NCBI GenBank assembly: GCA_009773005.1
Contig: WOUT01000007.1
Coordinates: 1 to 64,000 of the forward strand
DNA length: 64,000 nt
Source of the DNA: Chloroflexota bacterium
GTDB taxonomy: Bacteria; Chloroflexota; Anaerolineae; Anaerolineales; Anaerolineaceae
Reading direction: 5' to 3'
Shown: positions 1-64,000 of the stretch, piece by piece
Layout of the letters: each line of letters starts with the position of its first letter
Position numbering within the stretch: position 1 is the stretch's first letter
Translations under genes and position numbers: made by a program
The notes under the pieces: generated by a model
Database searches by the model: none
Seen by the model: only the letters and a program-made list of their open reading frames with translations
What the model was told of the DNA's origin: nothing

Positions 1-257
1 AGAGTGGGGATGCCTTTCATGCGGTGATAGCGGATCATCAGGTCTTCCATGGAGACAAACATGGCGTGCCCGGTGTGTAATTCACCGGTGACGTTGGGTG
101 GGGGAATGGAGATGACGAACGGTTTACGTTTTGGGTCAAACTGGGAGCTGCGGGGATCGTTGGTTGGTTTGAAGTAGCCGTTCTCCTCCCAGAATTTGTA
201 CAACCGTTCTTCTGTTGAAGTGAAATCATAAGCCTTGGCAAGTGTTTCTTCTGTCAT
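1..257 (-). CDS. valS: Valyl-tRNA synthetase, N-terminal part (runs off the left edge)
   Basis: This is the first 85 codons of a class I aminoacyl-tRNA synthetase that charges tRNA-Val. The reverse-strand frame from the ATG at 257 reads MTEETLAKAYDF and then reaches PPPNVTGELHTGHA, the ValRS form of the HIGH ATP-binding signature, at about residues 53-66. The rest of the protein lies beyond position 1, so the editing domain and KMSKS loop cannot be seen. Upstream lie a T-box leader and a strong promoter, which is usual control for a synthetase gene. A sequence GGAGG sits about 6 nt before the ATG. An overlapping open frame at 38-241 is only a shadow. Confidence 0.95.
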   Translation of the reverse strand, partial: MTEETLAKAYDFTSTEERLYKFWEENGYFKPTNDPRSSQFDPKRKPFVISIPPPNVTGELHTGHAMFVSMEDLMIRYHRMKGIPT

Positions 258-289
258 GTCAAACCTCCAAATGCTGTTGCTGATTAAAT

Positions 290-546
290 AAAAAACCTTT
301 CATCCACAATGAGGACGAAAGGGATACTTCCGCGGTACCACCTCGATTCGCCATAATTCTGGCGCTCTTGAGCCTGCGCTAACGGGCTTACCCGTGCCGT
401 TCTACTGCCCTGAATCGGGGTTCTTCGGCAATCTCACCAAACGACTTCAACCGTGGTTCGCTGTGGAGGCTTTCAGCCAGTCGCTCTCCTTCTCTTTCAG
501 CTTGCCGCCAGCCTACTCCTTTTGGCGGTACTCATATAAAATGAAT
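290..546 (-). promoter_or_regulatory. T-box leader of valS with intrinsic terminator
   Basis: The reverse strand carries the T-box core CGAGGTGGTACCGCG at 345-331. It is followed by a terminator hairpin (10-bp stem with one G-U pair, 322-296) and six U residues (295-290). T-box leaders bind uncharged tRNA and switch between terminator and antiterminator, so valS should be read through when tRNA-Val is uncharged. The specifier codon in stem I could not be fixed by eye. An 80-codon frame on the forward strand here is a chance opening. Confidence 0.9.
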
Positions 547-552
547 AAATTG

Positions 553-581
553 ATTATACAGAGGTCACATGGTTTCGTCAA
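553..581 (-). promoter_or_regulatory. Promoter of the valS T-box transcript
   Basis: Reverse strand -35 TTGACG (581-576) and -10 TATAAT (558-553) are separated by exactly 17 nt, a near-perfect sigma-70-type promoter. The predicted start near 546 puts the whole T-box leader in the transcript. Confidence 0.85.
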
Positions 582-632
582 TGACGAACATTATGACGAA
601 CTTCAGGCGGTTGAAACAGGAAAGGATCATGG

Positions 633-1256
633 ATGACATACCCCAAATGGCTGGCATGGTCGCAGCGCATTCAGGCTATTGCCCAAAGCGGTTTGCAGTA
701 CACCCAGAACACTTTTGATACGGAACGGTTCCGCGAGTTAAGTCACATCGCAGCAGAGATCATGGCAGTGCAAACCGAGTCTGATGCTGGGGAAGTGCTG
801 CAGGTATTTTCGGCACAGGCAGGCTATGCCACCCCGAAACTTGATGTGCGCGGTGTTGTTTTTAAGGACGATAAAATTTTACTAGTTAGAGAATTATTGG
901 ACGGTGGCGCGTGGACGCTGCCGGGCGGGTGGATCGACATCAATGAGCCGCCAAGCGTGGCTGTGGAACGCGAACTGCGCGAGGAAGCTGGTGTAATCGT
1001 TAAAGCCAAAAAGTTGCTGGCTGTATTCGACCGCAACCTGCATGGACATCCACCTTACCCGTTTCACGCGTATAAACTCTTTTTCCTGTGCGACCTGATT
1101 GCAGAAGCCACTCCTGATCCTATTGAGACATCAGACCCCACCTACTTTGCTGAAAATAAACTCCCTTCATTGTCGCTGGCCCGAGTTACTCCTGAAGAGG
1201 TCAAGCGCATGTTCGTGCATCACCGCCAACCTGACCTGCCCACCGATTTTGATTAA
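633..1256 (+). CDS. Nudix hydrolase with N-terminal helical domain
   Basis: A 207-residue Nudix-fold pyrophosphohydrolase. The Nudix box GX5EX7REUXEEXGU is intact, from GGWIDINE to RELREEAGV at about residues 98-118. The first 60-65 residues form the helical N-terminal extension (Nudix_N_2 type) found in proteins often annotated as ADP-ribose or nucleoside-diphosphate-X pyrophosphatases. The ATG at 633 has AGGA 7 nt upstream. Another ATG at 629 is in a different frame that does not give the Nudix protein. It lies in the same direction as the next two genes. The substrate cannot be told from sequence alone. Confidence 0.88.
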   Translation: MTYPKWLAWSQRIQAIAQSGLQYTQNTFDTERFRELSHIAAEIMAVQTESDAGEVLQVFSAQAGYATPKLDVRGVVFKDDKILLVRELLDGGAWTLPGGWIDINEPPSVAVERELREEAGVIVKAKKLLAVFDRNLHGHPPYPFHAYKLFFLCDLIAEATPDPIETSDPTYFAENKLPSLSLARVTPEEVKRMFVHHRQPDLPTDFD

Positions 1257-1341
1257 ACAAATTCTCGAATGGAATTCCAGGGTAACTTCGAGTAAACTAT
1301 CTCATACTAAATTCGCTTATAACCGAGGAAAAAATCGATTC

Positions 1342-2760
1342 ATGATAAATAGTTGGAAAGCGCTTCTGTGCATTATGGGTGTGATATTAGTTCTGGCAGC
1401 CTGTAAACCTCAACAGCCACCTTATAAGGGCACGCCAGTAGTGGATCAAACGAGCGCGGCTTCAACGCCGGTTATGAAAACTCTTGTACCTACAAAAGTG
1501 CCAGAGGTTAAAGGAAACATCCAAAAACTCAATGGATTACAGATCCAGTTTCTTCACCCATGGACTGCAGAGACTTCGAGGGTGATCGATTTATTGGTGG
1601 ATGAATTCAACCAGACCAATGAATGGGGCATTCATGTGATCGTTCTGGCGCCGGGCTCTGCTGGATTGGTTGCACAGGAATTTCGTGAAGACGCAATGAA
1701 GCACCGACTATTTGACGTGGTGGCTGCGCCGGTTTCGATGGTCTTTTCGTCAGATTTGCAAAAAGAAAATATCCTTGATCTGAACCCTTATGTACTTTCT
1801 TCGAAATACGGTTTGAATGAAGCAGAAAGGAACGATTTTCTCCCTGCCTTTTGGGATGAAGATGTCGTGGATGGAAAACGTTACGGCATCCCTGCCCAAC
1901 GAACTGCGGCTGTGATATTCTATAATGTGACCTGGGCTTCTGAAACAAGTTTCTCAGAAAACCCTGAAACCACAACTGACTTTCGCAAACAAGTTTGCGC
2001 TGCCAATGCGAGCATGAAGACAGACAACGACCGGTCCAATGATGCATTGGGCGGGTGGATCGTAAACACGCAAGCAATCACAATGATGAGTTGGTTTAAT
2101 TCTTTTGATGCAATTCCAACCGCGAAGTCAGTGGAAAAATTTGAATCCGAAAAGTATGCTCAGGCATTTGAATATCTCTACCATTTGCAAAAAGACTCCT
2201 GCGCCTGGCAGAGCCGGATTCCGCAGCCTTATGATTATTTTGCCAACCGTCAGACACTGGCCTATAGCGGTGTCATGCAGGACATCATGAAACAATCCGC
2301 GGCGTTTGAGCGAAGCGATAATAAAGATAAATGGGTAATCCTTGCTTACCCGTCTATTGGAGAGTATGGAGACCAAAGAATAATTTCGGAGGGTCCTTCT
2401 TATACAATTGTTAAAAGTGATTCAGAGCAACAACTGGCCGCATGGTTGTTCATCCGATGGATGGCGTCGCCAGCACACCAAGCCCGCCTGCTACAAACTT
2501 CTGGCACATTGCCTCTGGGCTCAAAAGTGCTTTCGCTGCTCTCTGATTTTCGATCAACTTATCCGCAATGGAACGAGGTTATCCCGTTGCTGCCGGTGAT
2601 TAAACCCGCTGCACCCCAGGCGAATATGGAGACCGTCAAGATGGTACTGGAAGATGCTGGTTGGCAACTGTTCAGGACGGAATTTAAAGCAGATCAGATT
2701 CCTGCGCTGTTAACACAATTGGATGAAACCATCAATGAACTTACCGGGCGTACTCCATGA
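1342..2760 (+). CDS. Extracellular solute-binding lipoprotein (family 1, ABC-type)
   Basis: A 472-residue secreted lipoprotein. The N-terminus MINSWKALLCIMGV leads to the lipobox LAAC near residue 21, so signal peptidase II cleavage and membrane anchoring are expected. After a Thr/Pro-rich linker, the body looks like family-1 (sugar-type) substrate-binding proteins, with FLHPW near the start of the first lobe and YGIP plus IFYN around the hinge. The frame stays open back to 1099, but that part overlaps the Nudix gene. I chose ATG 1342 because it gives the signal peptide and has GAGGAA 11 nt upstream. No ABC permease or ATPase lies nearby. The stop overlaps the rnhA start (ATGA). Confidence 0.85.
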   Translation: MINSWKALLCIMGVILVLAACKPQQPPYKGTPVVDQTSAASTPVMKTLVPTKVPEVKGNIQKLNGLQIQFLHPWTAETSRVIDLLVDEFNQTNEWGIHVIVLAPGSAGLVAQEFREDAMKHRLFDVVAAPVSMVFSSDLQKENILDLNPYVLSSKYGLNEAERNDFLPAFWDEDVVDGKRYGIPAQRTAAVIFYNVTWASETSFSENPETTTDFRKQVCAANASMKTDNDRSNDALGGWIVNTQAITMMSWFNSFDAIPTAKSVEKFESEKYAQAFEYLYHLQKDSCAWQSRIPQPYDYFANRQTLAYSGVMQDIMKQSAAFERSDNKDKWVILAYPSIGEYGDQRIISEGPSYTIVKSDSEQQLAAWLFIRWMASPAHQARLLQTSGTLPLGSKVLSLLSDFRSTYPQWNEVIPLLPVIKPAAPQANMETVKMVLEDAGWQLFRTEFKADQIPALLTQLDETINELTGRTP

Positions 2761-3212
2761 CAACTCCACCAGTGACGATCTTTACTGACGGGGGTTGTGA
2801 CCCAAACCCAGGTTTGGGCGGATGGGGTGCGCTAATAATTATTGGAGATAAAAAGGCAGAACTATCAGGAAGCGAGCTTTACACCACGAATAACCGCATG
2901 GAACTCACCGCGGCAATTCAGGCGTTGAATGCGCTTTCAGAGCCATCAAAAGTGACCCTGTACACCGATTCGCAATACATGCAGCGCGGCATTGAAGAAT
3001 GGATGCCAAAGTGGCTGGCGAAGAACTGGCGCGGCAGCAGCGGCCCGGTTGCCAACCAGGATTTATGGAAGGAACTGCTCGCCGCAGCGAAACCGCATCA
3101 AATCATGTGGCGATGGGTGAGGGGGCACTCAGGGAATTTACATAATACACGGGTCGATTGGCTCGTGAGGGAAGCTCGTAATAACGTTTCAAGAAAGCGA
3201 ACTGCCAATTAA
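2757..3212 (+). CDS. rnhA: Ribonuclease HI
   Basis: A 151-residue ribonuclease HI that degrades the RNA strand of RNA-DNA hybrids such as R-loops and primers. The four acidic catalytic positions are visible: D in FTDGGCDPNP (about 10), E in MELTAAI (about 48), D in YTDSQY (about 71) and D in TRVDWLV near the C-terminus. The conserved His is in VRGHSGN. Length matches bacterial RNase HI. It overlaps the solute-binding lipoprotein by 4 nt, implying co-transcription and translational coupling. Functionally the two genes look unrelated. Confidence 0.95.
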   Translation: MTTPPVTIFTDGGCDPNPGLGGWGALIIIGDKKAELSGSELYTTNNRMELTAAIQALNALSEPSKVTLYTDSQYMQRGIEEWMPKWLAKNWRGSSGPVANQDLWKELLAAAKPHQIMWRWVRGHSGNLHNTRVDWLVREARNNVSRKRTAN

Positions 3213-3220
3213 ATAAAAAG

Positions 3221-3292
3221 AGGCGACGATGGGATTTGAACCCATGATCAGGGTTTTGCAGACCCTTGCCTTAGCCACTTGGCCACGTCGCC
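3221..3292 (-). tRNA. tRNA-Cys (GCA)
   Basis: A 72-nt cloverleaf. The acceptor GGCGACG (3292-3286) pairs with CGTCGCC (3228-3222), the anticodon loop is CTGCAAA with GCA at 3259-3257, and the T-loop is GGTTCAAATCC. The discriminator base is U and CCA is not encoded. A short T-rich stretch follows. Confidence 0.95.
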
Positions 3293-3333
3293 TTGTGTAG
3301 AGTATTTTATCAAAGAGTGGGGGTCTGGTCAAG

Positions 3334-3419
3334 AAAAAACCCCATCACTGGGGTTTGAGAGCGGGCGATGGGATTCGTAGGAGCGAAGCGGAAATGCCAA
3401 TAGGCAAACCCACGACCTT
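3334..3419 (-). repeat. Partial tandem copy of the tRNA-Gly 3' half with a 29-nt insertion
   Basis: Bases 3360-3377 and 3407-3419 repeat the acceptor, T-arm and variable region of tRNA-Gly at an offset of 97 nt. They are split by 29 extra bases (3378-3406) inside the T-loop. The insertion contains a small hairpin (TGCC-TATT-GGCA in tRNA sense) and the motif CGCTTCGC. The terminator hairpin of the real tRNA (CCCC/GGGG stem and an A-run on the forward strand) is also copied, at 3334-3353. The anticodon and D arms are absent, so this is not a functional tRNA gene. Confidence 0.85.
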
Positions 3420-3430
3420 ACATAGAAAAG

Positions 3431-3450
3431 AAAAAACCCCATCACTGGGG
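3431..3450 (-). terminator. Intrinsic terminator after tRNA-Gly
   Basis: The reverse strand reads CCCC-AGTGAT-GGGG followed by TTTTTT, starting 7 nt after the tRNA 3' end. The same sequence recurs at 3334-3353 behind the partial copy. Confidence 0.75.
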
Positions 3451-3456
3451 TTTGAG

Positions 3457-3529
3457 AGCGGGCGATGGGATTCGAACCCACGACCTTCTCCTTGGCAAGG
3501 AGACATTCTACCAACTGAACCACGCCCGC
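3457..3529 (-). tRNA. tRNA-Gly (GCC)
   Basis: A 73-nt cloverleaf. The acceptor GCGGGCG (3529-3523) pairs with CGCCCGC (3464-3458), the anticodon arm is CTCCT-TGCCAAG-AGGAG-like with GCC, and the T-loop is GGGTTCGAATCCC. It is followed by a terminator and a partial copy of its own 3' half. Confidence 0.95.
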
Positions 3530-3658
3530 AATGTTTCTTAATGCGAATGAAATTTTACCCGACCTTTAGATGCAAGTCAACCCTTTTTCTGCATTTTTTT
3601 CAGCTTTGCGGTATAGTTTTATATCTCAACGGGAATAATTACTCAGAAGGTAATGACG

Positions 3659-4885
3659 ATGAACCCAACATTTGATATAGATTTAACTGCTTATTCATTT
3701 GGCGGGGATGCCATTGGCCACTTGCCCGACGGAAAGACCATTTTTGTCCCTTTTGGCATTCAGGGTGAAAGAGTGGAGGTTGAGGTTGTTAATGAAAAGC
3801 GCAACTTCTCCCGAGGTCGAATAAAGAAAATCATCACTCCTGCCGCAATCCGTATTGAACCGCGCTGCATTCACTACAAAGAATGCGGGGGATGCCACTA
3901 TCAGCATCTTTCTTACGCCGATCAATTGAGTTTGAAACAGAGAATCGTATTGGAACAAATGCAGCGTATCGGTAAGATCGAGAACCCTCCCGTCAAACCA
4001 ATCGTGCCCTCCACAAACGAATGGAATTACCGCAATACGGTCCAATTTCACCTTTCAGTGAACGGAAAACCCGGTTTTCAACGGATTGGAGCGGCGGGGG
4101 TCATCGAGATCAAGGAATGTCACCTGCCGATTCACGCGATCAACGAACTTTGGCCGTCCCTTGAGATGGATCCTGCCGCTGGCATCAATCGCGTTTCTAT
4201 CCGTTGTGGTTCGGATGACGAGCTTTTGGTGGGCTTGGAAAGTGAGGTATCGAAGGCACCTGATTTTGAAGCGGATTTTCGAGTATCAGTAGTCTTTCTA
4301 GGCGTTGAAGGGGATATTTTGCTTTCCGGGGAAGATTATTCTGTTATGCAGGTAAATAACCGCAATTTCAAGGTATCCGCCGCCTCGTTCTTTCAGGTCA
4401 ACTTACCGCAAGCCGAGGCAATGGTCGATCATGTTCTAGCAAATATCAAAGTCACGGAATACTCAACGGTCGTCGATGCCTATTGTGGAGTCGGTTTATT
4501 TTCTGCGTTTTTGGCGCCAAAAGTCAAAAATTTGGTTGGGATTGAGTTTTCAGAAGACGCCTCCAGGGATTACTCCGTAAACCTGGATGAGTTCGAGAAT
4601 GTCTCGTTGTATATTGGGGCGGTCGAAGAAGTCTTCCCCTTGCTGGAGGTCAAACCGGAAGTTGTCCTCCTTGATCCACCGCGTGCAGGGATGGAACCGG
4701 GGGCAATGGCAGGGGTGATTTCATTTGCTCCAAAGCAGATCATATACATTTCTTGCGATCCCTCCACATTGGCTCGTGATGCACAAAAACTCACAACATC
4801 AGGGTATTCGCTTATAAGTATTACCCCGTTTGATCTCTTCCCGCAAACCTATCATATCGAAACGATCAGCGTGTTCGAGAAATAA
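3659..4885 (+). CDS. 23S rRNA (uracil-5-)-methyltransferase, RlmD/TrmA family
   Basis: A 408-residue SAM-dependent RNA m5U methyltransferase. An N-terminal TRAM-like RNA-binding domain covers about residues 1-60. It is followed by the iron-sulfur cysteine cluster (RC...ECGGC, about 75-85, with a further Cys in KECHLP). The Rossmann part has VVDAYCGVGLFSA for SAM, LDPPRAG, and the catalytic Cys in YISCDPSTLARD. HIETISVFEK ends the protein as in the family. The rRNA or tRNA target cannot be chosen from sequence. ATG 3653 is also possible, but AGAAGG at 3645-3650 is correctly spaced for 3659. Confidence 0.9.
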   Translation: MNPTFDIDLTAYSFGGDAIGHLPDGKTIFVPFGIQGERVEVEVVNEKRNFSRGRIKKIITPAAIRIEPRCIHYKECGGCHYQHLSYADQLSLKQRIVLEQMQRIGKIENPPVKPIVPSTNEWNYRNTVQFHLSVNGKPGFQRIGAAGVIEIKECHLPIHAINELWPSLEMDPAAGINRVSIRCGSDDELLVGLESEVSKAPDFEADFRVSVVFLGVEGDILLSGEDYSVMQVNNRNFKVSAASFFQVNLPQAEAMVDHVLANIKVTEYSTVVDAYCGVGLFSAFLAPKVKNLVGIEFSEDASRDYSVNLDEFENVSLYIGAVEEVFPLLEVKPEVVLLDPPRAGMEPGAMAGVISFAPKQIIYISCDPSTLARDAQKLTTSGYSLISITPFDLFPQTYHIETISVFEK

Positions 4886-5005
4886 ACTCAAAATATAATT
4901 TAGACTATAATTCTCGTATAATTATTGCAACGGAAAATTGTGTAGTTTTAAGGTTATTAACTCGTGCGTTTTAAAACCGCGAGGCAGTGAAAAAATGGAG
5001 GAAAT

Positions 5006-5962
5006 ATGAAACATTACACGAAGATCATTGTCGTTTTTCTACTGATCGCATTTGTCGTTGCTTCCTGCAATCTCCCCGGCACAACCACTGCTGATCCGGT
5101 GACGCAGCAAACCCCGAACGCGACGCTCACTGCACTTTTTGATACAAGCAAGAATATCCCTGCCACCATCACACCGCCAGTGATCGAGACAGCTGCACCG
5201 GTATTACCAACGGTTGAACTTCCAACTGCGATGGTTGTCTTAACAGCAACGCCAACCGCTACGATTGCAGTTCCGGCAACTGAACAACCTACTGCCGTTC
5301 CAATGGTGCGCAGCAACGCTCAAATGGTAGCAAAGTTCCTCGCCACCCCACCAATACAGGACGGGACTTATGCAGAGTGGGTGGAAAAAACCACCAAATA
5401 TACACTGCCTTACCGGGTTTGGGGCGCTTCAAACTGGACCGGTCAAAAAGATTTGGAAGGCGCTTTTGCTGCAGGATGGGACAGTACATATTTGTACATC
5501 GGTGTGAAAGTTACTGATGAATTATATACTCAAAAGAAAACCGGTGATCAGATCTATATGGGTGATGATGTCGAAATATTGATCGATACCAACCTGCTTG
5601 GTGATTTTTACAATACATCGCTGGACAAAGATGATTACCAGCTTGGACTCTCTGCTGGCAACCCAAGCATGGAACTCGCCAAAGAAGCCTACTTATGGTA
5701 TCCGTCAAATGTCAAAGGTCCCCGCCCGCAAGTGATCATGTCAACTGTTTTTGAGACCGGACCGATCTACCGCATTGAAGCCGCTATTCCTTGGTCCATG
5801 CTTGGCGTGACCCCAACCAATGGGATGAGACTCGGTTTTGCAGTTTCGGTGAACGACAATGACAATGTCACAACATATAAAGAGCAAACCATGATCTCAA
5901 CCGCGGCAGGTTTGTCTGTTTTCAATCCCACCACCTGGGGTGAGCTGGTTTTGGTGAAATAA
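5006..5962 (+). CDS. Lipoprotein with CBM9-like sugar-binding domain
   Basis: A 318-residue secreted lipoprotein. MKHYTKIIVVFLLIAFVVASC gives a signal peptide with lipobox VASC. Residues about 22-110 are a Thr/Pro/Ala-rich linker. The C-terminal 200 residues resemble the carbohydrate-binding module 9 / DOMON-like fold, with the pattern DGTYAEW, GWDSTYLYIGVKVTDE, DDVEILIDTN and AIPWSMLG. The GGAGG 4 nt before the ATG supports the start. It is a single gene with a strong terminator behind it. The ligand is unknown; binding of cell-surface glycans or heme is possible for this fold. Confidence 0.8.
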   Translation: MKHYTKIIVVFLLIAFVVASCNLPGTTTADPVTQQTPNATLTALFDTSKNIPATITPPVIETAAPVLPTVELPTAMVVLTATPTATIAVPATEQPTAVPMVRSNAQMVAKFLATPPIQDGTYAEWVEKTTKYTLPYRVWGASNWTGQKDLEGAFAAGWDSTYLYIGVKVTDELYTQKKTGDQIYMGDDVEILIDTNLLGDFYNTSLDKDDYQLGLSAGNPSMELAKEAYLWYPSNVKGPRPQVIMSTVFETGPIYRIEAAIPWSMLGVTPTNGMRLGFAVSVNDNDNVTTYKEQTMISTAAGLSVFNPTTWGELVLVK

Positions 5963-5980
5963 AAAAGTTTTAAAACTTGA

Positions 5981-6006
5981 GGGCTGCCGATTTTTGGCAG
6001 CCCTTT
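5981..6006. terminator. Bidirectional intrinsic terminator
   Basis: Perfect 8-bp stem GGGCTGCC (5981-5988) / GGCAGCCC (5996-6003) with a 7-nt loop, between convergent genes. On the forward strand TTT follows; on the reverse strand the stem is also preceded and followed by A/T-rich sequence. Confidence 0.85.
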
Positions 6007-6010
6007 GTAG

Positions 6011-6841
6011 TTAAAAGAGAATCGAAGTTAATTCTTTACGGTATTGACGGGTTTGGTCGCCTTCCTGGTCAAGCAAGTCAAGCAAGCCCAGCACCACATG
6101 TTTGCCGCGTTCCCGCCTAAAATGTTTATTCTGGCGCAATATGTCCATTAACCCGTCAAGGCTGGCAAGGATGTTTCCGCGGGTGGCAAGTCTCATCGAA
6201 TTGGCGAATGCGGCATCTAGATCATTGTCCTGTGGCAAGGAGTCGCTAATCGAATCTTGCATGGCTTTGATTAAAGGCCCCAGTCTTTCGGCTTCATTGT
6301 ATTCCTTGCAGGCCGGGAATGATTGAAAAATAGTTTTTGCTGAGAAAGAGTTGCCTTCCAAAAGGTTCACCTTCAATAACCCCAGCAGGGCTCCAGGATA
6401 ATCTGCTGTAATTTTTAACGCATTCTCATAAGCTTCGCGGGCTTCTTCCAATTTATAAGAAGCCAAAAGACTGTTCCCTTTTTGCACCATTAAGTTTGCA
6501 GGACTGGGAGGCAAGATGTGGTTGACGAATTCCCGCACCCGAGGTTCAGGCTGCAAGCCGGCAAAGTCGCTGATGCGGCTGCCCTGACTGAACGCCAGCA
6601 CAGTTGGAATAGTGCGGATGCTGTACCTCAATATGAGGTTTGGGTTAACATCAACATCAACCTTTGCGAGACGGAACGCTCCATCAGCTTCATCGGCAAG
6701 TTTCTCTAATATTGGAGATAATAGTTTGCACGGTTTGCACCACTCCGCCCAAAAATCCACTACGACCGGGATGTTTTGCGAATAAGCCAGGACTTCGTAT
6801 TCAAAGTCGCTTTCAGTGACCGCTCTAATATATTCTGACAT
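6011..6841 (-). CDS. Thioredoxin-TPR protein, CnoX/YbbN-like
   Basis: A 276-residue cytoplasmic protein. Residues about 1-110 are a thioredoxin domain with the redox motif WCKPC (about 35-39) and cis-proline IPT. The rest is helical with TPR-like repeats (SLLASYKLEEAREAYENALKI). This layout matches E. coli CnoX, a redox-regulated chaperone working with GroEL and DnaK. The E. coli protein has lost the CxxC, whereas this one keeps it, so it may also reduce or protect client cysteines. ATG 6841 is preferred; an upstream in-frame TTG at 6844 is better spaced from GGAG and cannot be excluded. It converges with the CBM9-like gene. Confidence 0.8.
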   Translation of the reverse strand: MSEYIRAVTESDFEYEVLAYSQNIPVVVDFWAEWCKPCKLLSPILEKLADEADGAFRLAKVDVDVNPNLILRYSIRTIPTVLAFSQGSRISDFAGLQPEPRVREFVNHILPPSPANLMVQKGNSLLASYKLEEAREAYENALKITADYPGALLGLLKVNLLEGNSFSAKTIFQSFPACKEYNEAERLGPLIKAMQDSISDSLPQDNDLDAAFANSMRLATRGNILASLDGLMDILRQNKHFRRERGKHVVLGLLDLLDQEGDQTRQYRKELTSILF

Positions 6842-6885
6842 CAAGTCTCAATCTCCAAATGGTCAAGCAAGTGACAAACACGGCA

Positions 6886-7323
6886 TCAATTATCGCCGCC
6901 GCCTTCGCCTTCATCTGATCTTGCGGCAGGTTGGTCAACGCGAATGATTTCGCCATGAATATCAATAACTACCTTGAACCCCATCATCCCGAGATATACA
7001 CGGGTTTCTTCAGGCAAGCCCATCTGCAGTACTTGTCCAAATTTTTTATCGATATTTTTCAGTTGATTCTCAATGATCGCGTGCGTGAAAAGGTCGTCTT
7101 GCCCCAGCATTTTTGCGGTTTGATCGGCTATAAACTCCTCATTTCCGTTGATTTGGTCACCAAAAGATTTTAGAATCTCTAGATCGATCGGGTCAGAGAG
7201 AATGTGTCGCATGAACCCAGCGTCGTTCACGATATAACATGGATCGCTGCCGATCACCCCGGTGGATACAGGGCGATCGTTTTCATCAATAATTAACCCT
7301 TTGAATAACGGTTCCCTACTCAT
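6886..7323 (-). CDS. Conserved-looking hypothetical protein
   Basis: A 145-residue soluble protein that I do not recognise. It begins MSREPLFKGLIIDENDRPV, has an acidic-amphipathic middle, then a short strand-rich stretch GFKVVIDIHGEIIRVD and a low-complexity tail of Glu, Gly and Asp. AGAAGG sits correctly before ATG 7323; an in-frame GTG at 7332 is less likely. A TATAAT-like box lies about 20 nt further upstream. It lies between the CnoX-like gene and the L,D-transpeptidases, with gaps that suggest its own transcript. No function is proposed. Confidence 0.65.
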   Translation of the reverse strand: MSREPLFKGLIIDENDRPVSTGVIGSDPCYIVNDAGFMRHILSDPIDLEILKSFGDQINGNEEFIADQTAKMLGQDDLFTHAIIENQLKNIDKKFGQVLQMGLPEETRVYLGMMGFKVVIDIHGEIIRVDQPAARSDEGEGGGDN

Positions 7324-7395
7324 AAGTTTCACCTTCTCTAATTATAAAACGAATCCACTATGTTAAGGTGGATTATCGGGTAACCTTTTTATATT

Positions 7396-8448
7396 TCAGG
7401 AAATTTCGACCAGGGTGCCACCCCGTTTATACATGGTTTGTTCTTCATAGGGGACGTTTGGAAGCGTCCAACGGTACACCCATTTTGCCCCTGCCGGAGG
7501 GAGGTTAATGCAGCCGTGACTGCGCGGTCGACCAAAGTCATTATGCCAATAAGTGCCATGGAAAGAAATCCCGAATTCATCGATGAAGGACACCCAGGGA
7601 ACACCAGGCAAGTCGTAGCTGTTCGCACTGGCTTTGTTCCCATCAACCATGTGACGAGACGGTCGTTTGTAATCTGTGTAGAATGTGCCTGTTGGGGTAA
7701 GGTATCGATTGTAATATTTCATTCCCCCCGAGCATCGAAGCATTTGAACTTGTGCATCTCCCTCATAAGCGATCACGATTTGCTCCTTAAGCCTTACTTC
7801 TATCCTTTTTTCAGATTCAGGGACATGAGGAGAGAGAGTGCCGGTTTCTTCAGCGGGTATAACCCTCAGATGGCTCGCATTCACATAATAGCGAAACTGA
7901 TAGAAATCCTCCAATACTTCATACCAGGTTTCGCCGTGACTGCCCCGAATTACATCCAGGATCCAGTGTGTGGTGGAGTAGTAGAGCCGGTAAGCCACCA
8001 TTTTCTTAAATAACGGGTTCCAGGTGGCGTCCGTGTATGGAACAGTTACTTCAGCCAATAGACCTTTTTTAGGGACAGAAATTACTGGCTCGTTGAGTTT
8101 GATATCTACAGGTTGGACGCTGCCAGAATGAACAAAACCTTCACCATTTATTTCATACCAGACCTGGTTGTGAGTAGGTTCCCCTGCGCCTACAGTTATT
8201 TTTGTGATTGGCAGCACCAGATCTTGCCACAAAGTGCGAGTTATATTACCTTCAAGGGAAGCCTGGTTGTACATTGGAACGTTGTTTGTCGTGATTCGTC
8301 CCATACTGGGGGGAGAATCTTGCTCCAGGCTGGATTCGGCAAATGCGAAGGACGAACGACTAAAAGCAAGCAAAGATAGCAACGAAGCGCCGCTCAACTT
8401 TAGAAATTCACGGCGCGATATTTGACGAATATCAAGGGAATGATTCAT
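7396..8448 (-). CDS. Tat-exported L,D-transpeptidase (YkuD domain)
   Basis: A 350-residue peptidoglycan cross-linking enzyme of the L,D-transpeptidase family, which uses a catalytic Cys to join meso-diaminopimelate residues or anchor proteins. The N-terminus has a twin-arginine signal (SRREFLKLSG). The C-terminal YkuD domain ends with the active-site pattern HGTYWHNDFGRPRSHGCINL, where SHGC carries the nucleophile. The region between (about 50-220) may hold SH3-like wall-binding repeats. ATG 8448 is preferred over the upstream TTG 8454. It is the third gene of an operon with another transpeptidase and an amidase, 6 nt after the preceding stop. Confidence 0.88.
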   Translation of the reverse strand: MNHSLDIRQISRREFLKLSGASLLSLLAFSRSSFAFAESSLEQDSPPSMGRITTNNVPMYNQASLEGNITRTLWQDLVLPITKITVGAGEPTHNQVWYEINGEGFVHSGSVQPVDIKLNEPVISVPKKGLLAEVTVPYTDATWNPLFKKMVAYRLYYSTTHWILDVIRGSHGETWYEVLEDFYQFRYYVNASHLRVIPAEETGTLSPHVPESEKRIEVRLKEQIVIAYEGDAQVQMLRCSGGMKYYNRYLTPTGTFYTDYKRPSRHMVDGNKASANSYDLPGVPWVSFIDEFGISFHGTYWHNDFGRPRSHGCINLPPAGAKWVYRWTLPNVPYEEQTMYKRGGTLVEIS

Positions 8449-8454
8449 ACGCAA

Positions 8455-9639
8455 TTAGTTGTGAACAATCACAGGAGTGCCCACATTCGAAAAATTGTAC
8501 ACCCATTCGGCGTCACTGGTGCGCATATTAACGCAGCCGTGGCTCATTGGTGTGCCGAAGTTATCGTGCCAGTATGTGCCGTGGATGCCATAGCCGGAGT
8601 AGAAATACATCGTGTAAGGCACATCAGGTAGATAGTAACCGGGACCAGACATATCGGTGTAGCGGTACTTTACGTAAACCGCAAATTCTCCGACCACGGT
8701 TGGATGCGCTGAAGTGCCAGTGGAGACGAGGAACGATGAAATCATTGAATTGCCATCGTAGGCGTAGAGTCTTTGTTCACTGAGGTCAATATCGATCCAA
8801 TGGCCTGAAGTGTCAACGACAGGTTTGGTTGGTGCTTTCTTTGTGGGAGCAGCGGTTGGTAAGGGCAAAGGTGTATTGGTCGGCCACGGCGTATTGGTCG
8901 GGAGTGGCGTAAAGGTAGCTGTCGGAGTGGGGGTTTCGGTTGGGGTCGGCGTTGGAGTCACAGTAGCTGTGGCGGTGAGCGTGGGAGTAAGTGATGGTTT
9001 GTAAAGCACATCACCCGGGATCGGGGCTGCAGAACTGCGCGCGAGAGCCGTCCACCCTGGAAGCGCCGCCCATACAACAACTGCGGTGCTCAGAATGACC
9101 AAAAGGAGAATTGTGGTCACTCCCCATGAAAATCCACTCCCAGATTTGCGCAGTTTATTTTCTTTTACTCTAACCGGTTTAACGGCAGTCTGTTTAAGAG
9201 ATTCATCAATACGGATTTCATCGAGGAATTCATCCTTTGGTTCAGGCTCCTGATGAACATGTTCAACGGTTTCTATTACGCGAGATATCTTTTCCGAAGG
9301 TTCTTGCACTAATTTGACGGGCTGGGTGGTTTCTTTTGTGGGGGGTGTCCCGACGAGAGTAGACCTGTTTTGGACATTTGATAAACGCGCCAAAGCCCAC
9401 TGCATCCCTTTTATTGCCCGTTCACTTTTTGGGTTAACCTGAAGCGCACGCTGTAGGTATGCTACACTGGCAGAAGGGCTGGAAATGCCTGCAAGAATCA
9501 GCCAGGATTCTTCATTTTCAGGAGCGAGCTGGGCTGCAATTGTCGCCCACCGTCTTGCCTCCATCTTGTTGTTTTGTTGGAGCGCGACTTGAGCGTTTAC
9601 TAGTGCAAGTTTTACCTGATAAGCAGTTTGATCACTCAT
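8455..9639 (-). CDS. Membrane-anchored L,D-transpeptidase with TPR-like cytoplasmic part
   Basis: A 394-residue protein in four parts. Residues about 1-85 look like a TPR pair (alternating small and aromatic residues, AYLQRALQVNP). A single membrane helix lies near 175-195 (VTTILLLVILSTAVVVWA). A long Thr/Pro linker follows (about 215-270). The C-terminal YkuD domain holds the active site HGTYWHDNFGTPMSHGCVNM. The catalytic domain therefore sits outside, spaced from the membrane by the linker. It overlaps the amidase gene by 4 nt and precedes the Tat-type transpeptidase, so the three probably act together on peptidoglycan. Confidence 0.88.
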   Translation of the reverse strand: MSDQTAYQVKLALVNAQVALQQNNKMEARRWATIAAQLAPENEESWLILAGISSPSASVAYLQRALQVNPKSERAIKGMQWALARLSNVQNRSTLVGTPPTKETTQPVKLVQEPSEKISRVIETVEHVHQEPEPKDEFLDEIRIDESLKQTAVKPVRVKENKLRKSGSGFSWGVTTILLLVILSTAVVVWAALPGWTALARSSAAPIPGDVLYKPSLTPTLTATATVTPTPTPTETPTPTATFTPLPTNTPWPTNTPLPLPTAAPTKKAPTKPVVDTSGHWIDIDLSEQRLYAYDGNSMISSFLVSTGTSAHPTVVGEFAVYVKYRYTDMSGPGYYLPDVPYTMYFYSGYGIHGTYWHDNFGTPMSHGCVNMRTSDAEWVYNFSNVGTPVIVHN

Positions 9640-10493
9640 GGGGTTGTTTGTGTGGGCGTAACACTTTCATTACGGATAAAACACAATAAACCGTCAACTA
9701 TGCCTTGGGCGACCAGGTCAGGCTTTTGGGTTAAAATTTGCTGGTCAAGATTGAGAAAACCAGTCTCGATGATCGCTGCGGTTGTTTCGGTGTTGATCTC
9801 ATCAAAGGCATGATAATAGGTCATGTCGTTGGTTGTATTTGGGCGAAAAACCAGACCAGTTCTGGTAGCATAGCGATCAACCATGCAGGAAGTCAAACGG
9901 GTTGCTTTTTCGGGATAAGCGCTGTGCGGTGCAGCAGCGACTTTAAAGCCGGTAGCTGCATCACTGATGTATTCGCAGGTATCGTTATGAATTGAGATCA
10001 AAGCAATCGCTTTATATTGCGATAAGCGGGAATCGAACTCCTCTAATAAGTCAACCTGGAAGCCTTCAGCAGTCAATTGTTGTTGAACGAGTGAGGCAAT
10101 TGTAAGATTGACCTGTTCTTCCGTAAGCCCATTAGAACATACCGAACCTGAGTCGTTTTTCCAGTGGCCAGAGACTATCCCGATGTGATTTATACTCGGG
10201 TTTACCCCTGCAGTACTGACAGGAGCAACGAGGGTCGGGTTAGCTTGCCAGGCTTGAAAAACTCTGGTTAACATTTCACTAGAAAATAAATTATTAGGAG
10301 AAAATAAAGTGAACAGGGTTGCCAGTAAAAAGGCATAAGTAGCGATCGTTTGAATACTGCTAAACATATTAAACGACGCGGGTTTGGCTGGGTGTGGTTG
10401 GTACACAGGAACATTTGCTGATTCAGTGGTTCCTGAATTAGTGTCCGGTTCGCCGATGAATGGATTCGTGAAAGAAGAGTCGTTCATAGTCAT
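9636..10493 (-). CDS. N-acetylmuramoyl-L-alanine amidase (Amidase_3 family)
   Basis: A 285-residue zinc amidase that cuts the amide bond between muramic acid and the stem peptide. A membrane helix near residues 45-65 (IATYAFLLATLFTLF) anchors it. Zinc ligands fit His in VSGHW, Glu in LTEEQVN and His in SIHND, and the catalytic Glu is in IIETGFLN. ATG 10493 is used; ATG 10487 and a TTG at 10502 are alternatives. No good ribosome-binding site is seen, and the -10 box lies about 12 nt upstream, so the message has almost no leader. It is the first gene of the wall-remodelling operon. Confidence 0.88.
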   Translation of the reverse strand: MTMNDSSFTNPFIGEPDTNSGTTESANVPVYQPHPAKPASFNMFSSIQTIATYAFLLATLFTLFSPNNLFSSEMLTRVFQAWQANPTLVAPVSTAGVNPSINHIGIVSGHWKNDSGSVCSNGLTEEQVNLTIASLVQQQLTAEGFQVDLLEEFDSRLSQYKAIALISIHNDTCEYISDAATGFKVAAAPHSAYPEKATRLTSCMVDRYATRTGLVFRPNTTNDMTYYHAFDEINTETTAAIIETGFLNLDQQILTQKPDLVAQGIVDGLLCFIRNESVTPTQTTP

Positions 10494-10504
10494 TATATTC
10501 AAAG

Positions 10505-10532
10505 ATTATAGCAAGGAATGTGCCAAATACAA
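10505..10532 (-). promoter_or_regulatory. Promoter of the amidase/L,D-transpeptidase operon
   Basis: Reverse strand -35 TTGTAT (10532-10527), 16-nt spacer, -10 TATAAT (10510-10505). The predicted start is about 5 nt from the amidase ATG, implying a very short or absent 5' leader. Confidence 0.65.
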
Positions 10533-10643
10533 AATTTAATAAATCAAATCGCATTCATCTTATTGACTTCGAATCCCTGACAAAGTATAACCTATTTATA
10601 TAGTTAACTATTGTCGACGGTCAGTGTGTATAAGGTTGAAAAA

Positions 10644-11117
10644 ATGGATGAACTACGAGAAGTCATGCGATGGTGGGTCACCGGCGTGTCAATCGTAACA
10701 GCCGAGAACGATGGTGTGCTCCACGGAATGACCGTTGGGTCACTGGTATCCATTTCTATCGATCCGCCCAGGGTCGTTGTTACCCTGGCTAACAATACCA
10801 GAACCTATAAATTGGTGGCAGATTCTGGTTTCTTTGGCGTAACGCTTTTATCTGCTGAGCAGGAGGTTGTTTCTGACCGGTTCGCTGGCCGAATTCCGGA
10901 CGAGGGTGACCGGTTTGCAGGATTGGAAACAATGCGATTATCTCAAGGAATTCCCGTGTTGAAGGGCGGGTTAGGCCATCTTGTTTGCAAGGTCATTCAC
11001 ACCTATGAAATGCCCAACTCAACCCTTTTTATCGGCGAAGTTTTGGAAACCCGAAGAGGATCTGGTCGTTTACCTCTTGTTTACGCCAATCGCAAGTATC
11101 ACCGAATGGAGTTGTAA
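10644..11117 (+). CDS. Flavin reductase-like protein
   Basis: A 157-residue member of the flavin reductase / FMN-binding split-barrel family. The start MDELREVMRWWVTGVSIVTA and the strand HGMTVGSLVSISIDPPRVVV match the FMN-binding core seen in HpaC-type reductases that supply reduced flavin to monooxygenases. The frame is open upstream to a TTG at 10611, but ATG 10644 has AAGG at correct spacing and gives the usual family N-terminus. The stop overlaps the AMMECR1 gene start (TAATG). No partner monooxygenase is nearby, so the electron acceptor is unknown. Confidence 0.82.
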   Translation: MDELREVMRWWVTGVSIVTAENDGVLHGMTVGSLVSISIDPPRVVVTLANNTRTYKLVADSGFFGVTLLSAEQEVVSDRFAGRIPDEGDRFAGLETMRLSQGIPVLKGGLGHLVCKVIHTYEMPNSTLFIGEVLETRRGSGRLPLVYANRKYHRMEL

Positions 11118-11689
11118 TGGAGAATTCACTTTCAGATTCAGATAGAAAATATTTGTTGTCGCTTGCCCGTGAAACGATCACCAATGCTGTGAACCGCAAG
11201 CCATTGCCAGATTTGCATAAAGATCAACTTTCGCCAACATTGACAAAAATAGGTGCTTCATTTGTAACGCTAAAGATTAACGGCGAATTGCGTGGTTGCA
11301 TCGGCTCCCTCGAAGCACATCAAAGCCTTGTGGAAGATGTACAGGAGCATGCGGTACAAGCCGCTCTTGAAGATTACCGGTTCCCTCCGGTAAGCATCGG
11401 TGAGGTCCCGCATTTGAAGATCGAAATATCCCGGCTCACCGTCCCTGTGCCATTGAAGTATGAATATCCATTGGATTTGAAAGATTTACTAAATCCACCT
11501 GTCGATGGAGTGATTTTAAAAGACGGTTTCAGAAGAGCCACCTTCTTGCCCCAGGTTTGGCAGCAAATCCCAGACCCTGAAGTTTTCCTTTCTCACTTAT
11601 GCGCAAAAATGGGCGCCTCTGCTGATCTTTGGAGACATAAGGTGCTAGAGGTTATGATCTACCATGTAGAAGAGTTTGAAGAAGAATGA
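11117..11689 (+). CDS. AMMECR1-domain protein
   Basis: A 190-residue AMMECR1-fold protein with the hallmark LRGCIGSLEA near residues 56-65 and the C-terminal RRATFLPQVW segment. In many prokaryotes this domain is one part of the AmmeMemoRadiSam set (AMMECR1, MEMO1 and a radical SAM protein), whose chemistry is unresolved. Here neither partner is present and it is paired instead with a flavin reductase, overlapping it by 1 nt. A hairpin follows the stop. Confidence 0.88.
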   Translation: MENSLSDSDRKYLLSLARETITNAVNRKPLPDLHKDQLSPTLTKIGASFVTLKINGELRGCIGSLEAHQSLVEDVQEHAVQAALEDYRFPPVSIGEVPHLKIEISRLTVPVPLKYEYPLDLKDLLNPPVDGVILKDGFRRATFLPQVWQQIPDPEVFLSHLCAKMGASADLWRHKVLEVMIYHVEEFEEE

Positions 11690-11696
11690 TTAACCA

Positions 11697-11724
11697 AAAT
11701 ACCGCCCAGGCTCAGGCGGTATTT
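11697..11724. terminator. Terminator hairpin between convergent genes
   Basis: Perfect 10-bp stem AAATACCGCC (11697-11706) / GGCGGTATTT (11715-11724) with loop CAGGCTCA. Short A/T tracts on both sides suit termination in both directions, though the U-runs are weak. Confidence 0.7.
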
Positions 11725-11742
11725 GATAGACCTTGGTTATGG

Positions 11743-12009
11743 TTAGAAGTGGTGATATTCTGCCACGTTAAGCACGAATAGTGTACATCTCTTATCGCCG
11801 TTCGCTTTCTGAGGAATAAACACACCACGAATTGCATCCAGAGCTTTGTTAAGTTGATCATCTTCAACGCCGCACAACAAGGTGCTCAATCCACTGCGCA
11901 GAAAGCCGCCGGTTGATGCAATTGTGGTTACTCTATAATTAGAGGTGGTCAACGCGGTACTTACAGGTTCTGTATCATTATCTTTCACAATTGCGATGAT
12001 CATTTTCAT
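11743..12009 (-). CDS. DarA-like (PF06153) protein, short form
   Basis: An 88-residue protein of the PII-like cyclic-di-AMP receptor family (DarA/PstA, YaaQ in Bacillus). MKMIIAIVKDND and RVTTIASTGGFLRSG match the first strand and the nucleotide-contact loop. The long family loop is trimmed, and CTLFVLNVAEYHHF replaces the usual GGATVFxLxVxxFExF ending. It lies 2 nt after the full-length DarA-like gene, whose last codons supply its Shine-Dalgarno (GAGGAG). The two probably form a hetero-oligomer, which is an inference. Binding of c-di-AMP is untested, and no cyclase is in the window. Confidence 0.82.
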   Translation of the reverse strand: MKMIIAIVKDNDTEPVSTALTTSNYRVTTIASTGGFLRSGLSTLLCGVEDDQLNKALDAIRGVFIPQKANGDKRCTLFVLNVAEYHHF

Positions 12010-12011
12010 AG

Positions 12012-12365
12012 TTACAACTCCTCAAAATGCTCAATTTCAAGTGAAAAAACTGTTGCTCCACCAACCGTAATCGGGGTTGGAGAGGGCAGGGGAAGAGGGG
12101 CGCTTTCTAAAGGGACTGCGATATACTCCACGCGCTGGCGGCAATTTTCTTTAAATGCTTGTAAAATTTGTGGCTGCATTTCGACTGGTAAACCGATCAA
12201 TAGGGTCGCATTGCGGCGGCCTAAAAAAGCTCCAACACTGGGAAGGCGGGTGACTGAAATATTCATTGCGCGGATGACGTCTTCAGCAATATCTGCGTCC
12301 TGGGCTTGTACGACTGCCATACATAACAACCCGTCCTTACATTTTTGAGTACCTGTTTCTTTCAT
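12012..12365 (-). CDS. DarA-like (PF06153) protein, full length
   Basis: A 117-residue relative of Bacillus DarA/PstA. Clear landmarks are AVVQAQDAD, SVTRLPSVGAFLGRRNATLLIGL, KENCRQR and the terminal VGGATVFSLEIEHFEEL. The Thr-Gly-Gly of the canonical loop is Ser-Val-Gly-Ala here, so ligand binding may differ. It sits 12 nt after the glycosidase-like gene and 2 nt before the short DarA-like gene, forming a three-gene operon. A second such pair lies at 34.2-35.0 kb. Confidence 0.85.
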   Translation of the reverse strand: MKETGTQKCKDGLLCMAVVQAQDADIAEDVIRAMNISVTRLPSVGAFLGRRNATLLIGLPVEMQPQILQAFKENCRQRVEYIAVPLESAPLPLPSPTPITVGGATVFSLEIEHFEEL

Positions 12366-12377
12366 ATTTGCTCCTCT

Positions 12378-14681
12378 CTAGGAGAGCACGATCCTGTGTG
12401 GACCTGGGTCATGAAGGGTGATGGTTTCTCCATTCAGATTGAAAACCTTTATTTTCGCGGTGTCCAAAGTAACCATAACCTGTTTATATTGTACATTAAC
12501 CTTTGGGAAAAATTCATTAAAATCATTATGAATCAATTCATATTCTGTAAATTTCTGAATTCCTAATAGTCGCAGAAGGGGAGTAAGTGGAAGCAGCTCA
12601 TCCAATGGAGCATTTGAAAGGTCTTTTTGAAGTGTCATAACATCATATTCATTATTTCTTTCGCCTTTTAAGACATCCAAAAACCATTCTTGGTAAAACT
12701 TAACTGCAAGCTCCCTGAATCCATATTTTCCTAATCCTTCGATCCACATGATCTTCAAGAAAAGAGGAAGACCTAACCCCGTTTTTTTTAGGTATTCTGA
12801 ACCTTGTGAAACTGTTTTCTCGGCTTGTTCAGTTGTGAGAATACCTGTCCATAAAGGAATCATGAAAGAGGGATCTTTAAAGGAGAAATCGGGAAAACCA
12901 ACAATTGCCTGGTCTCCTTTTTTCAACCCGGTGATGGTTATCTGTTTAATGTCTGACAGTACCTCTTCTGATACAGCAGTTCCACAACCATCGTTCCATC
13001 GAAATGCTTTACCGGTCAAGAAAATGTCAATTCCATGTTTTTCGCATACTGCTTTTAACTGGCACTCAATGGGTCGAATACATTCATCTTTTGTGGTAAC
13101 TTGAACATAAATTCGCCTTGGAATGCTTTGCGGGAGATCTAAAATTACCGACCCGTTCTGACGAAACGTATGAAGTACTTTCCCTTTATCCGATGAATGA
13201 GTGGTTTTATCACGGAACGAATATGATCCTTTTTTTTCATTCCAACATTCTTCAACTAAATCATGCAGCCGCTTGGCCCGGGTTTGCAACCATTCCATAT
13301 CAGTGTCATCATCTAACCATTTGGCTATTTTTATCAGGCATTGACATTCATGCCCGAGCAGGGCTGCCAGTGAAGGCCATTCTGCAGCCCGAACCAGGAT
13401 TTCGAGTTTATTGCGGATTTCTGGAGTAAATCCAACCGCTTCCATAATTCCAGTTTGGCTCAGATACTGCCATTCAGGGAAACCGTCCTCATCAATGTCG
13501 TGCTCTGGTTTAAACCAGACTTGAATCGATCTGACCAAAGCAGGATACACCTGTGATAACCATTCTTTATCGTTTAAATATGGATTCAAGGCGAGAACAA
13601 GAGAAGAAACCAGAGGAACAGCCAATAAACCAACAGGACTTTTCTTCCAGGAAATTTTGGCATCGATTGCACCATCTCCAGTTTGCTGGTCCAGAAAGTT
13701 TTGAAGCATTTCCTTAACAAGATCAGGCCTGGCAGGGAGAAGGAGGTGATTGAGCTCCCACAATTCTTGTGTGTTTTGGATTCCCCAAACCGATCCAGAA
13801 TCGATCCCATTTACATTTTGAATAAACCCTTGATCAGGCAGACGATTTATGGTGTACGAACTATGGTTGAAGTCATAAAAAGGGGGTAAAAGAACCTGAA
13901 AGGTTTTTATTTGACTTTGATGCAACAGGTCTCCCCAATTGGTGCCTTCAAACTCAAAGGCAATCGTCTGATGTTTTTGTAACATCTGTAACTTAACGTG
14001 CTCGTTAACCAGAGAATAAGAACAATACTTTCTGGCATTAAAGAAAGAAGCTTCTATAGATTCAAGCGTGGCAAGCGCCCATGTAAATTGACGAGTGGTG
14101 TGAGGTGCAAAGACAAGATCGATCCCAAGGCTGGGGTAAGCTGATATATTCGCTTGAGGGCCACCGGTTAAGAAAAATACCGGAAAAAGATGTTGAGATT
14201 GACCTTGCAAGACAGTATTGACGCTGATCTGGACGGGTGACATTGGTGAACCGGAAACCAGTGAATTAAGTTGAACCACCCACTCCATTCCAAGGGTTAC
14301 TGTTTTTTCAGTGGCGTTAGTAAGTGTGATTTGACCGACCAGCGTTTGAGAATTGGGTACCGAGACCTTTTGGTTGATGTCTATGGCAGAGATCGGTTTG
14401 TAATTTAACGATACAAGGCTCGGAGCAGAAAATTCCACCAACGGACGCGAGAAGAAAGCGCGCGGATCAGAAATCGGGATTTTATTTTGCAAAAAGCGGG
14501 GAAAAACCCGCATGCCTAATGCTCTCATTCCATATGTAGTTTGAAGAGCAACCGCGGGCGGTTCTCCCCGGGTGGTAGTGAGTTCCCAAATCTGATCGTT
14601 ATCCGGAGTAACCTCACCGCAACGCAGGTCAGCCGCTAAAATTTGGCGAATTTCTCCAACACGCTTCATCTGTGGGTTCAT
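12378..14681 (-). CDS. Six-hairpin glycosidase-like protein
   Basis: A 767-residue cytoplasmic protein with no signal peptide. The N-terminal 270 residues are strand-rich. The middle and C-terminal parts look like an (alpha/alpha)6 barrel of the glycogen-debranching / GH63-like type, with GSVWGIQNTQELWELNHLLL, DIDEDGFPEW, and FPDFSFKDPSFMIPLWTGI. I cannot point to the catalytic acids with confidence. It is transcribed from a promoter so close to the ATG that the message should be leaderless. Two DarA-like genes follow, suggesting nucleotide-signal control of a carbohydrate activity; this is inference. Confidence 0.7.
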   Translation of the reverse strand: MNPQMKRVGEIRQILAADLRCGEVTPDNDQIWELTTTRGEPPAVALQTTYGMRALGMRVFPRFLQNKIPISDPRAFFSRPLVEFSAPSLVSLNYKPISAIDINQKVSVPNSQTLVGQITLTNATEKTVTLGMEWVVQLNSLVSGSPMSPVQISVNTVLQGQSQHLFPVFFLTGGPQANISAYPSLGIDLVFAPHTTRQFTWALATLESIEASFFNARKYCSYSLVNEHVKLQMLQKHQTIAFEFEGTNWGDLLHQSQIKTFQVLLPPFYDFNHSSYTINRLPDQGFIQNVNGIDSGSVWGIQNTQELWELNHLLLPARPDLVKEMLQNFLDQQTGDGAIDAKISWKKSPVGLLAVPLVSSLVLALNPYLNDKEWLSQVYPALVRSIQVWFKPEHDIDEDGFPEWQYLSQTGIMEAVGFTPEIRNKLEILVRAAEWPSLAALLGHECQCLIKIAKWLDDDTDMEWLQTRAKRLHDLVEECWNEKKGSYSFRDKTTHSSDKGKVLHTFRQNGSVILDLPQSIPRRIYVQVTTKDECIRPIECQLKAVCEKHGIDIFLTGKAFRWNDGCGTAVSEEVLSDIKQITITGLKKGDQAIVGFPDFSFKDPSFMIPLWTGILTTEQAEKTVSQGSEYLKKTGLGLPLFLKIMWIEGLGKYGFRELAVKFYQEWFLDVLKGERNNEYDVMTLQKDLSNAPLDELLPLTPLLRLLGIQKFTEYELIHNDFNEFFPKVNVQYKQVMVTLDTAKIKVFNLNGETITLHDPGPHRIVLS

Positions 14682-14687
14682 AAAAGC

Positions 14688-14716
14688 ATTGTAAAATGAT
14701 AAGCCTGCAAGGTCAA
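14688..14716 (-). promoter_or_regulatory. Promoter giving a probable leaderless mRNA
   Basis: Reverse strand -35 TTGACC (14716-14711), 17-nt spacer, -10 TACAAT (14693-14688). The glycosidase-like ATG (14681) lies 6 nt after the -10 box, where transcription should begin. No ribosome-binding site can fit. Confidence 0.75.
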
Positions 14717-14745
14717 TTGAAATATGCTAGAATGGAAAAAACTGA

Positions 14746-17700
14746 TTGGATAAAAAACCATTGAATCTGATGAACAATATACCTGATGGGATACCGGAAC
14801 TGCCTGAAGAACCCGCGCAACGGATGAGACGTATCCTGGCTGCGGAAAATGACGAGTCCAATATCACGAAAGCATCGATTAGCGCGGGTGAGTTTCCATT
14901 AGGACCTGATGATTCGACAGATCCTGCTCGAGTTCAGAAATCAGATAAGTTTGATGATCTGCCTACTATGGCTGCTCTACCAGATCAACAGGCAGTTGCG
15001 CCAATCAGCACCCCAAATTTTGAAGGTATTGCACCTTCATTGCCCACTCCACCCCCAGGCAGCACTGACCCGCTGCCAAAACGTGTAGATGAGGTCGACC
15101 TTGGCGCTACACGGGTTTCGACTACAGCGTTTTATCCTCCCCCTATCAGGAATCCACAAAAAATTAATAGTATCGGTCGGGAAAAAAATTCTCATAAACC
15201 TATAAGGAAAGCCAGCCAACAGCTACCAACCCAACCAAAGAAGAGAATGGATTTTGGCGGATGCTTTGTAAAAATTGTCGTGATCTTATTGTTTGCAATT
15301 GTTATTGGATTGGTAATTGCCGGGGCGTTTCTGGTTTACCAGTACTTCACCATCGCTGCAACTTTGCCAAGCATCGAAGATATCCGCAATAAAGCCTCTC
15401 AATTTGAAACAACCAGGTTTTATGATCGCAATGGACAGATGATCTATGAAATGATCGATCCAAATGCTGGCAGGCGTACATATACACCGCTGGATAAAAT
15501 ATCTGCCAATCTGATTGCTGCAACGATCGCGATTGAAGATAAGGAATATTACAACCATCCTGGTTTCGATGTTGTAGCCCTGGCCCGCGCACTAGTCCAG
15601 AACTATACCAGCGGTGAAGTGGTATCAGGCGCCTCAACGATCACACAACAGTTAGCCAGAACTCTGTTTTTTTCTGCAACAGAACGTGTGGAAGTCTCCG
15701 TACGCCGCAAAGCGCGGGAAATTATTCTAGCAGCTGAAATGACTAGACGCTACTCAAAAGACGAGATCCTTGAGCTATATCTTAATGAGATCAACTACGG
15801 CAATCTGGCATACGGCATTGAGGCTGCCGCGGAGACGTACTTCAATACTTCAGCAGATAAACTCGATCTGGCCCAATCTGCTTTTTTAGCGGGACTTCCT
15901 CAAGCGCCAGGTATCTATGATATTTTCACGGAGCGGGATGCTACGCTCATTCGTAACAAGCAAACGCTCACAGCGATGTATAACCTTTCCAAAGAGAAAA
16001 ATTGTATCCGGGTCAGTGAAGTCAATGAACCAATTTGTCTTGAAGCCCAGCAAGCTGCAGATGCATACATCTACATCGAAAATTATCCATTTGTACAACG
16101 TGCCAACCCCTTGGTTTATCCTCACTGGGTTAACTATATTCGCTATCTGATCGAAACCAGGTATGATGCCCAAACCATCTATCGCTCCGGATTTCGGGTA
16201 TATACTACCCTTGACCCTCAATTACAGGTTGAAGCGGATCGGATCGTGAGCGAGCAGGTTGCTGCTCTAGCGGGTAACGATGCCTCTGATGGTGCGTTGG
16301 TTGCGATTCGCCCTCAGACTGGAGAGATCCTGGCGATGGTTGGTTCTGCTGATTTTTATAATGACGCAATTGCCGGGCAGATCAATATGTCTCTGCGTCC
16401 CAGGCAGCCTGGCTCCTCGATCAAACCGATCACTTATGCCGCCGCTTTTGAAAAAGGGTGGACCCCCGCGACGCTCATCTGGGATGTACCGAGCGAGTTT
16501 CCGCCATCCGGCGACCCTAACGATCCGCGTGAACCGTATAAACCTGTGAACTACGATGGGAAGTTCCATGGTCCGGTGACCGTCAGAACGGCTTTGGCGA
16601 ATTCTTATAACGTACCAGCGGTCAAAACACTGCAGTTTATTGGTATCTACGATAATGCTGCAACTGCCGAGCAGGATGGCTTGATCGCCTTTGCCAGGCG
16701 TATGGGGATCAGTACGTTTGACCGGAATGATTACGGTATGTCACTTACGCTGGGCGGTGGAGAGGTGACTCTCTTTGATATGACCTCTGCTTTCGCCATT
16801 TTTGCAAATAACGGACTCAAGATTGATCCGATTGCGATCACTCGAATCGAAGATTATCAAGGAAATGTGATTTTCCAGGCAGAAGCTCCTGCCGGAAAAC
16901 AGGCGATCCGACCCGAACATGCCTATATGATCAACTCGATCCTTTCAGACGCTCAAGCCCGCGCACCGATGTTCGGCGCCAATTCCATTCTCAACTTACC
17001 ATTTCCATCCGGCGCAAAGACCGGTACGACCAATGATTACAAGGATAACTGGACGCTAGGTTATACCCCTGATCTTTCTGTTGGTGTTTGGGTTGGAAAT
17101 GCCGATAACTCGCCAATGCAGAACACATCCGGCATATCGGGGGCTGCTCCGATCTGGGCTGAATTCATGAAATATGCAGTCCCATATTTAACCAATAACT
17201 CGCCGTCATCATTTACGCGTCCTTCTGGCATTGTAGACATGATCATATGCTCTGTTTCTGGCGCTGAACCGTCGGAATATTGCCCGAACCAGCGTAGTGA
17301 GATCTTTGCCAGTGATCAACCACCATTGCCCAAAGAGGAAGATTTATGGAAGAAGGTTCAGGTAGATACCTGGACGAATTTGAGCACTTCCCCTGCATGT
17401 CAGGGATTCTCGTCCGAAAAGTATGTCCTCAATGTTACAGACCCTTGGGCAATTAAATGGATCCGTGAGGGTTCAGCCGGACAAAATTGGGCAAAGAATA
17501 ATGGGTTTGAACCTCCGGTCATCTTTGTTCCCAACCGGGTATGTAAAGCTGAAGATCCAAGACCCACGCTCATTTTTGTGGGTGTAGAAGACCGTCAAAC
17601 GATCACGTCTAATCCACTTGACCTTTACGCTGTAATCAACGCCACAAGTGATTTTGAGAGTTACTATCTCGAATATGGGTATGGTGATAATCCATCCGGC

Positions 17701-17985
17701 TGGATGCGATTGATCGAACCAGGCGGTGGGATTTCATCCTCACCCCAAAAACTTCTAACCTGGGACATGAGCGGACTCCAACCCGGGATCATTACTTTGC
17801 GGCTGTACATGAAATCAAAAAACAATGGCTACGCAGAAAAATTATTGCGCTTGAATGTTCAAGTGCCTACCCAAACGCCGATGCCAACGGCTACAGCGAC
17901 CGTTACGCCGACTTCGACATCAACACCGACGGTTACCGCGACCACAACTCCCACGGAGACACCAACGGTTACACTAACTCCATAA
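14746..17985 (+). CDS. Class A penicillin-binding protein (transglycosylase-transpeptidase)
   Basis: A bifunctional peptidoglycan synthase of about 1079 residues (1071 if ATG 14770 is used; 14746 is TTG). A long cytoplasmic N-terminus (about 170 residues) is followed by a membrane helix (about 175-200). The GT51 domain shows IEDKEYYNHPG with the catalytic Glu near 263 and STITQQLARTL. The transpeptidase domain has PGSSIKP (nucleophile Ser), SYN and AKTGT near 757. The C-terminal 250 residues add an Ig-like or FN3-like region and a Thr/Pro tail. It is divergent from the glycosidase-like operon and has no terminator hairpin I can see. Confidence 0.93.
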   Translation: MDKKPLNLMNNIPDGIPELPEEPAQRMRRILAAENDESNITKASISAGEFPLGPDDSTDPARVQKSDKFDDLPTMAALPDQQAVAPISTPNFEGIAPSLPTPPPGSTDPLPKRVDEVDLGATRVSTTAFYPPPIRNPQKINSIGREKNSHKPIRKASQQLPTQPKKRMDFGGCFVKIVVILLFAIVIGLVIAGAFLVYQYFTIAATLPSIEDIRNKASQFETTRFYDRNGQMIYEMIDPNAGRRTYTPLDKISANLIAATIAIEDKEYYNHPGFDVVALARALVQNYTSGEVVSGASTITQQLARTLFFSATERVEVSVRRKAREIILAAEMTRRYSKDEILELYLNEINYGNLAYGIEAAAETYFNTSADKLDLAQSAFLAGLPQAPGIYDIFTERDATLIRNKQTLTAMYNLSKEKNCIRVSEVNEPICLEAQQAADAYIYIENYPFVQRANPLVYPHWVNYIRYLIETRYDAQTIYRSGFRVYTTLDPQLQVEADRIVSEQVAALAGNDASDGALVAIRPQTGEILAMVGSADFYNDAIAGQINMSLRPRQPGSSIKPITYAAAFEKGWTPATLIWDVPSEFPPSGDPNDPREPYKPVNYDGKFHGPVTVRTALANSYNVPAVKTLQFIGIYDNAATAEQDGLIAFARRMGISTFDRNDYGMSLTLGGGEVTLFDMTSAFAIFANNGLKIDPIAITRIEDYQGNVIFQAEAPAGKQAIRPEHAYMINSILSDAQARAPMFGANSILNLPFPSGAKTGTTNDYKDNWTLGYTPDLSVGVWVGNADNSPMQNTSGISGAAPIWAEFMKYAVPYLTNNSPSSFTRPSGIVDMIICSVSGAEPSEYCPNQRSEIFASDQPPLPKEEDLWKKVQVDTWTNLSTSPACQGFSSEKYVLNVTDPWAIKWIREGSAGQNWAKNNGFEPPVIFVPNRVCKAEDPRPTLIFVGVEDRQTITSNPLDLYAVINATSDFESYYLEYGYGDNPSGWMRLIEPGGGISSSPQKLLTWDMSGLQPGIITLRLYMKSKNNGYAEKLLRLNVQVPTQTPMPTATATVTPTSTSTPTVTATTTPTETPTVTLTP

Positions 17986-17990
17986 ACCTG

Positions 17991-19217
17991 CTATGGAGCA
18001 GAAGTCTTTCGAGGATTGAGTTGGATTGGTTCAGAGGTTAACAAAGGGGCGCGAATTTCTTGAGAGTCCAATGCCATGACACGGCTGTTTGCAAAGAAGC
18101 CGAAGTCAAATTCGGTTTTATCCCCCGCTTGCTTGCCCGGGATCGGCATTAATCTGCCTGTCAGAGGCTTGCCGAGGCGAACAGCGAGTGCGCCGAGGTC
18201 CAACAGGACGGCAGAGAGAGAACCAACCGTGGTATTGCCCGGCAGAGGAATGGTGTCCAATCCGGTGCCGCAAACTGCGGAATACAACAAGAGGTCCTTG
18301 ATCGAGAGCAGACCGGCTTCAGCGCGCGCCGCCAGAATGGAATCTTCCAGAACTGCCAGCATCAGCCCATTGAAACCAGCGCGCTGCCACTTTCCGCGAT
18401 CCAGGGCATCTGCGATAAACGCTGCCGCAGCCAGCGACCCTGCGCCTCCGATGTGATCAAGACCAAGTGTCTCAAAGGCTTTACCAAGCGAACACCAATC
18501 TTCGGGGAAGGGAGCAGGCGAGAAATCTAACCCTTTGAATACCACCTTATATTGTGCAGACATTTCGTTACAAATATCTGTCAGACGTTCAGCGTTTTGT
18601 TCGAGCGCTATTAGAAAGCGATTGCGCGCTTCTTCAAGTGAAATTAAGCCAGAAAAAGCCTTGACTGCTTCATCGGCGCATTCGATTGCCAGTGAAAAGG
18701 CCGGGTTGTGTCCGGATTCATGATATGCCGCTGGAAAAAAAGGCGCAAAAGGCGGAACATTCGCCAGCGCCGCAAACCGAAGGTTGGCAAATCCATCCGG
18801 GGATATTTTTGCGGATTCCACAATAATGTTTGCGCTAGCCCGCAATGCAGCAGGATACACCTGTTTTTTGTCTGCGATCACACCGCCGAAAAAGACGTTT
18901 TGGGTTGCGGCAAGCAGAGAAGGGATCAAAACATACGAATTCGGGGATTCCGGTGTGGCTGGTCCGGCAGAGAGATAAGCCCAGCCCAGTTCCTGGGTCA
19001 GTGATTCAAGATGCCTGATCTCTTTGATCCAGTTCTCCTGTTGAGGGGAGAGGTAAGTGGTGAAAGGTGGAGTTGCTGCTCGTGTTGATTGAACAATAAA
19101 ACCTTTTTCCTCACATCGTTTTTGAAGGTCGCGACTGAAGCGAGCCAATGGCTCAAGCGTCTGTTTGACAGGCGCTTTTGCAGGGTCAAAAAAACTGGTG
19201 ATAGATCTGATTTTCAT
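17991..19217 (-). CDS. DUF711 / UPF0210 family protein
   Basis: A 408-residue protein of the DUF711 (UPF0210) family, whose members are structurally related to glycyl-radical-like and sugar-binding folds but lack a fixed role. Characteristic segments are FFPAAYHESGHNPAFSLAIE, LDTIPLPGNT and the C-terminal GKPLTGRLMPIPGKQAGDKTEFDFGFFANSRVM. It overlaps the SpoU methyltransferase gene by 4 nt, so they are co-translated. It ends 5 nt after the convergent PBP gene. Its function is unknown. Confidence 0.85.
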   Translation of the reverse strand: MKIRSITSFFDPAKAPVKQTLEPLARFSRDLQKRCEEKGFIVQSTRAATPPFTTYLSPQQENWIKEIRHLESLTQELGWAYLSAGPATPESPNSYVLIPSLLAATQNVFFGGVIADKKQVYPAALRASANIIVESAKISPDGFANLRFAALANVPPFAPFFPAAYHESGHNPAFSLAIECADEAVKAFSGLISLEEARNRFLIALEQNAERLTDICNEMSAQYKVVFKGLDFSPAPFPEDWCSLGKAFETLGLDHIGGAGSLAAAAFIADALDRGKWQRAGFNGLMLAVLEDSILAARAEAGLLSIKDLLLYSAVCGTGLDTIPLPGNTTVGSLSAVLLDLGALAVRLGKPLTGRLMPIPGKQAGDKTEFDFGFFANSRVMALDSQEIRAPLLTSEPIQLNPRKTSAP

Positions 19218-20017
19218 GAGCTTCTCTGCCTTACTACTTCAAAAAGGATGATTGATGCCGCTACTGCCGCATTGAGTGATTCACTTCCGCCGGGCATTGG
19301 GATGTTAATCAGAGTGTCCGCGTCTGCGCGGACTTCTTCGCTGACGCCCTCAGCCTCGCCGCCGATCACAATTGCAATCGGTTGTTTCAGATCAACTTGC
19401 CAAAGTGGAGTGCCTCGCTCAGATTCTGCCAGCATGATCCTTAAAGGCAGCCTTCGATTCTTGCATAAAGAAAGGATCTTAGCCCAACTGCTGGAAATTA
19501 TTGGTACGGAGAAATGTGCCCCCATGGCAGCTCTGACCACTTTAGGGGAATAGGGGTCAACACTCCCGGGGGTAATTAACACCGCCTGAGCGCTGGCAGC
19601 AACTGCTGTCCGTAAAACTGTCCCCAGGTTACCCGGGTCCCTGAGCTGGTCCACCACAATAATAAAGTCAAGGTTATCTGGTAGTTGTTTGGGCAGATTC
19701 TGAACCACCATTATTAAACCTTGGGCGGTTTCCGTCTCCGAAAGAGCATCCATTACATTTGAAGTAACAAATAAAACGCTGCTTCCAGAGGCGCTTGCTT
19801 TTTGCACTAATTCGAGACCTCTTGGAGATAATGTTTCAGAGTAAAAAACTTTTATCGGTACAATGCCAGAGTTGAGCGCTTCTTCTGAGAGTCTGACTCC
19901 TTCAACGATAAATTGACCTGTTTTTTCACGAGCCGATTTCTTGGTCAGAAGTTCCCTGACTTGTTGAACGTGTTGGTTTTTCGTGGAAACGATTTGCTCT
20001 AATTCAGAAGTGGACAT
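19214..20017 (-). CDS. SpoU/TrmH-family RNA 2'-O-methyltransferase
   Basis: A 267-residue SPOUT methyltransferase that transfers methyl from SAM to ribose 2'-O of rRNA or tRNA. The N-terminal substrate-binding domain (VREL...FIVEGVRLSEEAL) is followed by the knotted SAM domain with DQLRDPGNLGTVLRTA, GGEAEGVS and IPMPGGSESLNAAVAASI. A second SpoU-family gene is at 53.0 kb and is closer to RlmB. The exact nucleotide target cannot be set. Its position next to rplT is common for TrmH-type genes. Confidence 0.88.
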   Translation of the reverse strand: MSTSELEQIVSTKNQHVQQVRELLTKKSAREKTGQFIVEGVRLSEEALNSGIVPIKVFYSETLSPRGLELVQKASASGSSVLFVTSNVMDALSETETAQGLIMVVQNLPKQLPDNLDFIIVVDQLRDPGNLGTVLRTAVAASAQAVLITPGSVDPYSPKVVRAAMGAHFSVPIISSSWAKILSLCKNRRLPLRIMLAESERGTPLWQVDLKQPIAIVIGGEAEGVSEEVRADADTLINIPMPGGSESLNAAVAASIILFEVVRQRSS

Positions 20018-20049
20018 AGCTTTATTCTACCTGATACACACATTAAAAA

Positions 20050-20080
20050 GAAAACGGGATGGCTTTTAAAGTCCATCCCG
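20050..20080 (-). terminator. Terminator of the infC-rpmI-rplT operon
   Basis: Perfect 8-bp stem CGGGATGG (20055-20062) / CCATCCCG (20073-20080). On the reverse strand it is followed by TTTTCTTTTT, giving a textbook intrinsic terminator 22 nt after the rplT stop. Confidence 0.9.
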
Positions 20081-20101
20081 AGTGTGGTTGTTGGAGTGTT
20101 G

Positions 20102-20452
20102 TTACGCTGTTTTTGCTTGGGCAACCACGGCAGCAAATGCTTTCGGGTCGCGTGCAGCGAGATCAGCGAGCATCTTGCGGTTCAACAGAATGTTGGCTTT
20201 GCGTAAGGCAAAGATAAACTGACTGTAAGACAAACCGTTCTGGCGGGCGCCAGCGTTGATGCGGGTGATCCATAACCGACGCAGATCGCGCTTGCGGTTC
20301 TTGCGGTCGCGGGTTGCATACCACATGCTTTTTAATCTGGCTTCATTGGCGCGGCGGATGAGCAAATGCCGGCTGCCAAATTGACCTTTTGTAAATTTCA
20401 ATACTTTCTTATGTCGCAGATGTCCGTGAGGACCACCTTTTACACGTGCCAT
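20102..20452 (-). CDS. rplT: 50S ribosomal protein L20
   Basis: A 116-residue L20, an early-assembly 50S protein that binds 23S rRNA. The basic N-terminus MARVKGGPHGHLRHKK, the segment RDRKNRKRDLRRLWITRINAGAR and SYSQFIFALRKA are diagnostic. L20 also represses its own operon in several bacteria by binding the infC-rpmI leader. It is third in infC-rpmI-rplT. Confidence 0.98.
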   Translation of the reverse strand: MARVKGGPHGHLRHKKVLKFTKGQFGSRHLLIRRANEARLKSMWYATRDRKNRKRDLRRLWITRINAGARQNGLSYSQFIFALRKANILLNRKMLADLAARDPKAFAAVVAQAKTA

Positions 20453-20552
20453 GCTTTACTCCTTTGCGAACCCCTGGACGCCGGTTTGATCAACCAGTTG
20501 TGAGCATCCAACAGACGCACTAATCCAGATACAATAAATCAGCCTCTCGCAA

Positions 20553-20780
20553 CTATTCCATGTTTGGTGCGAGACGATTGATGCGCTGAATGGTCTTCTC
20601 ACCTTTTACGGCGACCATTTCAGTGAACAATGCCTTCGTGCGTTTTGAAGTGCGGCGGCGTAAATGGCTTTTTCCGCCCTTCGTTCGCATCAAGACGCCC
20701 GACCCCGTTAAGCGAAACCGTTTTGAGGTAGCTTTATGAGTCTTCAGTTTGTACTTGGTCGTTTTTACCTTGCGTGTCAC
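20553..20780 (-). CDS. rpmI: 50S ribosomal protein L35
   Basis: A 75-residue L35. The core KTHKATSKRFRLTGSG...KGGKSHLRRRTSKRTK is diagnostic. The start codon is GTG (20780), with GAGGAG 6 nt upstream; no ATG is available. It lies between infC and rplT with 78-nt and 100-nt gaps. Confidence 0.97.
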   Translation of the reverse strand: MTRKVKTTKYKLKTHKATSKRFRLTGSGVLMRTKGGKSHLRRRTSKRTKALFTEMVAVKGEKTIQRINRLAPNME

Positions 20781-20858
20781 AGCGAACTCCTCTCAACAAA
20801 ATATGCGGTTGCTTGCACAACCGCCGATTATACCAGAGTTTTTCTTTACCGCCGAGAA

Positions 20859-21425
20859 TTATTCTTCTTGGGGGCTGGCTTCTTTATCTGGTTCGGCCGT
20901 TTTCTTTTTGGCTGGTTTTGACGGCGCCAACACCATTCCCATTGTACGGCCCTCAATATTGGGGGATTGTTCAATGAGAGCGACATCAGCCAATTCTTGA
21001 GCGATTTCTCTTAAATCTTCCAGCGCAATTTCAGGATAAGTAATTTCGCGTCCTCTGAACCGAATGGTTACTTTAACCTTGTTGCCCTCCAACAACCAAC
21101 GCCGGGCGTCGCGGGTTTTAAATCCACGGTGATGCTCGTTGGTTTTTGGCCTGAGACGGATCTCTTTCACTTCTATCTTGGTTTGAGATTTACGGGCTTC
21201 ACGGTCTTTTTTGGTACGTTCATAAAGGAACTTACCAAAATCCATCACTCTGCACACAGGAGGTTCAGAGTTTGGGGCGACCTCAACAAGGTCAAGTTCC
21301 GCATCCCTGGCGATTTGTAGCGCCTTTTGAACGGGAACCACTCCGATGTTTTCGTTTTCTGGTCCGATCAAACGGACTTCAGCAACGCGGATCAATTCAT
21401 TTACGCGAAAATTTTGAGTACTGAT
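20859..21425 (-). CDS. infC: Translation initiation factor IF-3, probable AUC start
   Basis: A 188-residue IF-3, which binds the 30S subunit and rejects wrong start codons. The frame from 21425 reads (I/M)STQNFRVNELIRVAEVRLIGPENENIGVVP, matching the family N-terminus. No ATG, GTG or TTG is found at the right place: the first TTG (21395) would delete the conserved NxRxNExIR segment. ATC at 21425-21423 lies 6 nt after AGGAG (21436-21432). Unusual infC starts (AUU in E. coli) are the known basis of IF-3 autoregulation, so AUC fits. The C-terminal domain ends in a Lys/Glu tail. Confidence 0.93.
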   Translation of the reverse strand: MSTQNFRVNELIRVAEVRLIGPENENIGVVPVQKALQIARDAELDLVEVAPNSEPPVCRVMDFGKFLYERTKKDREARKSQTKIEVKEIRLRPKTNEHHRGFKTRDARRWLLEGNKVKVTIRFRGREITYPEIALEDLREIAQELADVALIEQSPNIEGRTMGMVLAPSKPAKKKTAEPDKEASPQEE

Positions 21426-21457
21426 AGTGTTCTCCTGATAAATACAATTTAAGAGAA

Positions 21458-21476
21458 GCCCGTTCAGTGAACGGGC
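21458..21476 (-). promoter_or_regulatory. Hairpin in the infC leader
   Basis: Perfect 8-bp stem GCCCGTTC / GAACGGGC with a 3-nt loop, between the promoter and the infC ribosome-binding site. No U-run follows directly. It could be part of an L20 autoregulatory leader, which is inference. Confidence 0.55.
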
Positions 21477-21489
21477 CCACTCTAGATAA

Positions 21490-21519
21490 ATAATACCACA
21501 TTCAATTCTCTTGCGTCAA
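21490..21519 (-). promoter_or_regulatory. Promoter of infC-rpmI-rplT
   Basis: Reverse strand -35 TTGACG (21519-21514), 18-nt spacer, -10 TATTAT (21495-21490), about 65 nt upstream of the IF-3 start. Confidence 0.75.
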
Positions 21520-21536
21520 CTAAAAACGAGTTCGAA

Positions 21537-22229
21537 TTAATCCCCGGCAGGGTCGTCATTCATAAAAGAAAGATATTCTTTTTTGTTTTTTGATAGATCT
21601 TCATACACTCCACGGTTTTTCTCCGGCAAAATTCTTGCAATCTCGTACATGATCTCATTGGTCATCTGAGTCCGCACGTTTCGAGTGAGGGATGCTCCTT
21701 TTGGGTCAATTGTAAAGGACCTTCCTACTTTGATTGTCATTTCAGTGCGCCTGGGAAATTGAAAATTCTTTTTAAAATTCTCGTTGCCATAAAATACAAC
21801 CGGCAGAACGGGAGCCCCTGAACGGATTGCCAGAAGGACGATACCGGGATAGCCGGTATTCAACCGGCCGTGGTATGAACGCGTTCCTTCTGGAGCGACG
21901 AGAACGATTTTTTTACTTCGAAGCGCTTCTTCAGCCAGTCGAAACGCATTAAAATCCACTTCGCCGCGTTTGATCGGAATTGTATCCCAGGCGTCAAACA
22001 GTAACTTTAAGAATAAGTTATTGAAAGTCTCGCTTTTAACAAACGCGGTTATTTGTCTGGGATGTAAGTGGCTGAAACCGACCGGGGCGTCAAGCGTATT
22101 GATGTGGTTTGTTGCAATGATCAATGGACCCTGCATAGGGATGCGGGATACTTCGCGATCATCTATATTCAGGAATGTGCTCAAGATCGCTTTTATAGGG
22201 GGGTTAATGATCGATGAGGCTAATGTCAT
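21537..22229 (-). CDS. plsC: 1-acyl-sn-glycerol-3-phosphate acyltransferase
   Basis: A 230-residue membrane-associated acyltransferase of the PlsC family, which acylates lysophosphatidic acid in phospholipid synthesis. The catalytic NHxxxxD motif is NHINTLD (about 42-48) and the glycerophosphate site EGTRS is near 115. Family length is usual. It overlaps the lipid kinase stop by 1 nt (TAATG), so the two genes work on related lipid intermediates in one operon. Confidence 0.88.
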   Translation of the reverse strand: MTLASSIINPPIKAILSTFLNIDDREVSRIPMQGPLIIATNHINTLDAPVGFSHLHPRQITAFVKSETFNNLFLKLLFDAWDTIPIKRGEVDFNAFRLAEEALRSKKIVLVAPEGTRSYHGRLNTGYPGIVLLAIRSGAPVLPVVFYGNENFKKNFQFPRRTEMTIKVGRSFTIDPKGASLTRNVRTQMTNEIMYEIARILPEKNRGVYEDLSKNKKEYLSFMNDDPAGD

Positions 22230-23152
22230 TATACCAACCGTGTTATGATCTCTAATTCATCCGCCAAGATTTCGATTGTTAGCTCTTGACCTGCTTCGCA
22301 TACCGTGACACCGTCTGCGTGCGCTGGAACAGTACCCTGGATTGCTCGAACGATCACTTTTTTGCTTTGCGCTGTTGAGACCGCTGGGTGGGTTGATTGA
22401 GTTCCTTTCATGACCATTCCAATCAAACCAAACATGGCACTCTGTGGCACAGATCTGACAAGGCAAAGGTCAAATATTCCGTCATTCGGTTTTGCATCCG
22501 GAGCCATCATGAATCCGCCGCCCATGCGTCTGCCATTCATGATTGAGACGAGAAGCGCAGAAATTTGGAAGGTTTTATTCTCAAGGATGACATCCACCAT
22601 GGGAGGTTTATAATAGATGAAAATGGTTTTAACCGCGGCGACCAGATAAGAGAGCATTCCAGTGAGTCTGCTTTTGGCCGCAACAAAACCAACGACTGCG
22701 TCAAAACCTATACCAACACCGTTTCCAAAATAAAGACCCTGCGGATGCAGTCCACCGGTGACTTTTCCAATGTCGATTTTTTTCTTTAACCCTGAAGCCA
22801 GCAGGTCGCAGCTCTCTTGCACACCGATCGGGATTCCCGCACCGAAGGCAAAATCGTTTCCGCGTCCAACAGGAAGCGCTGCCATTAAAGGACACTTCTT
22901 ATGCGATTGTTTGAACTGCATCAAACCATTCAGAACTTCATTAGCGGTTCCATCACCCCCTGCAGCAACTACTACATCAAATCCATCCTCGGCTGCTTTC
23001 CGCGCCAATTCGATGGCGTGTTCAGGGTAACCGGTTAGATCGATATCATAATCCAGTTTATATTTAGTTAATATTTCTTCTATCTGTGGTCTAACTTTGA
23101 GCCCGTTGCCTTTTCCCGCTGTGGGGTTGAGGATGATCTTGTATCGAGTCAT
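22229..23152 (-). CDS. Diacylglycerol/lipid kinase (YegS/BmrU family)
   Basis: A 307-residue lipid kinase. LNPTAGKGNG near the N-terminus and VVAAGGDGTANEVLNGL (about 60-76) are the nucleotide-binding motifs of the diacylglycerol kinase catalytic domain; GNGVGIGFDAVV is also typical. ATG 23152 with AGAGG upstream is preferred over GTG 23161. It is followed by plsC, so both may recycle diacylglycerol to phosphatidic acid. The substrate within the family is not certain. Confidence 0.86.
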   Translation of the reverse strand: MTRYKIILNPTAGKGNGLKVRPQIEEILTKYKLDYDIDLTGYPEHAIELARKAAEDGFDVVVAAGGDGTANEVLNGLMQFKQSHKKCPLMAALPVGRGNDFAFGAGIPIGVQESCDLLASGLKKKIDIGKVTGGLHPQGLYFGNGVGIGFDAVVGFVAAKSRLTGMLSYLVAAVKTIFIYYKPPMVDVILENKTFQISALLVSIMNGRRMGGGFMMAPDAKPNDGIFDLCLVRSVPQSAMFGLIGMVMKGTQSTHPAVSTAQSKKVIVRAIQGTVPAHADGVTVCEAGQELTIEILADELEIITRLV

Positions 23153-23335
23153 ACTATCCACCTCTGTCAGAATGCGATTTTTTGAGTAACCTTAAAATTG
23201 TAACCTGATTGTAGTAATCGTCCATAAACCGGTCAAGTGACCTTAGGACTATTTCATAGATATTGCAACACCTTAAAGACACTAATGATACGAATTCTGG
23301 GCAGGAATTTCCTGCCCAGAAAATGATTTGCCTGA

Positions 23336-25129
23336 CTATTTTTTAGATATTTCTTCCGATGCCTGCTTGATAAAACCATCCAGGTCAATTGGACCTGGGT
23401 TTTCGCCATTGCGAAGCCGCAATGCGACTTGCCCATTTTCCATCTCTTTATCACCTACGACCAGCATATAGGGGATCTTTTGGTTTTGAGCGTCGCGGAT
23501 CTTGGCGTTCATACGCTCGCTGCGACTATCGACCATCGCGCGAATGCCTGTATTTTTAAGTTTGGTGGCGATTTCATTTGCATAATCCATGTGACGATCG
23601 GCAATGGGGATGAGGACAGCCTGAACGGGAGCCAGCCAGACCGGGAAAGCGCCTGCGAAATGTTCAATAATCACGCCCAAAAAGCGTTCGGTTGAACCAG
23701 TGACCGCGCGATGAAGCACAACGGGCGTATGTTCCGCTCCGTCTTCACCGATATAGGTTAAACCTAGTCTGGCTGGTTGAATGAAATCAACTTGGATGGT
23801 TGATAATTGCCATTCACGGCCAAGCACATCACGCGCAATGAAATCTGCTTTGGGCCCGTAGAAGGCGGCTTCTCCGGCGGCTTCAAAATAGTCCAAACCA
23901 GCGGCGTCCATCGATTCGCGCAGAGCTTTTTCGGCCAGATTCCATTTTTCATCATCCTGAACATACTTGCCGCCCTTCCCCCGAAGAGACAGCCGTACGA
24001 CATAATCACTAAAATGATAAGTATCCAGCACTTCACGGATCAAGTTCAGCGCCAGTGAAAATTCACTGCCGATCTGTTCAGGTGTGCAGAAGATGTGGCA
24101 GTCATCCTGTGTTAGCGAGCGCACTCTGGTGAGCCCGGTGAGTTCGCCAGTCTTCTCATAGCGGTAGAGTGTGGCAAATTCGGCGAAGCGCATGGGGAGT
24201 TCGCGATACGAATGAAGACCCATTTCTTTGAACAAGGTCATATGACTTGGGCAGTTCATCGGTTTTAACCGGAAAGCGATGTTCTCATCGATCATCGGCG
24301 GGAACATGGCGTCTTTGTAATTGTCATAATGGCCCGATTTTTTATAAAGGTCCTCTTTGACCACATGCCCGGTCCAGACGTGTTCATAGCCGTATTTGGT
24401 CTGTAGTTGACGCACGTAAGATTCCATCAAGTAACGCAGCAATTCACCCTTTGGCGTGAATAAGGGTAAACCTGGGCCGACATCCTCAGAGAAATGGAAA
24501 AGCCCGAGATCTTTGCCAAGTTTGCGGTGATCGCGTTTTTTGGCTTCTTCAAGGCGCCAGAGATAATCCTTCAATTCGTCTGGAGTGACCCATGCCGTAC
24601 CATAAATGCGCTGTAACATGGGGCGTTTTTCGTCGCCGCGCCAGTAAGCTCCGGCAACTGACATCAGTTTCACGGCATCCGGGTCGATCTGGGAGGTGGA
24701 TTCGACGTGAGGTCCGCGGCACAGATCGGTGAATGTGGCATGCGTATAGGTGGAGATTTCCGGTTTCTCGAAGATCGGGTTACCGTCCTCATCCAGTGTC
24801 CCTTTTTCCAATCCTTCAATGAGTTCGATCTTGTATGGCTGATCGTAAAAAAGCTTCTTGGCTTCATCAGCGCTGATCACCCGGCGATCAAAGCGGAAGT
24901 TGGTTTTTATGATCTCGCGCATCCGTTTTTCGATCCCTTCCAGGTCTTCAGGAGTTATAGGACGGGGAAGGTCGAAATCATAATAATAGCCTTCCTCGAT
25001 CGCAGGACCGATCGCGATCTTGGCAGTCGGGAATTTTTCAAGTACGGCTTGTGCCATGATATGCGCGGTTGAATGACGCAATTTGTAGAGCATTGACTCT
25101 TCGTATTTTTCTTGTTTTTTTTCTGCCAT
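23336..25129 (-). CDS. thrS: Threonyl-tRNA synthetase without TGS domain
   Basis: A 597-residue class II synthetase. The N-terminus begins almost at once with the editing domain: HSTAHIMAQAV and the CRGPHV motif. The usual 60-residue TGS domain before it is missing. The catalytic core shows RLKPMNCPSHM, RYEKTGELTGLTRVRSLTQDDCHIFC, and HRAVTGSTERFLG; the anticodon-binding domain closes the protein. The ATG at 25129 follows GGAGG. A T-box leader precedes it, so it is induced by uncharged tRNA-Thr. Confidence 0.95.
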   Translation of the reverse strand: MAEKKQEKYEESMLYKLRHSTAHIMAQAVLEKFPTAKIAIGPAIEEGYYYDFDLPRPITPEDLEGIEKRMREIIKTNFRFDRRVISADEAKKLFYDQPYKIELIEGLEKGTLDEDGNPIFEKPEISTYTHATFTDLCRGPHVESTSQIDPDAVKLMSVAGAYWRGDEKRPMLQRIYGTAWVTPDELKDYLWRLEEAKKRDHRKLGKDLGLFHFSEDVGPGLPLFTPKGELLRYLMESYVRQLQTKYGYEHVWTGHVVKEDLYKKSGHYDNYKDAMFPPMIDENIAFRLKPMNCPSHMTLFKEMGLHSYRELPMRFAEFATLYRYEKTGELTGLTRVRSLTQDDCHIFCTPEQIGSEFSLALNLIREVLDTYHFSDYVVRLSLRGKGGKYVQDDEKWNLAEKALRESMDAAGLDYFEAAGEAAFYGPKADFIARDVLGREWQLSTIQVDFIQPARLGLTYIGEDGAEHTPVVLHRAVTGSTERFLGVIIEHFAGAFPVWLAPVQAVLIPIADRHMDYANEIATKLKNTGIRAMVDSRSERMNAKIRDAQNQKIPYMLVVGDKEMENGQVALRLRNGENPGPIDLDGFIKQASEEISKK

Positions 25130-25139
25130 TCTTTCCTCC

Positions 25140-25440
25140 GTTCATTTGCGTTAGTTAGAGATTCACAGCAATAGGTTAAGCTTGGGGAGAGTTAAAAACG
25201 TAACCCGCCCCACTACTGGGGCGGGAGTATTCTCTCGCGGTTCCACCCAGATTCATCTGCGATTCTTGCACTGCAAATGATCTCGTAAGACTAATAACGG
25301 AGTCAACCGTTTTCCTTAATAGATGTTCTCTTTCAGGAAAATGCTCGCGGGTGGTTTTCGCTGGTTGGTGTAGAGATTCTCAGCCAATGGTCTCTACTTT
25401 CTGATTCGTGCCCAGCTACTCGTCCCGGTCTAAGCATTTA
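25140..25440 (-). promoter_or_regulatory. T-box leader of thrS
   Basis: The T-box core TGGGTGGAACCGCG is at 25249-25236 on the reverse strand. It is followed by a GC-rich terminator hairpin CCCGCCCC/GGGGCGGG (25225-25204) and a T-rich tract. The terminator U-run is interrupted (TTACGTTTTT). The leader begins right after the tRNA-Val tail repeats. The specifier codon was not resolved. Confidence 0.85.
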
Positions 25441-25451
25441 TAAAATATGTG

Positions 25452-25607
25452 TGGGCGGTATAAGACTCGAACCTCATGACCCTCACTGATTGTGTGGGGG
25501 TACGACCGCAGCGATGTAAAAAGTTAGAGTGGGCGGTATAGGACTCGAACCTCATGACCCTCACTAATTGTGTGGGGGTACGACCGCAGCGATGTAAAAA
25601 GTTCGAG
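25452..25607 (-). repeat. Two 78-bp tandem partial copies of tRNA-Val 3' part with inserted hairpin
   Basis: Units start at 25452 and 25530, exactly 78 nt apart, and the tRNA itself is 78 nt further on. Each unit repeats the acceptor and T-arm sequence of tRNA-Val (22 nt; 25453-25474 and 25531-25552). Then come 27 extra bases (25475-25501 and 25553-25579) holding a CCCTCAC / GTGGGGG hairpin, and then a degenerate anticodon/variable-arm remnant. The two copies differ at only a few positions. Neither can form a tRNA. Confidence 0.9.
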
Positions 25608-25681
25608 TGGGCGGTATAGGACTCGAACCTACGACCTTTGCGATGTCAACGCAACGCTCTAACCAACTGAGCCAACCGCCC
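25608..25681 (-). tRNA. tRNA-Val (GAC)
   Basis: A 74-nt cloverleaf. The acceptor GGGCGGT (25681-25675) pairs with ACCGCCC (25615-25609), the anticodon arm is TTGCG-TTGACAT-CGCAA with GAC, and the T-arm contains GGTTCGAGTCC. The discriminator is A; CCA is not encoded. Confidence 0.95.
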
Positions 25682-25736
25682 AACGTGAGTTATTATAATG
25701 GTGATTTTTCTGGTTGACAATGGCTAAATCAAGAAT

Positions 25737-26159
25737 CTAAACGATGTTAACTACCCCAGCCCATAAAACCGTGAATTTTGGGCGCGGCAGATCATCCATT
25801 GGTGGCGCAAGATGCCCGATTGCGATGATCAACTTCAAGTTCTTTTCAAACCCTTTAAATGGACGAGAGCCATACATGGGCACCAGATTGGCTTTGTCGA
25901 TCGTAAAAAGGTTGCAATCATGCTCATAAGCTGTGGCATAAAGCTGTTCTTTGCCCAAGACGATCTGGATAATGTTCGGCTCTTTGTAGTCTGCATCTTC
26001 AGGGATGATGAACTCGAAACCCTGAGTCGAAATTTGGAATCCATCCCGGTTTGAGATCGAGTATTCGACCGCTTCTTCATTGTCAGTGTTAATCTTTTGC
26101 CAGTGGGCGTCATCCACTAACAGGATAGGCAGTTCAAGGTCAGGAACGATTGAAGACAT
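25737..26159 (-). CDS. Hypothetical protein
   Basis: A 140-residue soluble protein starting MSSIVPDLELPILLVDDAHW that I do not recognise. It is mixed alpha/beta with no signal or membrane helix and ends near TVLWAGVVNIV. The frame is open upstream, but ATG 26159 lies 1 nt after the stop of the membrane-protein gene, so translational coupling is likely. No function is proposed. Confidence 0.65.
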   Translation of the reverse strand: MSSIVPDLELPILLVDDAHWQKINTDNEEAVEYSISNRDGFQISTQGFEFIIPEDADYKEPNIIQIVLGKEQLYATAYEHDCNLFTIDKANLVPMYGSRPFKGFEKNLKLIIAIGHLAPPMDDLPRPKFTVLWAGVVNIV

Positions 26160-26160
26160 A

Positions 26161-26682
26161 TTACTCGGCAGTGGGTTTTTTGATAAAGGACCGAATGAGC
26201 AGTACGAGACCTGTGGCCACAAGCAAACCGGCGCCAATTGCTTTGACAACCATGTCGCCGAAAAGCGATGCAAATAGCGCAAAAACAGTCAAACTGATAA
26301 TCAACATCCACAGACCTACCTGTATTACAGTTCGGTCCCACTTGCCAATCCATGCGCTTGTTACCAGACCAAGACCAACGCTGGCAGGGATCAAGATCCA
26401 TGCAATCGCCCACACGTCCCAGATATTTGTCAAGGTGTTGAAAAGGAAGATGGCGCCCAATACCAGGAAAATCGAACCTGGGATAAATAAGCCTGCCAGC
26501 CCTTCGCGGGATTTTGGCCAAATTAGGGCAGGCAGGTAAAAACCGATCCCCAGAACAATCAAGATCAGCGGCCAGGTTTTTGTCGCGTTTATTCCAGGGA
26601 TCAAGTTTAGTGCGATAAATAACGCTCCCAGAGCGATCAGCACGCTCCCGGTAACCATTGTTCCGCGGTTGGATTCATTCAT
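26161..26682 (-). CDS. Multi-spanning membrane protein of unknown function
   Basis: A 173-residue integral membrane protein with five or six hydrophobic helices (GSVLIALGALFIALNLIPG; LILIVLGIGFYLPALI; PGSIFLVLGAIFLF; AWILIPASVGLGLV; and two more). The ATG at 26682 has a strong AGGAGGTG. The frame is open to 26865, but that extension has no ribosome-binding site. A TATAAT box lies upstream. It pairs with the hypothetical gene that follows. Confidence 0.7.
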   Translation of the reverse strand: MNESNRGTMVTGSVLIALGALFIALNLIPGINATKTWPLILIVLGIGFYLPALIWPKSREGLAGLFIPGSIFLVLGAIFLFNTLTNIWDVWAIAWILIPASVGLGLVTSAWIGKWDRTVIQVGLWMLIISLTVFALFASLFGDMVVKAIGAGLLVATGLVLLIRSFIKKPTAE

Positions 26683-26902
26683 TGCAACACCTCCTGTGAA
26701 AAGACCTTGGTATAAATTATAGAATAAAACATAAAAACAGAAAAGTGGATTCAGTTGGCAAGTCAGGTTCATGGTTAAAAAAATCATATCCCATTCAAAA
26801 AAGTTAAAAAAACACTGGTTGAGGTGGTTGAGTTGAGGTGGTTGAGGTTGTTTTTTTTCTCTCAAATGGTATAATATGTCCGCTCGACTTGAAATTCCCT
26901 TC

Positions 26903-26988
26903 GGAGAGGTAGCGCAGTTGGCCTAACGCGCCCGCTTGGAAAGCGGGTATACCGCAAGGTATCGTGGGTTCGAATCCCACTCTCTCCG
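26903..26988 (+). tRNA. tRNA-Ser (GGA)
   Basis: An 86-nt class II tRNA. The acceptor GGAGAGG pairs with TCTCTCC, the discriminator is G, the anticodon GGA is at 26938-26940, and the long variable arm is TATACCGCAAGGTATC. CC but not CCA is encoded after the discriminator. It is followed by a terminator and two partial copies of its T-arm and acceptor end. Confidence 0.95.
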
Positions 26989-26993
26989 CCTTT

Positions 26994-27020
26994 GACTCTC
27001 GTGATAAACGGGAGTCTTTT
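26994..27020 (+). terminator. Intrinsic terminator after tRNA-Ser
   Basis: 8-bp stem GACTCTCG / CGGGAGTC (one G-U pair) at 26994-27016, followed by TTTT. Confidence 0.75.
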
Positions 27021-27040
27021 CTAATATTTTTTCGCTTAAT

Positions 27041-27188
27041 CTTGGGTTCGAGTCCACGCCCTTTCAGGGCGCTTCGCAGCTCTCTCGGCCTATGACTCCT
27101 TCAATTTGGAAGAGATTTTCATTTACGCGAGTTTGTAGCGCGGGTTCGAATCCTCACCCTCATTGAGGGCGCTTCTCGGCTCTCTCCG
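27041..27188 (+). repeat. Two partial copies of the tRNA-Ser T-arm/acceptor end with inserted hairpins
   Basis: Copy A (27041-27090) and copy B (27139-27188) each repeat the T-loop (GGGTTCGA) and acceptor (CTCTCTC) of tRNA-Ser, 98 nt apart. In both, 24-26 extra bases follow the T-loop: 27056-27079 with CGCCC-TTTCA-GGGCG, and 27154-27179 with CCCTCATTGAGGG. Both are followed by GCTTC. A degenerate terminator-like stretch lies between the copies. The D-arm and anticodon are absent. Confidence 0.85.
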
Positions 27189-27221
27189 TAAGATTTCAAT
27201 CCTTTGCTATGCTTTTTAAGC

Positions 27222-27290
27222 GAAAGACAGGCATGGGGGGGACATGTCTGTCTTTCATCTAGGGAGGGAACTCCACCATTTGATTGGTGG
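27222..27290. other. Two strong hairpins in a non-coding stretch
   Basis: The stretch from 27189 to 27378 has no gene. It holds a 14-bp near-perfect stem (27222-27235 / 27243-27256, one mismatch) around a G-rich loop, then a 6-bp stem CCACCA / TGGTGG (27273-27278 / 27285-27290). Neither is followed by a T-run. It may be a structured RNA or the remains of a mobile palindrome; nothing more can be said. Confidence 0.5.
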
Positions 27291-27378
27291 ATGACACTAT
27301 TTAATCTACCAATAAGCTGTGTCTATAAGACAATATACATCAAAATTGTCATAAATACATTAAAATAAATTAAGAGTT

Positions 27379-27861
27379 TTATTTTTTACCTGTTTTTTGA
27401 TCGAATAAATGTATCCATTCCTCGACTTCGCCTGCTGAAGGAATTTTTTCTTTCAACTCTTGCACAGCAATTGGGCTGGAAAGAACTCGTTTTATTTCTT
27501 GTGCAAAGGACTCCGATGTCATCAATTCGGCTCCGAGGTTTTTCGCTTCAGTTTGAATGCGCCGATCAGATGTAATGACGAGCATATTGCGAGCATTTTT
27601 TCCGTTTCTCTGCAAATAGGCAATGATCGAATCATCAGCGGAGTGCCCGACTCTAATAAAATGGGCACGAACGAGACCTCCTTTTCGGATAGAATTAATC
27701 GGGTTCGGCGCGCCATCAAAAAACAATTCTGCTTGTTTTCTTGCAAGGCGACAGTATTCCTGAATTAGCCCGATTAACTGCGATTCATCATCCAAATCCT
27801 TTAGGTTGATTCTCGGCAGCTTGGGGATTAAATTATGACCATCGATCACAATAATTTTCAT
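27379..27861 (-). CDS. NYN-domain protein (YacP-like ribonuclease)
   Basis: A 160-residue NYN domain protein of the PIN-like nuclease fold. MKIIVIDGHNLI places the first acidic residue. FFDGAP, GHSADDSIIAYLQ and VITSDRRIQTEA give the other metal-binding acids. Relatives include Bacillus YacP/Rae1, which cuts mRNA on the ribosome. ATG 27861 follows AGGAG; the frame upstream to 27879 is not needed. It is divergent from the lamin-tail gene. Confidence 0.82.
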   Translation of the reverse strand: MKIIVIDGHNLIPKLPRINLKDLDDESQLIGLIQEYCRLARKQAELFFDGAPNPINSIRKGGLVRAHFIRVGHSADDSIIAYLQRNGKNARNMLVITSDRRIQTEAKNLGAELMTSESFAQEIKRVLSSPIAVQELKEKIPSAGEVEEWIHLFDQKTGKK

Positions 27862-27928
27862 AAAACTCCTGGCTGACACATTTTACATCCAAATTATGCT
27901 ATGATTCATTAGAGTTAAAAAACTGCGA

Positions 27929-28417
27929 ATGAAGAAAATCTTCCCTTATATTCTTCTGAATATCCTGGTTTCTGCGGCCACCATGCTGGCGGTGATCCTG
28001 ATCTGGAATGCGTTCCATCCCGATTTAAAACCAATAAGTAATAACGCCAATTACACGCTGCTAAAAACACCGGAAATCAACAGTGCCAGCCTGCTGCCGC
28101 TCGACGATAAAACCGTTGTAATTGACTTCGTCTTCATGCCTGCCGAGATTGACTACGAAAAAATCACGGTGAAAAGTGTTAGCGCAGTTCCGGTTGATTT
28201 GACGGGATGGTTACTTAAAGATGAACAAGGAAAGCAATATACCTTTCCGGCTCTAACCATCTACCCAAATGGAGCAGTGGATATCTATTCACGCGCAGGG
28301 GTCAACTCTGCAGTTGAACTTTACTGGAATAGCGATCAGGCAGTCTGGAGGAAAGGTGAAATCGCAACTCTTTTAGATACTGCAGGCAATGTTCGGTCGA
28401 CATTAATAATTCCATAA
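27929..28417 (+). CDS. Membrane-anchored lamin-tail domain protein
   Basis: A 162-residue protein with one N-terminal membrane helix (about 5-26) and an outside domain. Residues about 75-160 fit the lamin-tail domain (LTD), a small Ig-like fold common in Chloroflexota surface proteins: PVDLTGWLLKDEQGKQYTFP, IYPNGAVDIYS and ELYWNSDQAVW. The role is unknown; wall or polymer binding is often assumed. It stands alone before dnaX. Confidence 0.75.
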   Translation: MKKIFPYILLNILVSAATMLAVILIWNAFHPDLKPISNNANYTLLKTPEINSASLLPLDDKTVVIDFVFMPAEIDYEKITVKSVSAVPVDLTGWLLKDEQGKQYTFPALTIYPNGAVDIYSRAGVNSAVELYWNSDQAVWRKGEIATLLDTAGNVRSTLIIP

Positions 28418-28426
28418 TTAAAGATT

Positions 28427-28456
28427 TTCACATTCTGTGTCTGTATCAGTTAAAAT
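28427..28456 (+). promoter_or_regulatory. Candidate promoter of dnaX-ybaB-recR
   Basis: -35 TTCACA (28427-28432), 18-nt spacer, -10 TAAAAT (28451-28456), about 55 nt before the dnaX ribosome-binding site. Judged by eye only. Confidence 0.45.
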
Positions 28457-28517
28457 GTAATTCAAGAAAAACGCAACCCGGTTCGTAATCAAGAAACTGA
28501 TCAAAGGATGATTTAAT

Positions 28518-30152
28518 ATGACCCAGGCATTGTATCGAAAATGGCGTCCACGAAAATGGGATCAGGTAATTGCACAGGAACATGTGATCAAAATCTTGCG
28601 CAATGCAATTCAATCCGATAAGGTTGGCCATGCTTATTTATTCTCCGGTCCGCGCGGAACCGGTAAAACCACAACCGCGCGTTTGTTGGCGAAGGCGGTT
28701 AATTGTTTATCCCCTGATCTGGCGAACCGTCCATGCGATGTTTGCAAAAATTGTGCGGCAGTCAATGAAAGTCGATTTCTAGATTTGATCGAAATAGATG
28801 CGGCATCAAACACGAGCGTCGAAGACGTGCGCGATTTGCGAGACAAGATCAATTTTTCGCCATCCGATGGCAAGTTTAAGATTTATATCATTGATGAAGT
28901 CCATATGCTTTCGACAGCGGCTTTTAACGCGCTCTTGAAAACACTTGAGGAACCACCTCCTCATGCTATTTTTATTCTCGCCACTACCGAAGTCCACAAA
29001 ATCCCGGCAACTGTGCTTTCGCGCTGCCAGAGGCACGAGTTCCGTCGCATTCCAGTGATTGATATTGTGAATACACTCAAGCATCTCTGCCAGCAGGAGA
29101 AAATCAATGCCAATGAAGATGCCCTTATCCTGATCGCTCGCCAGGCCACCGGGGCAATGCGGGATGCAATCTCGTTGTTGGATCAATTGGCTTCAACAGG
29201 CGAGAAAATCACTCTCGAGTTGGCGCAGATGGTGTTAGGCACTGCCACCAACCAATTGGTTATCGATTTGGTCAATGCGATCCAGGCGCATGACACTGCA
29301 ATAGGTCTTGAGACAATTCACCGCGCACTGGATGGAGGGAGCGACCCGCGCCAGTATGCCCGGCAAGTTGTGGAATACCTGCGCGGCTTGCTGCTGATGC
29401 GTTTGGGGAATGATAAGCAGGTAGAAACAACCAAGGAAGACAAACAACTCATGCGCCAGCACAGCCAGTCGGTTGAAACTCCCGTTTTGATGGAATGGAT
29501 CCGTTTGTTCAACAACGCCATCAACGATCTGCGTACCTCCTGGCAGCCGAGCATGGCGCTTGAAATCGCTTTTGCACAGGCTGCTGAAACCCAAATGGTT
29601 GTTAGTCCGATGCAAACTGAGACCAGGGGCCAGCCTGCACAAAAACCTGTGAATACCCGGGGTGAAACGCGCCCCGAACCTAAGCAACAAAGTACTAAAA
29701 CTTCCGAGCCTGTAGAATTTCCTGCTAAAGAAACCAAACAGGAATCCATTGCATCCACTGCAGATTCCACAATTCAATCTGGCGTCAGATTATCATCGGC
29801 GGCAATAAACACACAGGGTATTCAGGCAAATTGGAGCGCCATCCGAGCAGAAGTAAAAAAGCAGCGTTCGCAGACAGAAGCATTATTGAACTCTCATAAA
29901 ATGCTGCAAGTCAAAGACGGCTCACTTGTTATCGGTTTTGCGAGCGAGATGTTGAAATCTAAAATGGAAAATCCAGAGAACATTGAAGTAACACGTAGAG
30001 CGATCCTGCAAATCCTTAAGGTTGATCTGCCCGTTACTTGTGTAGTGGTCAATGGAAAAATGAATGTTGCCTCAATTGATATTGATGTGGAGTCAGATGG
30101 AATAGTAGGAACTGCATTAAACCTGGGCGGAAAACTCGTTCACCGCGAATGA
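28518..30152 (+). CDS. dnaX: DNA polymerase III subunit gamma/tau
   Basis: A 544-residue clamp-loader ATPase. Walker A is GPRGTGKTT (about 44-52), zinc cysteines are CDVCKNC (about 73-79), Walker B is IYIIDEVHML, the SRC sensor is VLSRCQRHEF, and a Pro/Gln/Thr-rich hinge (about 360-440) leads to a C-terminal tau-type domain. A perfect A_AAA_AAG slippery heptamer (29855-29861) lies in frame at codons 446-448. A -1 slip would end at TAA 29897-29899, giving about 460 residues, which could be a gamma-like form. The gene heads the dnaX-ybaB-recR operon. Confidence 0.96.
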   Translation: MTQALYRKWRPRKWDQVIAQEHVIKILRNAIQSDKVGHAYLFSGPRGTGKTTTARLLAKAVNCLSPDLANRPCDVCKNCAAVNESRFLDLIEIDAASNTSVEDVRDLRDKINFSPSDGKFKIYIIDEVHMLSTAAFNALLKTLEEPPPHAIFILATTEVHKIPATVLSRCQRHEFRRIPVIDIVNTLKHLCQQEKINANEDALILIARQATGAMRDAISLLDQLASTGEKITLELAQMVLGTATNQLVIDLVNAIQAHDTAIGLETIHRALDGGSDPRQYARQVVEYLRGLLLMRLGNDKQVETTKEDKQLMRQHSQSVETPVLMEWIRLFNNAINDLRTSWQPSMALEIAFAQAAETQMVVSPMQTETRGQPAQKPVNTRGETRPEPKQQSTKTSEPVEFPAKETKQESIASTADSTIQSGVRLSSAAINTQGIQANWSAIRAEVKKQRSQTEALLNSHKMLQVKDGSLVIGFASEMLKSKMENPENIEVTRRAILQILKVDLPVTCVVVNGKMNVASIDIDVESDGIVGTALNLGGKLVHRE

Positions 30153-30174
30153 AAAAACAATTAAGGAGAAAAAA

Positions 30175-30516
30175 ATGGCAAAAGGATTTAATCGACCTGC
30201 AGGTGGCGGAGGGGGTGGTGGTGGAATGATGGCGCAGATTAAGCGTCTGCAGGAACAAATGGAGGTCGCCCAAGCCCAATTGGCTTTTGATACCGTCACC
30301 TCTTCAGCAGGTGGTGGAGTTGTCAAGGTGACCATGACGGGTGACCAACACTGCAAGGATGTGACCATTGACCCCGAACTGCTCAAAGAAGCTGATGCAG
30401 AAATGCTGCAAGATCTGGTTTTGAGCGCTGTCAATCTGGCATTGGATGACTCACGGAAAATGGCTGAAGAAAAACTGGGGCCACTGGCGGGCGGCATCCC
30501 CGGAATGGGATTCTAG
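30175..30516 (+). CDS. ybaB: YbaB/EbfC nucleoid-associated protein
   Basis: A 113-residue DNA-binding protein of the YbaB/EbfC family, dimeric and nucleoid-associated. The core QIKRLQEQMEVAQAQL...VVKVTMTGDQHCKDVTIDPELL is typical. An octa-glycine stretch near residues 10-17 in a longer N-terminus is unusual. It sits 22 nt after dnaX and just before recR, the standard order. Confidence 0.93.
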   Translation: MAKGFNRPAGGGGGGGGMMAQIKRLQEQMEVAQAQLAFDTVTSSAGGGVVKVTMTGDQHCKDVTIDPELLKEADAEMLQDLVLSAVNLALDDSRKMAEEKLGPLAGGIPGMGF

Positions 30517-30532
30517 GGTTTTACCTGATATC

Positions 30533-31141
30533 ATGTCGATCTTGCCTCTCCCCATTCAAAACCTGATCAATGCATTGGAGCGTTTGCCCGGTATTGGCCC
30601 AAAATCCGCGTCGCGTCTGGCCTTTCACATTCTCCGGGCGCCAGAAGACCTTTCTGATCAACTGGTCAGCGCGTTAACTGGTTTAAAGACGGCGACTGGT
30701 CAATGCAACGTGTGCTTCAATATCACGCTCGCCACACAGGAACTGTGTGAAATATGTGAGAATTCAGAACGCGCTGATGGCACGATCTGTGTGGTTGAGG
30801 ACCCGTTGGATGTGCTGGCTCTGGAGCGAACGGGCGGGTTTAATGGGCGCTACCACGTGCTGCAGGGTGTGCTTTCTCCAATAGAAGGCGTCGGACCGGA
30901 TGACCTGAAGATTCGACCTTTGATTGAGCGGGTGCGAAGCGGAGAGGCAAAAGAGATCATCCTGGCGACCAACCCAAGCATGGAAGGTGACGCCACCGCA
31001 CTCTACCTCAGGCAGCAACTGCTGCCGCTTGGGGTTCGAATAACCCGTCTCGCGCGCGGTCTTCCGATGGGCGGCGACCTGGAATATGCCGATCAAAATA
31101 CCCTGCTGCGGGCACTGGCAGGCAGACAGGAGATGAGCTAA
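30533..31141 (+). CDS. recR: Recombination mediator RecR
   Basis: A 202-residue RecR, which with RecF/RecO helps RecA load at gaps. It shows the helix-hairpin-helix LPGIGPKSASRLAFHIL, the C4 zinc finger CNVC...CEIC, the Toprim segment VVEDPLDVLALERTG, and the Walker-like LARGLPMGGDLEYAD. An in-frame extension to 30446 overlaps ybaB and lacks the family N-terminus, so ATG 30533 was chosen. It converges with menG. Confidence 0.96.
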   Translation: MSILPLPIQNLINALERLPGIGPKSASRLAFHILRAPEDLSDQLVSALTGLKTATGQCNVCFNITLATQELCEICENSERADGTICVVEDPLDVLALERTGGFNGRYHVLQGVLSPIEGVGPDDLKIRPLIERVRSGEAKEIILATNPSMEGDATALYLRQQLLPLGVRITRLARGLPMGGDLEYADQNTLLRALAGRQEMS

Positions 31142-31150
31142 TCTCTTGTT

Positions 31151-31867
31151 CTAAGGTAACTGTAATTCTTTTTGGGGGAGTGTTCCACAATGGATTGCGA
31201 TTGTACCGAACATGCGGATTTCAAAGTTAACACCTTGGAACCCGACTCCTTTCATCATTTCCGCTAACTCTTCAGCTATTAGAAAATGCTGGGTGGAATC
31301 CGGCAGGTAAGTATAGGCATCCTTATGACCTGTAATGACCGTCCCGATGAACGGGATAATGACATTCAGGTAAAATCGGATCAAGGGTGAAAGAAAATTA
31401 TTGCGAGGGCGGGTCGTATCAAGGATGACAACCCGGCCGCCGGGCTTGAGCGCTCGAACTTGTTCGCGCAGCGCTTCTTCCACGCTGATGACATTCCGCA
31501 TCAGAAATCCAGACACGACCACATCAAAGGAATTTTCAGCGAAGGGCAGGTGAAGGGCATCCGCGTTACACCTTTTAATTTGATTCCATATATTTCCCGC
31601 TGTCATCATTTCAAATGTAAAATCCGCGGCGGTTACATCTGCATGATTGTTTTGTGCGAGCGCTTCACGCGCCAAATCACCCGTCCCGGTCCCCAAGTCC
31701 AGGACTTTATCGCCTGGGTGTAATTCCGCGTTTTTGATGACACTTTTTCGCCATCGAATATCCTGACCGCCAGTCATCAGGCGGTTCATCAGGTCATATC
31801 TTTTCGCGATACGTGCGAACACATTTCTAACATAACTTGTGCGTTTTTCTTCGGAATCCTGCATCAT
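31151..31867 (-). CDS. menG: Demethylmenaquinone methyltransferase (UbiE/MenG family)
   Basis: A 238-residue SAM-dependent methyltransferase for the last step of menaquinone synthesis. Family marks are VFARIAKRYDLMNRLMTGGQDIRWRK, the SAM site VLDLGTGTGDLA, and ALKPGGRVVILDTTRP. It lies 9 nt after msrQ and could be co-transcribed with it. This agrees with a UbiA-type prenyltransferase at 61-62 kb. Other C-methyltransferases of this family act on ubiquinone, but menaquinone is expected here. Confidence 0.87.
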   Translation of the reverse strand: MMQDSEEKRTSYVRNVFARIAKRYDLMNRLMTGGQDIRWRKSVIKNAELHPGDKVLDLGTGTGDLAREALAQNNHADVTAADFTFEMMTAGNIWNQIKRCNADALHLPFAENSFDVVVSGFLMRNVISVEEALREQVRALKPGGRVVILDTTRPRNNFLSPLIRFYLNVIIPFIGTVITGHKDAYTYLPDSTQHFLIAEELAEMMKGVGFQGVNFEIRMFGTIAIHCGTLPQKELQLP

Positions 31868-31876
31868 AAGGAAATA

Positions 31877-32533
31877 TTATAAAGGATAAGTTTTTCTTAA
31901 GCGCTCCTGAATTCGAATACGGAATAGAATCAACGCTCTCTTCACAACAGGAATACGTAAAATCAGTAGGAGTAATACAAGGGCTCCATAGATAGAAGGT
32001 TTTATGATATTTCCTTGCAGGCGGGCGAGATTGCCTTTAAATACCAAAAAAAAGTGGACGATGACGATTGGAGAAATGATGTAGACAAGTCGATGGAGAC
32101 GCTTCCAGTTCTTTCCAAGCAGTTTCTTAAAATATCTAAAAGATGTCACCGCGAGAGGCAGTAAAAGTAAAAATGCTGTTAACCCAAAAAGAACATAAAT
32201 TTTGTTGCTCACATCCCGCAGGATTCTGATGAAATTAAACCCGTAATCAAGACCAATAAAAAGTAACAAGTGAATAGCTGCATAGATGAAACCATAAACA
32301 CCGAGCGCTTTTTTTTGTTTTGAAAGGTTTTTCCAATCGAAGATTGCTCCGAGTGGCGAACATGCCAGAGAAAGCATGAGAAAAATGAGTGCGGTTAACC
32401 CGGTTTGCTGTTCAAGTGCCTGAATGGGATTAGCGGTGAGGTTATTTGTGAGGTAACGATACAACAGTACAACCGATGGTGCCCCACCACCAAGATGAAT
32501 AAGAATTTGAAGAAGATTGATGCGTTTCTTCAT
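31877..32533 (-). CDS. msrQ: MsrQ-like heme membrane subunit
   Basis: A 218-residue integral membrane protein of the ferric-reductase-like family (YedZ/MsrQ), with about six helices. Conserved histidines that may bind heme b are in IYAAIHLLLF, KRLHRLVYI and IVHFFLVF. MsrQ passes electrons from the quinone pool to MsrP outside. It follows msrP by 4 nt, as in the known msrPQ operons, which supports the assignment. Confidence 0.88.
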   Translation of the reverse strand: MKKRINLLQILIHLGGGAPSVVLLYRYLTNNLTANPIQALEQQTGLTALIFLMLSLACSPLGAIFDWKNLSKQKKALGVYGFIYAAIHLLLFIGLDYGFNFIRILRDVSNKIYVLFGLTAFLLLLPLAVTSFRYFKKLLGKNWKRLHRLVYIISPIVIVHFFLVFKGNLARLQGNIIKPSIYGALVLLLLILRIPVVKRALILFRIRIQERLRKTYPL

Positions 32534-32537
32534 TTTT

Positions 32538-33497
32538 TTAATAATTTACTTTCAAATCCATTACTTCATACAAGTGAGCCACTTGTTCAGCATACCCATT
32601 AAAAAGTAAGGTATCGCGCCTGGAAACTTCTCCAATCCGCCTCTCGGTCGACTGTGACCAGCGGGGATGATCGACATTTGGGTTCACGTTCGAGTAGAAT
32701 CCATATTCATTTGGAGCAATCGTGTTCCAAAGAGTTGAAGGCTGGGCGGACGTGAGTTCAATCTTGATGACTGCCTTAATAGATTTAAAGCCGTACTTCC
32801 ACGGAACAACGAGCCGGATACCGCCTCCGTTTTGCGCGGGCAGTTCCCCACCATAAAGGCCGGTCGCCAAAATTGTTAGATCGTTTAAAGCTTCATCCAA
32901 TCTCAATCCTTCTTGATATGGCCAGGGGTAAACCGCTTGCTTTTGGCCAGGCATTTCCTCGGGTCTAAAAACAGTTTCAAAGCGGACATACCTGGCATCT
33001 AAGGTTGGTTCTACTTCTTCTAATAATTTAGCCAGCGGGAAGCCGACCCAAGGGATGACCATGCTCCATCCTTCAACACATCGCAACCGGTAGATGCGTT
33101 CTTCAGGTTGGAATTTCTTGACCAGGTCATCCACGCTGAACTTCCTGGGTTTATTCACCAGTCCGTAAACCTCAACATCCCACGGAGAGGTTTGAAATTT
33201 TTCCGCCAAACCGGCAACACCTTCTTTGCTGACAGTGAACTCGTAATAATTATTGAAATTGGTAATATCCTTAACTGTTGTTACTGATTCGCCAAGTTCA
33301 TCTTTTAGATTTTGTGTAACCGCAGATACTATTGGGGCAGAATCAGAGGTGGTCACGATGTTTGGAGCGCATGAGACAAGCGCCGAGCTGCCAGCTATAA
33401 CTCCTGCTGCCTTGAAAAAATCTCTACGCGAAATGTATACATTTTTTGAGGTGATCTCGGAGCTGGTTATCGGAACTGGCTTAAACACGTTTTTCAA
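32538..33497 (-). CDS. msrP: Protein-methionine-sulfoxide reductase catalytic subunit MsrP
   Basis: A 319-residue molybdopterin enzyme that repairs oxidised methionine in exported proteins. The N-terminus has a twin-arginine signal (SRRDFFKAAG, about 24-33) followed by an Ala/Ser-rich hydrophobic stretch. The molybdenum-binding Cys is in RLRCVEGWSMVIPW (about 140-153), and YPWPYQEGLRLDEA and GGGIRLVVPWKYGFKSIK match the sulfite-oxidase fold of MsrP. It is paired with msrQ. Confidence 0.92.
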   Translation of the reverse strand: MKNVFKPVPITSSEITSKNVYISRRDFFKAAGVIAGSSALVSCAPNIVTTSDSAPIVSAVTQNLKDELGESVTTVKDITNFNNYYEFTVSKEGVAGLAEKFQTSPWDVEVYGLVNKPRKFSVDDLVKKFQPEERIYRLRCVEGWSMVIPWVGFPLAKLLEEVEPTLDARYVRFETVFRPEEMPGQKQAVYPWPYQEGLRLDEALNDLTILATGLYGGELPAQNGGGIRLVVPWKYGFKSIKAVIKIELTSAQPSTLWNTIAPNEYGFYSNVNPNVDHPRWSQSTERRIGEVSRRDTLLFNGYAEQVAHLYEVMDLKVNY

Positions 33498-33630
33498 TTG
33501 AAACCTCTGTCTGACACCGTGACGGGCTCTTGTATCAGGTTACTATATTAGATAAATCCTACCATAATTATATAAAAAACGTATAAGTAAATGAGAATAA
33601 GTGTTTTATGTTGCTGTTTGGTGATTTATT

Positions 33631-34227
33631 TCATTTCGATTTTCGTGCAAAATAATTTATATTTTGTTGAGATATGCTGGCCGGAAAAATTCCTTTTTCA
33701 GTGGATCGCACTTCTTCTATTGTCACAAATGCATTGGGCGAATATTCATGGATAATTGATAACACCTGATTGACATGACGGCGTTTGACAATAGTATATA
33801 TCAACTTGACTGGTCCAGCTGCTCCTTGTCCATCTACGCGAGTAACGCCGTAACCAGCATCATGGATCTTCAGTGCCAGGTTATCACCATCCTCGGAGAT
33901 CATCACCCTGAGGATGAAGGTCCCGAAAGCCAACCGTTCTTCAAGCCAAATACCAACAAAATTACCTATCGCAAACCCGCCAGCATAACCGATATAGGCG
34001 GTCACGCTTTGGAGGTGTTGAACGAGTTGTCCTATGACCACAATCCAGATCAGGACTTCGAAGAAACCGAGCAGAGGAGCAAGGTTACGCCTTCCTCGTG
34101 AAACATAAATGATACGTAATGTACCAAGAGTGACATCGCAGATGCGAGCCAGGAAGATTAGTAAGGGAAGAATCACCCAGGCATACCAATCAAAAGAACC
34201 AGATATTGAAGCATCAAATAAAGTCAT
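33631..34227 (-). CDS. UPF0316 membrane protein (DUF5698-DUF2179)
   Basis: A 198-residue protein of the UPF0316 family. Three membrane helices cover about residues 15-110 (WVILPLLIFLARICDVTLGTLRIIYVSRG). A cytoplasmic DUF2179 domain follows with GYGVTRVDGQGAAGPVKLIYTIVKRR. Members are conserved but have no settled function. It lies 21 nt downstream of the frameshifted DarA-like gene and is probably the last gene of the B12/opine operon. Confidence 0.85.
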   Translation of the reverse strand: MTLFDASISGSFDWYAWVILPLLIFLARICDVTLGTLRIIYVSRGRRNLAPLLGFFEVLIWIVVIGQLVQHLQSVTAYIGYAGGFAIGNFVGIWLEERLAFGTFILRVMISEDGDNLALKIHDAGYGVTRVDGQGAAGPVKLIYTIVKRRHVNQVLSIIHEYSPNAFVTIEEVRSTEKGIFPASISQQNINYFARKSK

Positions 34228-34248
34228 ATGCGTGTTTTCTCCTTGACG

Positions 34249-34619
34249 TCAGACGTCTGGCGTAACTTTGGACCTACCCATCAACGACATGCCTTCCAAC
34301 TCGCCAAAATGTTCCTTGAAGATGCGATAGAAGAGCAACTCTTCTTGGGGGTAAAAATGTTCATAGTCAGCAACATTTTGAACATACATTATTACCCGCC
34401 GAATAGAAGGTTCCACTGGATCAGAACACCCTTCCTTAATTAGATTCAGGGCTTGTTCGACTTTCCCATCTTCCAATCTGATAAGAACAGTACAATTTCT
34501 TTTTTTGCCAGAATCTGCCTGTTGAGGCGATGTAGGTCACTCGAAAATTACCAGAGGTATGGGATGATATTACGTTGTTACAGTCCACATCCCGAATGTG
34601 CAACAAGTATCAGTTTCAT
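34249..34619 (-). pseudogene. Frameshifted DarA-like gene (second member of a pair)
   Basis: The start MKLILVAHSG (ATG 34619, with GAGGAG upstream) matches DarA-like proteins but hits a stop after 13 codons. The next frame continues DVDCNNVISSHTSGNFRVTYIASTG, and the third continues KKRNCTVLIRLEDGKVEQAL...NVADYEHF. Two single-base insertions, in a GGG run and in a seven-A run (near 34505), would explain this. The gene occupies the same place as the intact short DarA-like gene at 11.7 kb, 2 nt after its partner. The loop that is STGGFLRSG in the intact copy is STGRFWQKK here, suggesting real decay and not only sequencing error. Confidence 0.8.
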
Positions 34620-34621
34620 GG

Positions 34622-34969
34622 CTAAAACTCCTCATGATGTTCGACTTTTAATGATAATACTCTAGCTTCACCCGCTGTAACACGAGCCAAGAATAACCCA
34701 GTCGATGTCATCATCCCGTCAATACTGATTACTGTATATTCGATTCGCTGTTTACAGGTTTGTTTCAAGGTTTGGATTAAGGTATTCCATCTCAGGTTGT
34801 TGAAAGGAATAATCAACTTTTTGTTTATCAGACCTAAAAAACCACCAGTACTTGGCAACTGGAAAATTGTAGTGGTGACGTCGTTTAATGCATCGCCGGC
34901 AATTATTGCGGCCTGCGCCTGGACAACTGCTACGATAAAGTTGGTGGTTGAGATGTCTGGAGAATTCAT
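34622..34969 (-). CDS. DarA-like (PF06153) protein, diverged
   Basis: A 115-residue DarA-type protein. FIVAVVQAQ, FQLPSTGGFLG, KQTCKQR and the C-terminal GEARVLSLKVEHHEEF follow the family pattern; compare VGGATVFSLEIEHFEEL in the 12.0 kb copy. The middle, INKKLIIPFNN, has lost the usual NTTLLIGV-type strand. ATG 34969 follows GGAGG. It lies 28 nt after the ATP-grasp gene and 2 nt before the frameshifted partner. Confidence 0.78.
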   Translation of the reverse strand: MNSPDISTTNFIVAVVQAQAAIIAGDALNDVTTTIFQLPSTGGFLGLINKKLIIPFNNLRWNTLIQTLKQTCKQRIEYTVISIDGMMTSTGLFLARVTAGEARVLSLKVEHHEEF

Positions 34970-34997
34970 TCATCCTCCTTTATTGCTTGCATCTGGA

Positions 34998-36044
34998 TCA
35001 ACGCGATTTTGTTAACATATTGAAAATAGAAGATGGCAAATGCTGCCTCATTTCGGAAGGAATAATCAGGTTAGATATTCCCTGTTCGATATTCCGAACG
35101 ATCCCGGCAAGAAAAATTGCATTGATGTATTGGGATGAATCTAACCCAACTCCGGAAGCGCAGACTTCAAACCATTTGTCGGGTATCATTGGTTGGCCAT
35201 TAATTTCAATGGCGAATAACTGACCATCAGCCATGATCACATCGCAACGAGAATAATCACGAACGCCAGCAATTTCAAATGCTCGCTCAGCAAGTTCGAT
35301 CAGCCTTTCTAGCAAGGTTTTATCGTCTACCGGGATGGCTTGGGTATGATGCTCCTCTTTATCCTTGGTGGTAATAATCCTGAGGCTTTTCTTTCGTTTT
35401 AGCGTGATCTCGGCAGGCATCAAAAGTTTGCGTTGACCATTTCCAATCATCGCCACGGTAAATTCTCGGAAATCAGAACAGTTGCCCAGGTATTTTTCAA
35501 TTAATACCTCTTCATAGGTTTCCAATAATTCCCTCAGTTTTGACTCTAGAGAAATCTGGTCGAACACTATTGAACTTTCGTCTAATCCACGGCTATTTCC
35601 TTCGCGGTCAGGTTTCAATATATAAGGATATTCAGTAGCTCCAAGCAGAGACTCCAACCCTGAAACCTGAATATCGTTTTTTTTGATTGTAAAAAACTGA
35701 GGCGTAGCAACTTTATGTGATTGCCACTTCTCTTTCAGGTCTGATTTCGAAAGTACAAGCTCTAGCGCCTCCGGGGTTGACCCAATATACGGAACTTGCA
35801 ACTCATACAAAATTTTATGGATGCTCTGTCGTTCATTAGATTCATCCAGAGCGTAATAATCAGCGCTAAAAACAATATCGGGTCGTTCTAACAGGAGAAT
35901 TCCGGGAATTTGTGGCTTGGCGTGGAGGGAATAATATATTCCAATCACACCGCCGCGATTCAACGCAGAAATCATCCCGTAAAATCGTTCTTCATCTTTC
36001 TTTATACAATCTATCTCAGGACAATGTAGAAGTAATGCCTTCAA
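34998..36044 (-). CDS. ATP-grasp ligase related to D-Ala-D-Ala ligase
   Basis: A 348-residue ATP-grasp enzyme. The N-terminal half (PDIVFSADYY, VPYIGSTPEALELVLSKSDLKEKW) and the ATP-grasp core (PYILKPDREGNSRGL, FREFTVAMIGNG, CDVIMADGQLFAIEINGQPM) match the D-Ala-D-Ala ligase superfamily, with E and N of EING as metal ligands. The usual EVNTxPG ending is altered, so the substrate is probably not D-alanine. It overlaps the opine dehydrogenase by 4 nt. A ligase joining amino acids or related carboxylates is likely. Confidence 0.8.
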   Translation of the reverse strand: MKALLLHCPEIDCIKKDEERFYGMISALNRGGVIGIYYSLHAKPQIPGILLLERPDIVFSADYYALDESNERQSIHKILYELQVPYIGSTPEALELVLSKSDLKEKWQSHKVATPQFFTIKKNDIQVSGLESLLGATEYPYILKPDREGNSRGLDESSIVFDQISLESKLRELLETYEEVLIEKYLGNCSDFREFTVAMIGNGQRKLLMPAEITLKRKKSLRIITTKDKEEHHTQAIPVDDKTLLERLIELAERAFEIAGVRDYSRCDVIMADGQLFAIEINGQPMIPDKWFEVCASGVGLDSSQYINAIFLAGIVRNIEQGISNLIIPSEMRQHLPSSIFNMLTKSR

Positions 36045-37159
36045 GATTTTATTCCGTCCATAACACCTTCGTTAACGTAATAGGTAAGTTCCCCAACGCT
36101 CAGATTGTCAATACCAAGTTTGTCAATCGTACGTCCGCGCCTCCAGTAATCAGTGCGATGAATAATCGATGCAAGGCGGACGATTGAATCCATTGCTCGC
36201 ACGGAGACGCCATACCGTTGACCCAAAGAAGCTATTGGAACCAGACTCATCGGTACATCTTCAAAAATGTAACGATGATTGAGGGTGGGGGGCGCTTTGA
36301 TGCCGTAGTAACCTGGTTGATTATGAATTGCTTCATGCAGGTCTTCGCCAGTGGTATCGTAGGCAAGTTTTAACCATTCCAACGCAGTCCGAGCCCGGAT
36401 TCCGAGTGATGATGCGACAGTCACGCGCTCTCGATCCAGCGCTTCCAATACACGAGCGACTGACGGGGTAACACCCTCGATATAAAATTGGTAGTCTCCA
36501 TGTGTGGATTCGATCCAGCCGGAATTTAAGATGGCCAAGGCAGGGTGGAAAATAGCGCCCATGTTATTCATTCCGGTTTGAAGTACGTTTCCCCCATCGA
36601 TGTATTGTGTGTATGCTTCATGGATTATGTCCAGGACCATGCGAGTGCGTTTAGCGGGGAGAGCAGCCAATGGCACGGCTTCTTTAATGCGGAAGATGCG
36701 CGCTTGTGCAGGACCATCAGAGCGTGAGGCATAGATAAATGTTTCAGCTTCTGACAGGGTCACATCTGCCAGACAATTCTCTTCTCTTAATATTTTTGCA
36801 AACTCAATCGCTCCGCAAGTCCGACCTGGGTGAAGAACAACGATCTGACCATCTTTCAGATGAGGCGCGCAGGCTTTAGCAACATCAGCATGTGCGGAGG
36901 ATGGAATGACCACCATGATCATTTCGGCTTTTTCAAGAGCTTCAGCCATATTGGATGTAACGAACGCCAATTTACAGAAACCTCTTGGTCCTCCTTCCTG
37001 GCTCTCCAGGTTAATTCCTCCCAGTTCTTTTATTGCAGCTATGCGTTCGGGTGTGCGATTAAACAAAGTGGTTGGAAAACCCATAAAAGCAAGATGTGCG
37101 GCCATCGCTTTTCCACCGTGACCAGCTCCGATAACTGTGTATTTCGTTTTTTTGGTCAT
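36041..37159 (-). CDS. Octopine/nopaline-type opine dehydrogenase
   Basis: A 372-residue NAD(P)-dependent enzyme. The Rossmann motif VIGAGHGGKAMAAHLA is at about 9-24. The C-terminal octopine-dehydrogenase domain contains NNMGAIFHPALAILNSGWIE with the catalytic His. The family reductively joins an amino acid to a keto acid, or runs this in reverse. It lies between the B12-binding protein (20 nt upstream) and the ATP-grasp ligase (overlap 4 nt). Opine dehydrogenases also build metallophores such as staphylopine, but no nicotianamine-synthase-like gene is present. Confidence 0.85.
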   Translation of the reverse strand: MTKKTKYTVIGAGHGGKAMAAHLAFMGFPTTLFNRTPERIAAIKELGGINLESQEGGPRGFCKLAFVTSNMAEALEKAEMIMVVIPSSAHADVAKACAPHLKDGQIVVLHPGRTCGAIEFAKILREENCLADVTLSEAETFIYASRSDGPAQARIFRIKEAVPLAALPAKRTRMVLDIIHEAYTQYIDGGNVLQTGMNNMGAIFHPALAILNSGWIESTHGDYQFYIEGVTPSVARVLEALDRERVTVASSLGIRARTALEWLKLAYDTTGEDLHEAIHNQPGYYGIKAPPTLNHRYIFEDVPMSLVPIASLGQRYGVSVRAMDSIVRLASIIHRTDYWRRGRTIDKLGIDNLSVGELTYYVNEGVMDGIKS

Positions 37160-37179
37160 TATATTTCTCCTTTTAATAC

Positions 37180-38808
37180 TTAGTTCAAATCCATTAACCG
37201 ATGCGATTCAGAAATGGGCTCGCCATTGTTGTTTACAGTCTCACAAGATCCGTTAATGATTCGAGTGACGACTTTACCTCTTGCGTATGGGTTATTGCGG
37301 AGTTGCGGCGCATCCAAAATGCCCAGCGCCACTACCTTGGTTAATATAACAGGATCGATAAAAGGATCCAGAACTTTCTTATCTGAAATGTTATGAATGG
37401 CTTGCAGGGTCTTCCCTGCTTCTTGAACTAGCTCATCAACCCGAGCTTTTATCTTGGGATCCGCAGTCATATCAGGCGCGCCGTGCAAGGAATTTTCAAT
37501 TGCCCGGCGGGCAACCTTGCTGGCTGTGATCACGTCATCTGCGGTAGCGGCATGGTCAGCTTCGGTATGTCCAACAATATGGATGATGTCTGGGCGCAGA
37601 GCCATCTGAAGGTAGATGCTTGTCGCCAGATGACCACGCGCCGCTTCCTGGTCGAGCGGATAACTGAGCAACCCCGTACGGGTTTGCTTCCAGATTCTAA
37701 AATCCGGACCACATAAAGGCATGATCAATTCAAGCACTGCCAGCATCTTCGCCAGGTCCATTGTGTCAGATAAACCTGGCGGGCTGTTGAACATCAACTG
37801 GGCAATGTAATCACGGACTCCGAATTGCTTGGCATTGTACGCTGAGAGGAATGCTGAAACCACAAATACGACATCGGATGCATCGCGCATGCCCCAGTGA
37901 TGGGGTTCATTCAACTCCACCGGGATATTTCGCTGACCATAAAATGACATTACTTTCTGATGCTCGCGGATAGAACCTTCAAGGTCCCACGGGCCACGCC
38001 CATCCATTTGGTTAAACCAGAAAAGCGGGATGGCGCTCCATGCGATGTTGATGGTTTCCATGTACATCTCAGCGAGAGGGAGGAAATCATCAGTGCCTGA
38101 GTAAGTGCGCAATAGAGGAAAATTCCCTTTTCGACTGGCGGTATACAGCGCTCGGTAATCATCTGCGCTTCTAACCGGAACACCACCTGCTCCCTTGCGG
38201 CGGGGGTCCTGGCGCTCGGGGTGGAAGAAATTCTCCTGGGCATCCTGATCTATTCCCAGAGAAATCACATCAAGCGCCTTGGTGTCAGCGATTTTTTCAA
38301 TTCCTTCGACTGTGGCTTCCATTGTTGGAAGTCCGAAGTGGTGCCGCAGGAGTGGATAAGGAGATTTCCACTGGATGCGGGCGACGGTCGTTTGCGGGTA
38401 AACATCGGTCTTGGACTCAAGATTTGATTCCCCCTTTAAGAAAACCAGCACCTCCTCGGGGGACTCGTCCCCATCGAAGACACGTTCGAAGAATCCAATA
38501 TTTTTTGCCCGTTCTGCAACAGGCGGTGTACCGCCAAACACGAAACGCATGCCCCGTTCCTGAAGATCGGTTGCTTCTTCGGCAAATTGTGCCAGAAGTC
38601 GCTCGCCGGTTTCCGGCGTCAACCGATAAGAGACACCTATCAGCTCGGCATCTTCCTGTAATGCTGCTTCCAATACCTTTTCAATTGATACGGCGGGGCC
38701 AAGGAAAACCGTCTGCCAGCCCGCAGATTCAGCCAGGCGTAAAAAATTTGTAATGCCTGCCACATGGACGCATTCACCCAAGGCGGCAGCGATGACGGTC
38801 TTTTTCAT
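37180..38808 (-). CDS. B12-binding protein with C-terminal mutase-like domain
   Basis: A 542-residue protein. Residues about 1-135 look like a cobalamin-binding Rossmann domain: MKKTVIAAALGECVHVAG...FLGPA...IGVSYR...FGGTPP. The cobalt-ligand motif DxHxxG reads CVHVAG, so His is kept but Asp is Cys. Residues about 170-540 look like a TIM-barrel resembling B12-dependent mutases (glutamate-mutase-like), which is impression only. If so, both domains are fused in one chain. ATG 38808 follows GGAGGG. It is first in an operon with opine dehydrogenase, ATP-grasp ligase and DarA-like genes. Confidence 0.7.
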   Translation of the reverse strand: MKKTVIAAALGECVHVAGITNFLRLAESAGWQTVFLGPAVSIEKVLEAALQEDAELIGVSYRLTPETGERLLAQFAEEATDLQERGMRFVFGGTPPVAERAKNIGFFERVFDGDESPEEVLVFLKGESNLESKTDVYPQTTVARIQWKSPYPLLRHHFGLPTMEATVEGIEKIADTKALDVISLGIDQDAQENFFHPERQDPRRKGAGGVPVRSADDYRALYTASRKGNFPLLRTYSGTDDFLPLAEMYMETINIAWSAIPLFWFNQMDGRGPWDLEGSIREHQKVMSFYGQRNIPVELNEPHHWGMRDASDVVFVVSAFLSAYNAKQFGVRDYIAQLMFNSPPGLSDTMDLAKMLAVLELIMPLCGPDFRIWKQTRTGLLSYPLDQEAARGHLATSIYLQMALRPDIIHIVGHTEADHAATADDVITASKVARRAIENSLHGAPDMTADPKIKARVDELVQEAGKTLQAIHNISDKKVLDPFIDPVILTKVVALGILDAPQLRNNPYARGKVVTRIINGSCETVNNNGEPISESHRLMDLN

Positions 38809-39584
38809 AATTACCCTCCAAATAGAAACCACTCAACAGGGAAAGGAGCGAAGCCTTACTCCTTGGAGTTACGAATTAATGTTTTTTCAACGCAGGTACA
38901 ATGGGAATACTAGGATGTAAAGGATAGTTGCCACTGTATAGGTGACCAACACGACCGGTAAACCGCGTTTGACCCTAAGTTTTGCGGTGATCGGAGTGTG
39001 TGTCTTCTCCGAGAGCGTTGTCACGATGATATTGGCAGTAGAACAAATAATTGTACCATTTTCTCCAAAACCTGTTCAGCAACAGGTCATCGCCAGGTGC
39101 AGGACCAGACTTCCGAGTTGCACTCGGCACCCAAGCCAGGATTCATTCTATTCATCTCTCTTCTGGCTTATGAAACTCCCTCGGCCGGCGAAGACCATTA
39201 ATCTATTGTGGAATTAAGTTGGCACTTCCTTCTATATAGCGGGATTTTGATAGGCGCGGCAGGACTGCATCGTTTTTTACGTTGAACGCTCGCACCGGCC
39301 ACCCCCACTCGCAGCGGTGATATTCTTTTGGAACTGGACGAATCTTCCAGGTAAACACAAAAACCCTGCGATTCGCGACCTCTCTCAGTTAGACCTAAGG
39401 AATATACAAAAACCCCAGACATCCGGGAATTTATATGTTCCCCCAAGGGGCTGTTGTATACATGGACGATAGAAAGGTGAGACGGCGCCTGGCTTTACGC
39501 TCCCGCCATTCTACATAAAGTCGATGAGTTGCACAGTAAATTCCATCTTATTTTGGGGATTTTCTGCGGGCTTGGGATAAACAA
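38809..39584. other. Long gap without a recognised gene
   Basis: About 780 nt upstream of the B12 operon hold short open frames on both strands that match nothing I know. Visible structure includes a 7-bp hairpin ACCTGTT / AACAGGT (39070-39087), CCGAG / CTCGG (39113-39127), and AAGGAG / CTCCTT (38840-38865) next to the B12 gene. A long leader of the B12 operon or a decayed gene are both possible. No convincing cobalamin riboswitch core was found. Confidence 0.4.
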
Positions 39585-39617
39585 GGAAGTTGGGCTGGCT
39601 TCTCGGGCCCAACTTCC
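39585..39617 (-). terminator. Hairpin after catalase
   Basis: Perfect 11-bp stem GGAAGTTGGGC (39585-39595) / GCCCAACTTCC (39607-39617), 36 nt after the katA stop. The tail is TTGTTTATCC, so it is a weak or partial intrinsic terminator. Confidence 0.65.
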
Positions 39618-39653
39618 CCAGTTTTCAGTTCGCTGGCGTGAATTCCCGCGGGC

Positions 39654-41114
39654 TTACTTAACTTTTTCCAGCGGGATACCGAGTTCCTCTGCGACACCCT
39701 TGCCATAGTCAGGGTCAGCCTTCAGGCAGTTCCCGATGTGGCGGATTTTAATGAATTCGGGTGAGTCGCCCATTGCCCGGGCTGTATTCTCGAACAGCGC
39801 CTGCTGCCGCGTCTTGTTCATCAGCCGGAAAAGTTTTCCTGGCTGGGTGTAATAATCGGAATCATCCTCGCGGAAGTTCCAGTTATCCGCTGCGCCGAAC
39901 AGGTCCAGCGAGGGTTCCTTGTACTCGGGCTGCTCCTGCCACTCGCCAAAGCTGTTCGGTTCGTAGCCGATGGTGGCGCCGTGATTGCCATCCACGCGCA
40001 TCTGACCATCCCGATGGGATGGGTTCGCCGGCGCGTTCTTGGGGCTGTTGACCGGGATTTGGTGATGGTTGACGCCCAGGCGGTAGCGGTGGGCATCGCC
40101 ATAGGAGAACAGGCGCCCCTGCAGCATCTTGTCCGGCGAGAATCCAATGCCAGGCACAATGGCGGCGGGGTTGAAGGCTGCCTGCTCCACATCCTGAAAA
40201 TAATTCTCCGGGTTTCGGTTCAACTCGAGCAAGCCCACCTCGATCAAAGGGAAATCCTTTTTGTACCATACCTTGGTCAGATCAAAGGGGTTGTAGGGCA
40301 TCTTTCTGGCCTGTTCTTCAGTCATCACCTGGATAAACATCATCCAGCGGGGAAATTCTCCCTTGGCAATGGTGTCAAACAGATCACGTTGATGGCTTTC
40401 GCGATCCTTGGCGACGATCGCTTCCGCTTCCTGGTCGGTCAGGTTTTTAATTCCTTGCCGGGTATGCAGGTGGAATTTGACCCAGACCCGCTCGTTCTTG
40501 GCATTGACCATGCTGAAGGTGTGACTGCCGAAACCGTGCATGTGGCGGTAGGAATAGGGAATGCCGCGTTCGCTCATGGTGATTGTGATCTGGTGCAGTG
40601 CTTCGGGGAGGGAAGTCCAGAAATCCCAGTTGTTTGTGGCAGAACGCAGATTGGTTTGCGGATCGCGTTTGACGGCGCGGTTGAGATCCGGGAACTTGTG
40701 CGGGTCGCGCAGGAAGAAGACAGGGGTATTGTTTCCCACCAGGTCCCAGTTGCCCTCTTCGGTGTAAAACTTCATGGCAAAGCCGCGGATGTCGCGTTCT
40801 GCATCAGCTGCGCCTCGTTCCCCCGCGACGGTCGAGAAACGTACGAACACTTCGGTTTCTTTGCCAATCTTGGAGAAAATCCTGGCTTTTGTGTACTTGG
40901 TGATGTCATGGGTGACGGTGAACTTGCCGAAAGCCCCCGATCCTTTGGCATGCATCCGGCGTTCCGGGATCACCTCTCGGTCGAAATGCGCCAGTTTTTC
41001 CAGATACCAAACATCCTGTAAAAGCATTGGGCCGCGCGGACCGGCGGTAATGGCATTTTGATTGTCGGGTACCGGGGCGCCCGCAGCAGTGGTCAGTTTT
41101 TTAAGCTTGTCCAT
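39654..41114 (-). CDS. katA: Heme catalase (monofunctional, clade 3 type)
   Basis: A 486-residue catalase that dismutates hydrogen peroxide. The distal His is in [10 protein letters not shown], Asn is in [12 protein letters not shown], and the heme-ligand Tyr is in [13 protein letters not shown]. Length fits the small-subunit class. ATG 41114 (MDKLKK) has AAAGGAG upstream; an in-frame start at 41159 adds an unlikely 15 residues. Upstream on the same strand lies a broken PerR/Fur gene. A long antisense frame at 39981-41021 is a shadow. Confidence 0.95.
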
Positions 41115-41353
41115 TGGAAGCTCCTTTTTTGTTTTGGAATGGTTGAGAGAATTGAACAATCGGGTCGATCTCGGGTGAAGAAGTGATCATCCTCCGTTTT
41201 ATCTGACCTCCTTTTGATAATTCTTGTTATTGGTTAATAACTATCCACTAGTAAATAAAAAAATAGGGCTCATTGGCTGCCTGGTTTGCAATCGGGGAAA
41301 AGCCCGTAGAACGTAAGATGGGGACGAAAGACCTGGTATCCTGAAGTTTGCAC

Positions 41354-41700
41354 TCATTTCATGATTGTGGAAAGATCGAGATTACAATCCACGATATCGT
41401 CGCGCTTCATACAACTCAAATGCGGATAAGGGCCCGTCCGGTTGCGGTCGCAGTGGCTGTCATCCCGTAGGTCGATCTCCAATGCCTGATTCATATCTTT
41501 GAGCAGGGCAGGGTTTTGTAAACCGTGGCCGGACTCATAGTGGGGAAGTGGATCTTGATTCTTGCATAGCGCTGAGCCGCCTGGGGTAACCTTCGCTCGC
41601 GGCGATCAGACGCACAAACTCGACCCGCTGGGGGCAGCGTAGCTATTAATTCATCGAATCGAACGTCAGGATCAGGCATGGGAGCAAGTGTCAGGAGCAT
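41354..41700 (-). pseudogene. Broken PerR/Fur-family regulator next to katA
   Basis: Three frames must be joined to read a Fur/PerR protein. RFDELIATLPPAG is followed by a frame switch with RLIAASEGYP, and then AQRYARIKIHFPTMSPATVYKTL in the first frame, which contains the DNA-recognition helix. A third frame then reads ALLKDMNQALEIDLRDDSHCD, PYPHLSC and DDIVDCNLDLSTIMK to a TGA at 41354. Part of the N-terminal helix (the TPQR region) is missing and one metal Cys of the CxxC pair is lost. PerR proteins repress katA in many bacteria, so katA may have lost this control. I joined the frames by eye. Confidence 0.8.
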
Positions 41701-41710
41701 CTACTTATTG

Positions 41711-41731
41711 ATACTTATTATCTATAAGTAT
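41711..41731. promoter_or_regulatory. Inverted repeat upstream of the broken PerR gene
   Basis: Perfect 8-5-8 palindrome with half-site ATACTTAT, and a further half-site TACTTATTG at 41702-41710. An AT-rich palindrome just before a Fur-family gene suggests its own operator. The match to a classical PerR box is only partial. Confidence 0.55.
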
Positions 41732-41844
41732 ACCCCCTTTGGGTGTGTACTGGACCAAATCACTGCTAAAAAACTTCCCGCTGAATAATAAACTTCATTT
41801 AAACGCATGAGTAACCCAGCCTCAGAAAGGGCTCCTTGTGATCG

Positions 41845-41873
41845 GATGAATTATTCATCTTTCGCAGTACAAT
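41845..41873 (+). promoter_or_regulatory. Palindrome and -10 box before the sensor kinase gene
   Basis: Perfect 6-3-6 palindrome GATGAA-TTA-TTCATC (41845-41859). A -10-like TACAAT lies at 41868-41873. The palindrome occupies the -35 position, so an activator or repressor site is plausible. Confidence 0.5.
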
Positions 41874-41889
41874 AAAATTGGAGTTTATT

Positions 41890-43437
41890 ATGAATACTGC
41901 GATTTCAAAAGCCGATCAGCTGTATTGGAATATCTTTGAAGCCGCAAGCGATGGGGTGCTAATCACTAATCTGGAGACTGGCAGGGTGCTGTTTGCAAAT
42001 CCCGCTGCAGCACAGATGCACGGATACGTGCGCGAGGCTTTTAATGGGTTGAGTCTGGAAAAAATAATCCATTCTAAAAGTCTGCCCTTTTTTACCGATT
42101 ATGCCCGACTGATTCAGCAGGGAGGTCTATTCGAGTTACAGGCGCAGCATGTACGGCAGGATGATTCGCTGTTAAGTGTCGAATGGCGCTCAGTGGCGTT
42201 CAAGTACAAGGGTTGCAACTGCTCGTTGGCGCTTCTGCGCGAAGTAAGCAAACGGGTTCAGGCTGAACTCCAGCGTCAGCATAAAGTGGGAGTACGCGCG
42301 CATGAACAAATCACACTGCTCGAAATTTCCCAGACCCTGGCTTCTACATTGGAACTACAGCCGGTACTGATCCTTAATCAATTGGGGTTACTCATTAAAT
42401 ATACTTACGCCGGTATTTTCACATTAAATAATTTAACCCTGGTTTCACTGGCAGTGTGCGGGAAAGCACTGCTGGAGAAGTCTGTGCCTTTCCACATCCA
42501 GTTGAACGGCAATGAGACTTTGGCTGTGCTGTTGAACGGACGCCGCCCTATCCGCATTGCGGATTTATGGAGTAATGAACCTTCTGCACAATTTTTGCGA
42601 ACCCTTCTGGAAAATGATTCCGCGGTTCTTCTGGAAGGCATAAAGTCTTGGATGTGGGTGCCGCTTGCGGTCAAAAATCGAATAATCGGTGGTATTGGAA
42701 TGGCTCACGGAAAACGCCATTATTTCACCCCGCGTCATGCTGATCTGGCGATGACCATCGCCAACCAGGTGGCGGTGACACTGGTCAACACAGAACTTCA
42801 TGAACATGCCCAAGCATTGGCTTTGCTGCAAGAACGTCAACGCCTGGCGCAAAATCTGCACGACGCTGTCAACCAGTCTCTTTTTTCCGCCGGACTGATT
42901 ACCGAAGTGTTGCCTCGCCTATGGGAGAGAGACCCGGTTGAGGCGCGCCTCTCGTTGGAGGTCTTGCGCCGTTTGACACGCGGCGCACAAGCCGAGATGC
43001 GCGCGCTGCTTGCCGAGCTGCGCCCAACCACCCTGATCGACACCGAATTGGGCGACTTGCTGCGCCTGCTGGGCAACGCTTTTACTGGGCGAACAAACGT
43101 CCCTGTGGACGTGAAGGTAAGCGGCAAAGGTAACCTGCCCGCTGAACCGCAGGTGGCTCTCTACCGCATTTGCCAGGAAGTGCTAAACAATATCGCCAAA
43201 CATGCCAAAGCCAGCCGGGTGGAAATCGACTTGCGTTATGCACCCGGAGAGTTGGAACTGCACATTCGCGACAATGGCTGTGGGTTTTGCACTTCCGATT
43301 TGATACTCCCCGGTCACTATGGGCTGTGTATGATGCGTGAGCGCGCCGAAGCGGTGGGCATCGTACTGACGATTTCCAGCAAGCCGGGTCAAGGGACTGA
43401 AATTACCATCCGCTGGGGAGAGCAGGAGGATTTATGA
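41890..43437 (+). CDS. PAS-GAF sensor histidine kinase, NarL-type
   Basis: A 515-residue cytoplasmic sensor kinase. An N-terminal PAS domain (about 8-115), a GAF domain (about 140-295), then the HisKA_3 dimerisation helix with the phospho-acceptor His in AQNLHDAVNQSLF (about 323). The HATPase domain contains NNIAKHAKAS and DNGCGF. No membrane helix is seen, so it senses something soluble. ATG 41890 follows TGGAG. It overlaps the response regulator gene by 4 nt, giving a classic two-component pair. Confidence 0.9.
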   Translation: MNTAISKADQLYWNIFEAASDGVLITNLETGRVLFANPAAAQMHGYVREAFNGLSLEKIIHSKSLPFFTDYARLIQQGGLFELQAQHVRQDDSLLSVEWRSVAFKYKGCNCSLALLREVSKRVQAELQRQHKVGVRAHEQITLLEISQTLASTLELQPVLILNQLGLLIKYTYAGIFTLNNLTLVSLAVCGKALLEKSVPFHIQLNGNETLAVLLNGRRPIRIADLWSNEPSAQFLRTLLENDSAVLLEGIKSWMWVPLAVKNRIIGGIGMAHGKRHYFTPRHADLAMTIANQVAVTLVNTELHEHAQALALLQERQRLAQNLHDAVNQSLFSAGLITEVLPRLWERDPVEARLSLEVLRRLTRGAQAEMRALLAELRPTTLIDTELGDLLRLLGNAFTGRTNVPVDVKVSGKGNLPAEPQVALYRICQEVLNNIAKHAKASRVEIDLRYAPGELELHIRDNGCGFCTSDLILPGHYGLCMMRERAEAVGIVLTISSKPGQGTEITIRWGEQEDL

Positions 43438-44081
43438 CTGTAGTTCCATCCCAACCCATTCGCGTCATGCTGGTTGACGACCACACCATGGTGCGCCGCG
43501 GACTGGCAACCTTTTTGAAGGTTTTTGATGATCTTCAACTTGCAGGTGAAGCCGAAAGTGGCGAAGCTGCAATCCAACTCTGTGCTGAGGTCTTGCCGGA
43601 CGTGATACTAATGGATATGGTTCTGCCAAATATGGATGGAGCAACAGCGACACGCGCCATCCGCCAACAGTTTCCACAAGTACAAATTGTGGCGCTGACC
43701 AGTTTCAAAGAGGGGGAACTTATCAAGAACGCGTTGGAAGCCGGAGCAATTGGCTACCTGCTAAAAGATGTCACTGCTGACGAGCTTGCCCACGCCATCC
43801 GTGCCGCGCATGCCGACCGCGCTACCCTGTCTCCCGAAGTAGCCCAAGTCATTGTCCATGGAGCCGGCCAACCGACAAAGCCTGGCCTCGACCTGACAGA
43901 ACGCGAACGCGTAGTGCTGGTTTTGATGGTTGAAGGTTTAACAAATACACAAATCGCTGGAAGACTGACCGTAAGCCCATCCACAATCAAATCCCACGTT
44001 AGTAATATTCTTACCAAGTTGGGCGTGTCTAGCCGCACTGAAGCCGTAACTCTGGCATTGCGTAACGGACTCGTCACCTGA
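43434..44081 (+). CDS. NarL/LuxR-family response regulator
   Basis: A 215-residue regulator. The receiver domain has DD near 15, the phospho-acceptor Asp in VILMDMVLP (about 59), Thr in VALTS and Lys in LLKDV. The C-terminal HTH is LTEREREVVL-like with TNTQIAGRLTVSPSTIKSHVSNILTKLGV. The gene overlaps the upstream kinase by 4 nt. Targets are unknown; katA or the stress genes nearby are candidates, as inference only. Confidence 0.92.
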   Translation: MTVVPSQPIRVMLVDDHTMVRRGLATFLKVFDDLQLAGEAESGEAAIQLCAEVLPDVILMDMVLPNMDGATATRAIRQQFPQVQIVALTSFKEGELIKNALEAGAIGYLLKDVTADELAHAIRAAHADRATLSPEVAQVIVHGAGQPTKPGLDLTERERVVLVLMVEGLTNTQIAGRLTVSPSTIKSHVSNILTKLGVSSRTEAVTLALRNGLVT

Positions 44082-44094
44082 CCAAAGATTTCCC

Positions 44095-44155
44095 CTCCCC
44101 CAAGTGGCGGAGGCGAATACTCCCCGACCGATGGATGTGGCAGGGGAGTGTTTGT
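44095..44155. repeat. 61-nt hairpin element, copy 1
   Basis: 61 bases matching 47566-47626 at 53 positions with no gap. It can fold into a CTCC/GGAG hairpin followed by a long stem (ATACTCCCC / GGGGAGTGT). Changes between the copies include U-G to C-G pairs, as expected for a conserved RNA or DNA structure. It lies 70 nt before the hybrid kinase gene. Confidence 0.75.
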
Positions 44156-44225
44156 GAGAGCATTAAGTGGACATATATTTTTTCGGCAGCGCGAGCCGTA
44201 AGACAAATTCGCGCTTAAAAAGAGG

Positions 44226-46340
44226 ATGAACATGCGCAAAGAAATCCGCGATCCCGCCATTCTCAACCCCGCCGCTGGCACGGCGACGGGCATCACCGTG
44301 GTCCGACCACAGGAGGCCTTGCTTAAAACTGGAGCCCTTCAGAGTGCAATATTCAACAGCGCCAACTTTTCGAGTATCGCCACTGACGCGAAGGGCGTCA
44401 TTCAAATCTTCAACGTCGGCGCGGAACGCATGCTGGGCTACGCGGCCGCCGACGTCCTGAACAAGATCACGCCAGCCGACATTTCCGATCCGAAGGAAGT
44501 GATTACGCGCGCCATGGCGTTGAGCGACGAGTTCTCCACGCCGATTACGCCGGGCTTCGAGGCATTGGTGTACAAGGCTTCACGCGGCATCGAGGACATC
44601 TACGAATTGACCTACATTCGCAAGGACGGCAGCCACTTCCCGGCGGTCGTGTCGGTCACGGCGCTGCGCGACGATCAAGACGCCATCATTGGCTATCTGT
44701 TGATCGGCACCGACAACACCGCGCGCAAGCGGATCGAAGCAGAGCAGAAACAGCTCGGGCAACGCCTGCGCGACCAACAGTTCTACACTCGCTCCCTATT
44801 CGAATCCAACATCGACGCGTTGATGACCACTGATCCATCCGGCATCATCACCGACGTGAACAAACAGATGGAGACACTCACCGGTTGCACGCGAGACGAA
44901 TTGATTGGTGCTCCATTCATGAACTACTTCACTGATCCAGAGCGGGCTGAGATGAGCATCAAACTGGTGCTGAGAAAAAAGAAGATAACCAATTATGAGC
45001 TTACTGCCCGCGCCAGGGATGGTAAAGAAACTGTGGTGTCTTATAATGCGACCACCTTTTACGATCGGGATAGGAAGCTGCAGGGCATGTTCGCCGCTGC
45101 CCGCGATGTCACTGAGCGCAACCTCCTGGATCAGGTGCTGTTGGAAAAAAACGTCGAGCTGGAAAGTGCCAAATCTGTGGCGGAAAAAGCCAACCTCGCC
45201 AAATCTGATTTCCTATCCAACATGAGCCACGAGCTGCGCAGTCCGCTCAATGCCATCCTCGGATTCGCCCAACTAATGGAGTCTGATTCGCAGCCGCCTA
45301 CGCTTGTCCAGAAGCAAAGCATCACCCAGATCCTTCAGGCGGGATGGCATCTGCTGAAGTTGATCGACGAAATCCTCGATCTCGCGAAGATTGAGTCCGG
45401 GCAGATACCGCTGTCGCTGGAACCGGTGTCACTGGCTGAAGTCATTCTTGAATGTCAGGATATGATCATAACTCAGGCGAAACAGCGAGGCATCAAAATG
45501 ACCTTTCCCCGGTTCAACCTCCCTTACTTTGTTCTTGCAGATCGGACTCGGGTTAAACAAGTTATCATCAATCTACTTACAAACGCAATCAAATACAACG
45601 TGAATAAGGGAACAGTTGAGGTGAAATGCATTGAGAGAACACCGGAGTGCATTCGCGTAAGCATTCGGGACACCGGTGCGGGATTGTCTCCGGAACAGGT
45701 GGCACAGCTATTCCAGTCATTCAATCGCCTCGGACAGGAAGCCGGCAGCGTTGAAGGTACGGGCATTGGCCTCGTGGTGGCCAAGCAACTGATCGAACTG
45801 ATGGGGGGTGTAATCGGCGTGGAAAGCACTGTTGGGGTAGGAAGTTTGTTCTGGTTCGAACTCAACTCGGTAGATGAGACACATCTTCCAATGGAGGTGA
45901 ACGATGAAGAAGTACTGGTCAAACCACACGTCCAACCAGGAACTAAGCAGCACACCCTGCTCTATGTAGAGGACAACCCGGCCAACCTGAATCTGGTCGA
46001 ACTAATCATCGCGCGCCGCCCCAACATGCACTTGCTGACCGCTGTAAGCGGGAATAATGGCATCAAGATAGCACGGGAATCGAAGCCGGATGTGATCCTG
46101 ATGGACATCAATCTGCCTGACATCAATGGTTTTGAAGCCCTGAAAATCCTGCAATCAGACCCGACCACTAAACGCATCCCCGTAGTCGCCCTTAGTGCCA
46201 ATGCCATGCCCCGCGATATTAAAAAAGGTCTTTAGGCAGAATTCTTGCGTTACATTACCAAACCGATCAACATCAAAAAGTTTATAGACGCGCTTGAAGA
46301 TGCGCTGGAATTTGCAAGAAAAAAACCCGAAAAGAATTGA
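44226..46340 (+). pseudogene. Hybrid histidine kinase with an in-frame amber stop
   Basis: PAS-PAS-HisKA-HATPase-receiver. The phospho-His is in SNMSHELRSPLNAIL, and the N, D and G boxes are in LLTNAIKYN, DTGAGLSP and GTGIGLVVAK. The receiver at the C-terminus begins LLYVEDNPANL with Asp in VILMDINLPD. Translation stops at TAG 46233-46235 after DIKKGL, yet the frame goes on AEFLRYITKPINIKKF to TGA 46340, which includes the conserved Lys of the receiver. The stop thus removes the last quarter of the receiver. The kinase part (669 residues) may still be made. ATG 44232 is the better spaced start. Confidence 0.8.
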
Positions 46341-46358
46341 TAACATTCTGCGATTTTT

Positions 46359-47413
46359 ATGAAAAATTCACCAGACATTCTTAACGGCAAAATCCTGATC
46401 GTTGACGATCAGGAAGTTAATATCCTTCTACTTGAGCGGATGCTGCGCGGTGCCGGCTATGTTTCCATCACGTCCACTATGAATCCGGGCGAGGTTTGCG
46501 CGCTTCACCTCAAGAACCGCTACGACTTGATCCTGCTCGATCTTCAGATGCCCGGCATGGACGGATTTCAGGTGATGGAGGGGCTCAAAGAAATTGAACC
46601 GGACGGCTACCTCCCGGTGCTTGTCATCACTGCCCAACCGGGTCACAAGTTGCGCGCGTTCCAGGCCGGCGCGAAGGATTTCATTAGCAAACCATTTGAG
46701 CTGGCCGAGGTGCTGGCGCGCGTTCACAACATGCTGGAAGTGCGCCTGTTGCACAAGGAATTGCACAATTACAACGACATGCTGGAACAACAAGTGCGAG
46801 AACGGACCGCCGATCTTCAGGAAAGCTATCTGGAAACCATTTTCACAATGACGCGCGCGGCGGAACACAAAGATGAGGACATCGGCACCCACGTGCAACG
46901 CATCAGCTATTACAGCCGCGAGCTTGCCAGGATGCTCAGCCTAGATGAAGAGTTCGTCGACAAGATTTTTTTCGCGAGCCCGATGCACGACATAGGTAAA
47001 ATAGGCATCCCCGACCATATACTGCTGAAGCCGGGCGGCTTAACGGTGGATGAGTGGGAGGTTATGAAGGGGCACGCCTTGATGGGCTCGAAGATCCTCG
47101 GCAACAGCAAGTCACCCTTTCTCAGGATGGGCGCCGAGATCGCGCTCAATCACCATGAGCGTTGGGACGGCGGGGGTTATCCGAATGGAAGGCGGGTTGA
47201 GGCTATTCCTCTGGCGGCGCGCATTATGAATATCTGCGACCCCTTCGAAGCAAGCGGCCATACAAACCAGCATTCGACCATCTGAAGGCCGTGGACATCA
47301 TTACGCACGGCGATGGCCGCACCGAGCCGGAGCATTTTGACCCGGTTATTCTTGCAGCGTTCAAGCAAAACCACCAATCGTTCCGCGATATCTTCGAGGC
47401 ATATACGGCATAG
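46359..47413 (+). pseudogene. Response regulator with HD-GYP domain, frameshifted
   Basis: A receiver (Asp in LILLDLQMPG) joined to an HD-GYP domain, the RpfG-type c-di-GMP phosphodiesterase. HD is in SPMHDIGKIG and the HHExxDGxGYP motif is NHHERWDGGGYP. After MNICD the frame is lost and stops at 47285. Another frame continues [25 protein letters not shown] to TAG 47413. The family usually reads D-V-Y-D-A-L here, so exactly 10 bases coding for VYDA appear to be deleted. The conserved C-terminal helices are therefore missing. The gene lies 18 nt after the damaged hybrid kinase. Confidence 0.82.
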
Positions 47414-47565
47414 CCTTTGATGGATCTTTCTATCCTCTGCCAACGTGACGGGCTTTGACATCATTGTATGCATCCGGACTGGCTTCACCAACGAGAATGG
47501 GTACAAGACTATGGGCTATGCAGTTGGTGCATCTATTTATGCAGATTCTCAATTAAATTTAAGAT

Positions 47566-47626
47566 CTCCCCCAAGTGGCGGAGGTAAACACCCCCCGGCT
47601 GATGGATGTGACCGGGGAGTGTTTGT
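47566..47626. repeat. 61-nt hairpin element, copy 2
   Basis: Second copy of the element at 44095-44155, same length. It can form an ACAC..CCGG / CCGG..GTGT stem of 11 bp with one mismatch. It ends 14 nt before the ATG of the receiver-only gene, so it would lie in its leader. Confidence 0.75.
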
Positions 47627-47640
47627 TGTACGATAATTCT

Positions 47641-48012
47641 ATGATACGTGTATATTTGGCCGATGCTAAACCCGAAGAGCGCTCCGCCCTTCGTCTATTA
47701 CTACTTGATCTGAAGATGGAAGTGATTGGCGAATCAGCCGATTGGTCTACCACAATAGCTCAGATACCAGTTAGTCGCACAGATATGTTGTTAGTGGATT
47801 GGGATTTACTCCCCAGCGCGCCTAGTGTGGCTCTCGAAGAACTCCGAAAGGCCTGTCCAACCGCGCTGGTCATTGTCCTCATCAGCCATCTTGATGCCCG
47901 TCAGCAAGCCGCACTCTCCGCTGGTGCCGATGTGTTTATCAGTAAAAGTGAGACGCCTGAGCGTGTGGCCGAACACATGCGAACCATCGCGGCGGGAGTT
48001 CCGATTAATTGA
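47641..48012 (+). CDS. Stand-alone receiver domain protein
   Basis: A 123-residue CheY-like receiver with no output domain. It starts MIRVYLADAKPEERSAL; acidic residues are near 8-9, the phospho-acceptor is in LLVDWDLL and the Lys is in FISKSE. The frame is open upstream to 47575, but that part covers the 61-nt element, so ATG 47641 was chosen. It may relay phosphate from the hybrid kinase or the upstream sensor. The hairpin 48056-48086 follows. Confidence 0.82.
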   Translation: MIRVYLADAKPEERSALRLLLLDLKMEVIGESADWSTTIAQIPVSRTDMLLVDWDLLPSAPSVALEELRKACPTALVIVLISHLDARQQAALSAGADVFISKSETPERVAEHMRTIAAGVPIN

Positions 48013-48055
48013 CGCCACCTCGCTAATTGGAGGGACTTAAAATAGACTCAAAATG

Positions 48056-48091
48056 CTGTCCCGAACGACGGCGAAAACTGGGACAGTTCTT
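48056..48091 (+). terminator. Possible terminator after the receiver gene
   Basis: 7-bp stem CTGTCCC (48056-48062) / GGGACAG (48080-48086) followed by TTCTTTC. A 17-nt loop and a mixed T-run make it moderate. Confidence 0.5.
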
Positions 48092-48115
48092 TCAAGGGAT
48101 TAGGAGGAATAAACG

Positions 48116-48311
48116 ATAAACAAAGATGTATTCGAAGGCAAGTGGAAGCAAATCCGGGGGGAGGCAAAAGTATGGTGGGGCGAACTGACTGATGACGACC
48201 TGGGAAAAGTTGACGGTAAGTTCGATAAACTAATCGGCCTGCTTGAACTTCATACAGTATGGTTATACCCGGCAGCAAGCCGAAGAAGAATACAAAAAGA
48301 GGACAAGTTGA
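48116..48311 (+). pseudogene. CsbD-like stress protein gene with ATA start and frameshift
   Basis: The frame at 48116 reads (I)NKDVFEGKWKQIRGEAKVWWGELTDDDLGKVDGKFDKLIGLLE, which is the CsbD family. The start is ATA where relatives have ATG, although AGGAGG is ideally spaced 8 nt upstream. Near 48255 the frame is lost. The family ending QYGYTRQQAEEEYKKRTS continues in another frame to TGA 48309-48311. Both changes suggest a dying gene, or assembly errors. Confidence 0.75.
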
Positions 48312-48778
48312 GAGACTATAAAGAAGTAAGAACTACACACCATGAACAGGGACGTGAACAACGTGTCACAACCTTTAAAGCCACACAAATGATCTGGTTG
48401 CTGTTGGGCATTCTCGAAGCCGTGATTGCTCTGCGGGTTGTGTTTAAATTGATCGGGGTCAATGCGGAAAATCCATTCGCAGCGTTCCTTTACAATGTAA
48501 CCAACTTTTTCGTGGCTCCTTTTGCAAGTTTGACGGCAGCCCCGGCAGCTGGCGGTATGGTGTTTGAATTTTCTTCCATCATCGCAATGATCGTTTACGC
48601 GCTGATCGGTTGGGGTCTTGAACGGCTTGTGAATGTGCTTTTCTACCGCCCGCGCGGACCCGTGATCGTCAGACAGACAACTGTTGCTGATCATACCCCT
48701 CAGCAAGTATCCTCGAGTGTTAGTCAAACGACGACCACCACCGATCACACGAATAACCAAACACCGGGTTCCCTTTGA
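48308..48778 (+). CDS. YggT-family membrane protein
   Basis: A 156-residue membrane protein with a YggT domain: two or three helices (IWLLLGILEAVIALRVVFKLI; FSSIIAMIVYALIGWGLERLV) and NPFAAFLYNVTNFFVAPF between them. The tail is Thr/Ser/Gln-rich. The likely start is TTG 48308, which overlaps the CsbD stop (TTGA) and follows AGAGG. YggT proteins affect osmotic or envelope stress, but the mechanism is not known. Confidence 0.78.
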   Translation: MRDYKEVRTTHHEQGREQRVTTFKATQMIWLLLGILEAVIALRVVFKLIGVNAENPFAAFLYNVTNFFVAPFASLTAAPAAGGMVFEFSSIIAMIVYALIGWGLERLVNVLFYRPRGPVIVRQTTVADHTPQQVSSSVSQTTTTTDHTNNQTPGSL

Positions 48779-48866
48779 TCGTGGAGTTGACACACACCAC
48801 GCTGGTTTCATCATGCAACCGCGCTGAAAAGCCGGATTTGTAAAACAATCTAAGAAGGAGAAAAAA

Positions 48867-49124
48867 ATGAACCTTATCATATACCTTATTGCTGGAGCGA
48901 TCGTCGGTTATCTTGCGAGCAGGATCATGCGAACGAATTCGCAACAGGGCCTGCTACTCGATATCATAGTAGGCGTCATTGGCGCGTTTCTGGCTGGTTA
49001 CTTTATCAGCCCTCTGTTGGGTGTCGGGACGATCAACGATGCCATCACCATTCCGACAATGCTGGTGACACTGCTGGGGTCCGTTATCCTGCTGGCGATC
49101 ATCCGCCTGATTCGCCGCAGATAA
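48867..49124 (+). CDS. GlsB/YeaQ/YmgE-family stress membrane protein
   Basis: An 85-residue transglycosylase-associated-type membrane protein, almost all hydrophobic with Gly motifs: GAIVGYLASRIM, DIIVGVIGAFLAGYFI and LLGSVILLAIIRLIRR. These small proteins are induced by general stress in many bacteria. GAAGGAG lies before the ATG. A hairpin follows. Confidence 0.85.
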   Translation: MNLIIYLIAGAIVGYLASRIMRTNSQQGLLLDIIVGVIGAFLAGYFISPLLGVGTINDAITIPTMLVTLLGSVILLAIIRLIRRR

Positions 49125-49155
49125 TAACCCGTCAATTTCCGCATGTATACGATCC

Positions 49156-49580
49156 GGCAAGCAGGAGTGCGCCATGGCACCCCTGCTTGCCACAAAGAAT
49201 AAAGAATAAAGCTGGGAGTTTTTCTATCACATGCGTGAACCTGTGATGGGTGTCAAGCAACCAACGACCACCGATCAGCTTATTCATGGTTAGGTAATGA
49301 GGAAGAATGAACATTCTGTCTGATAAATACATATCGGATTTGAATCGACAGGGTCCATTTTCAGTCTTAATGCATTCCATGCAAGGCAGATTCAGGTTGG
49401 TGATCTGGTGCTTTACACTTACTGAGTCAGACCGATTCAAGGCTGGGATCAATTTTGGTAGTGAGGGGCGAGACGGATAAACGCTTCTCGAGGGCTTTTA
49501 TCTCTTCCTAAACCCAACCAACATATCAGGCAAACATCAATCAGCATTCTTCTCGTGCATTTTACGAAAGGGTTACTACT
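49156..49580. other. Hairpin and gap without a recognised gene
   Basis: Begins with a strong hairpin, GGCAAGCAGG (49156-49165) / CCTGCTTGCC (49182-49191), extendable by GTGC/GCAC past one mismatch, and with no U-run. From 49192 to 49580 (about 390 nt) I see no supported gene on either strand. Confidence 0.5.
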
Positions 49581-49736
49581 TTGGATAGATTTACTAAAAA
49601 TATTGGCATGTTATTGCTAGCCATCTGGCTCATCGTATAGGGCTTGGTTGCACTCATCCCAGCGCTAAGTGGTCTGGGACCAGTTTTGGCGATCCTCGCC
49701 ATTGCTGCTGGTGTTTTTATCTTACTGCGCCGTTAA
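49581..49736 (+). pseudogene. Small two-helix membrane protein with in-frame amber stop
   Basis: From TTG 49581 (AAAGGG upstream) the frame reads (M)DRFTKNIGMLLLAIWLIV, stops at TAG 49638-49640, and goes on GLVALIPALSGLG and AILAIAAGVFILLRR to TAA 49736. Without the stop it would be a 51-residue protein with two membrane helices, of a type common in Chloroflexota. A single base change from TGG or similar would create the stop. Confidence 0.6.
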
Positions 49737-49742
49737 GTCAAC

Positions 49743-49770
49743 TACCACCTGGTTACTAGACCAGGTGGTA
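49743..49770. other. Hairpin between small membrane protein genes
   Basis: Perfect 10-bp stem TACCACCTGG (49743-49752) / CCAGGTGGTA (49761-49770) with 8-nt loop and no T-run. It lies before the next ribosome-binding site and may be an RNA-stability or attenuation element. Confidence 0.5.
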
Positions 49771-49800
49771 TCCGATTCATCATTCAAAAGGAGAAATCTT

Positions 49801-49959
49801 ATGTTGTGGACTATCATTGTTGTTCTAATAGTATTGTGGCTGTTCGGCTTTTTCGGCCGGAACATAAGTCCAAGGTTGCCACGCACAGGTAGTTGGATTC
49901 ACACTCTGATCGTTATCGCGGTTATTCTTGTTATTTTGAACCTGCTTGGGGTGTTGTAA
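49801..49959 (+). CDS. lmo0937-family small membrane protein
   Basis: A 52-residue protein with two helices (MLWTIIVVLIVLWLFGFFG; IHTLIVIAVILVILNLLGVL). This matches the lmo0937/DUF5670 family, often found with CsbD, YggT and GlsB genes. AGGAG lies 8 nt before the ATG. A longer in-frame version from 49669 has no support. Confidence 0.8.
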   Translation: MLWTIIVVLIVLWLFGFFGRNISPRLPRTGSWIHTLIVIAVILVILNLLGVL

Positions 49960-50060
49960 AGCTACTCGAGTATCATGGTAACTACTGTGCCTTTAGGCTC
50001 TTATTTAGGCCCACCATGATAAACAAGAATAGCATTTATGTGAAATAACAAGAAATAAGA

Positions 50061-50087
50061 ATCGCCGGCGATCCGGCGATTTTTTTA
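50061..50087 (+). terminator. Intrinsic terminator after the small-membrane-protein genes
   Basis: Perfect 8-bp stem ATCGCCGG (50061-50068) / CCGGCGAT (50073-50080), loop CGAT, then seven T. A long inverted repeat TATCATGGT / ACCATGATA (about 49971-50023) lies just before it. Confidence 0.9.
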
Positions 50088-50089
50088 GA

Positions 50090-50250
50090 CCACTAAAATA
50101 GAACCCCCTTGGGTGCAACGAGATTTATTACTCCCATGTGGTGCGAATTCGTGTTGCCTGCACCATTTGGGTTTGGCCTTAACATACCTCGACACTGCCC
50201 CGCACTGCGTTTGCCAGTGCAGGGGTGGTATGAGAGGGCTAGTTAAAAAA
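50090..50250 (-). other. Structured region after tRNA-Glu
   Basis: No gene. It contains a strong hairpin GCACTG / CAGTGC with flanking CCCC / GGGG (about 50196-50224), and a second one, GGTGC / GCACC, around GAATTC (about 50140-50168). The reverse strand also shows AAGGCCAAA, shared with the tRNA-Glu anticodon arm, so this may be a very degraded tRNA tail copy. That is a weak suggestion. Confidence 0.35.
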
Positions 50251-50255
50251 AATAG

Positions 50256-50328
50256 TGCCCCCAACGGGATTCGAACCCGTGTTTTGGCCTTGAGAGGGCC
50301 ACGTCCTGGGCCACTAGACAATGGGGGC
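50256..50328 (-). tRNA. tRNA-Glu (CTC)
   Basis: A 73-nt cloverleaf. The acceptor GCCCCCA (50328-50322) pairs with TGGGGGC (50263-50257), the anticodon arm is GGCC-CTCTCAA-GGCC with CTC, and the T-arm is CGGGTTCGAATCCCG. Eight T residues follow at once as a terminator-like run. Confidence 0.95.
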
Positions 50329-50516
50329 GTCTATTAACGAGTGAGATTTTATCATGGTCACGGGTCAGTGTCTAGTTAACCGCTTGTCTCGCGAGAGGGA
50401 ATAACCACCCATCAGTTCCTATTTGACGAAGTCACCATGGCATGCTATTATCTATTTACTCGTGCATTTATTTTAATTTTCTTGCACCTTAACAGGATTT
50501 ATTCAGGAGCAATTAT

Positions 50517-51614
50517 ATGAGTATTGATTTTATTTTTCGTATTCTAGGGATGATCGGTTTCGCAGTCGGGGGAGTATTTTGGGGTCAAAGTCTCGGTCAA
50601 TTGGCGAATGTCAACCCGGTTCCAGGCACCATGTCGGTTGAGCAATATGCCTTTATTATCGGTTCGGTTGGAGCTTTGGCAGGGTTGATCCTGACTCCAT
50701 ACATTACGACACGCCCGATTCGCGCCATCCGCACTGTACTGGCCAGGGTTTCGGCTCAAACGCTTCTTTCAGCCTTGATAGGTTTGATCGCTGGATTAAT
50801 CGTAGCCACGCTTTTTTCTTTCCCAATATCTCTGCTTCCTGCGCCATTAGGCAAGATATTACCTTTCATAGTGGTCATGATATTTGGCTACCTTGGTATC
50901 TCTGTTTTTGTAATGCGCCAGGAAGATATCTTTTCGATCTTCACCGCGATCCGTGGTGGAAGTTCTGTGGCTGCAAAAGAAGGTTCCTCTGGTTGGGCAG
51001 ATAACCGCTCAATCCTGCTGGATACCAGTGTCATTATTGACGGGCGCATTGCGGATATCACCCGCACCGGGTTTTTACCCGGAACGCTTTTAATCCCGCG
51101 TTTTGTGCTCAATGAACTGCAATATATCGCCGACTCTCCAGACAGCATGCGCCGTCAGCGCGGGCGGCGCGGTATGGAGGTATTGGCAGCCTTGCAGAAG
51201 GAACCCACCGTGCCAGTGCGCATCAGCGACATTGATGTAGAAGGTATGCGGGAAGTGGATGACAAATTGGTTGTTCTGGCGCGCCAGCTACGCTGTCCTA
51301 TTCTGACCAATGACTACAACTTGAACCGTGTTGCGGAACTTCAAGGCGTCATTGTGCTCAATATCAATGAACTTGCCAATGCGGTCAAATCCGTTTTACT
51401 TCCCGGAGAGATCATGTCAGTTCGTGTGATCCAGGAAGGACGTGAAGCCGGGCAGGGGGTTGCCTATATGGACGATGGCACGATGGTAGTTGTGGAGAAT
51501 GGGCGCGATTATATGGATAAAGAGATCACTGTGATGGTCACAAAGGTTCTGCAAACTGCCGCAGGGCGGATGATCTTTGGGCGTCCTGAGGATCTGAACG
51601 GTTCGATCCATTAG
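50517..51614 (+). CDS. PIN-TRAM membrane protein (YacL-like)
   Basis: A 365-residue protein. Four membrane helices occupy about residues 5-135. A PIN nuclease domain follows with acidic residues in [11 protein letters not shown] (about 168), [14 protein letters not shown] and LTNDYNL. A TRAM domain closes the protein ([31 protein letters not shown]). This is the YacL type, of unknown target. It lies 13 nt before cysS in one operon with rlmB, an order common in Firmicutes and Chloroflexota. Confidence 0.9.
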
Positions 51615-51627
51615 AGGAGTAAGGAAG

Positions 51628-53025
51628 ATGTTGAAGGTCTACAATACGCTAACCCGAAAAACAGAAGAGTTAAAAACCCTCTTGCCGAACAAGGTCTCGA
51701 TGTATGTCTGCGGTCCAACCGTCTACGCCAAGGCACACATAGGGCATGCCATGTCTGCGTTGGTTTTTGATATTATCCGTCGCTATTTTGAATATCGCGG
51801 CTATGAAGTCAAGCATGTGATGAACTTCACCGACGTGGATGACAAGATCATTTTGAAAGCCAACCAGCAGGGGATGGACCCATTCGCGCTCGGTGAATTG
51901 TACATTCGCGAATTCGAACAGCACATCAAAGACTTTAACATCCTGCCCGCCACGATCAATCCACGCGCAACCCGCGAGATGGATCAAATTCTCACCATGA
52001 TCAAGGGGTTGATCGATAAAGGCTATGCTTACCCGGTTGATGGCGATGTATACTTCCGCGTCACCAAAGATCCCCAATATGGCAAACTTTCGGGCAGGCG
52101 TGTGGATGATATGCAAGCCGGAGCGCGCATCGAAGTGGATGTCCGCAAAGAGCATCCTATGGATTTCGCTCTTTGGAAATCAGCCAAACCCGGTGAACCC
52201 GCCTGGGGCAGCCCCTGGGGCAATGGCCGGCCTGGCTGGCATATCGAGTGCTCAGCCATGAATCTCAATCACCTTGGTGAACAAATCGATATTCACGGCG
52301 GCGGCAACGATCTTGTTTTTCCGCATCACGAAAACGAAATTGCCCAAAGCGAAAGTTACACAGGCAAGCCTTTCGCCCGTTATTGGATCCATAATGGGAT
52401 GCTCCAGTTGAGCGGCGAAAAAATGTCAAAATCGATTGGAAATCTGGTGACCATTGAAGAATTCCTGTCCAAACACCCGGCCGATGCTTTGCGCATGATG
52501 GTTCTAAATTCAGGCTACCGCAGCCCATTGTCTTACTCGGAAGAAATTCTTGCTCAAGCTGAAAAGGCTATCGATCGGTTACGCTCTGCACTAAAACCCG
52601 CTTTGGGTGGTTCCACCAGTGCACCGGATGCTAGCATGAAAGCCCTGAAATCACAGATGGACGCAGCGGAAGCAGGTTTTGTCGAAGCCATGGATGAAGA
52701 TTTAAATTCCTCCGGTGCTTTGGCGTATCTGTTCGAGCTTGTTCGTGTGGTCAATCAAACCCGCGCGGATGGCGCAACTGGCGAACAGCTTGAACCCGCC
52801 CAAGCGCTGATCAGCAAACTAACCTCTGTGCTGGGTTTATCGTTGCACCAAACTGTACAGGTTGACCAGGCTGTAGATGGTTTTGTAGAACTACTGATCG
52901 AAATCCGCAAGGACTTGAGACAGAATAAACTGTGGGCGCTATCCGACAAGATCCGCGACCGCCTGGCTGGATTGGGTATCGTTTTGGAGGACAGTAAAGA
53001 CGGTACCTCATGGCATAGGGAGTAA
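51628..53025 (+). CDS. cysS: Cysteinyl-tRNA synthetase
   Basis: A 465-residue class I synthetase. The HIGH motif is AHIGHAM (about 36-42), KMSKS is intact near 266, and zinc ligands fit Cys in YVCGPT, Cys in ECSAMN, and HHENEIAQ. The gene has GGAG before ATG 51628. It sits between the PIN-TRAM and rlmB genes with 5-13 nt gaps. No T-box precedes it. Confidence 0.97.
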
Positions 53026-53030
53026 AGACA

Positions 53031-53783
53031 TTGAAAGAGTGGATCATCGGCCGCAATCCGGTCATGGAAGTGTTAAAGACGAAACGCCGTGAGGTTTTTC
53101 GTTTGCTGTTGGCTACCGGTGTTGAAGATAAGGGAAGGATCAATGAGATCGTAAAATTGGCCACTGCCCGCAAGATCCCGGTGGAACGGGTGCCTAAGGA
53201 AAAACTGGCGCACATGGGCGAAAACCCGCAGGGTATCGCGCTGGAGGTTAGCCGTTACCCCTATGTAGATCTGGCAGATATTCTGGATCTTGCTGCTCGT
53301 AAACAGGAAGATCTGTTTATTTTATTGCTCGACCTCATTCAGAACCCGCAAAATCTGGGCACTCTTCTAAGGTCAGCCGAAGCTGCCGGCGTTCATGGGG
53401 TCATCATTCCTCCGCACCGCGCGGCTGAGGTCACCCCAGCAGTGGTGAATGCCTCCGCCGGGGCAACCGAACACATGTTTATTGCGCAAGGCAACCTTGT
53501 TCAAATTTGCGGCGAACTTAAGGAAGCAGGCGCATGGATCGTAGGGTTGGAGGGGGGGTCAGATTCAAAACCTGTCCATGAAGTTCCTTTGGATGGACCG
53601 ATTGCTATTATTGTAGGCAATGAGGGCGAGGGGATGCGCGCTTTGGTGCGCGAGTCATGTGACTTTTTGTTAAGTCTGCCGATGCTGGGCAAGATCGAGT
53701 CTTTGAATGCGGCGGTTGCGGGTTCGATTGTGTTGTATCAGGTCGTGGTGACACGCCAGAAGAGCCAAATCAAACAGTCCTGA
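53031..53783 (+). CDS. rlmB: 23S rRNA 2'-O-ribose methyltransferase RlmB
   Basis: A 250-residue SpoU/TrmH-type methyltransferase that in known members modifies Gm2251 of 23S rRNA. The N-terminal domain has IIGRNPVMEVLKT. The knotted domain shows LDLIQNPQNLGTLLRSAEAAG, VGNEGEGM and LPMLGKIESLNAAVAGSI. The start is TTG 53031, with GGGAG upstream. The cysS-rlmB order is widely conserved and supports RlmB rather than a tRNA methylase. Confidence 0.92.
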   Translation: MKEWIIGRNPVMEVLKTKRREVFRLLLATGVEDKGRINEIVKLATARKIPVERVPKEKLAHMGENPQGIALEVSRYPYVDLADILDLAARKQEDLFILLLDLIQNPQNLGTLLRSAEAAGVHGVIIPPHRAAEVTPAVVNASAGATEHMFIAQGNLVQICGELKEAGAWIVGLEGGSDSKPVHEVPLDGPIAIIVGNEGEGMRALVRESCDFLLSLPMLGKIESLNAAVAGSIVLYQVVVTRQKSQIKQS

Positions 53784-53908
53784 AACTCGTCCATTAATCA
53801 CTAATCACTGATTTACTAGTCCCCGTTAGTGTTCTTACGCAATTCCAATAGTTTGTATATATCATGTAATTATGACAAAGAAGATAAAAATAATTAAGGA
53901 GAAACAAT

Positions 53909-54388
53909 ATGCTGATCAGCAGAGAATTTAATCAGGCGATCAATGTACAAATTGGTCGTGAGATGGAAGCGTCGTTACAATATTTGAGTATCGCCGCTTA
54001 TTTTGAAGGGCGTTACCTAAAAAAACTGGCAGGTCTCTTTTTTAAGCAAGCTGAAGAAGAAAATGAACATGCCATGAAATTTGTGAAATATATTCTTGAA
54101 GCTGGTGGAAATTTGGAAATTCCAGCTCTGGCAGCCCCTAAAGCAACTTTTGAGTCTGCCGAAGATGCCGTAGGGTTATCTTTAAAATGGGAAAATGATG
54201 TGACCAAATATATCTATGAGCTGGTCGAGATCACTCTTAAGGAAAAAGATTATATCGGGCGAGAATTCTTAAGCTGGTTTGTTTCGGAACAACTGGAGGA
54301 AGTTTCCTCGATGGATAACCTCCTGGGTGTGCTCAAACAGGCCGGGGAAAAGAACCTTATCATGGTTGAGGGTTATCTCTCGCATTGA
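53909..54388 (+). CDS. ftnA: Bacterial non-heme ferritin
   Basis: A 159-residue iron-storage protein forming a 24-mer in relatives. Ferroxidase-site residues can be followed as Glu near 18 (MEASLQYL), Glu-Glu and His in QAEEENEHAMK (about 50-57), Glu in VEITLKE and Gln in VSEQLEEV. The ATG follows AAGGAG. It is a single gene, with an inverted repeat downstream. Proximity to a catalase and a dead PerR is notable but they are not adjacent. Confidence 0.92.
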   Translation: MLISREFNQAINVQIGREMEASLQYLSIAAYFEGRYLKKLAGLFFKQAEEENEHAMKFVKYILEAGGNLEIPALAAPKATFESAEDAVGLSLKWENDVTKYIYELVEITLKEKDYIGREFLSWFVSEQLEEVSSMDNLLGVLKQAGEKNLIMVEGYLSH

Positions 54389-54484
54389 TCCAGATGGTTT
54401 GGAAGAAACGTTTTAAGCCAATCTGGCTTCAACAATATTTTTGAAATTTAATTGTTAACATTCATACGATCTCATCCAATTTAG

Positions 54485-54527
54485 CAACGACCACAGATGC
54501 AGGCTTCTATTCCATCCGTGGCCGTTG
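54485..54527. other. Long inverted repeat after ferritin
   Basis: 15-bp stem (54485-54499 / 54513-54527) with two G-U-type mismatches and a 13-nt loop. It could act as terminator or mRNA stabiliser between the convergent ferritin and chemotaxis genes. Confidence 0.55.
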
Positions 54528-54676
54528 TTGGCGTTATTTTGATACTTTCTGCTTTTCTCTTGATCAATTCTGTAAAAGTTTAAAAAATATTCTCGATATT
54601 CGGTCTTTATCTAAAAACGATAAAAGTGTTGGTGATCTCGGCGTGAACTTTTCCTGGCAGATAACTTGAATCCTTT

Positions 54677-57103
54677 TCAGGATAATTTAAACTGGTTCAC
54701 AACATCCTGCAATTGTTTTGCCAGGCTGGCTAATACGGTTGCCGAAGCGGTTACTTCTTCAACTTGAGCCGACATTTCTTCAGCGGAAGCCGAGACCTCT
54801 TCGATCGCCGCAGAATTCTCTTCAGAGACTGATGCGATCGTTTCAATTGCCTGGGTTACCTCGGATGAACCAGCAGCCATCTCTTCAGTTGCAGCGGTGT
54901 TTTCTTCCACGACTGCTGAAACAGAGTCAACCGCTGAGACCAGCTCATTGGCCGAAGCTGACATTTGTTCTGCGGCAGCAGCGGCTTGTTCAGCCTGGTC
55001 ATTAACAGCTTCAGTGGCCTGGAGGATGTCAAACAATGAGGATCCGGCTTCGTTGGCTGTTGAAACGCCGAGCTTAACCTCCTCGGAACCTTCATCCATG
55101 GCTGTCACAGCTTCTTTGACAGCCTTCTGAATGGATGTGATCAACGCGCCGATCTCTTTTGTAGCGGATGAGGCGCGTTCAGCCAGTTTACGAACTTCAT
55201 CAGCAACCACCGCAAAACCCTTGCCGGCTTCGCCAGCGCGGGCAGCTTCAATTGCGGCGTTGAGAGCCAGCAGGTTGGTTTGAGAAGCGATATCCTCTAT
55301 GGTGACAACAATTTCACCAATTTTGTCAGACCGGGCGCCCATCTCCTGCACTTTTATTGCCGAAACATCAACCGCTTTTTTAATGGATTGCATTCCTTTG
55401 AGGGTGTTCTCCACCTTTGATGCGCCTTGCTTGGCTGCATTAGACGCAGCATTGGATTGTTTCACGACTGCCTGGGCATTTCCGGCTACCTGTTCGATTG
55501 CGGCAGAAAGCTGCGCAGTAATTGCTGCGGCTAGATTGGTTGCATTCGCCTGATCTTGGGCTCCTCGAGCAACCCCATCGATCGCGCGAGCCATTTGCTC
55601 AACTGAAGTGGCAGTCTGATTGACAGCTTCTGATTGTTGGCTGGTTCCATGTGCCACTTGTTGAATGGTGGTGGCGATCTGATTGGTGGCGCTGGCAGCC
55701 TGACCAGCGGATCTTGCCAATTCATCAGAAGTGATGCTCACATTCACTGCGCTTTGGGCTACATTGCCAACCGACCTTCGCAGACTGGTAACCATTTGCT
55801 CAAAAGCGTTGCCGAGCAGATCCGTGTCTCCTTTGGCTTTTACGTCAATCGTGAGATCTCCCGTTGCAATTCTCTGGGCATAAGATGTCATTTCTTTGAA
55901 GTAACCAATAAGATCGGAGAACGCTCGTCCAATAGCGCCGAGTTCATCTGAGCGGAAGTCCATTTTTCCGGTTTCCTTACGGTTCATTCCGGTCACTTCT
56001 GCATCACCAGCTGATAAGAGTATTGACCCTTGAGTAATGAGGCGAATGGGTTTGCTCACCACTTCTCCGACCACAAACCACACTACGGTTAATCCGAGCA
56101 GGATCAATACTACCGAGATGCTTACCGCTAACATTGTTTGTTGTTTTGAAGCCTTGTTAACTTCAGAAACAGGAACATCCAATTGAACTGCCCAAGGTGT
56201 AGTAGTATTGCCGACAATAATTGGCGAAAAAACCTGCAATTTATCCCCTGCTACTGATATGGTTTGCATTCCAGAATTAATCAACTGTAAGTCTTGTTTA
56301 TAATCCGCTTGGATTTCACTAAGTGGTTTACCGATTAATTCAGATTTTCTGGTTATTGCAGCAATTATTCCTTTATTGCTGATGATGACTAATTGGGCTG
56401 TATTGTTGAAAAGGTTTACTTCATCGGCTGTACTTTGAAGAAAATCCAGCCTGATATCCACGCCTGCAACTCCATAGAAGACTCCATTGCGGATGATTGG
56501 CGCCATTGTGGATGTGATAAGTTCCATTTTTCCATCGATCTCAATAAAGTATGCATCAATCAAACACTCATTTTTAGTTTGTTTGGGGCACCGGTAATAT
56601 TCCCCAACACCTTCGGTGTCGAAATCTGCCAAAGGCATCATTTCAATAATTCCATTCGTCCGGCGCACCCATTTAGGGATGAATCTTCCGCTATCATCAG
56701 TTCCTTTAGTATTCGTGTATTCAGAATCCAGGCCATCAAAGGCATTTGGTTCCCAGGCTGTTGATACCCCAAGGAAATGCGGGTTGCTTCTGAGAACTTC
56801 GACTAACATGGCGTTCGCCTGGGAGCGAGTCATTTTTCCTGAATGATTTGAATCTTTTATTGATGCAAAGATTTGCGCAAGTGTCCTGGAAGCATCCATT
56901 GCCATTTCAATCTCCGCATCAATTTTACTTGCCTCAAAATTAGCATGCCCGAGGGTGATTTTCTTTGCATCTTCAAACATTACTTTCTGAGATGTAATGG
57001 CAAAATAGGTAATGATAACCCCACCGACCACAATTAACATCAACCCTACCCAAAAGACGAGTTTGGCCTGTAAAGTTTTCAGTCGAAAAAAATTATTCTT
57101 CAT
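54677..57103 (-). CDS. Methyl-accepting chemotaxis protein with dCache sensor
   Basis: A transmembrane receptor of about 808 residues. It has a TM1 near 15-35, a large extracellular dCache domain (about 40-300, with [14 protein letters not shown] in the membrane-distal to proximal turn), a TM2 near 325-345, a HAMP region, and a long cytoplasmic signalling domain ending with the hairpin [41 protein letters not shown]. Sensed ligand unknown. ATG 57103 was used; an in-frame ATG at 57154 adds 17 residues and has no clear ribosome-binding site. No che or flagellar genes are nearby. Confidence 0.92.
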
Positions 57104-57539
57104 TTTTATAAATGCCTTCTTGTCGGTCAATAATCGCGCTGGTTGCCTTTCCATTGTGAAACAAGTAGTTGAAAAACTTTGATATTTTCACCTGATTATT
57201 ATTGTCCAGGCATTGACTTGAAAATGAAATGAGTAAAAGATAAATAAGTAATTAATTTCAGATTAATTTCAAAATCGTCGCTTAGAAAGCGAGGTTGACT
57301 TACTTAATTACATCCGGAGATTTCAATTTTTTCTAAAAGGTCAACCAACTTTTTCTGGTGACTAATAAACAAAATTCAATAAATTAAGGGTCAGTCAATA
57401 AATAACACGGTTCTTTTTTGTTCCAAAATGACTTGATGTTCTGGATGGAGAGATGAATAATCTACGTTTCCTTGGAGTTGTAACATAACTGTAAAGTAAA
57501 TTCACCTTTTTTTGAGGTATATTATATTAAGAGGTTATT
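57104..57539. other. AT-rich gap before secreted-protein genes
   Basis: About 436 nt. It has a 6-3-6 palindrome TCGCTT-AGA-AAGCGA (57278-57292) and a short direct repeat ATTAATTTCA (57251-57260 and 57263-57272 region). A -10-like TATATT box near 57522-57533 probably serves the following gene. No gene is seen here. Confidence 0.5.
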
Positions 57540-57998
57540 TTGCGAACGCTCATTGTTATCTCTTTTCTAATCCTTTCATTGACGGCCTGTGTTCGTGCGT
57601 CGAATAACCCGGACATCCCATTGATAAATGAAGCAGTTACATCTCAGCCTGCACTGTCTGCAACCGCTATAGAAAATTCACTGCCAATCGTGATTCCAGA
57701 GCCGACAAAAGAGGATGATGGTCTTACTTATGTCGAATTTACCAACGGGAACTTATGGCTGCATTTGTTCTCTCCAAAAGATGGAGATATTGTAACGCAG
57801 CCATTGGTAATTGTTTCAGGACAGGCGCCCGCAGAAACAGTCATTAGCCTGAATGAAACGATCTCGCTTGTGACTGAGGATAGTAATTTTTCAATGCCCG
57901 TTGTGCTCGAAGAAGGACCAAATGTGATTGAAGTAGTCGCAAGTAATATGGATGGCGATGAGATTTCTTTTATTTTGACGATCTTGTATGAAAAGTAG
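57540..57998 (+). CDS. Lipoprotein with Ig-like domain
   Basis: A 152-residue lipoprotein. MRTLIVISFLILSLTAC gives a signal peptide with lipobox LTAC. A Thr/Pro-poor linker leads to one Ig-like domain (about 70-150) with NLWLHLFSPKDGDIVTQPLVIVSGQAPAETVISLNE, similar to the glucodextranase-B / Big-type fold. The start is TTG 57540 with AAGAGG upstream; no ATG fits. It lies 16 nt before the next secreted protein gene. Confidence 0.75.
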   Translation: MRTLIVISFLILSLTACVRASNNPDIPLINEAVTSQPALSATAIENSLPIVIPEPTKEDDGLTYVEFTNGNLWLHLFSPKDGDIVTQPLVIVSGQAPAETVISLNETISLVTEDSNFSMPVVLEEGPNVIEVVASNMDGDEISFILTILYEK

Positions 57999-58014
57999 CA
58001 AAGGAGAATTAACT

Positions 58015-58749
58015 ATGAAAACCAAACGAATTTTTATTGTATTATCATTGGTTGTGGCGTTAATCATGATCTCGTCACAGGTGACTGCTTCCCCAAATTT
58101 GATCGAAAATAAGAAAACTCCGCCGGGATTACTTAAAACGCCCGGCGTGATGGCTACTCAAAAAGCCGAAGACCGCGCTGCCGGTATCGTTGGAAACCCG
58201 CATGGCAAACGCGAAAATTATAAGGGCACGATCACAGCCGTGGATGCCGCCAGTATCACACTCACTTTGAAAGATGACGCTTCAGTAACCATTGTGCTGA
58301 CTCCTGAGACCCGCATTCGCATCCCATCCGTAAAAGATGCTGTTGTTGATGGTCTTTTACCGGGCATGACGGTCATGGTCCAGGCTATTCGCGGTCAGGA
58401 TGATGCTCTCACTGCCCGCAGCGTAGTCGTAATCCCGGGAAAACCAACCAAGACCCATCATGTGGGAATCGTCACGGCTTATGAGCCGGGCGTCTCCATC
58501 ACCATTCAGGCTAAAGACGAACAGTTGTATACCTACTTGCTGACTGAAACAACCAAGATCCTGCCCGCAGAGAGACTGGATCTGTTGGTTGTCGGCGCAC
58601 GTGTGACCATCATCTCACCCCGTGACGTCACTTCCCTTGATCAGACCGCGAAAGGGATCGTAGTCCATCCGTCATCAGTTGGACCGACAGAAGTCGAACC
58701 TACTGAGGTTGAGCCTACAGAAGTGGAACCGACAGTCATTCCGCTATAG
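58015..58749 (+). CDS. Secreted DUF5666-type protein
   Basis: A 244-residue exported protein. The signal peptide ends near residue 24 (SSQVTA). Two repeated beta-domains of the DUF5666 type follow: GTITAVDAASITLTLKDDASVTIVLTPETRI and GIVTAYEPGVSITIQAKDEQLYTYLLTETTKI. The C-terminus repeats PTEVE three times. ATG 58015 has AAAGGAG upstream. Function unknown; probably outside the membrane. A large palindrome terminates the transcript. Confidence 0.75.
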   Translation: MKTKRIFIVLSLVVALIMISSQVTASPNLIENKKTPPGLLKTPGVMATQKAEDRAAGIVGNPHGKRENYKGTITAVDAASITLTLKDDASVTIVLTPETRIRIPSVKDAVVDGLLPGMTVMVQAIRGQDDALTARSVVVIPGKPTKTHHVGIVTAYEPGVSITIQAKDEQLYTYLLTETTKILPAERLDLLVVGARVTIISPRDVTSLDQTAKGIVVHPSSVGPTEVEPTEVEPTEVEPTVIPL

Positions 58750-58780
58750 CCAAATCATTCGAATTTGGGTATGCTTAAAT

Positions 58781-58818
58781 CAAACAAAATCCCCGGCGTA
58801 AACCGGGGATTTTGTTTG
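58781..58818. terminator. Bidirectional intrinsic terminator
   Basis: Perfect 16-bp inverted repeat (58781-58796 / 58803-58818) with loop CGTAAA. Its arms start with A-rich and end with T-rich bases, so it works for both convergent genes. Confidence 0.95.
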
Positions 58819-58826
58819 ATTACAAC

Positions 58827-59330
58827 TTATTTTATTAAAAGAATCCAAACCACCCAAATCCCGATCATCACCACACCGATCATAAATCGTGCCACCACTG
58901 CCAGCCCGCAGCCTTTGAGAATCCCCCCGGTTGACTTCAAGCTTTCTTTGAAATCCTTCTTGCGGATCCATTCCACTGCGAGGATGCCTGCCGCGGCAAA
59001 AAGCAGCCCTCCGAAGGGAGGAAGCAAAAACGTCCCGGCGATACCGGCTGTCAGTGCCACCAGCACGGCCACCCAGCTTGCGCCGGATTTGCGCGCCTGA
59101 TCGCCCATTAATAAATTGTCGACCAGGTTCCCGGCGATCATGAGAAGGGTGATGATGCCAAACAGGATACCTGAATAAATATTAAACCCGGTGACAATAC
59201 CGTACGCTAAAATCGCCAGCCAGATGATCGTGAGACCAGGGATGATGTAGAATAGCAGACCAAAAAGCCCGATCGCCATAACCACGGCCAGCACCGGGAT
59301 GAACCATGCGGAATTTGCGATATTTTCCAT
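58827..59330 (-). CDS. DUF456 membrane protein
   Basis: A 167-residue integral membrane protein with about five helices and the Gly/Pro-rich pattern of DUF456 (IPGLTIIWLAILAYGIVTGF, GNLVDNLLMGDQARKSGAS, GIAGTFLLPPFGGLLFAAAGILAVEW). Function unknown. It lies 3 nt after serS and may be co-transcribed with it. Confidence 0.82.
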   Translation of the reverse strand: MENIANSAWFIPVLAVVMAIGLFGLLFYIIPGLTIIWLAILAYGIVTGFNIYSGILFGIITLLMIAGNLVDNLLMGDQARKSGASWVAVLVALTAGIAGTFLLPPFGGLLFAAAGILAVEWIRKKDFKESLKSTGGILKGCGLAVVARFMIGVVMIGIWVVWILLIK

Positions 59331-59333
59331 AAG

Positions 59334-60608
59334 TCAACTTTGTCGGATGGCTTCAAGCCCGCCCATCCAGGGCAGCAAAACTTCGGGTATTTTTATCGAG
59401 CCGTCCGACTGCTGATTGTTTTCAAGGAGCGCGATCATCGTGCGCGGCATGCCCAGCCCGGAACCGTTCAACGTATGCACCAGGCGGTTCTTGCTTCCAT
59501 CTTCGGGTTTGTATTTAATGTTCGCGCGGCGCGCCTGAAAATCACCAACATTTGAAACGGATGAGACTTCCAGCCATTCGTCGCAGCCTGCCGCCCAAAC
59601 CTCAACATCATAGGTGATCATCGAGTTAAATCCGATGTCGCCGGTGCATAATTGCTTGATGCGGTACGGCAGACCCAATCCGACGCAAGTGGCTTCGGCA
59701 TCCGCCAGCATTTTTTCCAGCTCTGCCGCGGATTGCTCGGGTGTGCAGTAAGTGTACATTTCCACTTTGTCAAACTGGTGCCCGCGTTTGATTCCGCGCA
59801 CGTCCCGCCCGGCGCTCATTTTCTCGCGCCTGAAACAGGGCGTGTAAGCGGTGAAGCGCCGGGGAAGGGTGGTTTCTTCCAGAACCTCATCTTTATACAT
59901 TCCGGTCAACGGCACTTCCGCAGTCGGCACCATCCACAAATCTTCTTCAATGTCATGGTAAAGATTATCTATGAACTTGGGAAGCTGCCCGGCAGCGTAA
60001 AGAGTCTCGGCTTTGACCATAAAGGGGGTGTAGCGCTCTTCGTATCCCTGGCGGATATGCAGGTCAAGCATATAAGCGATTACCGCACGCTGTAGTCGAG
60101 CGCCAGCGCCATTTAATACATAAAACCTTGAGCCGGTCAGTTTGACGCCACGCTCAAAATCAATGATACCCAGTTTTGTCCCCAGGTCCCAGTGCGCTTG
60201 CGGTTGAAAGTCAAATTTTGGCAGTTCTCCGACCGTTCGCATGACCACATTCTCGCTCTCGTCCTTGCCGTATGGGGTCAGCGGGTCAGGCAAATTGGGG
60301 ATTGAAGCCAGGAAGTTCTTCAGTTTTTCATCCACCTCGCGCACGGTGTCATCCAGGCGGGCGATCTCATCGCCCACTTGACGCATGGCGTCGATTTTCA
60401 CCTGACGCTCAGCCGGGTCTGTGGTGGCGCTGATCTCTTTGGAGACCACATTGCGTTCGGCTTTCAGTTTTTCCACCCGGGTCAACAAATTGCGCCGGTC
60501 AATATCCAGTGAGAGCGCCAGGTCAACCAGAGTCAAGTCCATCTGGCGGTCAGCGAGCGCTTTTTTTACTTTTTCGGGGTTTTCACGGATGAAATTCAGA
60601 TCGAGCAT
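59334..60608 (-). CDS. serS: Seryl-tRNA synthetase
   Basis: A 424-residue class II synthetase. The N-terminal coiled-coil arm (about 25-105) is visible as charged heptads ([19 protein letters not shown]). The catalytic core shows [58 protein letters not shown] and [26 protein letters not shown] lies before the ATG. A T-box leader precedes it. Confidence 0.96.
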
Positions 60609-60619
60609 AATGACCTCTC

Positions 60620-60890
60620 TTGATAAATGGAATACGCCCCGTTCCTTTGCAGGACGAGGGGCGCGCTCGTGGTGCCACCTGCTTTTACCCTCCGTGAAGA
60701 GAGCCTTATTGTTGCGGTAACGGTGCGTCCGGCCCTCTTACGGCTGATTCAGCCCCTGCGAAGGCGACCCACCCTGACGGGTGATCGAGGTGGAAAGGGC
60801 GGATTGGCTTTTCCGGCTCGCACCTTCCGCCGGATCTCTGTATAAGCAACCTTACCGTCTTCCTCAAGTAGGTCTTGTTGGTTAGATTAT
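60620..60890 (-). promoter_or_regulatory. T-box leader of serS
   Basis: T-box core GCAGGTGGCACCACG (60682-60668). The following hairpin CGCCCC / GGGGCG (60663-60635, with an internal mismatch) has no U-run after it (TATTCCATTT). It is close to the ribosome-binding site AGAGAGG. Control could thus act on translation rather than by termination. A TATAAT box at 60891-60886 may be the promoter. Confidence 0.82.
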
Positions 60891-60968
60891 ACAACATTAT
60901 AAAGAGTGTCGAGCAACAAAAACCGGCTCGCAATTCGCGAGCTGGTTATGGTGGTTAAAAAGTCGATT

Positions 60969-62027
60969 TTAGTGAATAACCTTCCACAAGATCGTCTGCA
61001 GGATCATCGCCAGGATGAACACTCCCCCATAAATCCGGGTGTGGATGAATGCGGCTGCCACGTACCACAACGGCCAGAATTCCTTCGCTTCCGCGGGCAT
61101 CTCAACTGGGCGCGGGTGGGTGAAGATGTAAAGAATGGTTTCCCGTTCTTTTTTCTTGAGCAGGAGGGGGGTCACTAGCACCAGCAGCATGATCCAGGAG
61201 TAATACTTGGGGATGAAGAAAATGGCCAGCACGGGTAAAATGTATTGCAGTGCCATCATCACCAGCACTAGCGTTCGGCTGAGCTTTTCGCCAAGCAGTA
61301 CTGGCAGTGTGTGGATTTTCTTTTCTCTGTCTTCTCTGCGTTTGTCAATGTGCTTGCCAAAGATGACCGTCACGGTTGCCAGCGCGTAAGGCAGGCTGGC
61401 CGCCACAGCTCCCCAAGACCACGCTCCAGTGATGGCATAGAAACCACCGCCGATCATCAAAGGACCCCACACCAGGAACACTGTCAGCTCACCCAGCGCG
61501 ATGTATTTCAACGGCCAGGTGTAGAACAAGACAAATACAACCCCGGCGAACATGAGCACAAGTGTGATCAGTGGGTTGCCGGGCTGCGGGCTGGATTTTT
61601 GGGTGAGGATCAGGATGAGCCCCGCCGCGGCTGCAATCGCGCCAGTTGCTGCAATATAGGCATAAACCTGTTTGATCGACAACAATCCGCTTTCGAGTGG
61701 TTGCGGACCATATTGCGTGCGGTAATAGTTGTCCTTATCAACTCCTCGGCGATAATCTGTCAGGTCATTGACCAGGTTGTTGGTCGCGTGCGCGAAATAC
61801 AACCCGATCGCCACCAGCAGCAGCCGCCACCAGGAGAACAGATTGACCGTGGGATACCCGCCAATGGCTGCCAGCAAACCGGCAATCATCGCGGAAGTGA
61901 GGGTCATTACCAGTACGGCGGCTCGGGTGGCGACAAGCCAGCGGGAGACCAGATCCAGGTTGTCCCATTCCTCTTTGCTGATACGAGGAATAACTTGCAG
62001 CGCTTTCAACCACATTTTAAAATTCAT
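60969..62027 (-). CDS. UbiA-family prenyltransferase (MenA-like)
   Basis: A 352-residue membrane enzyme with about eight helices. The prenyl-diphosphate motif NDLTDYRRGVD fits the family NDxxDxxxD near residue 88, and a second Asp-rich patch is in GKHIDKRREDREKK. Family members attach isoprenoid chains to aromatic rings; a menaquinone precursor is likely since menG occurs at 31 kb. Other UbiA substrates cannot be excluded. ATG 62027 is used; TTG 62030 is also possible. Confidence 0.8.
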   Translation of the reverse strand: MNFKMWLKALQVIPRISKEEWDNLDLVSRWLVATRAAVLVMTLTSAMIAGLLAAIGGYPTVNLFSWWRLLLVAIGLYFAHATNNLVNDLTDYRRGVDKDNYYRTQYGPQPLESGLLSIKQVYAYIAATGAIAAAAGLILILTQKSSPQPGNPLITLVLMFAGVVFVLFYTWPLKYIALGELTVFLVWGPLMIGGGFYAITGAWSWGAVAASLPYALATVTVIFGKHIDKRREDREKKIHTLPVLLGEKLSRTLVLVMMALQYILPVLAIFFIPKYYSWIMLLVLVTPLLLKKKERETILYIFTHPRPVEMPAEAKEFWPLWYVAAAFIHTRIYGGVFILAMILQTILWKVIH

Positions 62028-62134
62028 CAATCATCACCTTTTACGAATAAGAATTTGGAAATTTCAGGTTTTATCTTAACACCAAAAAGTCATTTTTTGT
62101 GAAGATAACTATTGTCCAAAGGTTGGCTGGAGAT

Positions 62135-62896
62135 TTATAACCTTCGCGTCGAGACTGGCAAGATGATGCGTCCTTCGGCGGCGTCCCCAAGCCTGGTTAC
62201 CTCGGCAGGGTTTGTATAAGCGCACCAGGCTGTGAATGCTGCCACCAGCGCATTCAGTTCAGCAGATGAAAAAATCTTGCCTTCGGGCAATTTACCTGAG
62301 AGCAGTTTATGGCGAGTGATTTCTTCAAAGAATTCCATCGCATCGGGGACGTTGAGACGTTCTTCCTGCAAGGCAAGCTGGCGTTGAATGCGGCCTTCCA
62401 GTGAGGCAGCGGGCAGGGGTTTGGCGCTGAGCAGAACGGCATAAGCGCTGTCTGCATGAATTTCCATCAATTGGCGTTCATTCCCCGGTGATGGCCAGCG
62501 CTGGAACCCGGAAGCTGCCAGTTCGCTAGAAAATCGCAACAGGCGCTGCAGTGCGAGGGAACTATTTTCTAACGCGGATGGAGTGCGCATAGTCGAGAAT
62601 CCTCGTGTGATTAGTTCATATTCGCATACGCGTAAGTTGGCATAGCGGTTGCGAGACGGTGACGGATTCAACAATTTTCTTTTGTCTTCATCTGCCATTA
62701 AACCCTCGTTTAAGGTTATTGGCGAGGTGATGGCCGCGATGGTCACCGCGCTGCCCGCAACCAGGCTCTCCCATTCCAGTGGAGTGGTTGCGCCGCGAAA
62801 GAGAATGTGGCGTGATCCATCCAGCACCGCGCAGGTGATCCTGCCGCGCGGTCCGCTGAGATCAATGCCAATAAAGTGAGTCAGGCTGAGGTCCAT
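62135..62896 (-). CDS. DUF429 family protein
   Basis: A 253-residue protein. THFIGIDLSGPRG at the N-terminus and ADSAYAVLL in the middle follow the DUF429 pattern, an RNase H-like fold with unknown activity. It is divergent from the sigma factor gene. The first strand's Asp (GIDLS) could bind metal. No more can be told. Confidence 0.72.
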   Translation of the reverse strand: MDLSLTHFIGIDLSGPRGRITCAVLDGSRHILFRGATTPLEWESLVAGSAVTIAAITSPITLNEGLMADEDKRKLLNPSPSRNRYANLRVCEYELITRGFSTMRTPSALENSSLALQRLLRFSSELAASGFQRWPSPGNERQLMEIHADSAYAVLLSAKPLPAASLEGRIQRQLALQEERLNVPDAMEFFEEITRHKLLSGKLPEGKIFSSAELNALVAAFTAWCAYTNPAEVTRLGDAAEGRIILPVSTRRL

Positions 62897-62983
62897 ACTT
62901 CAATCAGTGTAGCGGATAACAACCGATTTCGCAAATGGAAATTCCCCTACCAATTAAAAATTTTTAGACTAAAATTAGCCAGT

Positions 62984-63595
62984 ATGGATGAACAAGCGCT
63001 GATCCAATCTGCTTTGAAAGGTGAACTGGATGCCTTCAACCGCTTGATCCTGGCGTATCAGGATCTGGCGTTTAATGTGGCATACCGCATGCTCAGCGAT
63101 GAAGACCTCGCCGCGGACGCGGTGCAGAACGCCTTCATCTCGGCTTATCGCAATCTAAAAATGTACCGTGGCGGTTCTTTCAAAGCTTGGGTGATGCGCA
63201 TGGTCACCAACGGCTGCTATGACGAACTCCGCCGCCAGAAGCGCCGCCCAACCACGCCCCTTGAACCGATTAGCAGTGAAGACCACGAGGAGATCGATTC
63301 ACCGGAATGGCTGGCTTCCGCTGACCCAACCCCTGAATCTATGATCGAGCAGGCTGAGCTTGAACATGCCATCCAGCACTGCCTGGATAATCTCCCGCTG
63401 GATTTCCGCACCGTCGTGGTTTTAGTGGACATTCAGGGTATGGAATATGAAGAAGTTGCGCACGTTGCCCGTGCTCCCCTTGGAACAGTCAAAAGCCGCC
63501 TGGCGCGCGCGCGCCTCAAATTACGCGACTGTCTGCAAGGTTTTCAGGAACTTCTACCCGCCCGATTTCGTCTTGAGGGTGAGGTGCGCGAATGA
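62984..63595 (+). CDS. ECF-type RNA polymerase sigma factor
   Basis: A 203-residue sigma-70 family ECF factor. Region 2 (FNRLILAYQDLAFNVAYRMLSDEDLAADAVQNAF) binds the -10 element, and region 4 (LPLDFRTVVVLVDIQGMEYEEVAHVARAPLGTVKSRLARARLKLRD) binds -35. ATG 62984 lies about 9 nt after TAAAAT, so the message may lack a leader. The frame is open further upstream, overlapping DUF429. It overlaps its putative anti-sigma gene by 4 nt. Confidence 0.93.
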   Translation: MDEQALIQSALKGELDAFNRLILAYQDLAFNVAYRMLSDEDLAADAVQNAFISAYRNLKMYRGGSFKAWVMRMVTNGCYDELRRQKRRPTTPLEPISSEDHEEIDSPEWLASADPTPESMIEQAELEHAIQHCLDNLPLDFRTVVVLVDIQGMEYEEVAHVARAPLGTVKSRLARARLKLRDCLQGFQELLPARFRLEGEVRE

Positions 63596-64000
63596 AGGTG
63601 ACTCTTACCCAAAAAGACTGGATGTTGATCTCCGCGTATCTCGACGAGCGGCTCTCAAATGCTGAAATCGGTAAAGTTGAGTCACGCCTGAAAACAGATC
63701 TTCAATTCAAACAAGCGTTCACTGAAATTCAATATGCACGCCGGATACTGCGTTCTCTACCAATGAAGAGAGCTCCTCGAAACTTTACTCTTTCTCCTCA
63801 AAGGATCAAAATGCCAGTCCGGCGAGGTTGGTTTCAACCGGCGCTGAGTTTTGTTTCAGCTACAGCCGCACTCGTCCTGATTGTTGTTTTTGCGGGCTCA
63901 ACCTTGCTGCCCATGCTCGGAGTAACCAAATCTGCGGCGCCGATAATGGCGTTAGCGCCAGAGGCTGCGATGGATACCACGCAAAAACTCTTGGGTGAAA
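63592..64000 (+). CDS. Anti-sigma factor, N-terminal part (runs off the right edge)
   Basis: At least 136 residues. It starts with a zinc-finger-like or ASD-type domain (KDWMLISAYLDERLSNAEIGKVESRL; only some of the usual Cys/His seem present). It then shows one membrane helix (SATAALVLIVVFAGSTLLPM, about 85-105) and continues past the end. The ATG overlaps the sigma stop (ATGA). A membrane-bound protein following an ECF sigma is expected to hold it inactive until signalled. The role is inferred from position and layout. Confidence 0.78.
   Translation, partial: MKVTLTQKDWMLISAYLDERLSNAEIGKVESRLKTDLQFKQAFTEIQYARRILRSLPMKRAPRNFTLSPQRIKMPVRRGWFQPALSFVSATAALVLIVVFAGSTLLPMLGVTKSAAPIMALAPEAAMDTTQKLLGE

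Follow-up and report, generated by a model that had tools for sequence, protein, structure and literature searches.

Our analysis of the window, a 64,000-nt stretch of a Chloroflexota genome (contig WOUT01000007.1, positions 1 to 64,000), revealed a core unit of two genes, one for a fused B12 mutase-like protein and one for an opine dehydrogenase, which are found together in all 81 loci of our set, that is, the window and the best 80 of 282 relatives confirmed in a genome scan. Because the two genes accompany each other in every locus examined, they probably carry out linked steps of one undescribed amino-acid pathway, perhaps for a protective solute. The first-pass annotation had known of no described pathway with such a gene set, and we found none for the pair in the open-access literature searched. 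We put the chance at roughly one in two that the pair is a biosynthetic module in which an adenosylcobalamin (AdoCbl)-dependent mutase and the dehydrogenase make an amino-acid product for ion or osmotic homeostasis.

The window's genes described in this paragraph lie on the reverse strand. The B12 protein gene (37180 to 38808; 542 aa; PF02310, E 1.4e-10) starts with an ATG at 38808, has GGAGG upstream and runs to a stop at 37180. It is followed, after a 20-nt gap, by the dehydrogenase gene of the octopine/nopaline family (36041 to 37159; 372 aa; PF02317, Octopine_DH, E 8.1e-49), which overlaps by 4 nt a gene for a Ddl-like ATP-grasp ligase (34998 to 36044; 348 aa, TTG start; PF07478, Dala_Dala_lig_C, E 1.1e-18), and after a further 28 nt comes a gene for a DarA-like protein of the c-di-AMP receptor family (34622 to 34969; 115 aa; PF06153, CdAMP_rec, E 2.7e-10). 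The early claim that a fused protein resembling B12 mutases is encoded next to an opine dehydrogenase is thus borne out by both domain matches and by the MutE-like predicted fold described below, while the operon of four or five genes proposed with it comes down to four intact ones. The supposed fifth (34249 to 34476) belongs to a scar without an intact frame (34249 to 34621), whose pieces were searched separately: the C-terminal part of the supposed gene resembles the extreme C terminus of asparagine-synthase-like proteins (best 62% over 29 aa, E 4e-10), the nine matches listed all being of the Cys-less class by their N termini, and, immediately upstream, a piece in a different frame gives a weak DarA-type match (50% over 30 aa, E 0.001). 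The scar thus consists of a broken second DarA-type copy and, after it, the C-terminal tail of a lost Cys-less asparagine-synthase-like gene. A membrane-protein gene (DUF5698/DUF2179; 33631 to 34227; 198 aa; PF18955, E 1.1e-22) starts 21 nt after frame 34249-34476, and its cluster recurs in 26 of the 81 loci (best 80 of 282 plus the window). Neither the window nor the 11 loci searched, of 80, contain a cobalamin riboswitch that reaches the gathering threshold.

Among the 81 loci (best 80 of 282 plus the window), mutase and dehydrogenase genes are adjacent and in this order in 77 and reversed in two (L081 and L089); in L074 they are fused into a single 920-aa ORF, and in L070 two inserted genes give the order mutase, D-glutamate-cyclase-like, Cys-less AsnB, dehydrogenase. 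The best 80 relatives all carry names that we take to be those of Chloroflexota, and a search of 72,556 plasmid records gave one partial match to the mutase at 27.5%. Of 28 genomes that carry the mutase, the window's own included, 27 have an Octopine_DH domain, versus 41 of 372 that lack the mutase; within the window's taxonomic order the corresponding figures for sampled genomes are 15 of 16 and 0 of 20, phylogeny being ignored in the Fisher and Poisson tests on these co-occurrences and on the neighborhoods below; in the sole exception among the 28 (G355), the mutase lies at a contig edge. Conversely, no mutase relative was found beside any of 20 other opine-dehydrogenase loci, and genome G192 carries an additional, closely related dehydrogenase (profile E 1e-125) that lacks an adjoining mutase, so that this dehydrogenase branch can stand alone. 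Mutase and dehydrogenase distances, taken pairwise between loci, correlate only moderately across 76 of the 81 loci (best 80 of 282 plus the window; r 0.45, Mantel p 0.001), which is compatible with co-evolution and with shared phylogeny alike.

The recurrence in other genomes on which the first-pass annotation depended holds for the core pair; the genes for the ATP-grasp and DarA-like proteins join it only occasionally as accessories, their clusters being present in at least 7 and at least 2 of the 81 loci, respectively (best 80 of 282 plus the window), lower bounds because clustering can split families. The ATP-grasp protein shares 26% identity over 232 aa with the copy in L127 and scores 81.3 bits against the curated Ddl family TIGR01205 (cut-off 245.65), and matches are below the NCBIfam cut-off in all 25 rows listed of 26. 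The DarA-like protein exceeds the Pfam cut-off of 27 for PF06153 (40.9 bits) and stays below that of 140 for NCBIfam DarA (43.8). Within 10 kb of the pair, with tandem or split domain matches merged by hand into single places, CdAMP_rec occurs in 6 of the 26 genomes carrying the family (window included; 4 genera; 0.20 expected), AsnB-type genes in 8 of 20 (3 genera; 0.19 expected; 24 genomes before omission of Asn_synthase matches, mostly short, with E 1.7e-7 or worse), Na/H exchangers in 4 of 22 (2 genera; 0.19 expected) and DUF5698 in 8 of 18 (5 genera; 0.11 expected). These counts stem from few genera. The first of them lends indirect support to the nucleotide-signal control suggested earlier, while the loci gave no pointer to the metallophore role suggested with it. 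No AsnB-type gene was found in 55 of the 81 loci, and no ion-transporter-type cluster in 56 (best 80 of 282 plus the window; contig ends truncate some loci); the osmotic reading is therefore carried by a subset only.

The dehydrogenase aligns over residues 4-356 with 1bg6, the nearest relative with a solved structure (E 1.4e-72), and its H205 and D301 align with H202 and D297, which we take to be the catalytic His and Asp. The His motif is matched in 75 and the acidic motif in 77 of the 81 loci (best 80 of 282 plus the window), the remainder being missed by the pattern, and in 4 of these 77 the catalytic Asp is Glu. After beta-2, NR[TS] is found by pattern in 67 of the 81 dehydrogenases (best 80 of 282 plus the window) where 1bg6 has DID; this replacement is a sign of NADP(H), and the enzyme is probably NADPH-dependent. 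Opine dehydrogenases can also run oxidatively.

The B12 protein comprises a B12-binding domain (residues 1-129) and a glutamate-mutase-type barrel (about 134-540), and its sequence is kept well beyond chance level, with 68-75% identity in all but two of the 27 other genomes that gave a match (60% in G382 and 39% in G184). The structure prediction proposed at the outset (AlphaFold, pLDDT 85.4) places the barrel nearest to glutamate mutase (1cb7_B; VIA Z 31.2, 368 residues, rmsd 3.3), and hhalign against a profile of four true MutE proteins gave a full-length match (E 2.5e-6, prob 88.8). In the B12 domain the axial His and the fold are kept, and the cobalamin binding on which the first-pass annotation also depended may hold; the DxHxxG motif reads CxHxxG, as part of [AG]A[LI]GECVH[VI]AG in 79 of the 81 loci (best 80 of 282 plus the window; the other two lie outside the pattern), and the Cys might weaken cobalamin binding. 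MutL is an accessory family of AdoCbl mutases, and in L059, a distant relative, such a domain is part of the same protein, while an opine dehydrogenase only 23% identical to the window's lies upstream. PF13941 (MutL) is matched in 26 of the 28 mutase genomes (absent from G283 and G361); as a test of AdoCbl use this was dropped, since it does not discriminate: 20 of 20 mutase-free genomes of the same taxonomic order carry PF13941 too. The MutL-like gene of the window's genome sits in an operon of its own, and this operon recurs at a distance of 13-29 kb from the pair, with unrelated genes between, in five genomes of three families (G166, G112, G005, G064 and G311).

The best fold match and the full-length MutE profile match would favor a glutamate mutase in disguise, making 3-methylaspartate that then serves the dehydrogenase as amino partner, and fused B12-MutE proteins do exist, as in L162, where the adjoining gene looks by eye NRPS adenylation-like. 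However, the columns of MutE R66, R100 and R149, presumably the three arginines that bind the glutamate carboxylates, hold H157, Q191 and Y236, with the invariant R155 and R234 two residues upstream of the first and the last, and PF06368 matched neither the protein (at E 1) nor anything in the window's genome (at E 0.001), and we consider this reading very unlikely. We give similarly little credence to the B12 protein as a regulator of the dehydrogenase, be it a sensor or a pseudo-enzyme: the Cys of CxHxxG would suit it, and B12 photosensors exist, but the barrel is strongly conserved (126 of 167 invariant columns lie beyond residue 133 in 52 sequences, all 69-75% identical to the window's), and the invariant E416 aligns with MutE E330, which we take to contact the adenosyl ribose, although its presumed partner K326 aligns with V412.

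The fold also lies near those of lysine 5,6-aminomutase (Z 29.6) and of ornithine aminomutase (Z 26.8); 8 of the 81 loci (best 80 of 282 plus the window) have a LacI-type regulator cluster, and many hosts are Anaerolineae, which are largely fermenters. All this would suit a catabolic module: the mutase would rearrange an opine or amino acid, and the dehydrogenase would then oxidize what it forms to a keto acid and an amine, much as B12 aminomutases work with their dehydrogenases when ornithine and lysine are fermented. In these aminomutases the lysine that binds PLP lies 11 positions beyond the axial His (His133/Lys144 and His618/Lys629; PMC3958899), but this position is Ala (A26) in all 52 aligned sequences, and hhalign gave no significant match to KamD (E 0.048, prob 1.1, for a profile of only two sequences). 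The NADP-type motif and the adjoining amide-forming ATP enzymes also suggest synthesis, which leaves catabolism rather unlikely in our judgment. With both the substrate arginines of glutamate mutase and the PLP lysine of the aminomutases absent, neither known reaction is likely.

For the biosynthetic module that we favor, we infer from the computed pairing, fold, residues and gene context that the fused protein would be an AdoCbl-dependent carbon-skeleton mutase of the glutamate-mutase superfamily, working without PLP on a substrate other than glutamate. The dehydrogenase would make, or read, an N-(carboxyalkyl) amino acid one step before or after the mutase, which implies a shared intermediate. 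In loci that have one, an enzyme of asparagine-synthase type (Gln-dependent or Cys-less) or an ATP-grasp ligase may amidate, cyclize or ligate the product, and this product may serve ion or osmotic homeostasis, c-di-AMP-receptor-type and CBS proteins and Na+ exchangers being encoded nearby; the recurrence of AsnB-type, c-di-AMP-receptor-type and Na+ exchanger neighbors suggests that synthesis of an opine-type compound is tied to ion or osmotic balance. A more specific proposal, which we regard as a long shot, is an opine mutase: the dehydrogenase would join an amino acid and a keto acid (e.g., pyruvate), the B12 enzyme would turn the branched N-(1-carboxyalkyl) compound into its linear N-(2-carboxyethyl) isomer, and the AsnB-type enzyme would amidate it or close a lactam to give a neutral solute. 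Such a reaction equals that of glutamate mutase with nitrogen in place of the glycyl carbon; if true, radical B12 chemistry would gain a new reaction, and beta-lactam synthetase substrates a second route.

To our knowledge, AdoCbl carbon-skeleton mutases that work on free acids or amino acids are few, and the branch described here is widespread, well conserved and undescribed in the literature searched. The partner dehydrogenase narrows the possible mutase substrates, making the reaction directly testable with two proteins, and named host strains among the listed loci (Anaerolinea thermolimosa IMO-1, Ornatilinea apprima P3M-1 and Bellilinea caldifistulae GOMI-1) should allow metabolomics. The scar marks the window as one such locus from which the third enzyme has disappeared.

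Compared with glutamate mutase (GlmE/MutE plus GlmS of C. cochlearium, 1cb7/6h9e), the B12 protein shares the folds of barrel and B12 domain, the axial His, the Glu equivalent to E330 and a C-terminal G-x-[LI]-D-x-P motif; it differs in being fused with the B12 domain first, in CxHxxG, in substrate arginines absent or shifted and in lacking a PF06368 match. With lysine 5,6- and ornithine 4,5-aminomutases it has the barrel fold in common, in contrast to the PLP lysine and a significant KamD match. The dehydrogenase resembles N-(1-D-carboxyethyl)-L-norvaline dehydrogenase (1bg6) over its full length, catalytic His and Asp included, but has NADP-type residues after beta-2 and a B12 mutase gene as constant companion. 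Among 28 accessory AsnB-type proteins, 19 are of the MCG class, 16 of which read E[ST]FD[PA]ALVRS (three are unmatched by the pattern) for the ETYD[VI]TT[IV]RAS of solved synthetases, and 9 lack the N-terminal Cys, as do the asparagine-synthase relatives beta-lactam synthetase and CarA; the cut-off of NF006949 (ordinary asparagine synthase B) is exceeded by 4 of 4 MCG-class and 0 of 4 Cys-less proteins tested. The MCG-class result counts against the favored module, and these proteins may be plain asparagine synthases. The sole Cys-less protein compared, that of L127, matches 1jgt (E 1.3e-19) and 1q15 (E 9.8e-15) but has a closer match in asparagine synthetase B (1ct9, E 2.5e-43), and the window retains only a remnant of such a gene. 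The substrate of the clavam enzyme, beta-lactam synthetase, is N2-(2-carboxyethyl)arginine, which is isomeric with an opine (PMC6097109).

The gene for the B12-binding, mutase-like protein (37180-38808, minus strand) and the opine dehydrogenase gene that follows it (36041-37159) travel together. When 400 genomes of the phylum Chloroflexota were searched for the B12 protein, it was found in 28, one of which (G184) carries the distant L059 type, and the dehydrogenase adjoins the B12 gene at 27 of these 28 loci; at the sole exception, in genome G355, the locus is at a contig edge. In the GTDB genome collection, a scan yielded 282 confirmed relatives, of which the best 80 were analysed; these all carry Chloroflexota names and include Anaerolineae, Thermoflexales, Caldilineales and Roseiflexus. 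The two surveys overlap partly, with the same organisms underlying both. Among the 81 loci made up of these 80 and the window, the dehydrogenase gene is directly downstream of the B12 gene in 77 and directly upstream in 2, while two genes lie between them at one locus (L070) and both proteins form a single 920-aa frame at another (L074). The core pair is thus present at 81/81 loci, which, for these two genes, bears out the expectation of the first-pass annotation that the genes would occur together in other genomes. With the first possible codon taken as the start, 79 of the 80 unfused loci have intergenic gaps between -101 and 215 nt.

Octopine_DH domains occur in 27/28 genomes with the B12 protein and in 41/372 without it (Fisher 2.5e-22, a test that ignores phylogeny), and in all 36 genomes of the window's order the figures are 15/16 and 0/20, phylogeny again being ignored. 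Within the 28 genomes, 27 of the 29 Octopine_DH places are those adjoining the B12 gene. As a control, we used 20 other opine dehydrogenase loci, from 19 of the 41 mutase-less genomes plus a second copy in genome G192, with flanks of about 4-5 kb per side for most and much shorter ones for two. The dehydrogenase profile matched at all 20, and no frame there matched the B12-family, MutE (glutamate mutase epsilon) or KamD (lysine 5,6-aminomutase) profiles at E 0.01, so pairing with a mutase is not general to opine dehydrogenases. The lone copy in G192 (contig C155, 3797-4894), which lies near the paired branch (profile E 1e-125) and has no mutase nearby, nevertheless argues against strict pairing.

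The sole Pfam domain match of the B12 protein is B12-binding (E 1.4e-10); for the remaining approximately 400 residues Pfam gave nothing at E 1, and none among the NCBIfam matches listed reached its cut-off. An AlphaFold model built from 52 sequences (mean pLDDT 85.4) best matches glutamate mutase epsilon (Z 31.2, 368 residues, rmsd 3.3), ahead of lysine 5,6-aminomutase (Z 29.6), ornithine aminomutase (26.8) and methylmalonyl-CoA mutase (19.7), with Foldseek in agreement, and this fold upholds the earlier description of a fused B12 mutase-like protein, for which structure prediction had been proposed as a check. Profile-to-profile alignment against four true MutE sequences extends over the entire barrel (E 2.5e-6, probability 88.8), and alignment against KamD, a profile of only two sequences, gave nothing significant (E 0.048). 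The axial His and next Gly of the B12-binding motif are retained, whereas the motif Asp is replaced by Cys, and the PLP lysine of lysine and ornithine aminomutases is lacking. H157, Q191 and Y236 occupy the columns of the glutamate mutase arginines that bind glutamate. The invariant R155 and R234 precede H157 and Y236 by two residues, each within the stretch concerned, and are therefore expected on the same face, one strand step away; in our reading they would form a shifted arginine claw. At locus L059 (4233-8027), a 1,264-aa chain joins a B12 domain and mutase barrel to a C-terminal domain of MutL (E 4.8e-80), a family of glutamate mutase accessory proteins, and just upstream lies a distant opine dehydrogenase, 23% identical to that of the window. 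Taken together, the fold, the MutE profile, the residue changes and the MutL fusion support the prediction of a radical B12 mutase that has its own substrate.

Other mutase-like loci were also seen. Locus L162 (856-2829) encodes a fused B12-MutE glutamate mutase, possibly a supplier of 3-methylaspartate, followed by a gene that by eye resembles NRPS adenylation. Chloroflexota open frames of family f33 (L173-L178; 530-761 aa) have partial lysine aminomutase alpha matches and are possibly another undescribed mutase branch. A conserved operon at L158 (G000:C33, 3551-11458) encodes DUF6754, unassigned, MutL-like and RnfC_N-like proteins, and in five further genomes, representing three families, this operon is found 13-29 kb away from the B12 pair.

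The alignment of the dehydrogenase with N-(1-D-carboxyethyl)-L-norvaline dehydrogenase spans the whole protein (E 1.4e-72), and H205 and D301 correspond to the catalytic H202 and D297 of that enzyme. After beta-2, the paired family has NR[TS] where the norvaline enzyme has DID; the motif was found in 67/81 dehydrogenases, the other 14 being unmatched by the regular expression. NR[TS] instead of DID at this position points to NADP(H), a preference that would in turn imply reduction, so that the sequence favours predicted NADP(H) use and a reductive direction.

In the window, the operon (33631-38808, minus strand) comprises five frames and a sixth gene. The B12 protein starts at an ATG at 38808, with GGAGG upstream, and is followed by the full-length opine dehydrogenase, a Ddl-like ATP-grasp protein and a weak DarA-type (c-di-AMP receptor family) protein. 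Of the "four or five genes" first annotated, these four stand, while the fifth frame is part of a scar whose pieces lie in different frames, one resembling a DarA-type protein and the other an asparagine-synthase-like tail nearest to the Cys-less AsnB class. After the scar comes a DUF5698/DUF2179 membrane protein. A tandem DarA-type gene pair lies about 22 kb away (about 11777-12365, minus strand), and from the likeness in layout the DarA gene of the operon and the broken one beside it resemble a second such pair in decay. Elsewhere on the minus strand are adjoining genes for a molybdopterin sulfite-oxidase-type protein and a membrane partner (31877-33497), MsrP/MsrQ-like by eye, and a T-box leader (25214-25441; Rfam RF00230, 106.4 bits).

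Around the pair the gene content varies. With each cluster named after one or two of its members, the 81 loci include AsnB-type proteins (26), DUF5698/2179 (26), the Na/Ca-exchanger family (13), a 112-aa protein without a family name (12), CBS-pair proteins (9), LacI regulators (8), CPA2 antiporters (6) and NhaA (3). ATP-grasp proteins, previously counted as operon members, occur at 7/81 loci and are accessory. At distances of up to 10 kb from the pair in the 28 genomes, where about 0.1-0.2 genomes would be expected in each case, AsnB-type genes were found in 8 genomes (3 genera), DarA-type in 6 (4 genera), Na/H exchangers in 4 (2 genera) and DUF5698 in 8 (5 genera). One locus (L065) fuses a Na+/H+ antiporter with a DarA-type domain. 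The 28 AsnB-type proteins divide into 19 with an N-terminal Cys and 9 without, both classes being present at L086 and L104. At L070 the order is mutase, D-glutamate-cyclase-like protein (PF14336, E 1.4e-70), Cys-less AsnB and dehydrogenase, and the first three genes overlap in succession by 4 nt.

The first-pass annotation knew of no described pathway with this set, and we likewise found no paper on the pair under several names in full text, mostly from non-subscription journals, and the papers that broader searches turned up do not appear to describe it. The near-strict pairing, the L074 fusion and the genes between the two at L070 argue for an intermediate shared by mutase and dehydrogenase. 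An opine substrate would carry two carboxylates and a secondary amine, a charge comparable to that of glutamate and 3-methylaspartate, and would thus fit a glutamate mutase relative with a re-set arginine claw. AsnB-type and ATP-grasp enzymes might then make amides from the product, and the neighbouring ion-transporter and sensor genes suggest that the product may serve as an osmotic or ion-balancing solute. In the boldest form of this proposal, an opine mutase would yield N-(2-carboxyethyl) amino acids for a lactam- or amide-forming enzyme, by analogy with the clavam pathway, in which an asparagine-synthetase-related beta-lactam synthetase acts on N2-(2-carboxyethyl)arginine (PMC6097109).
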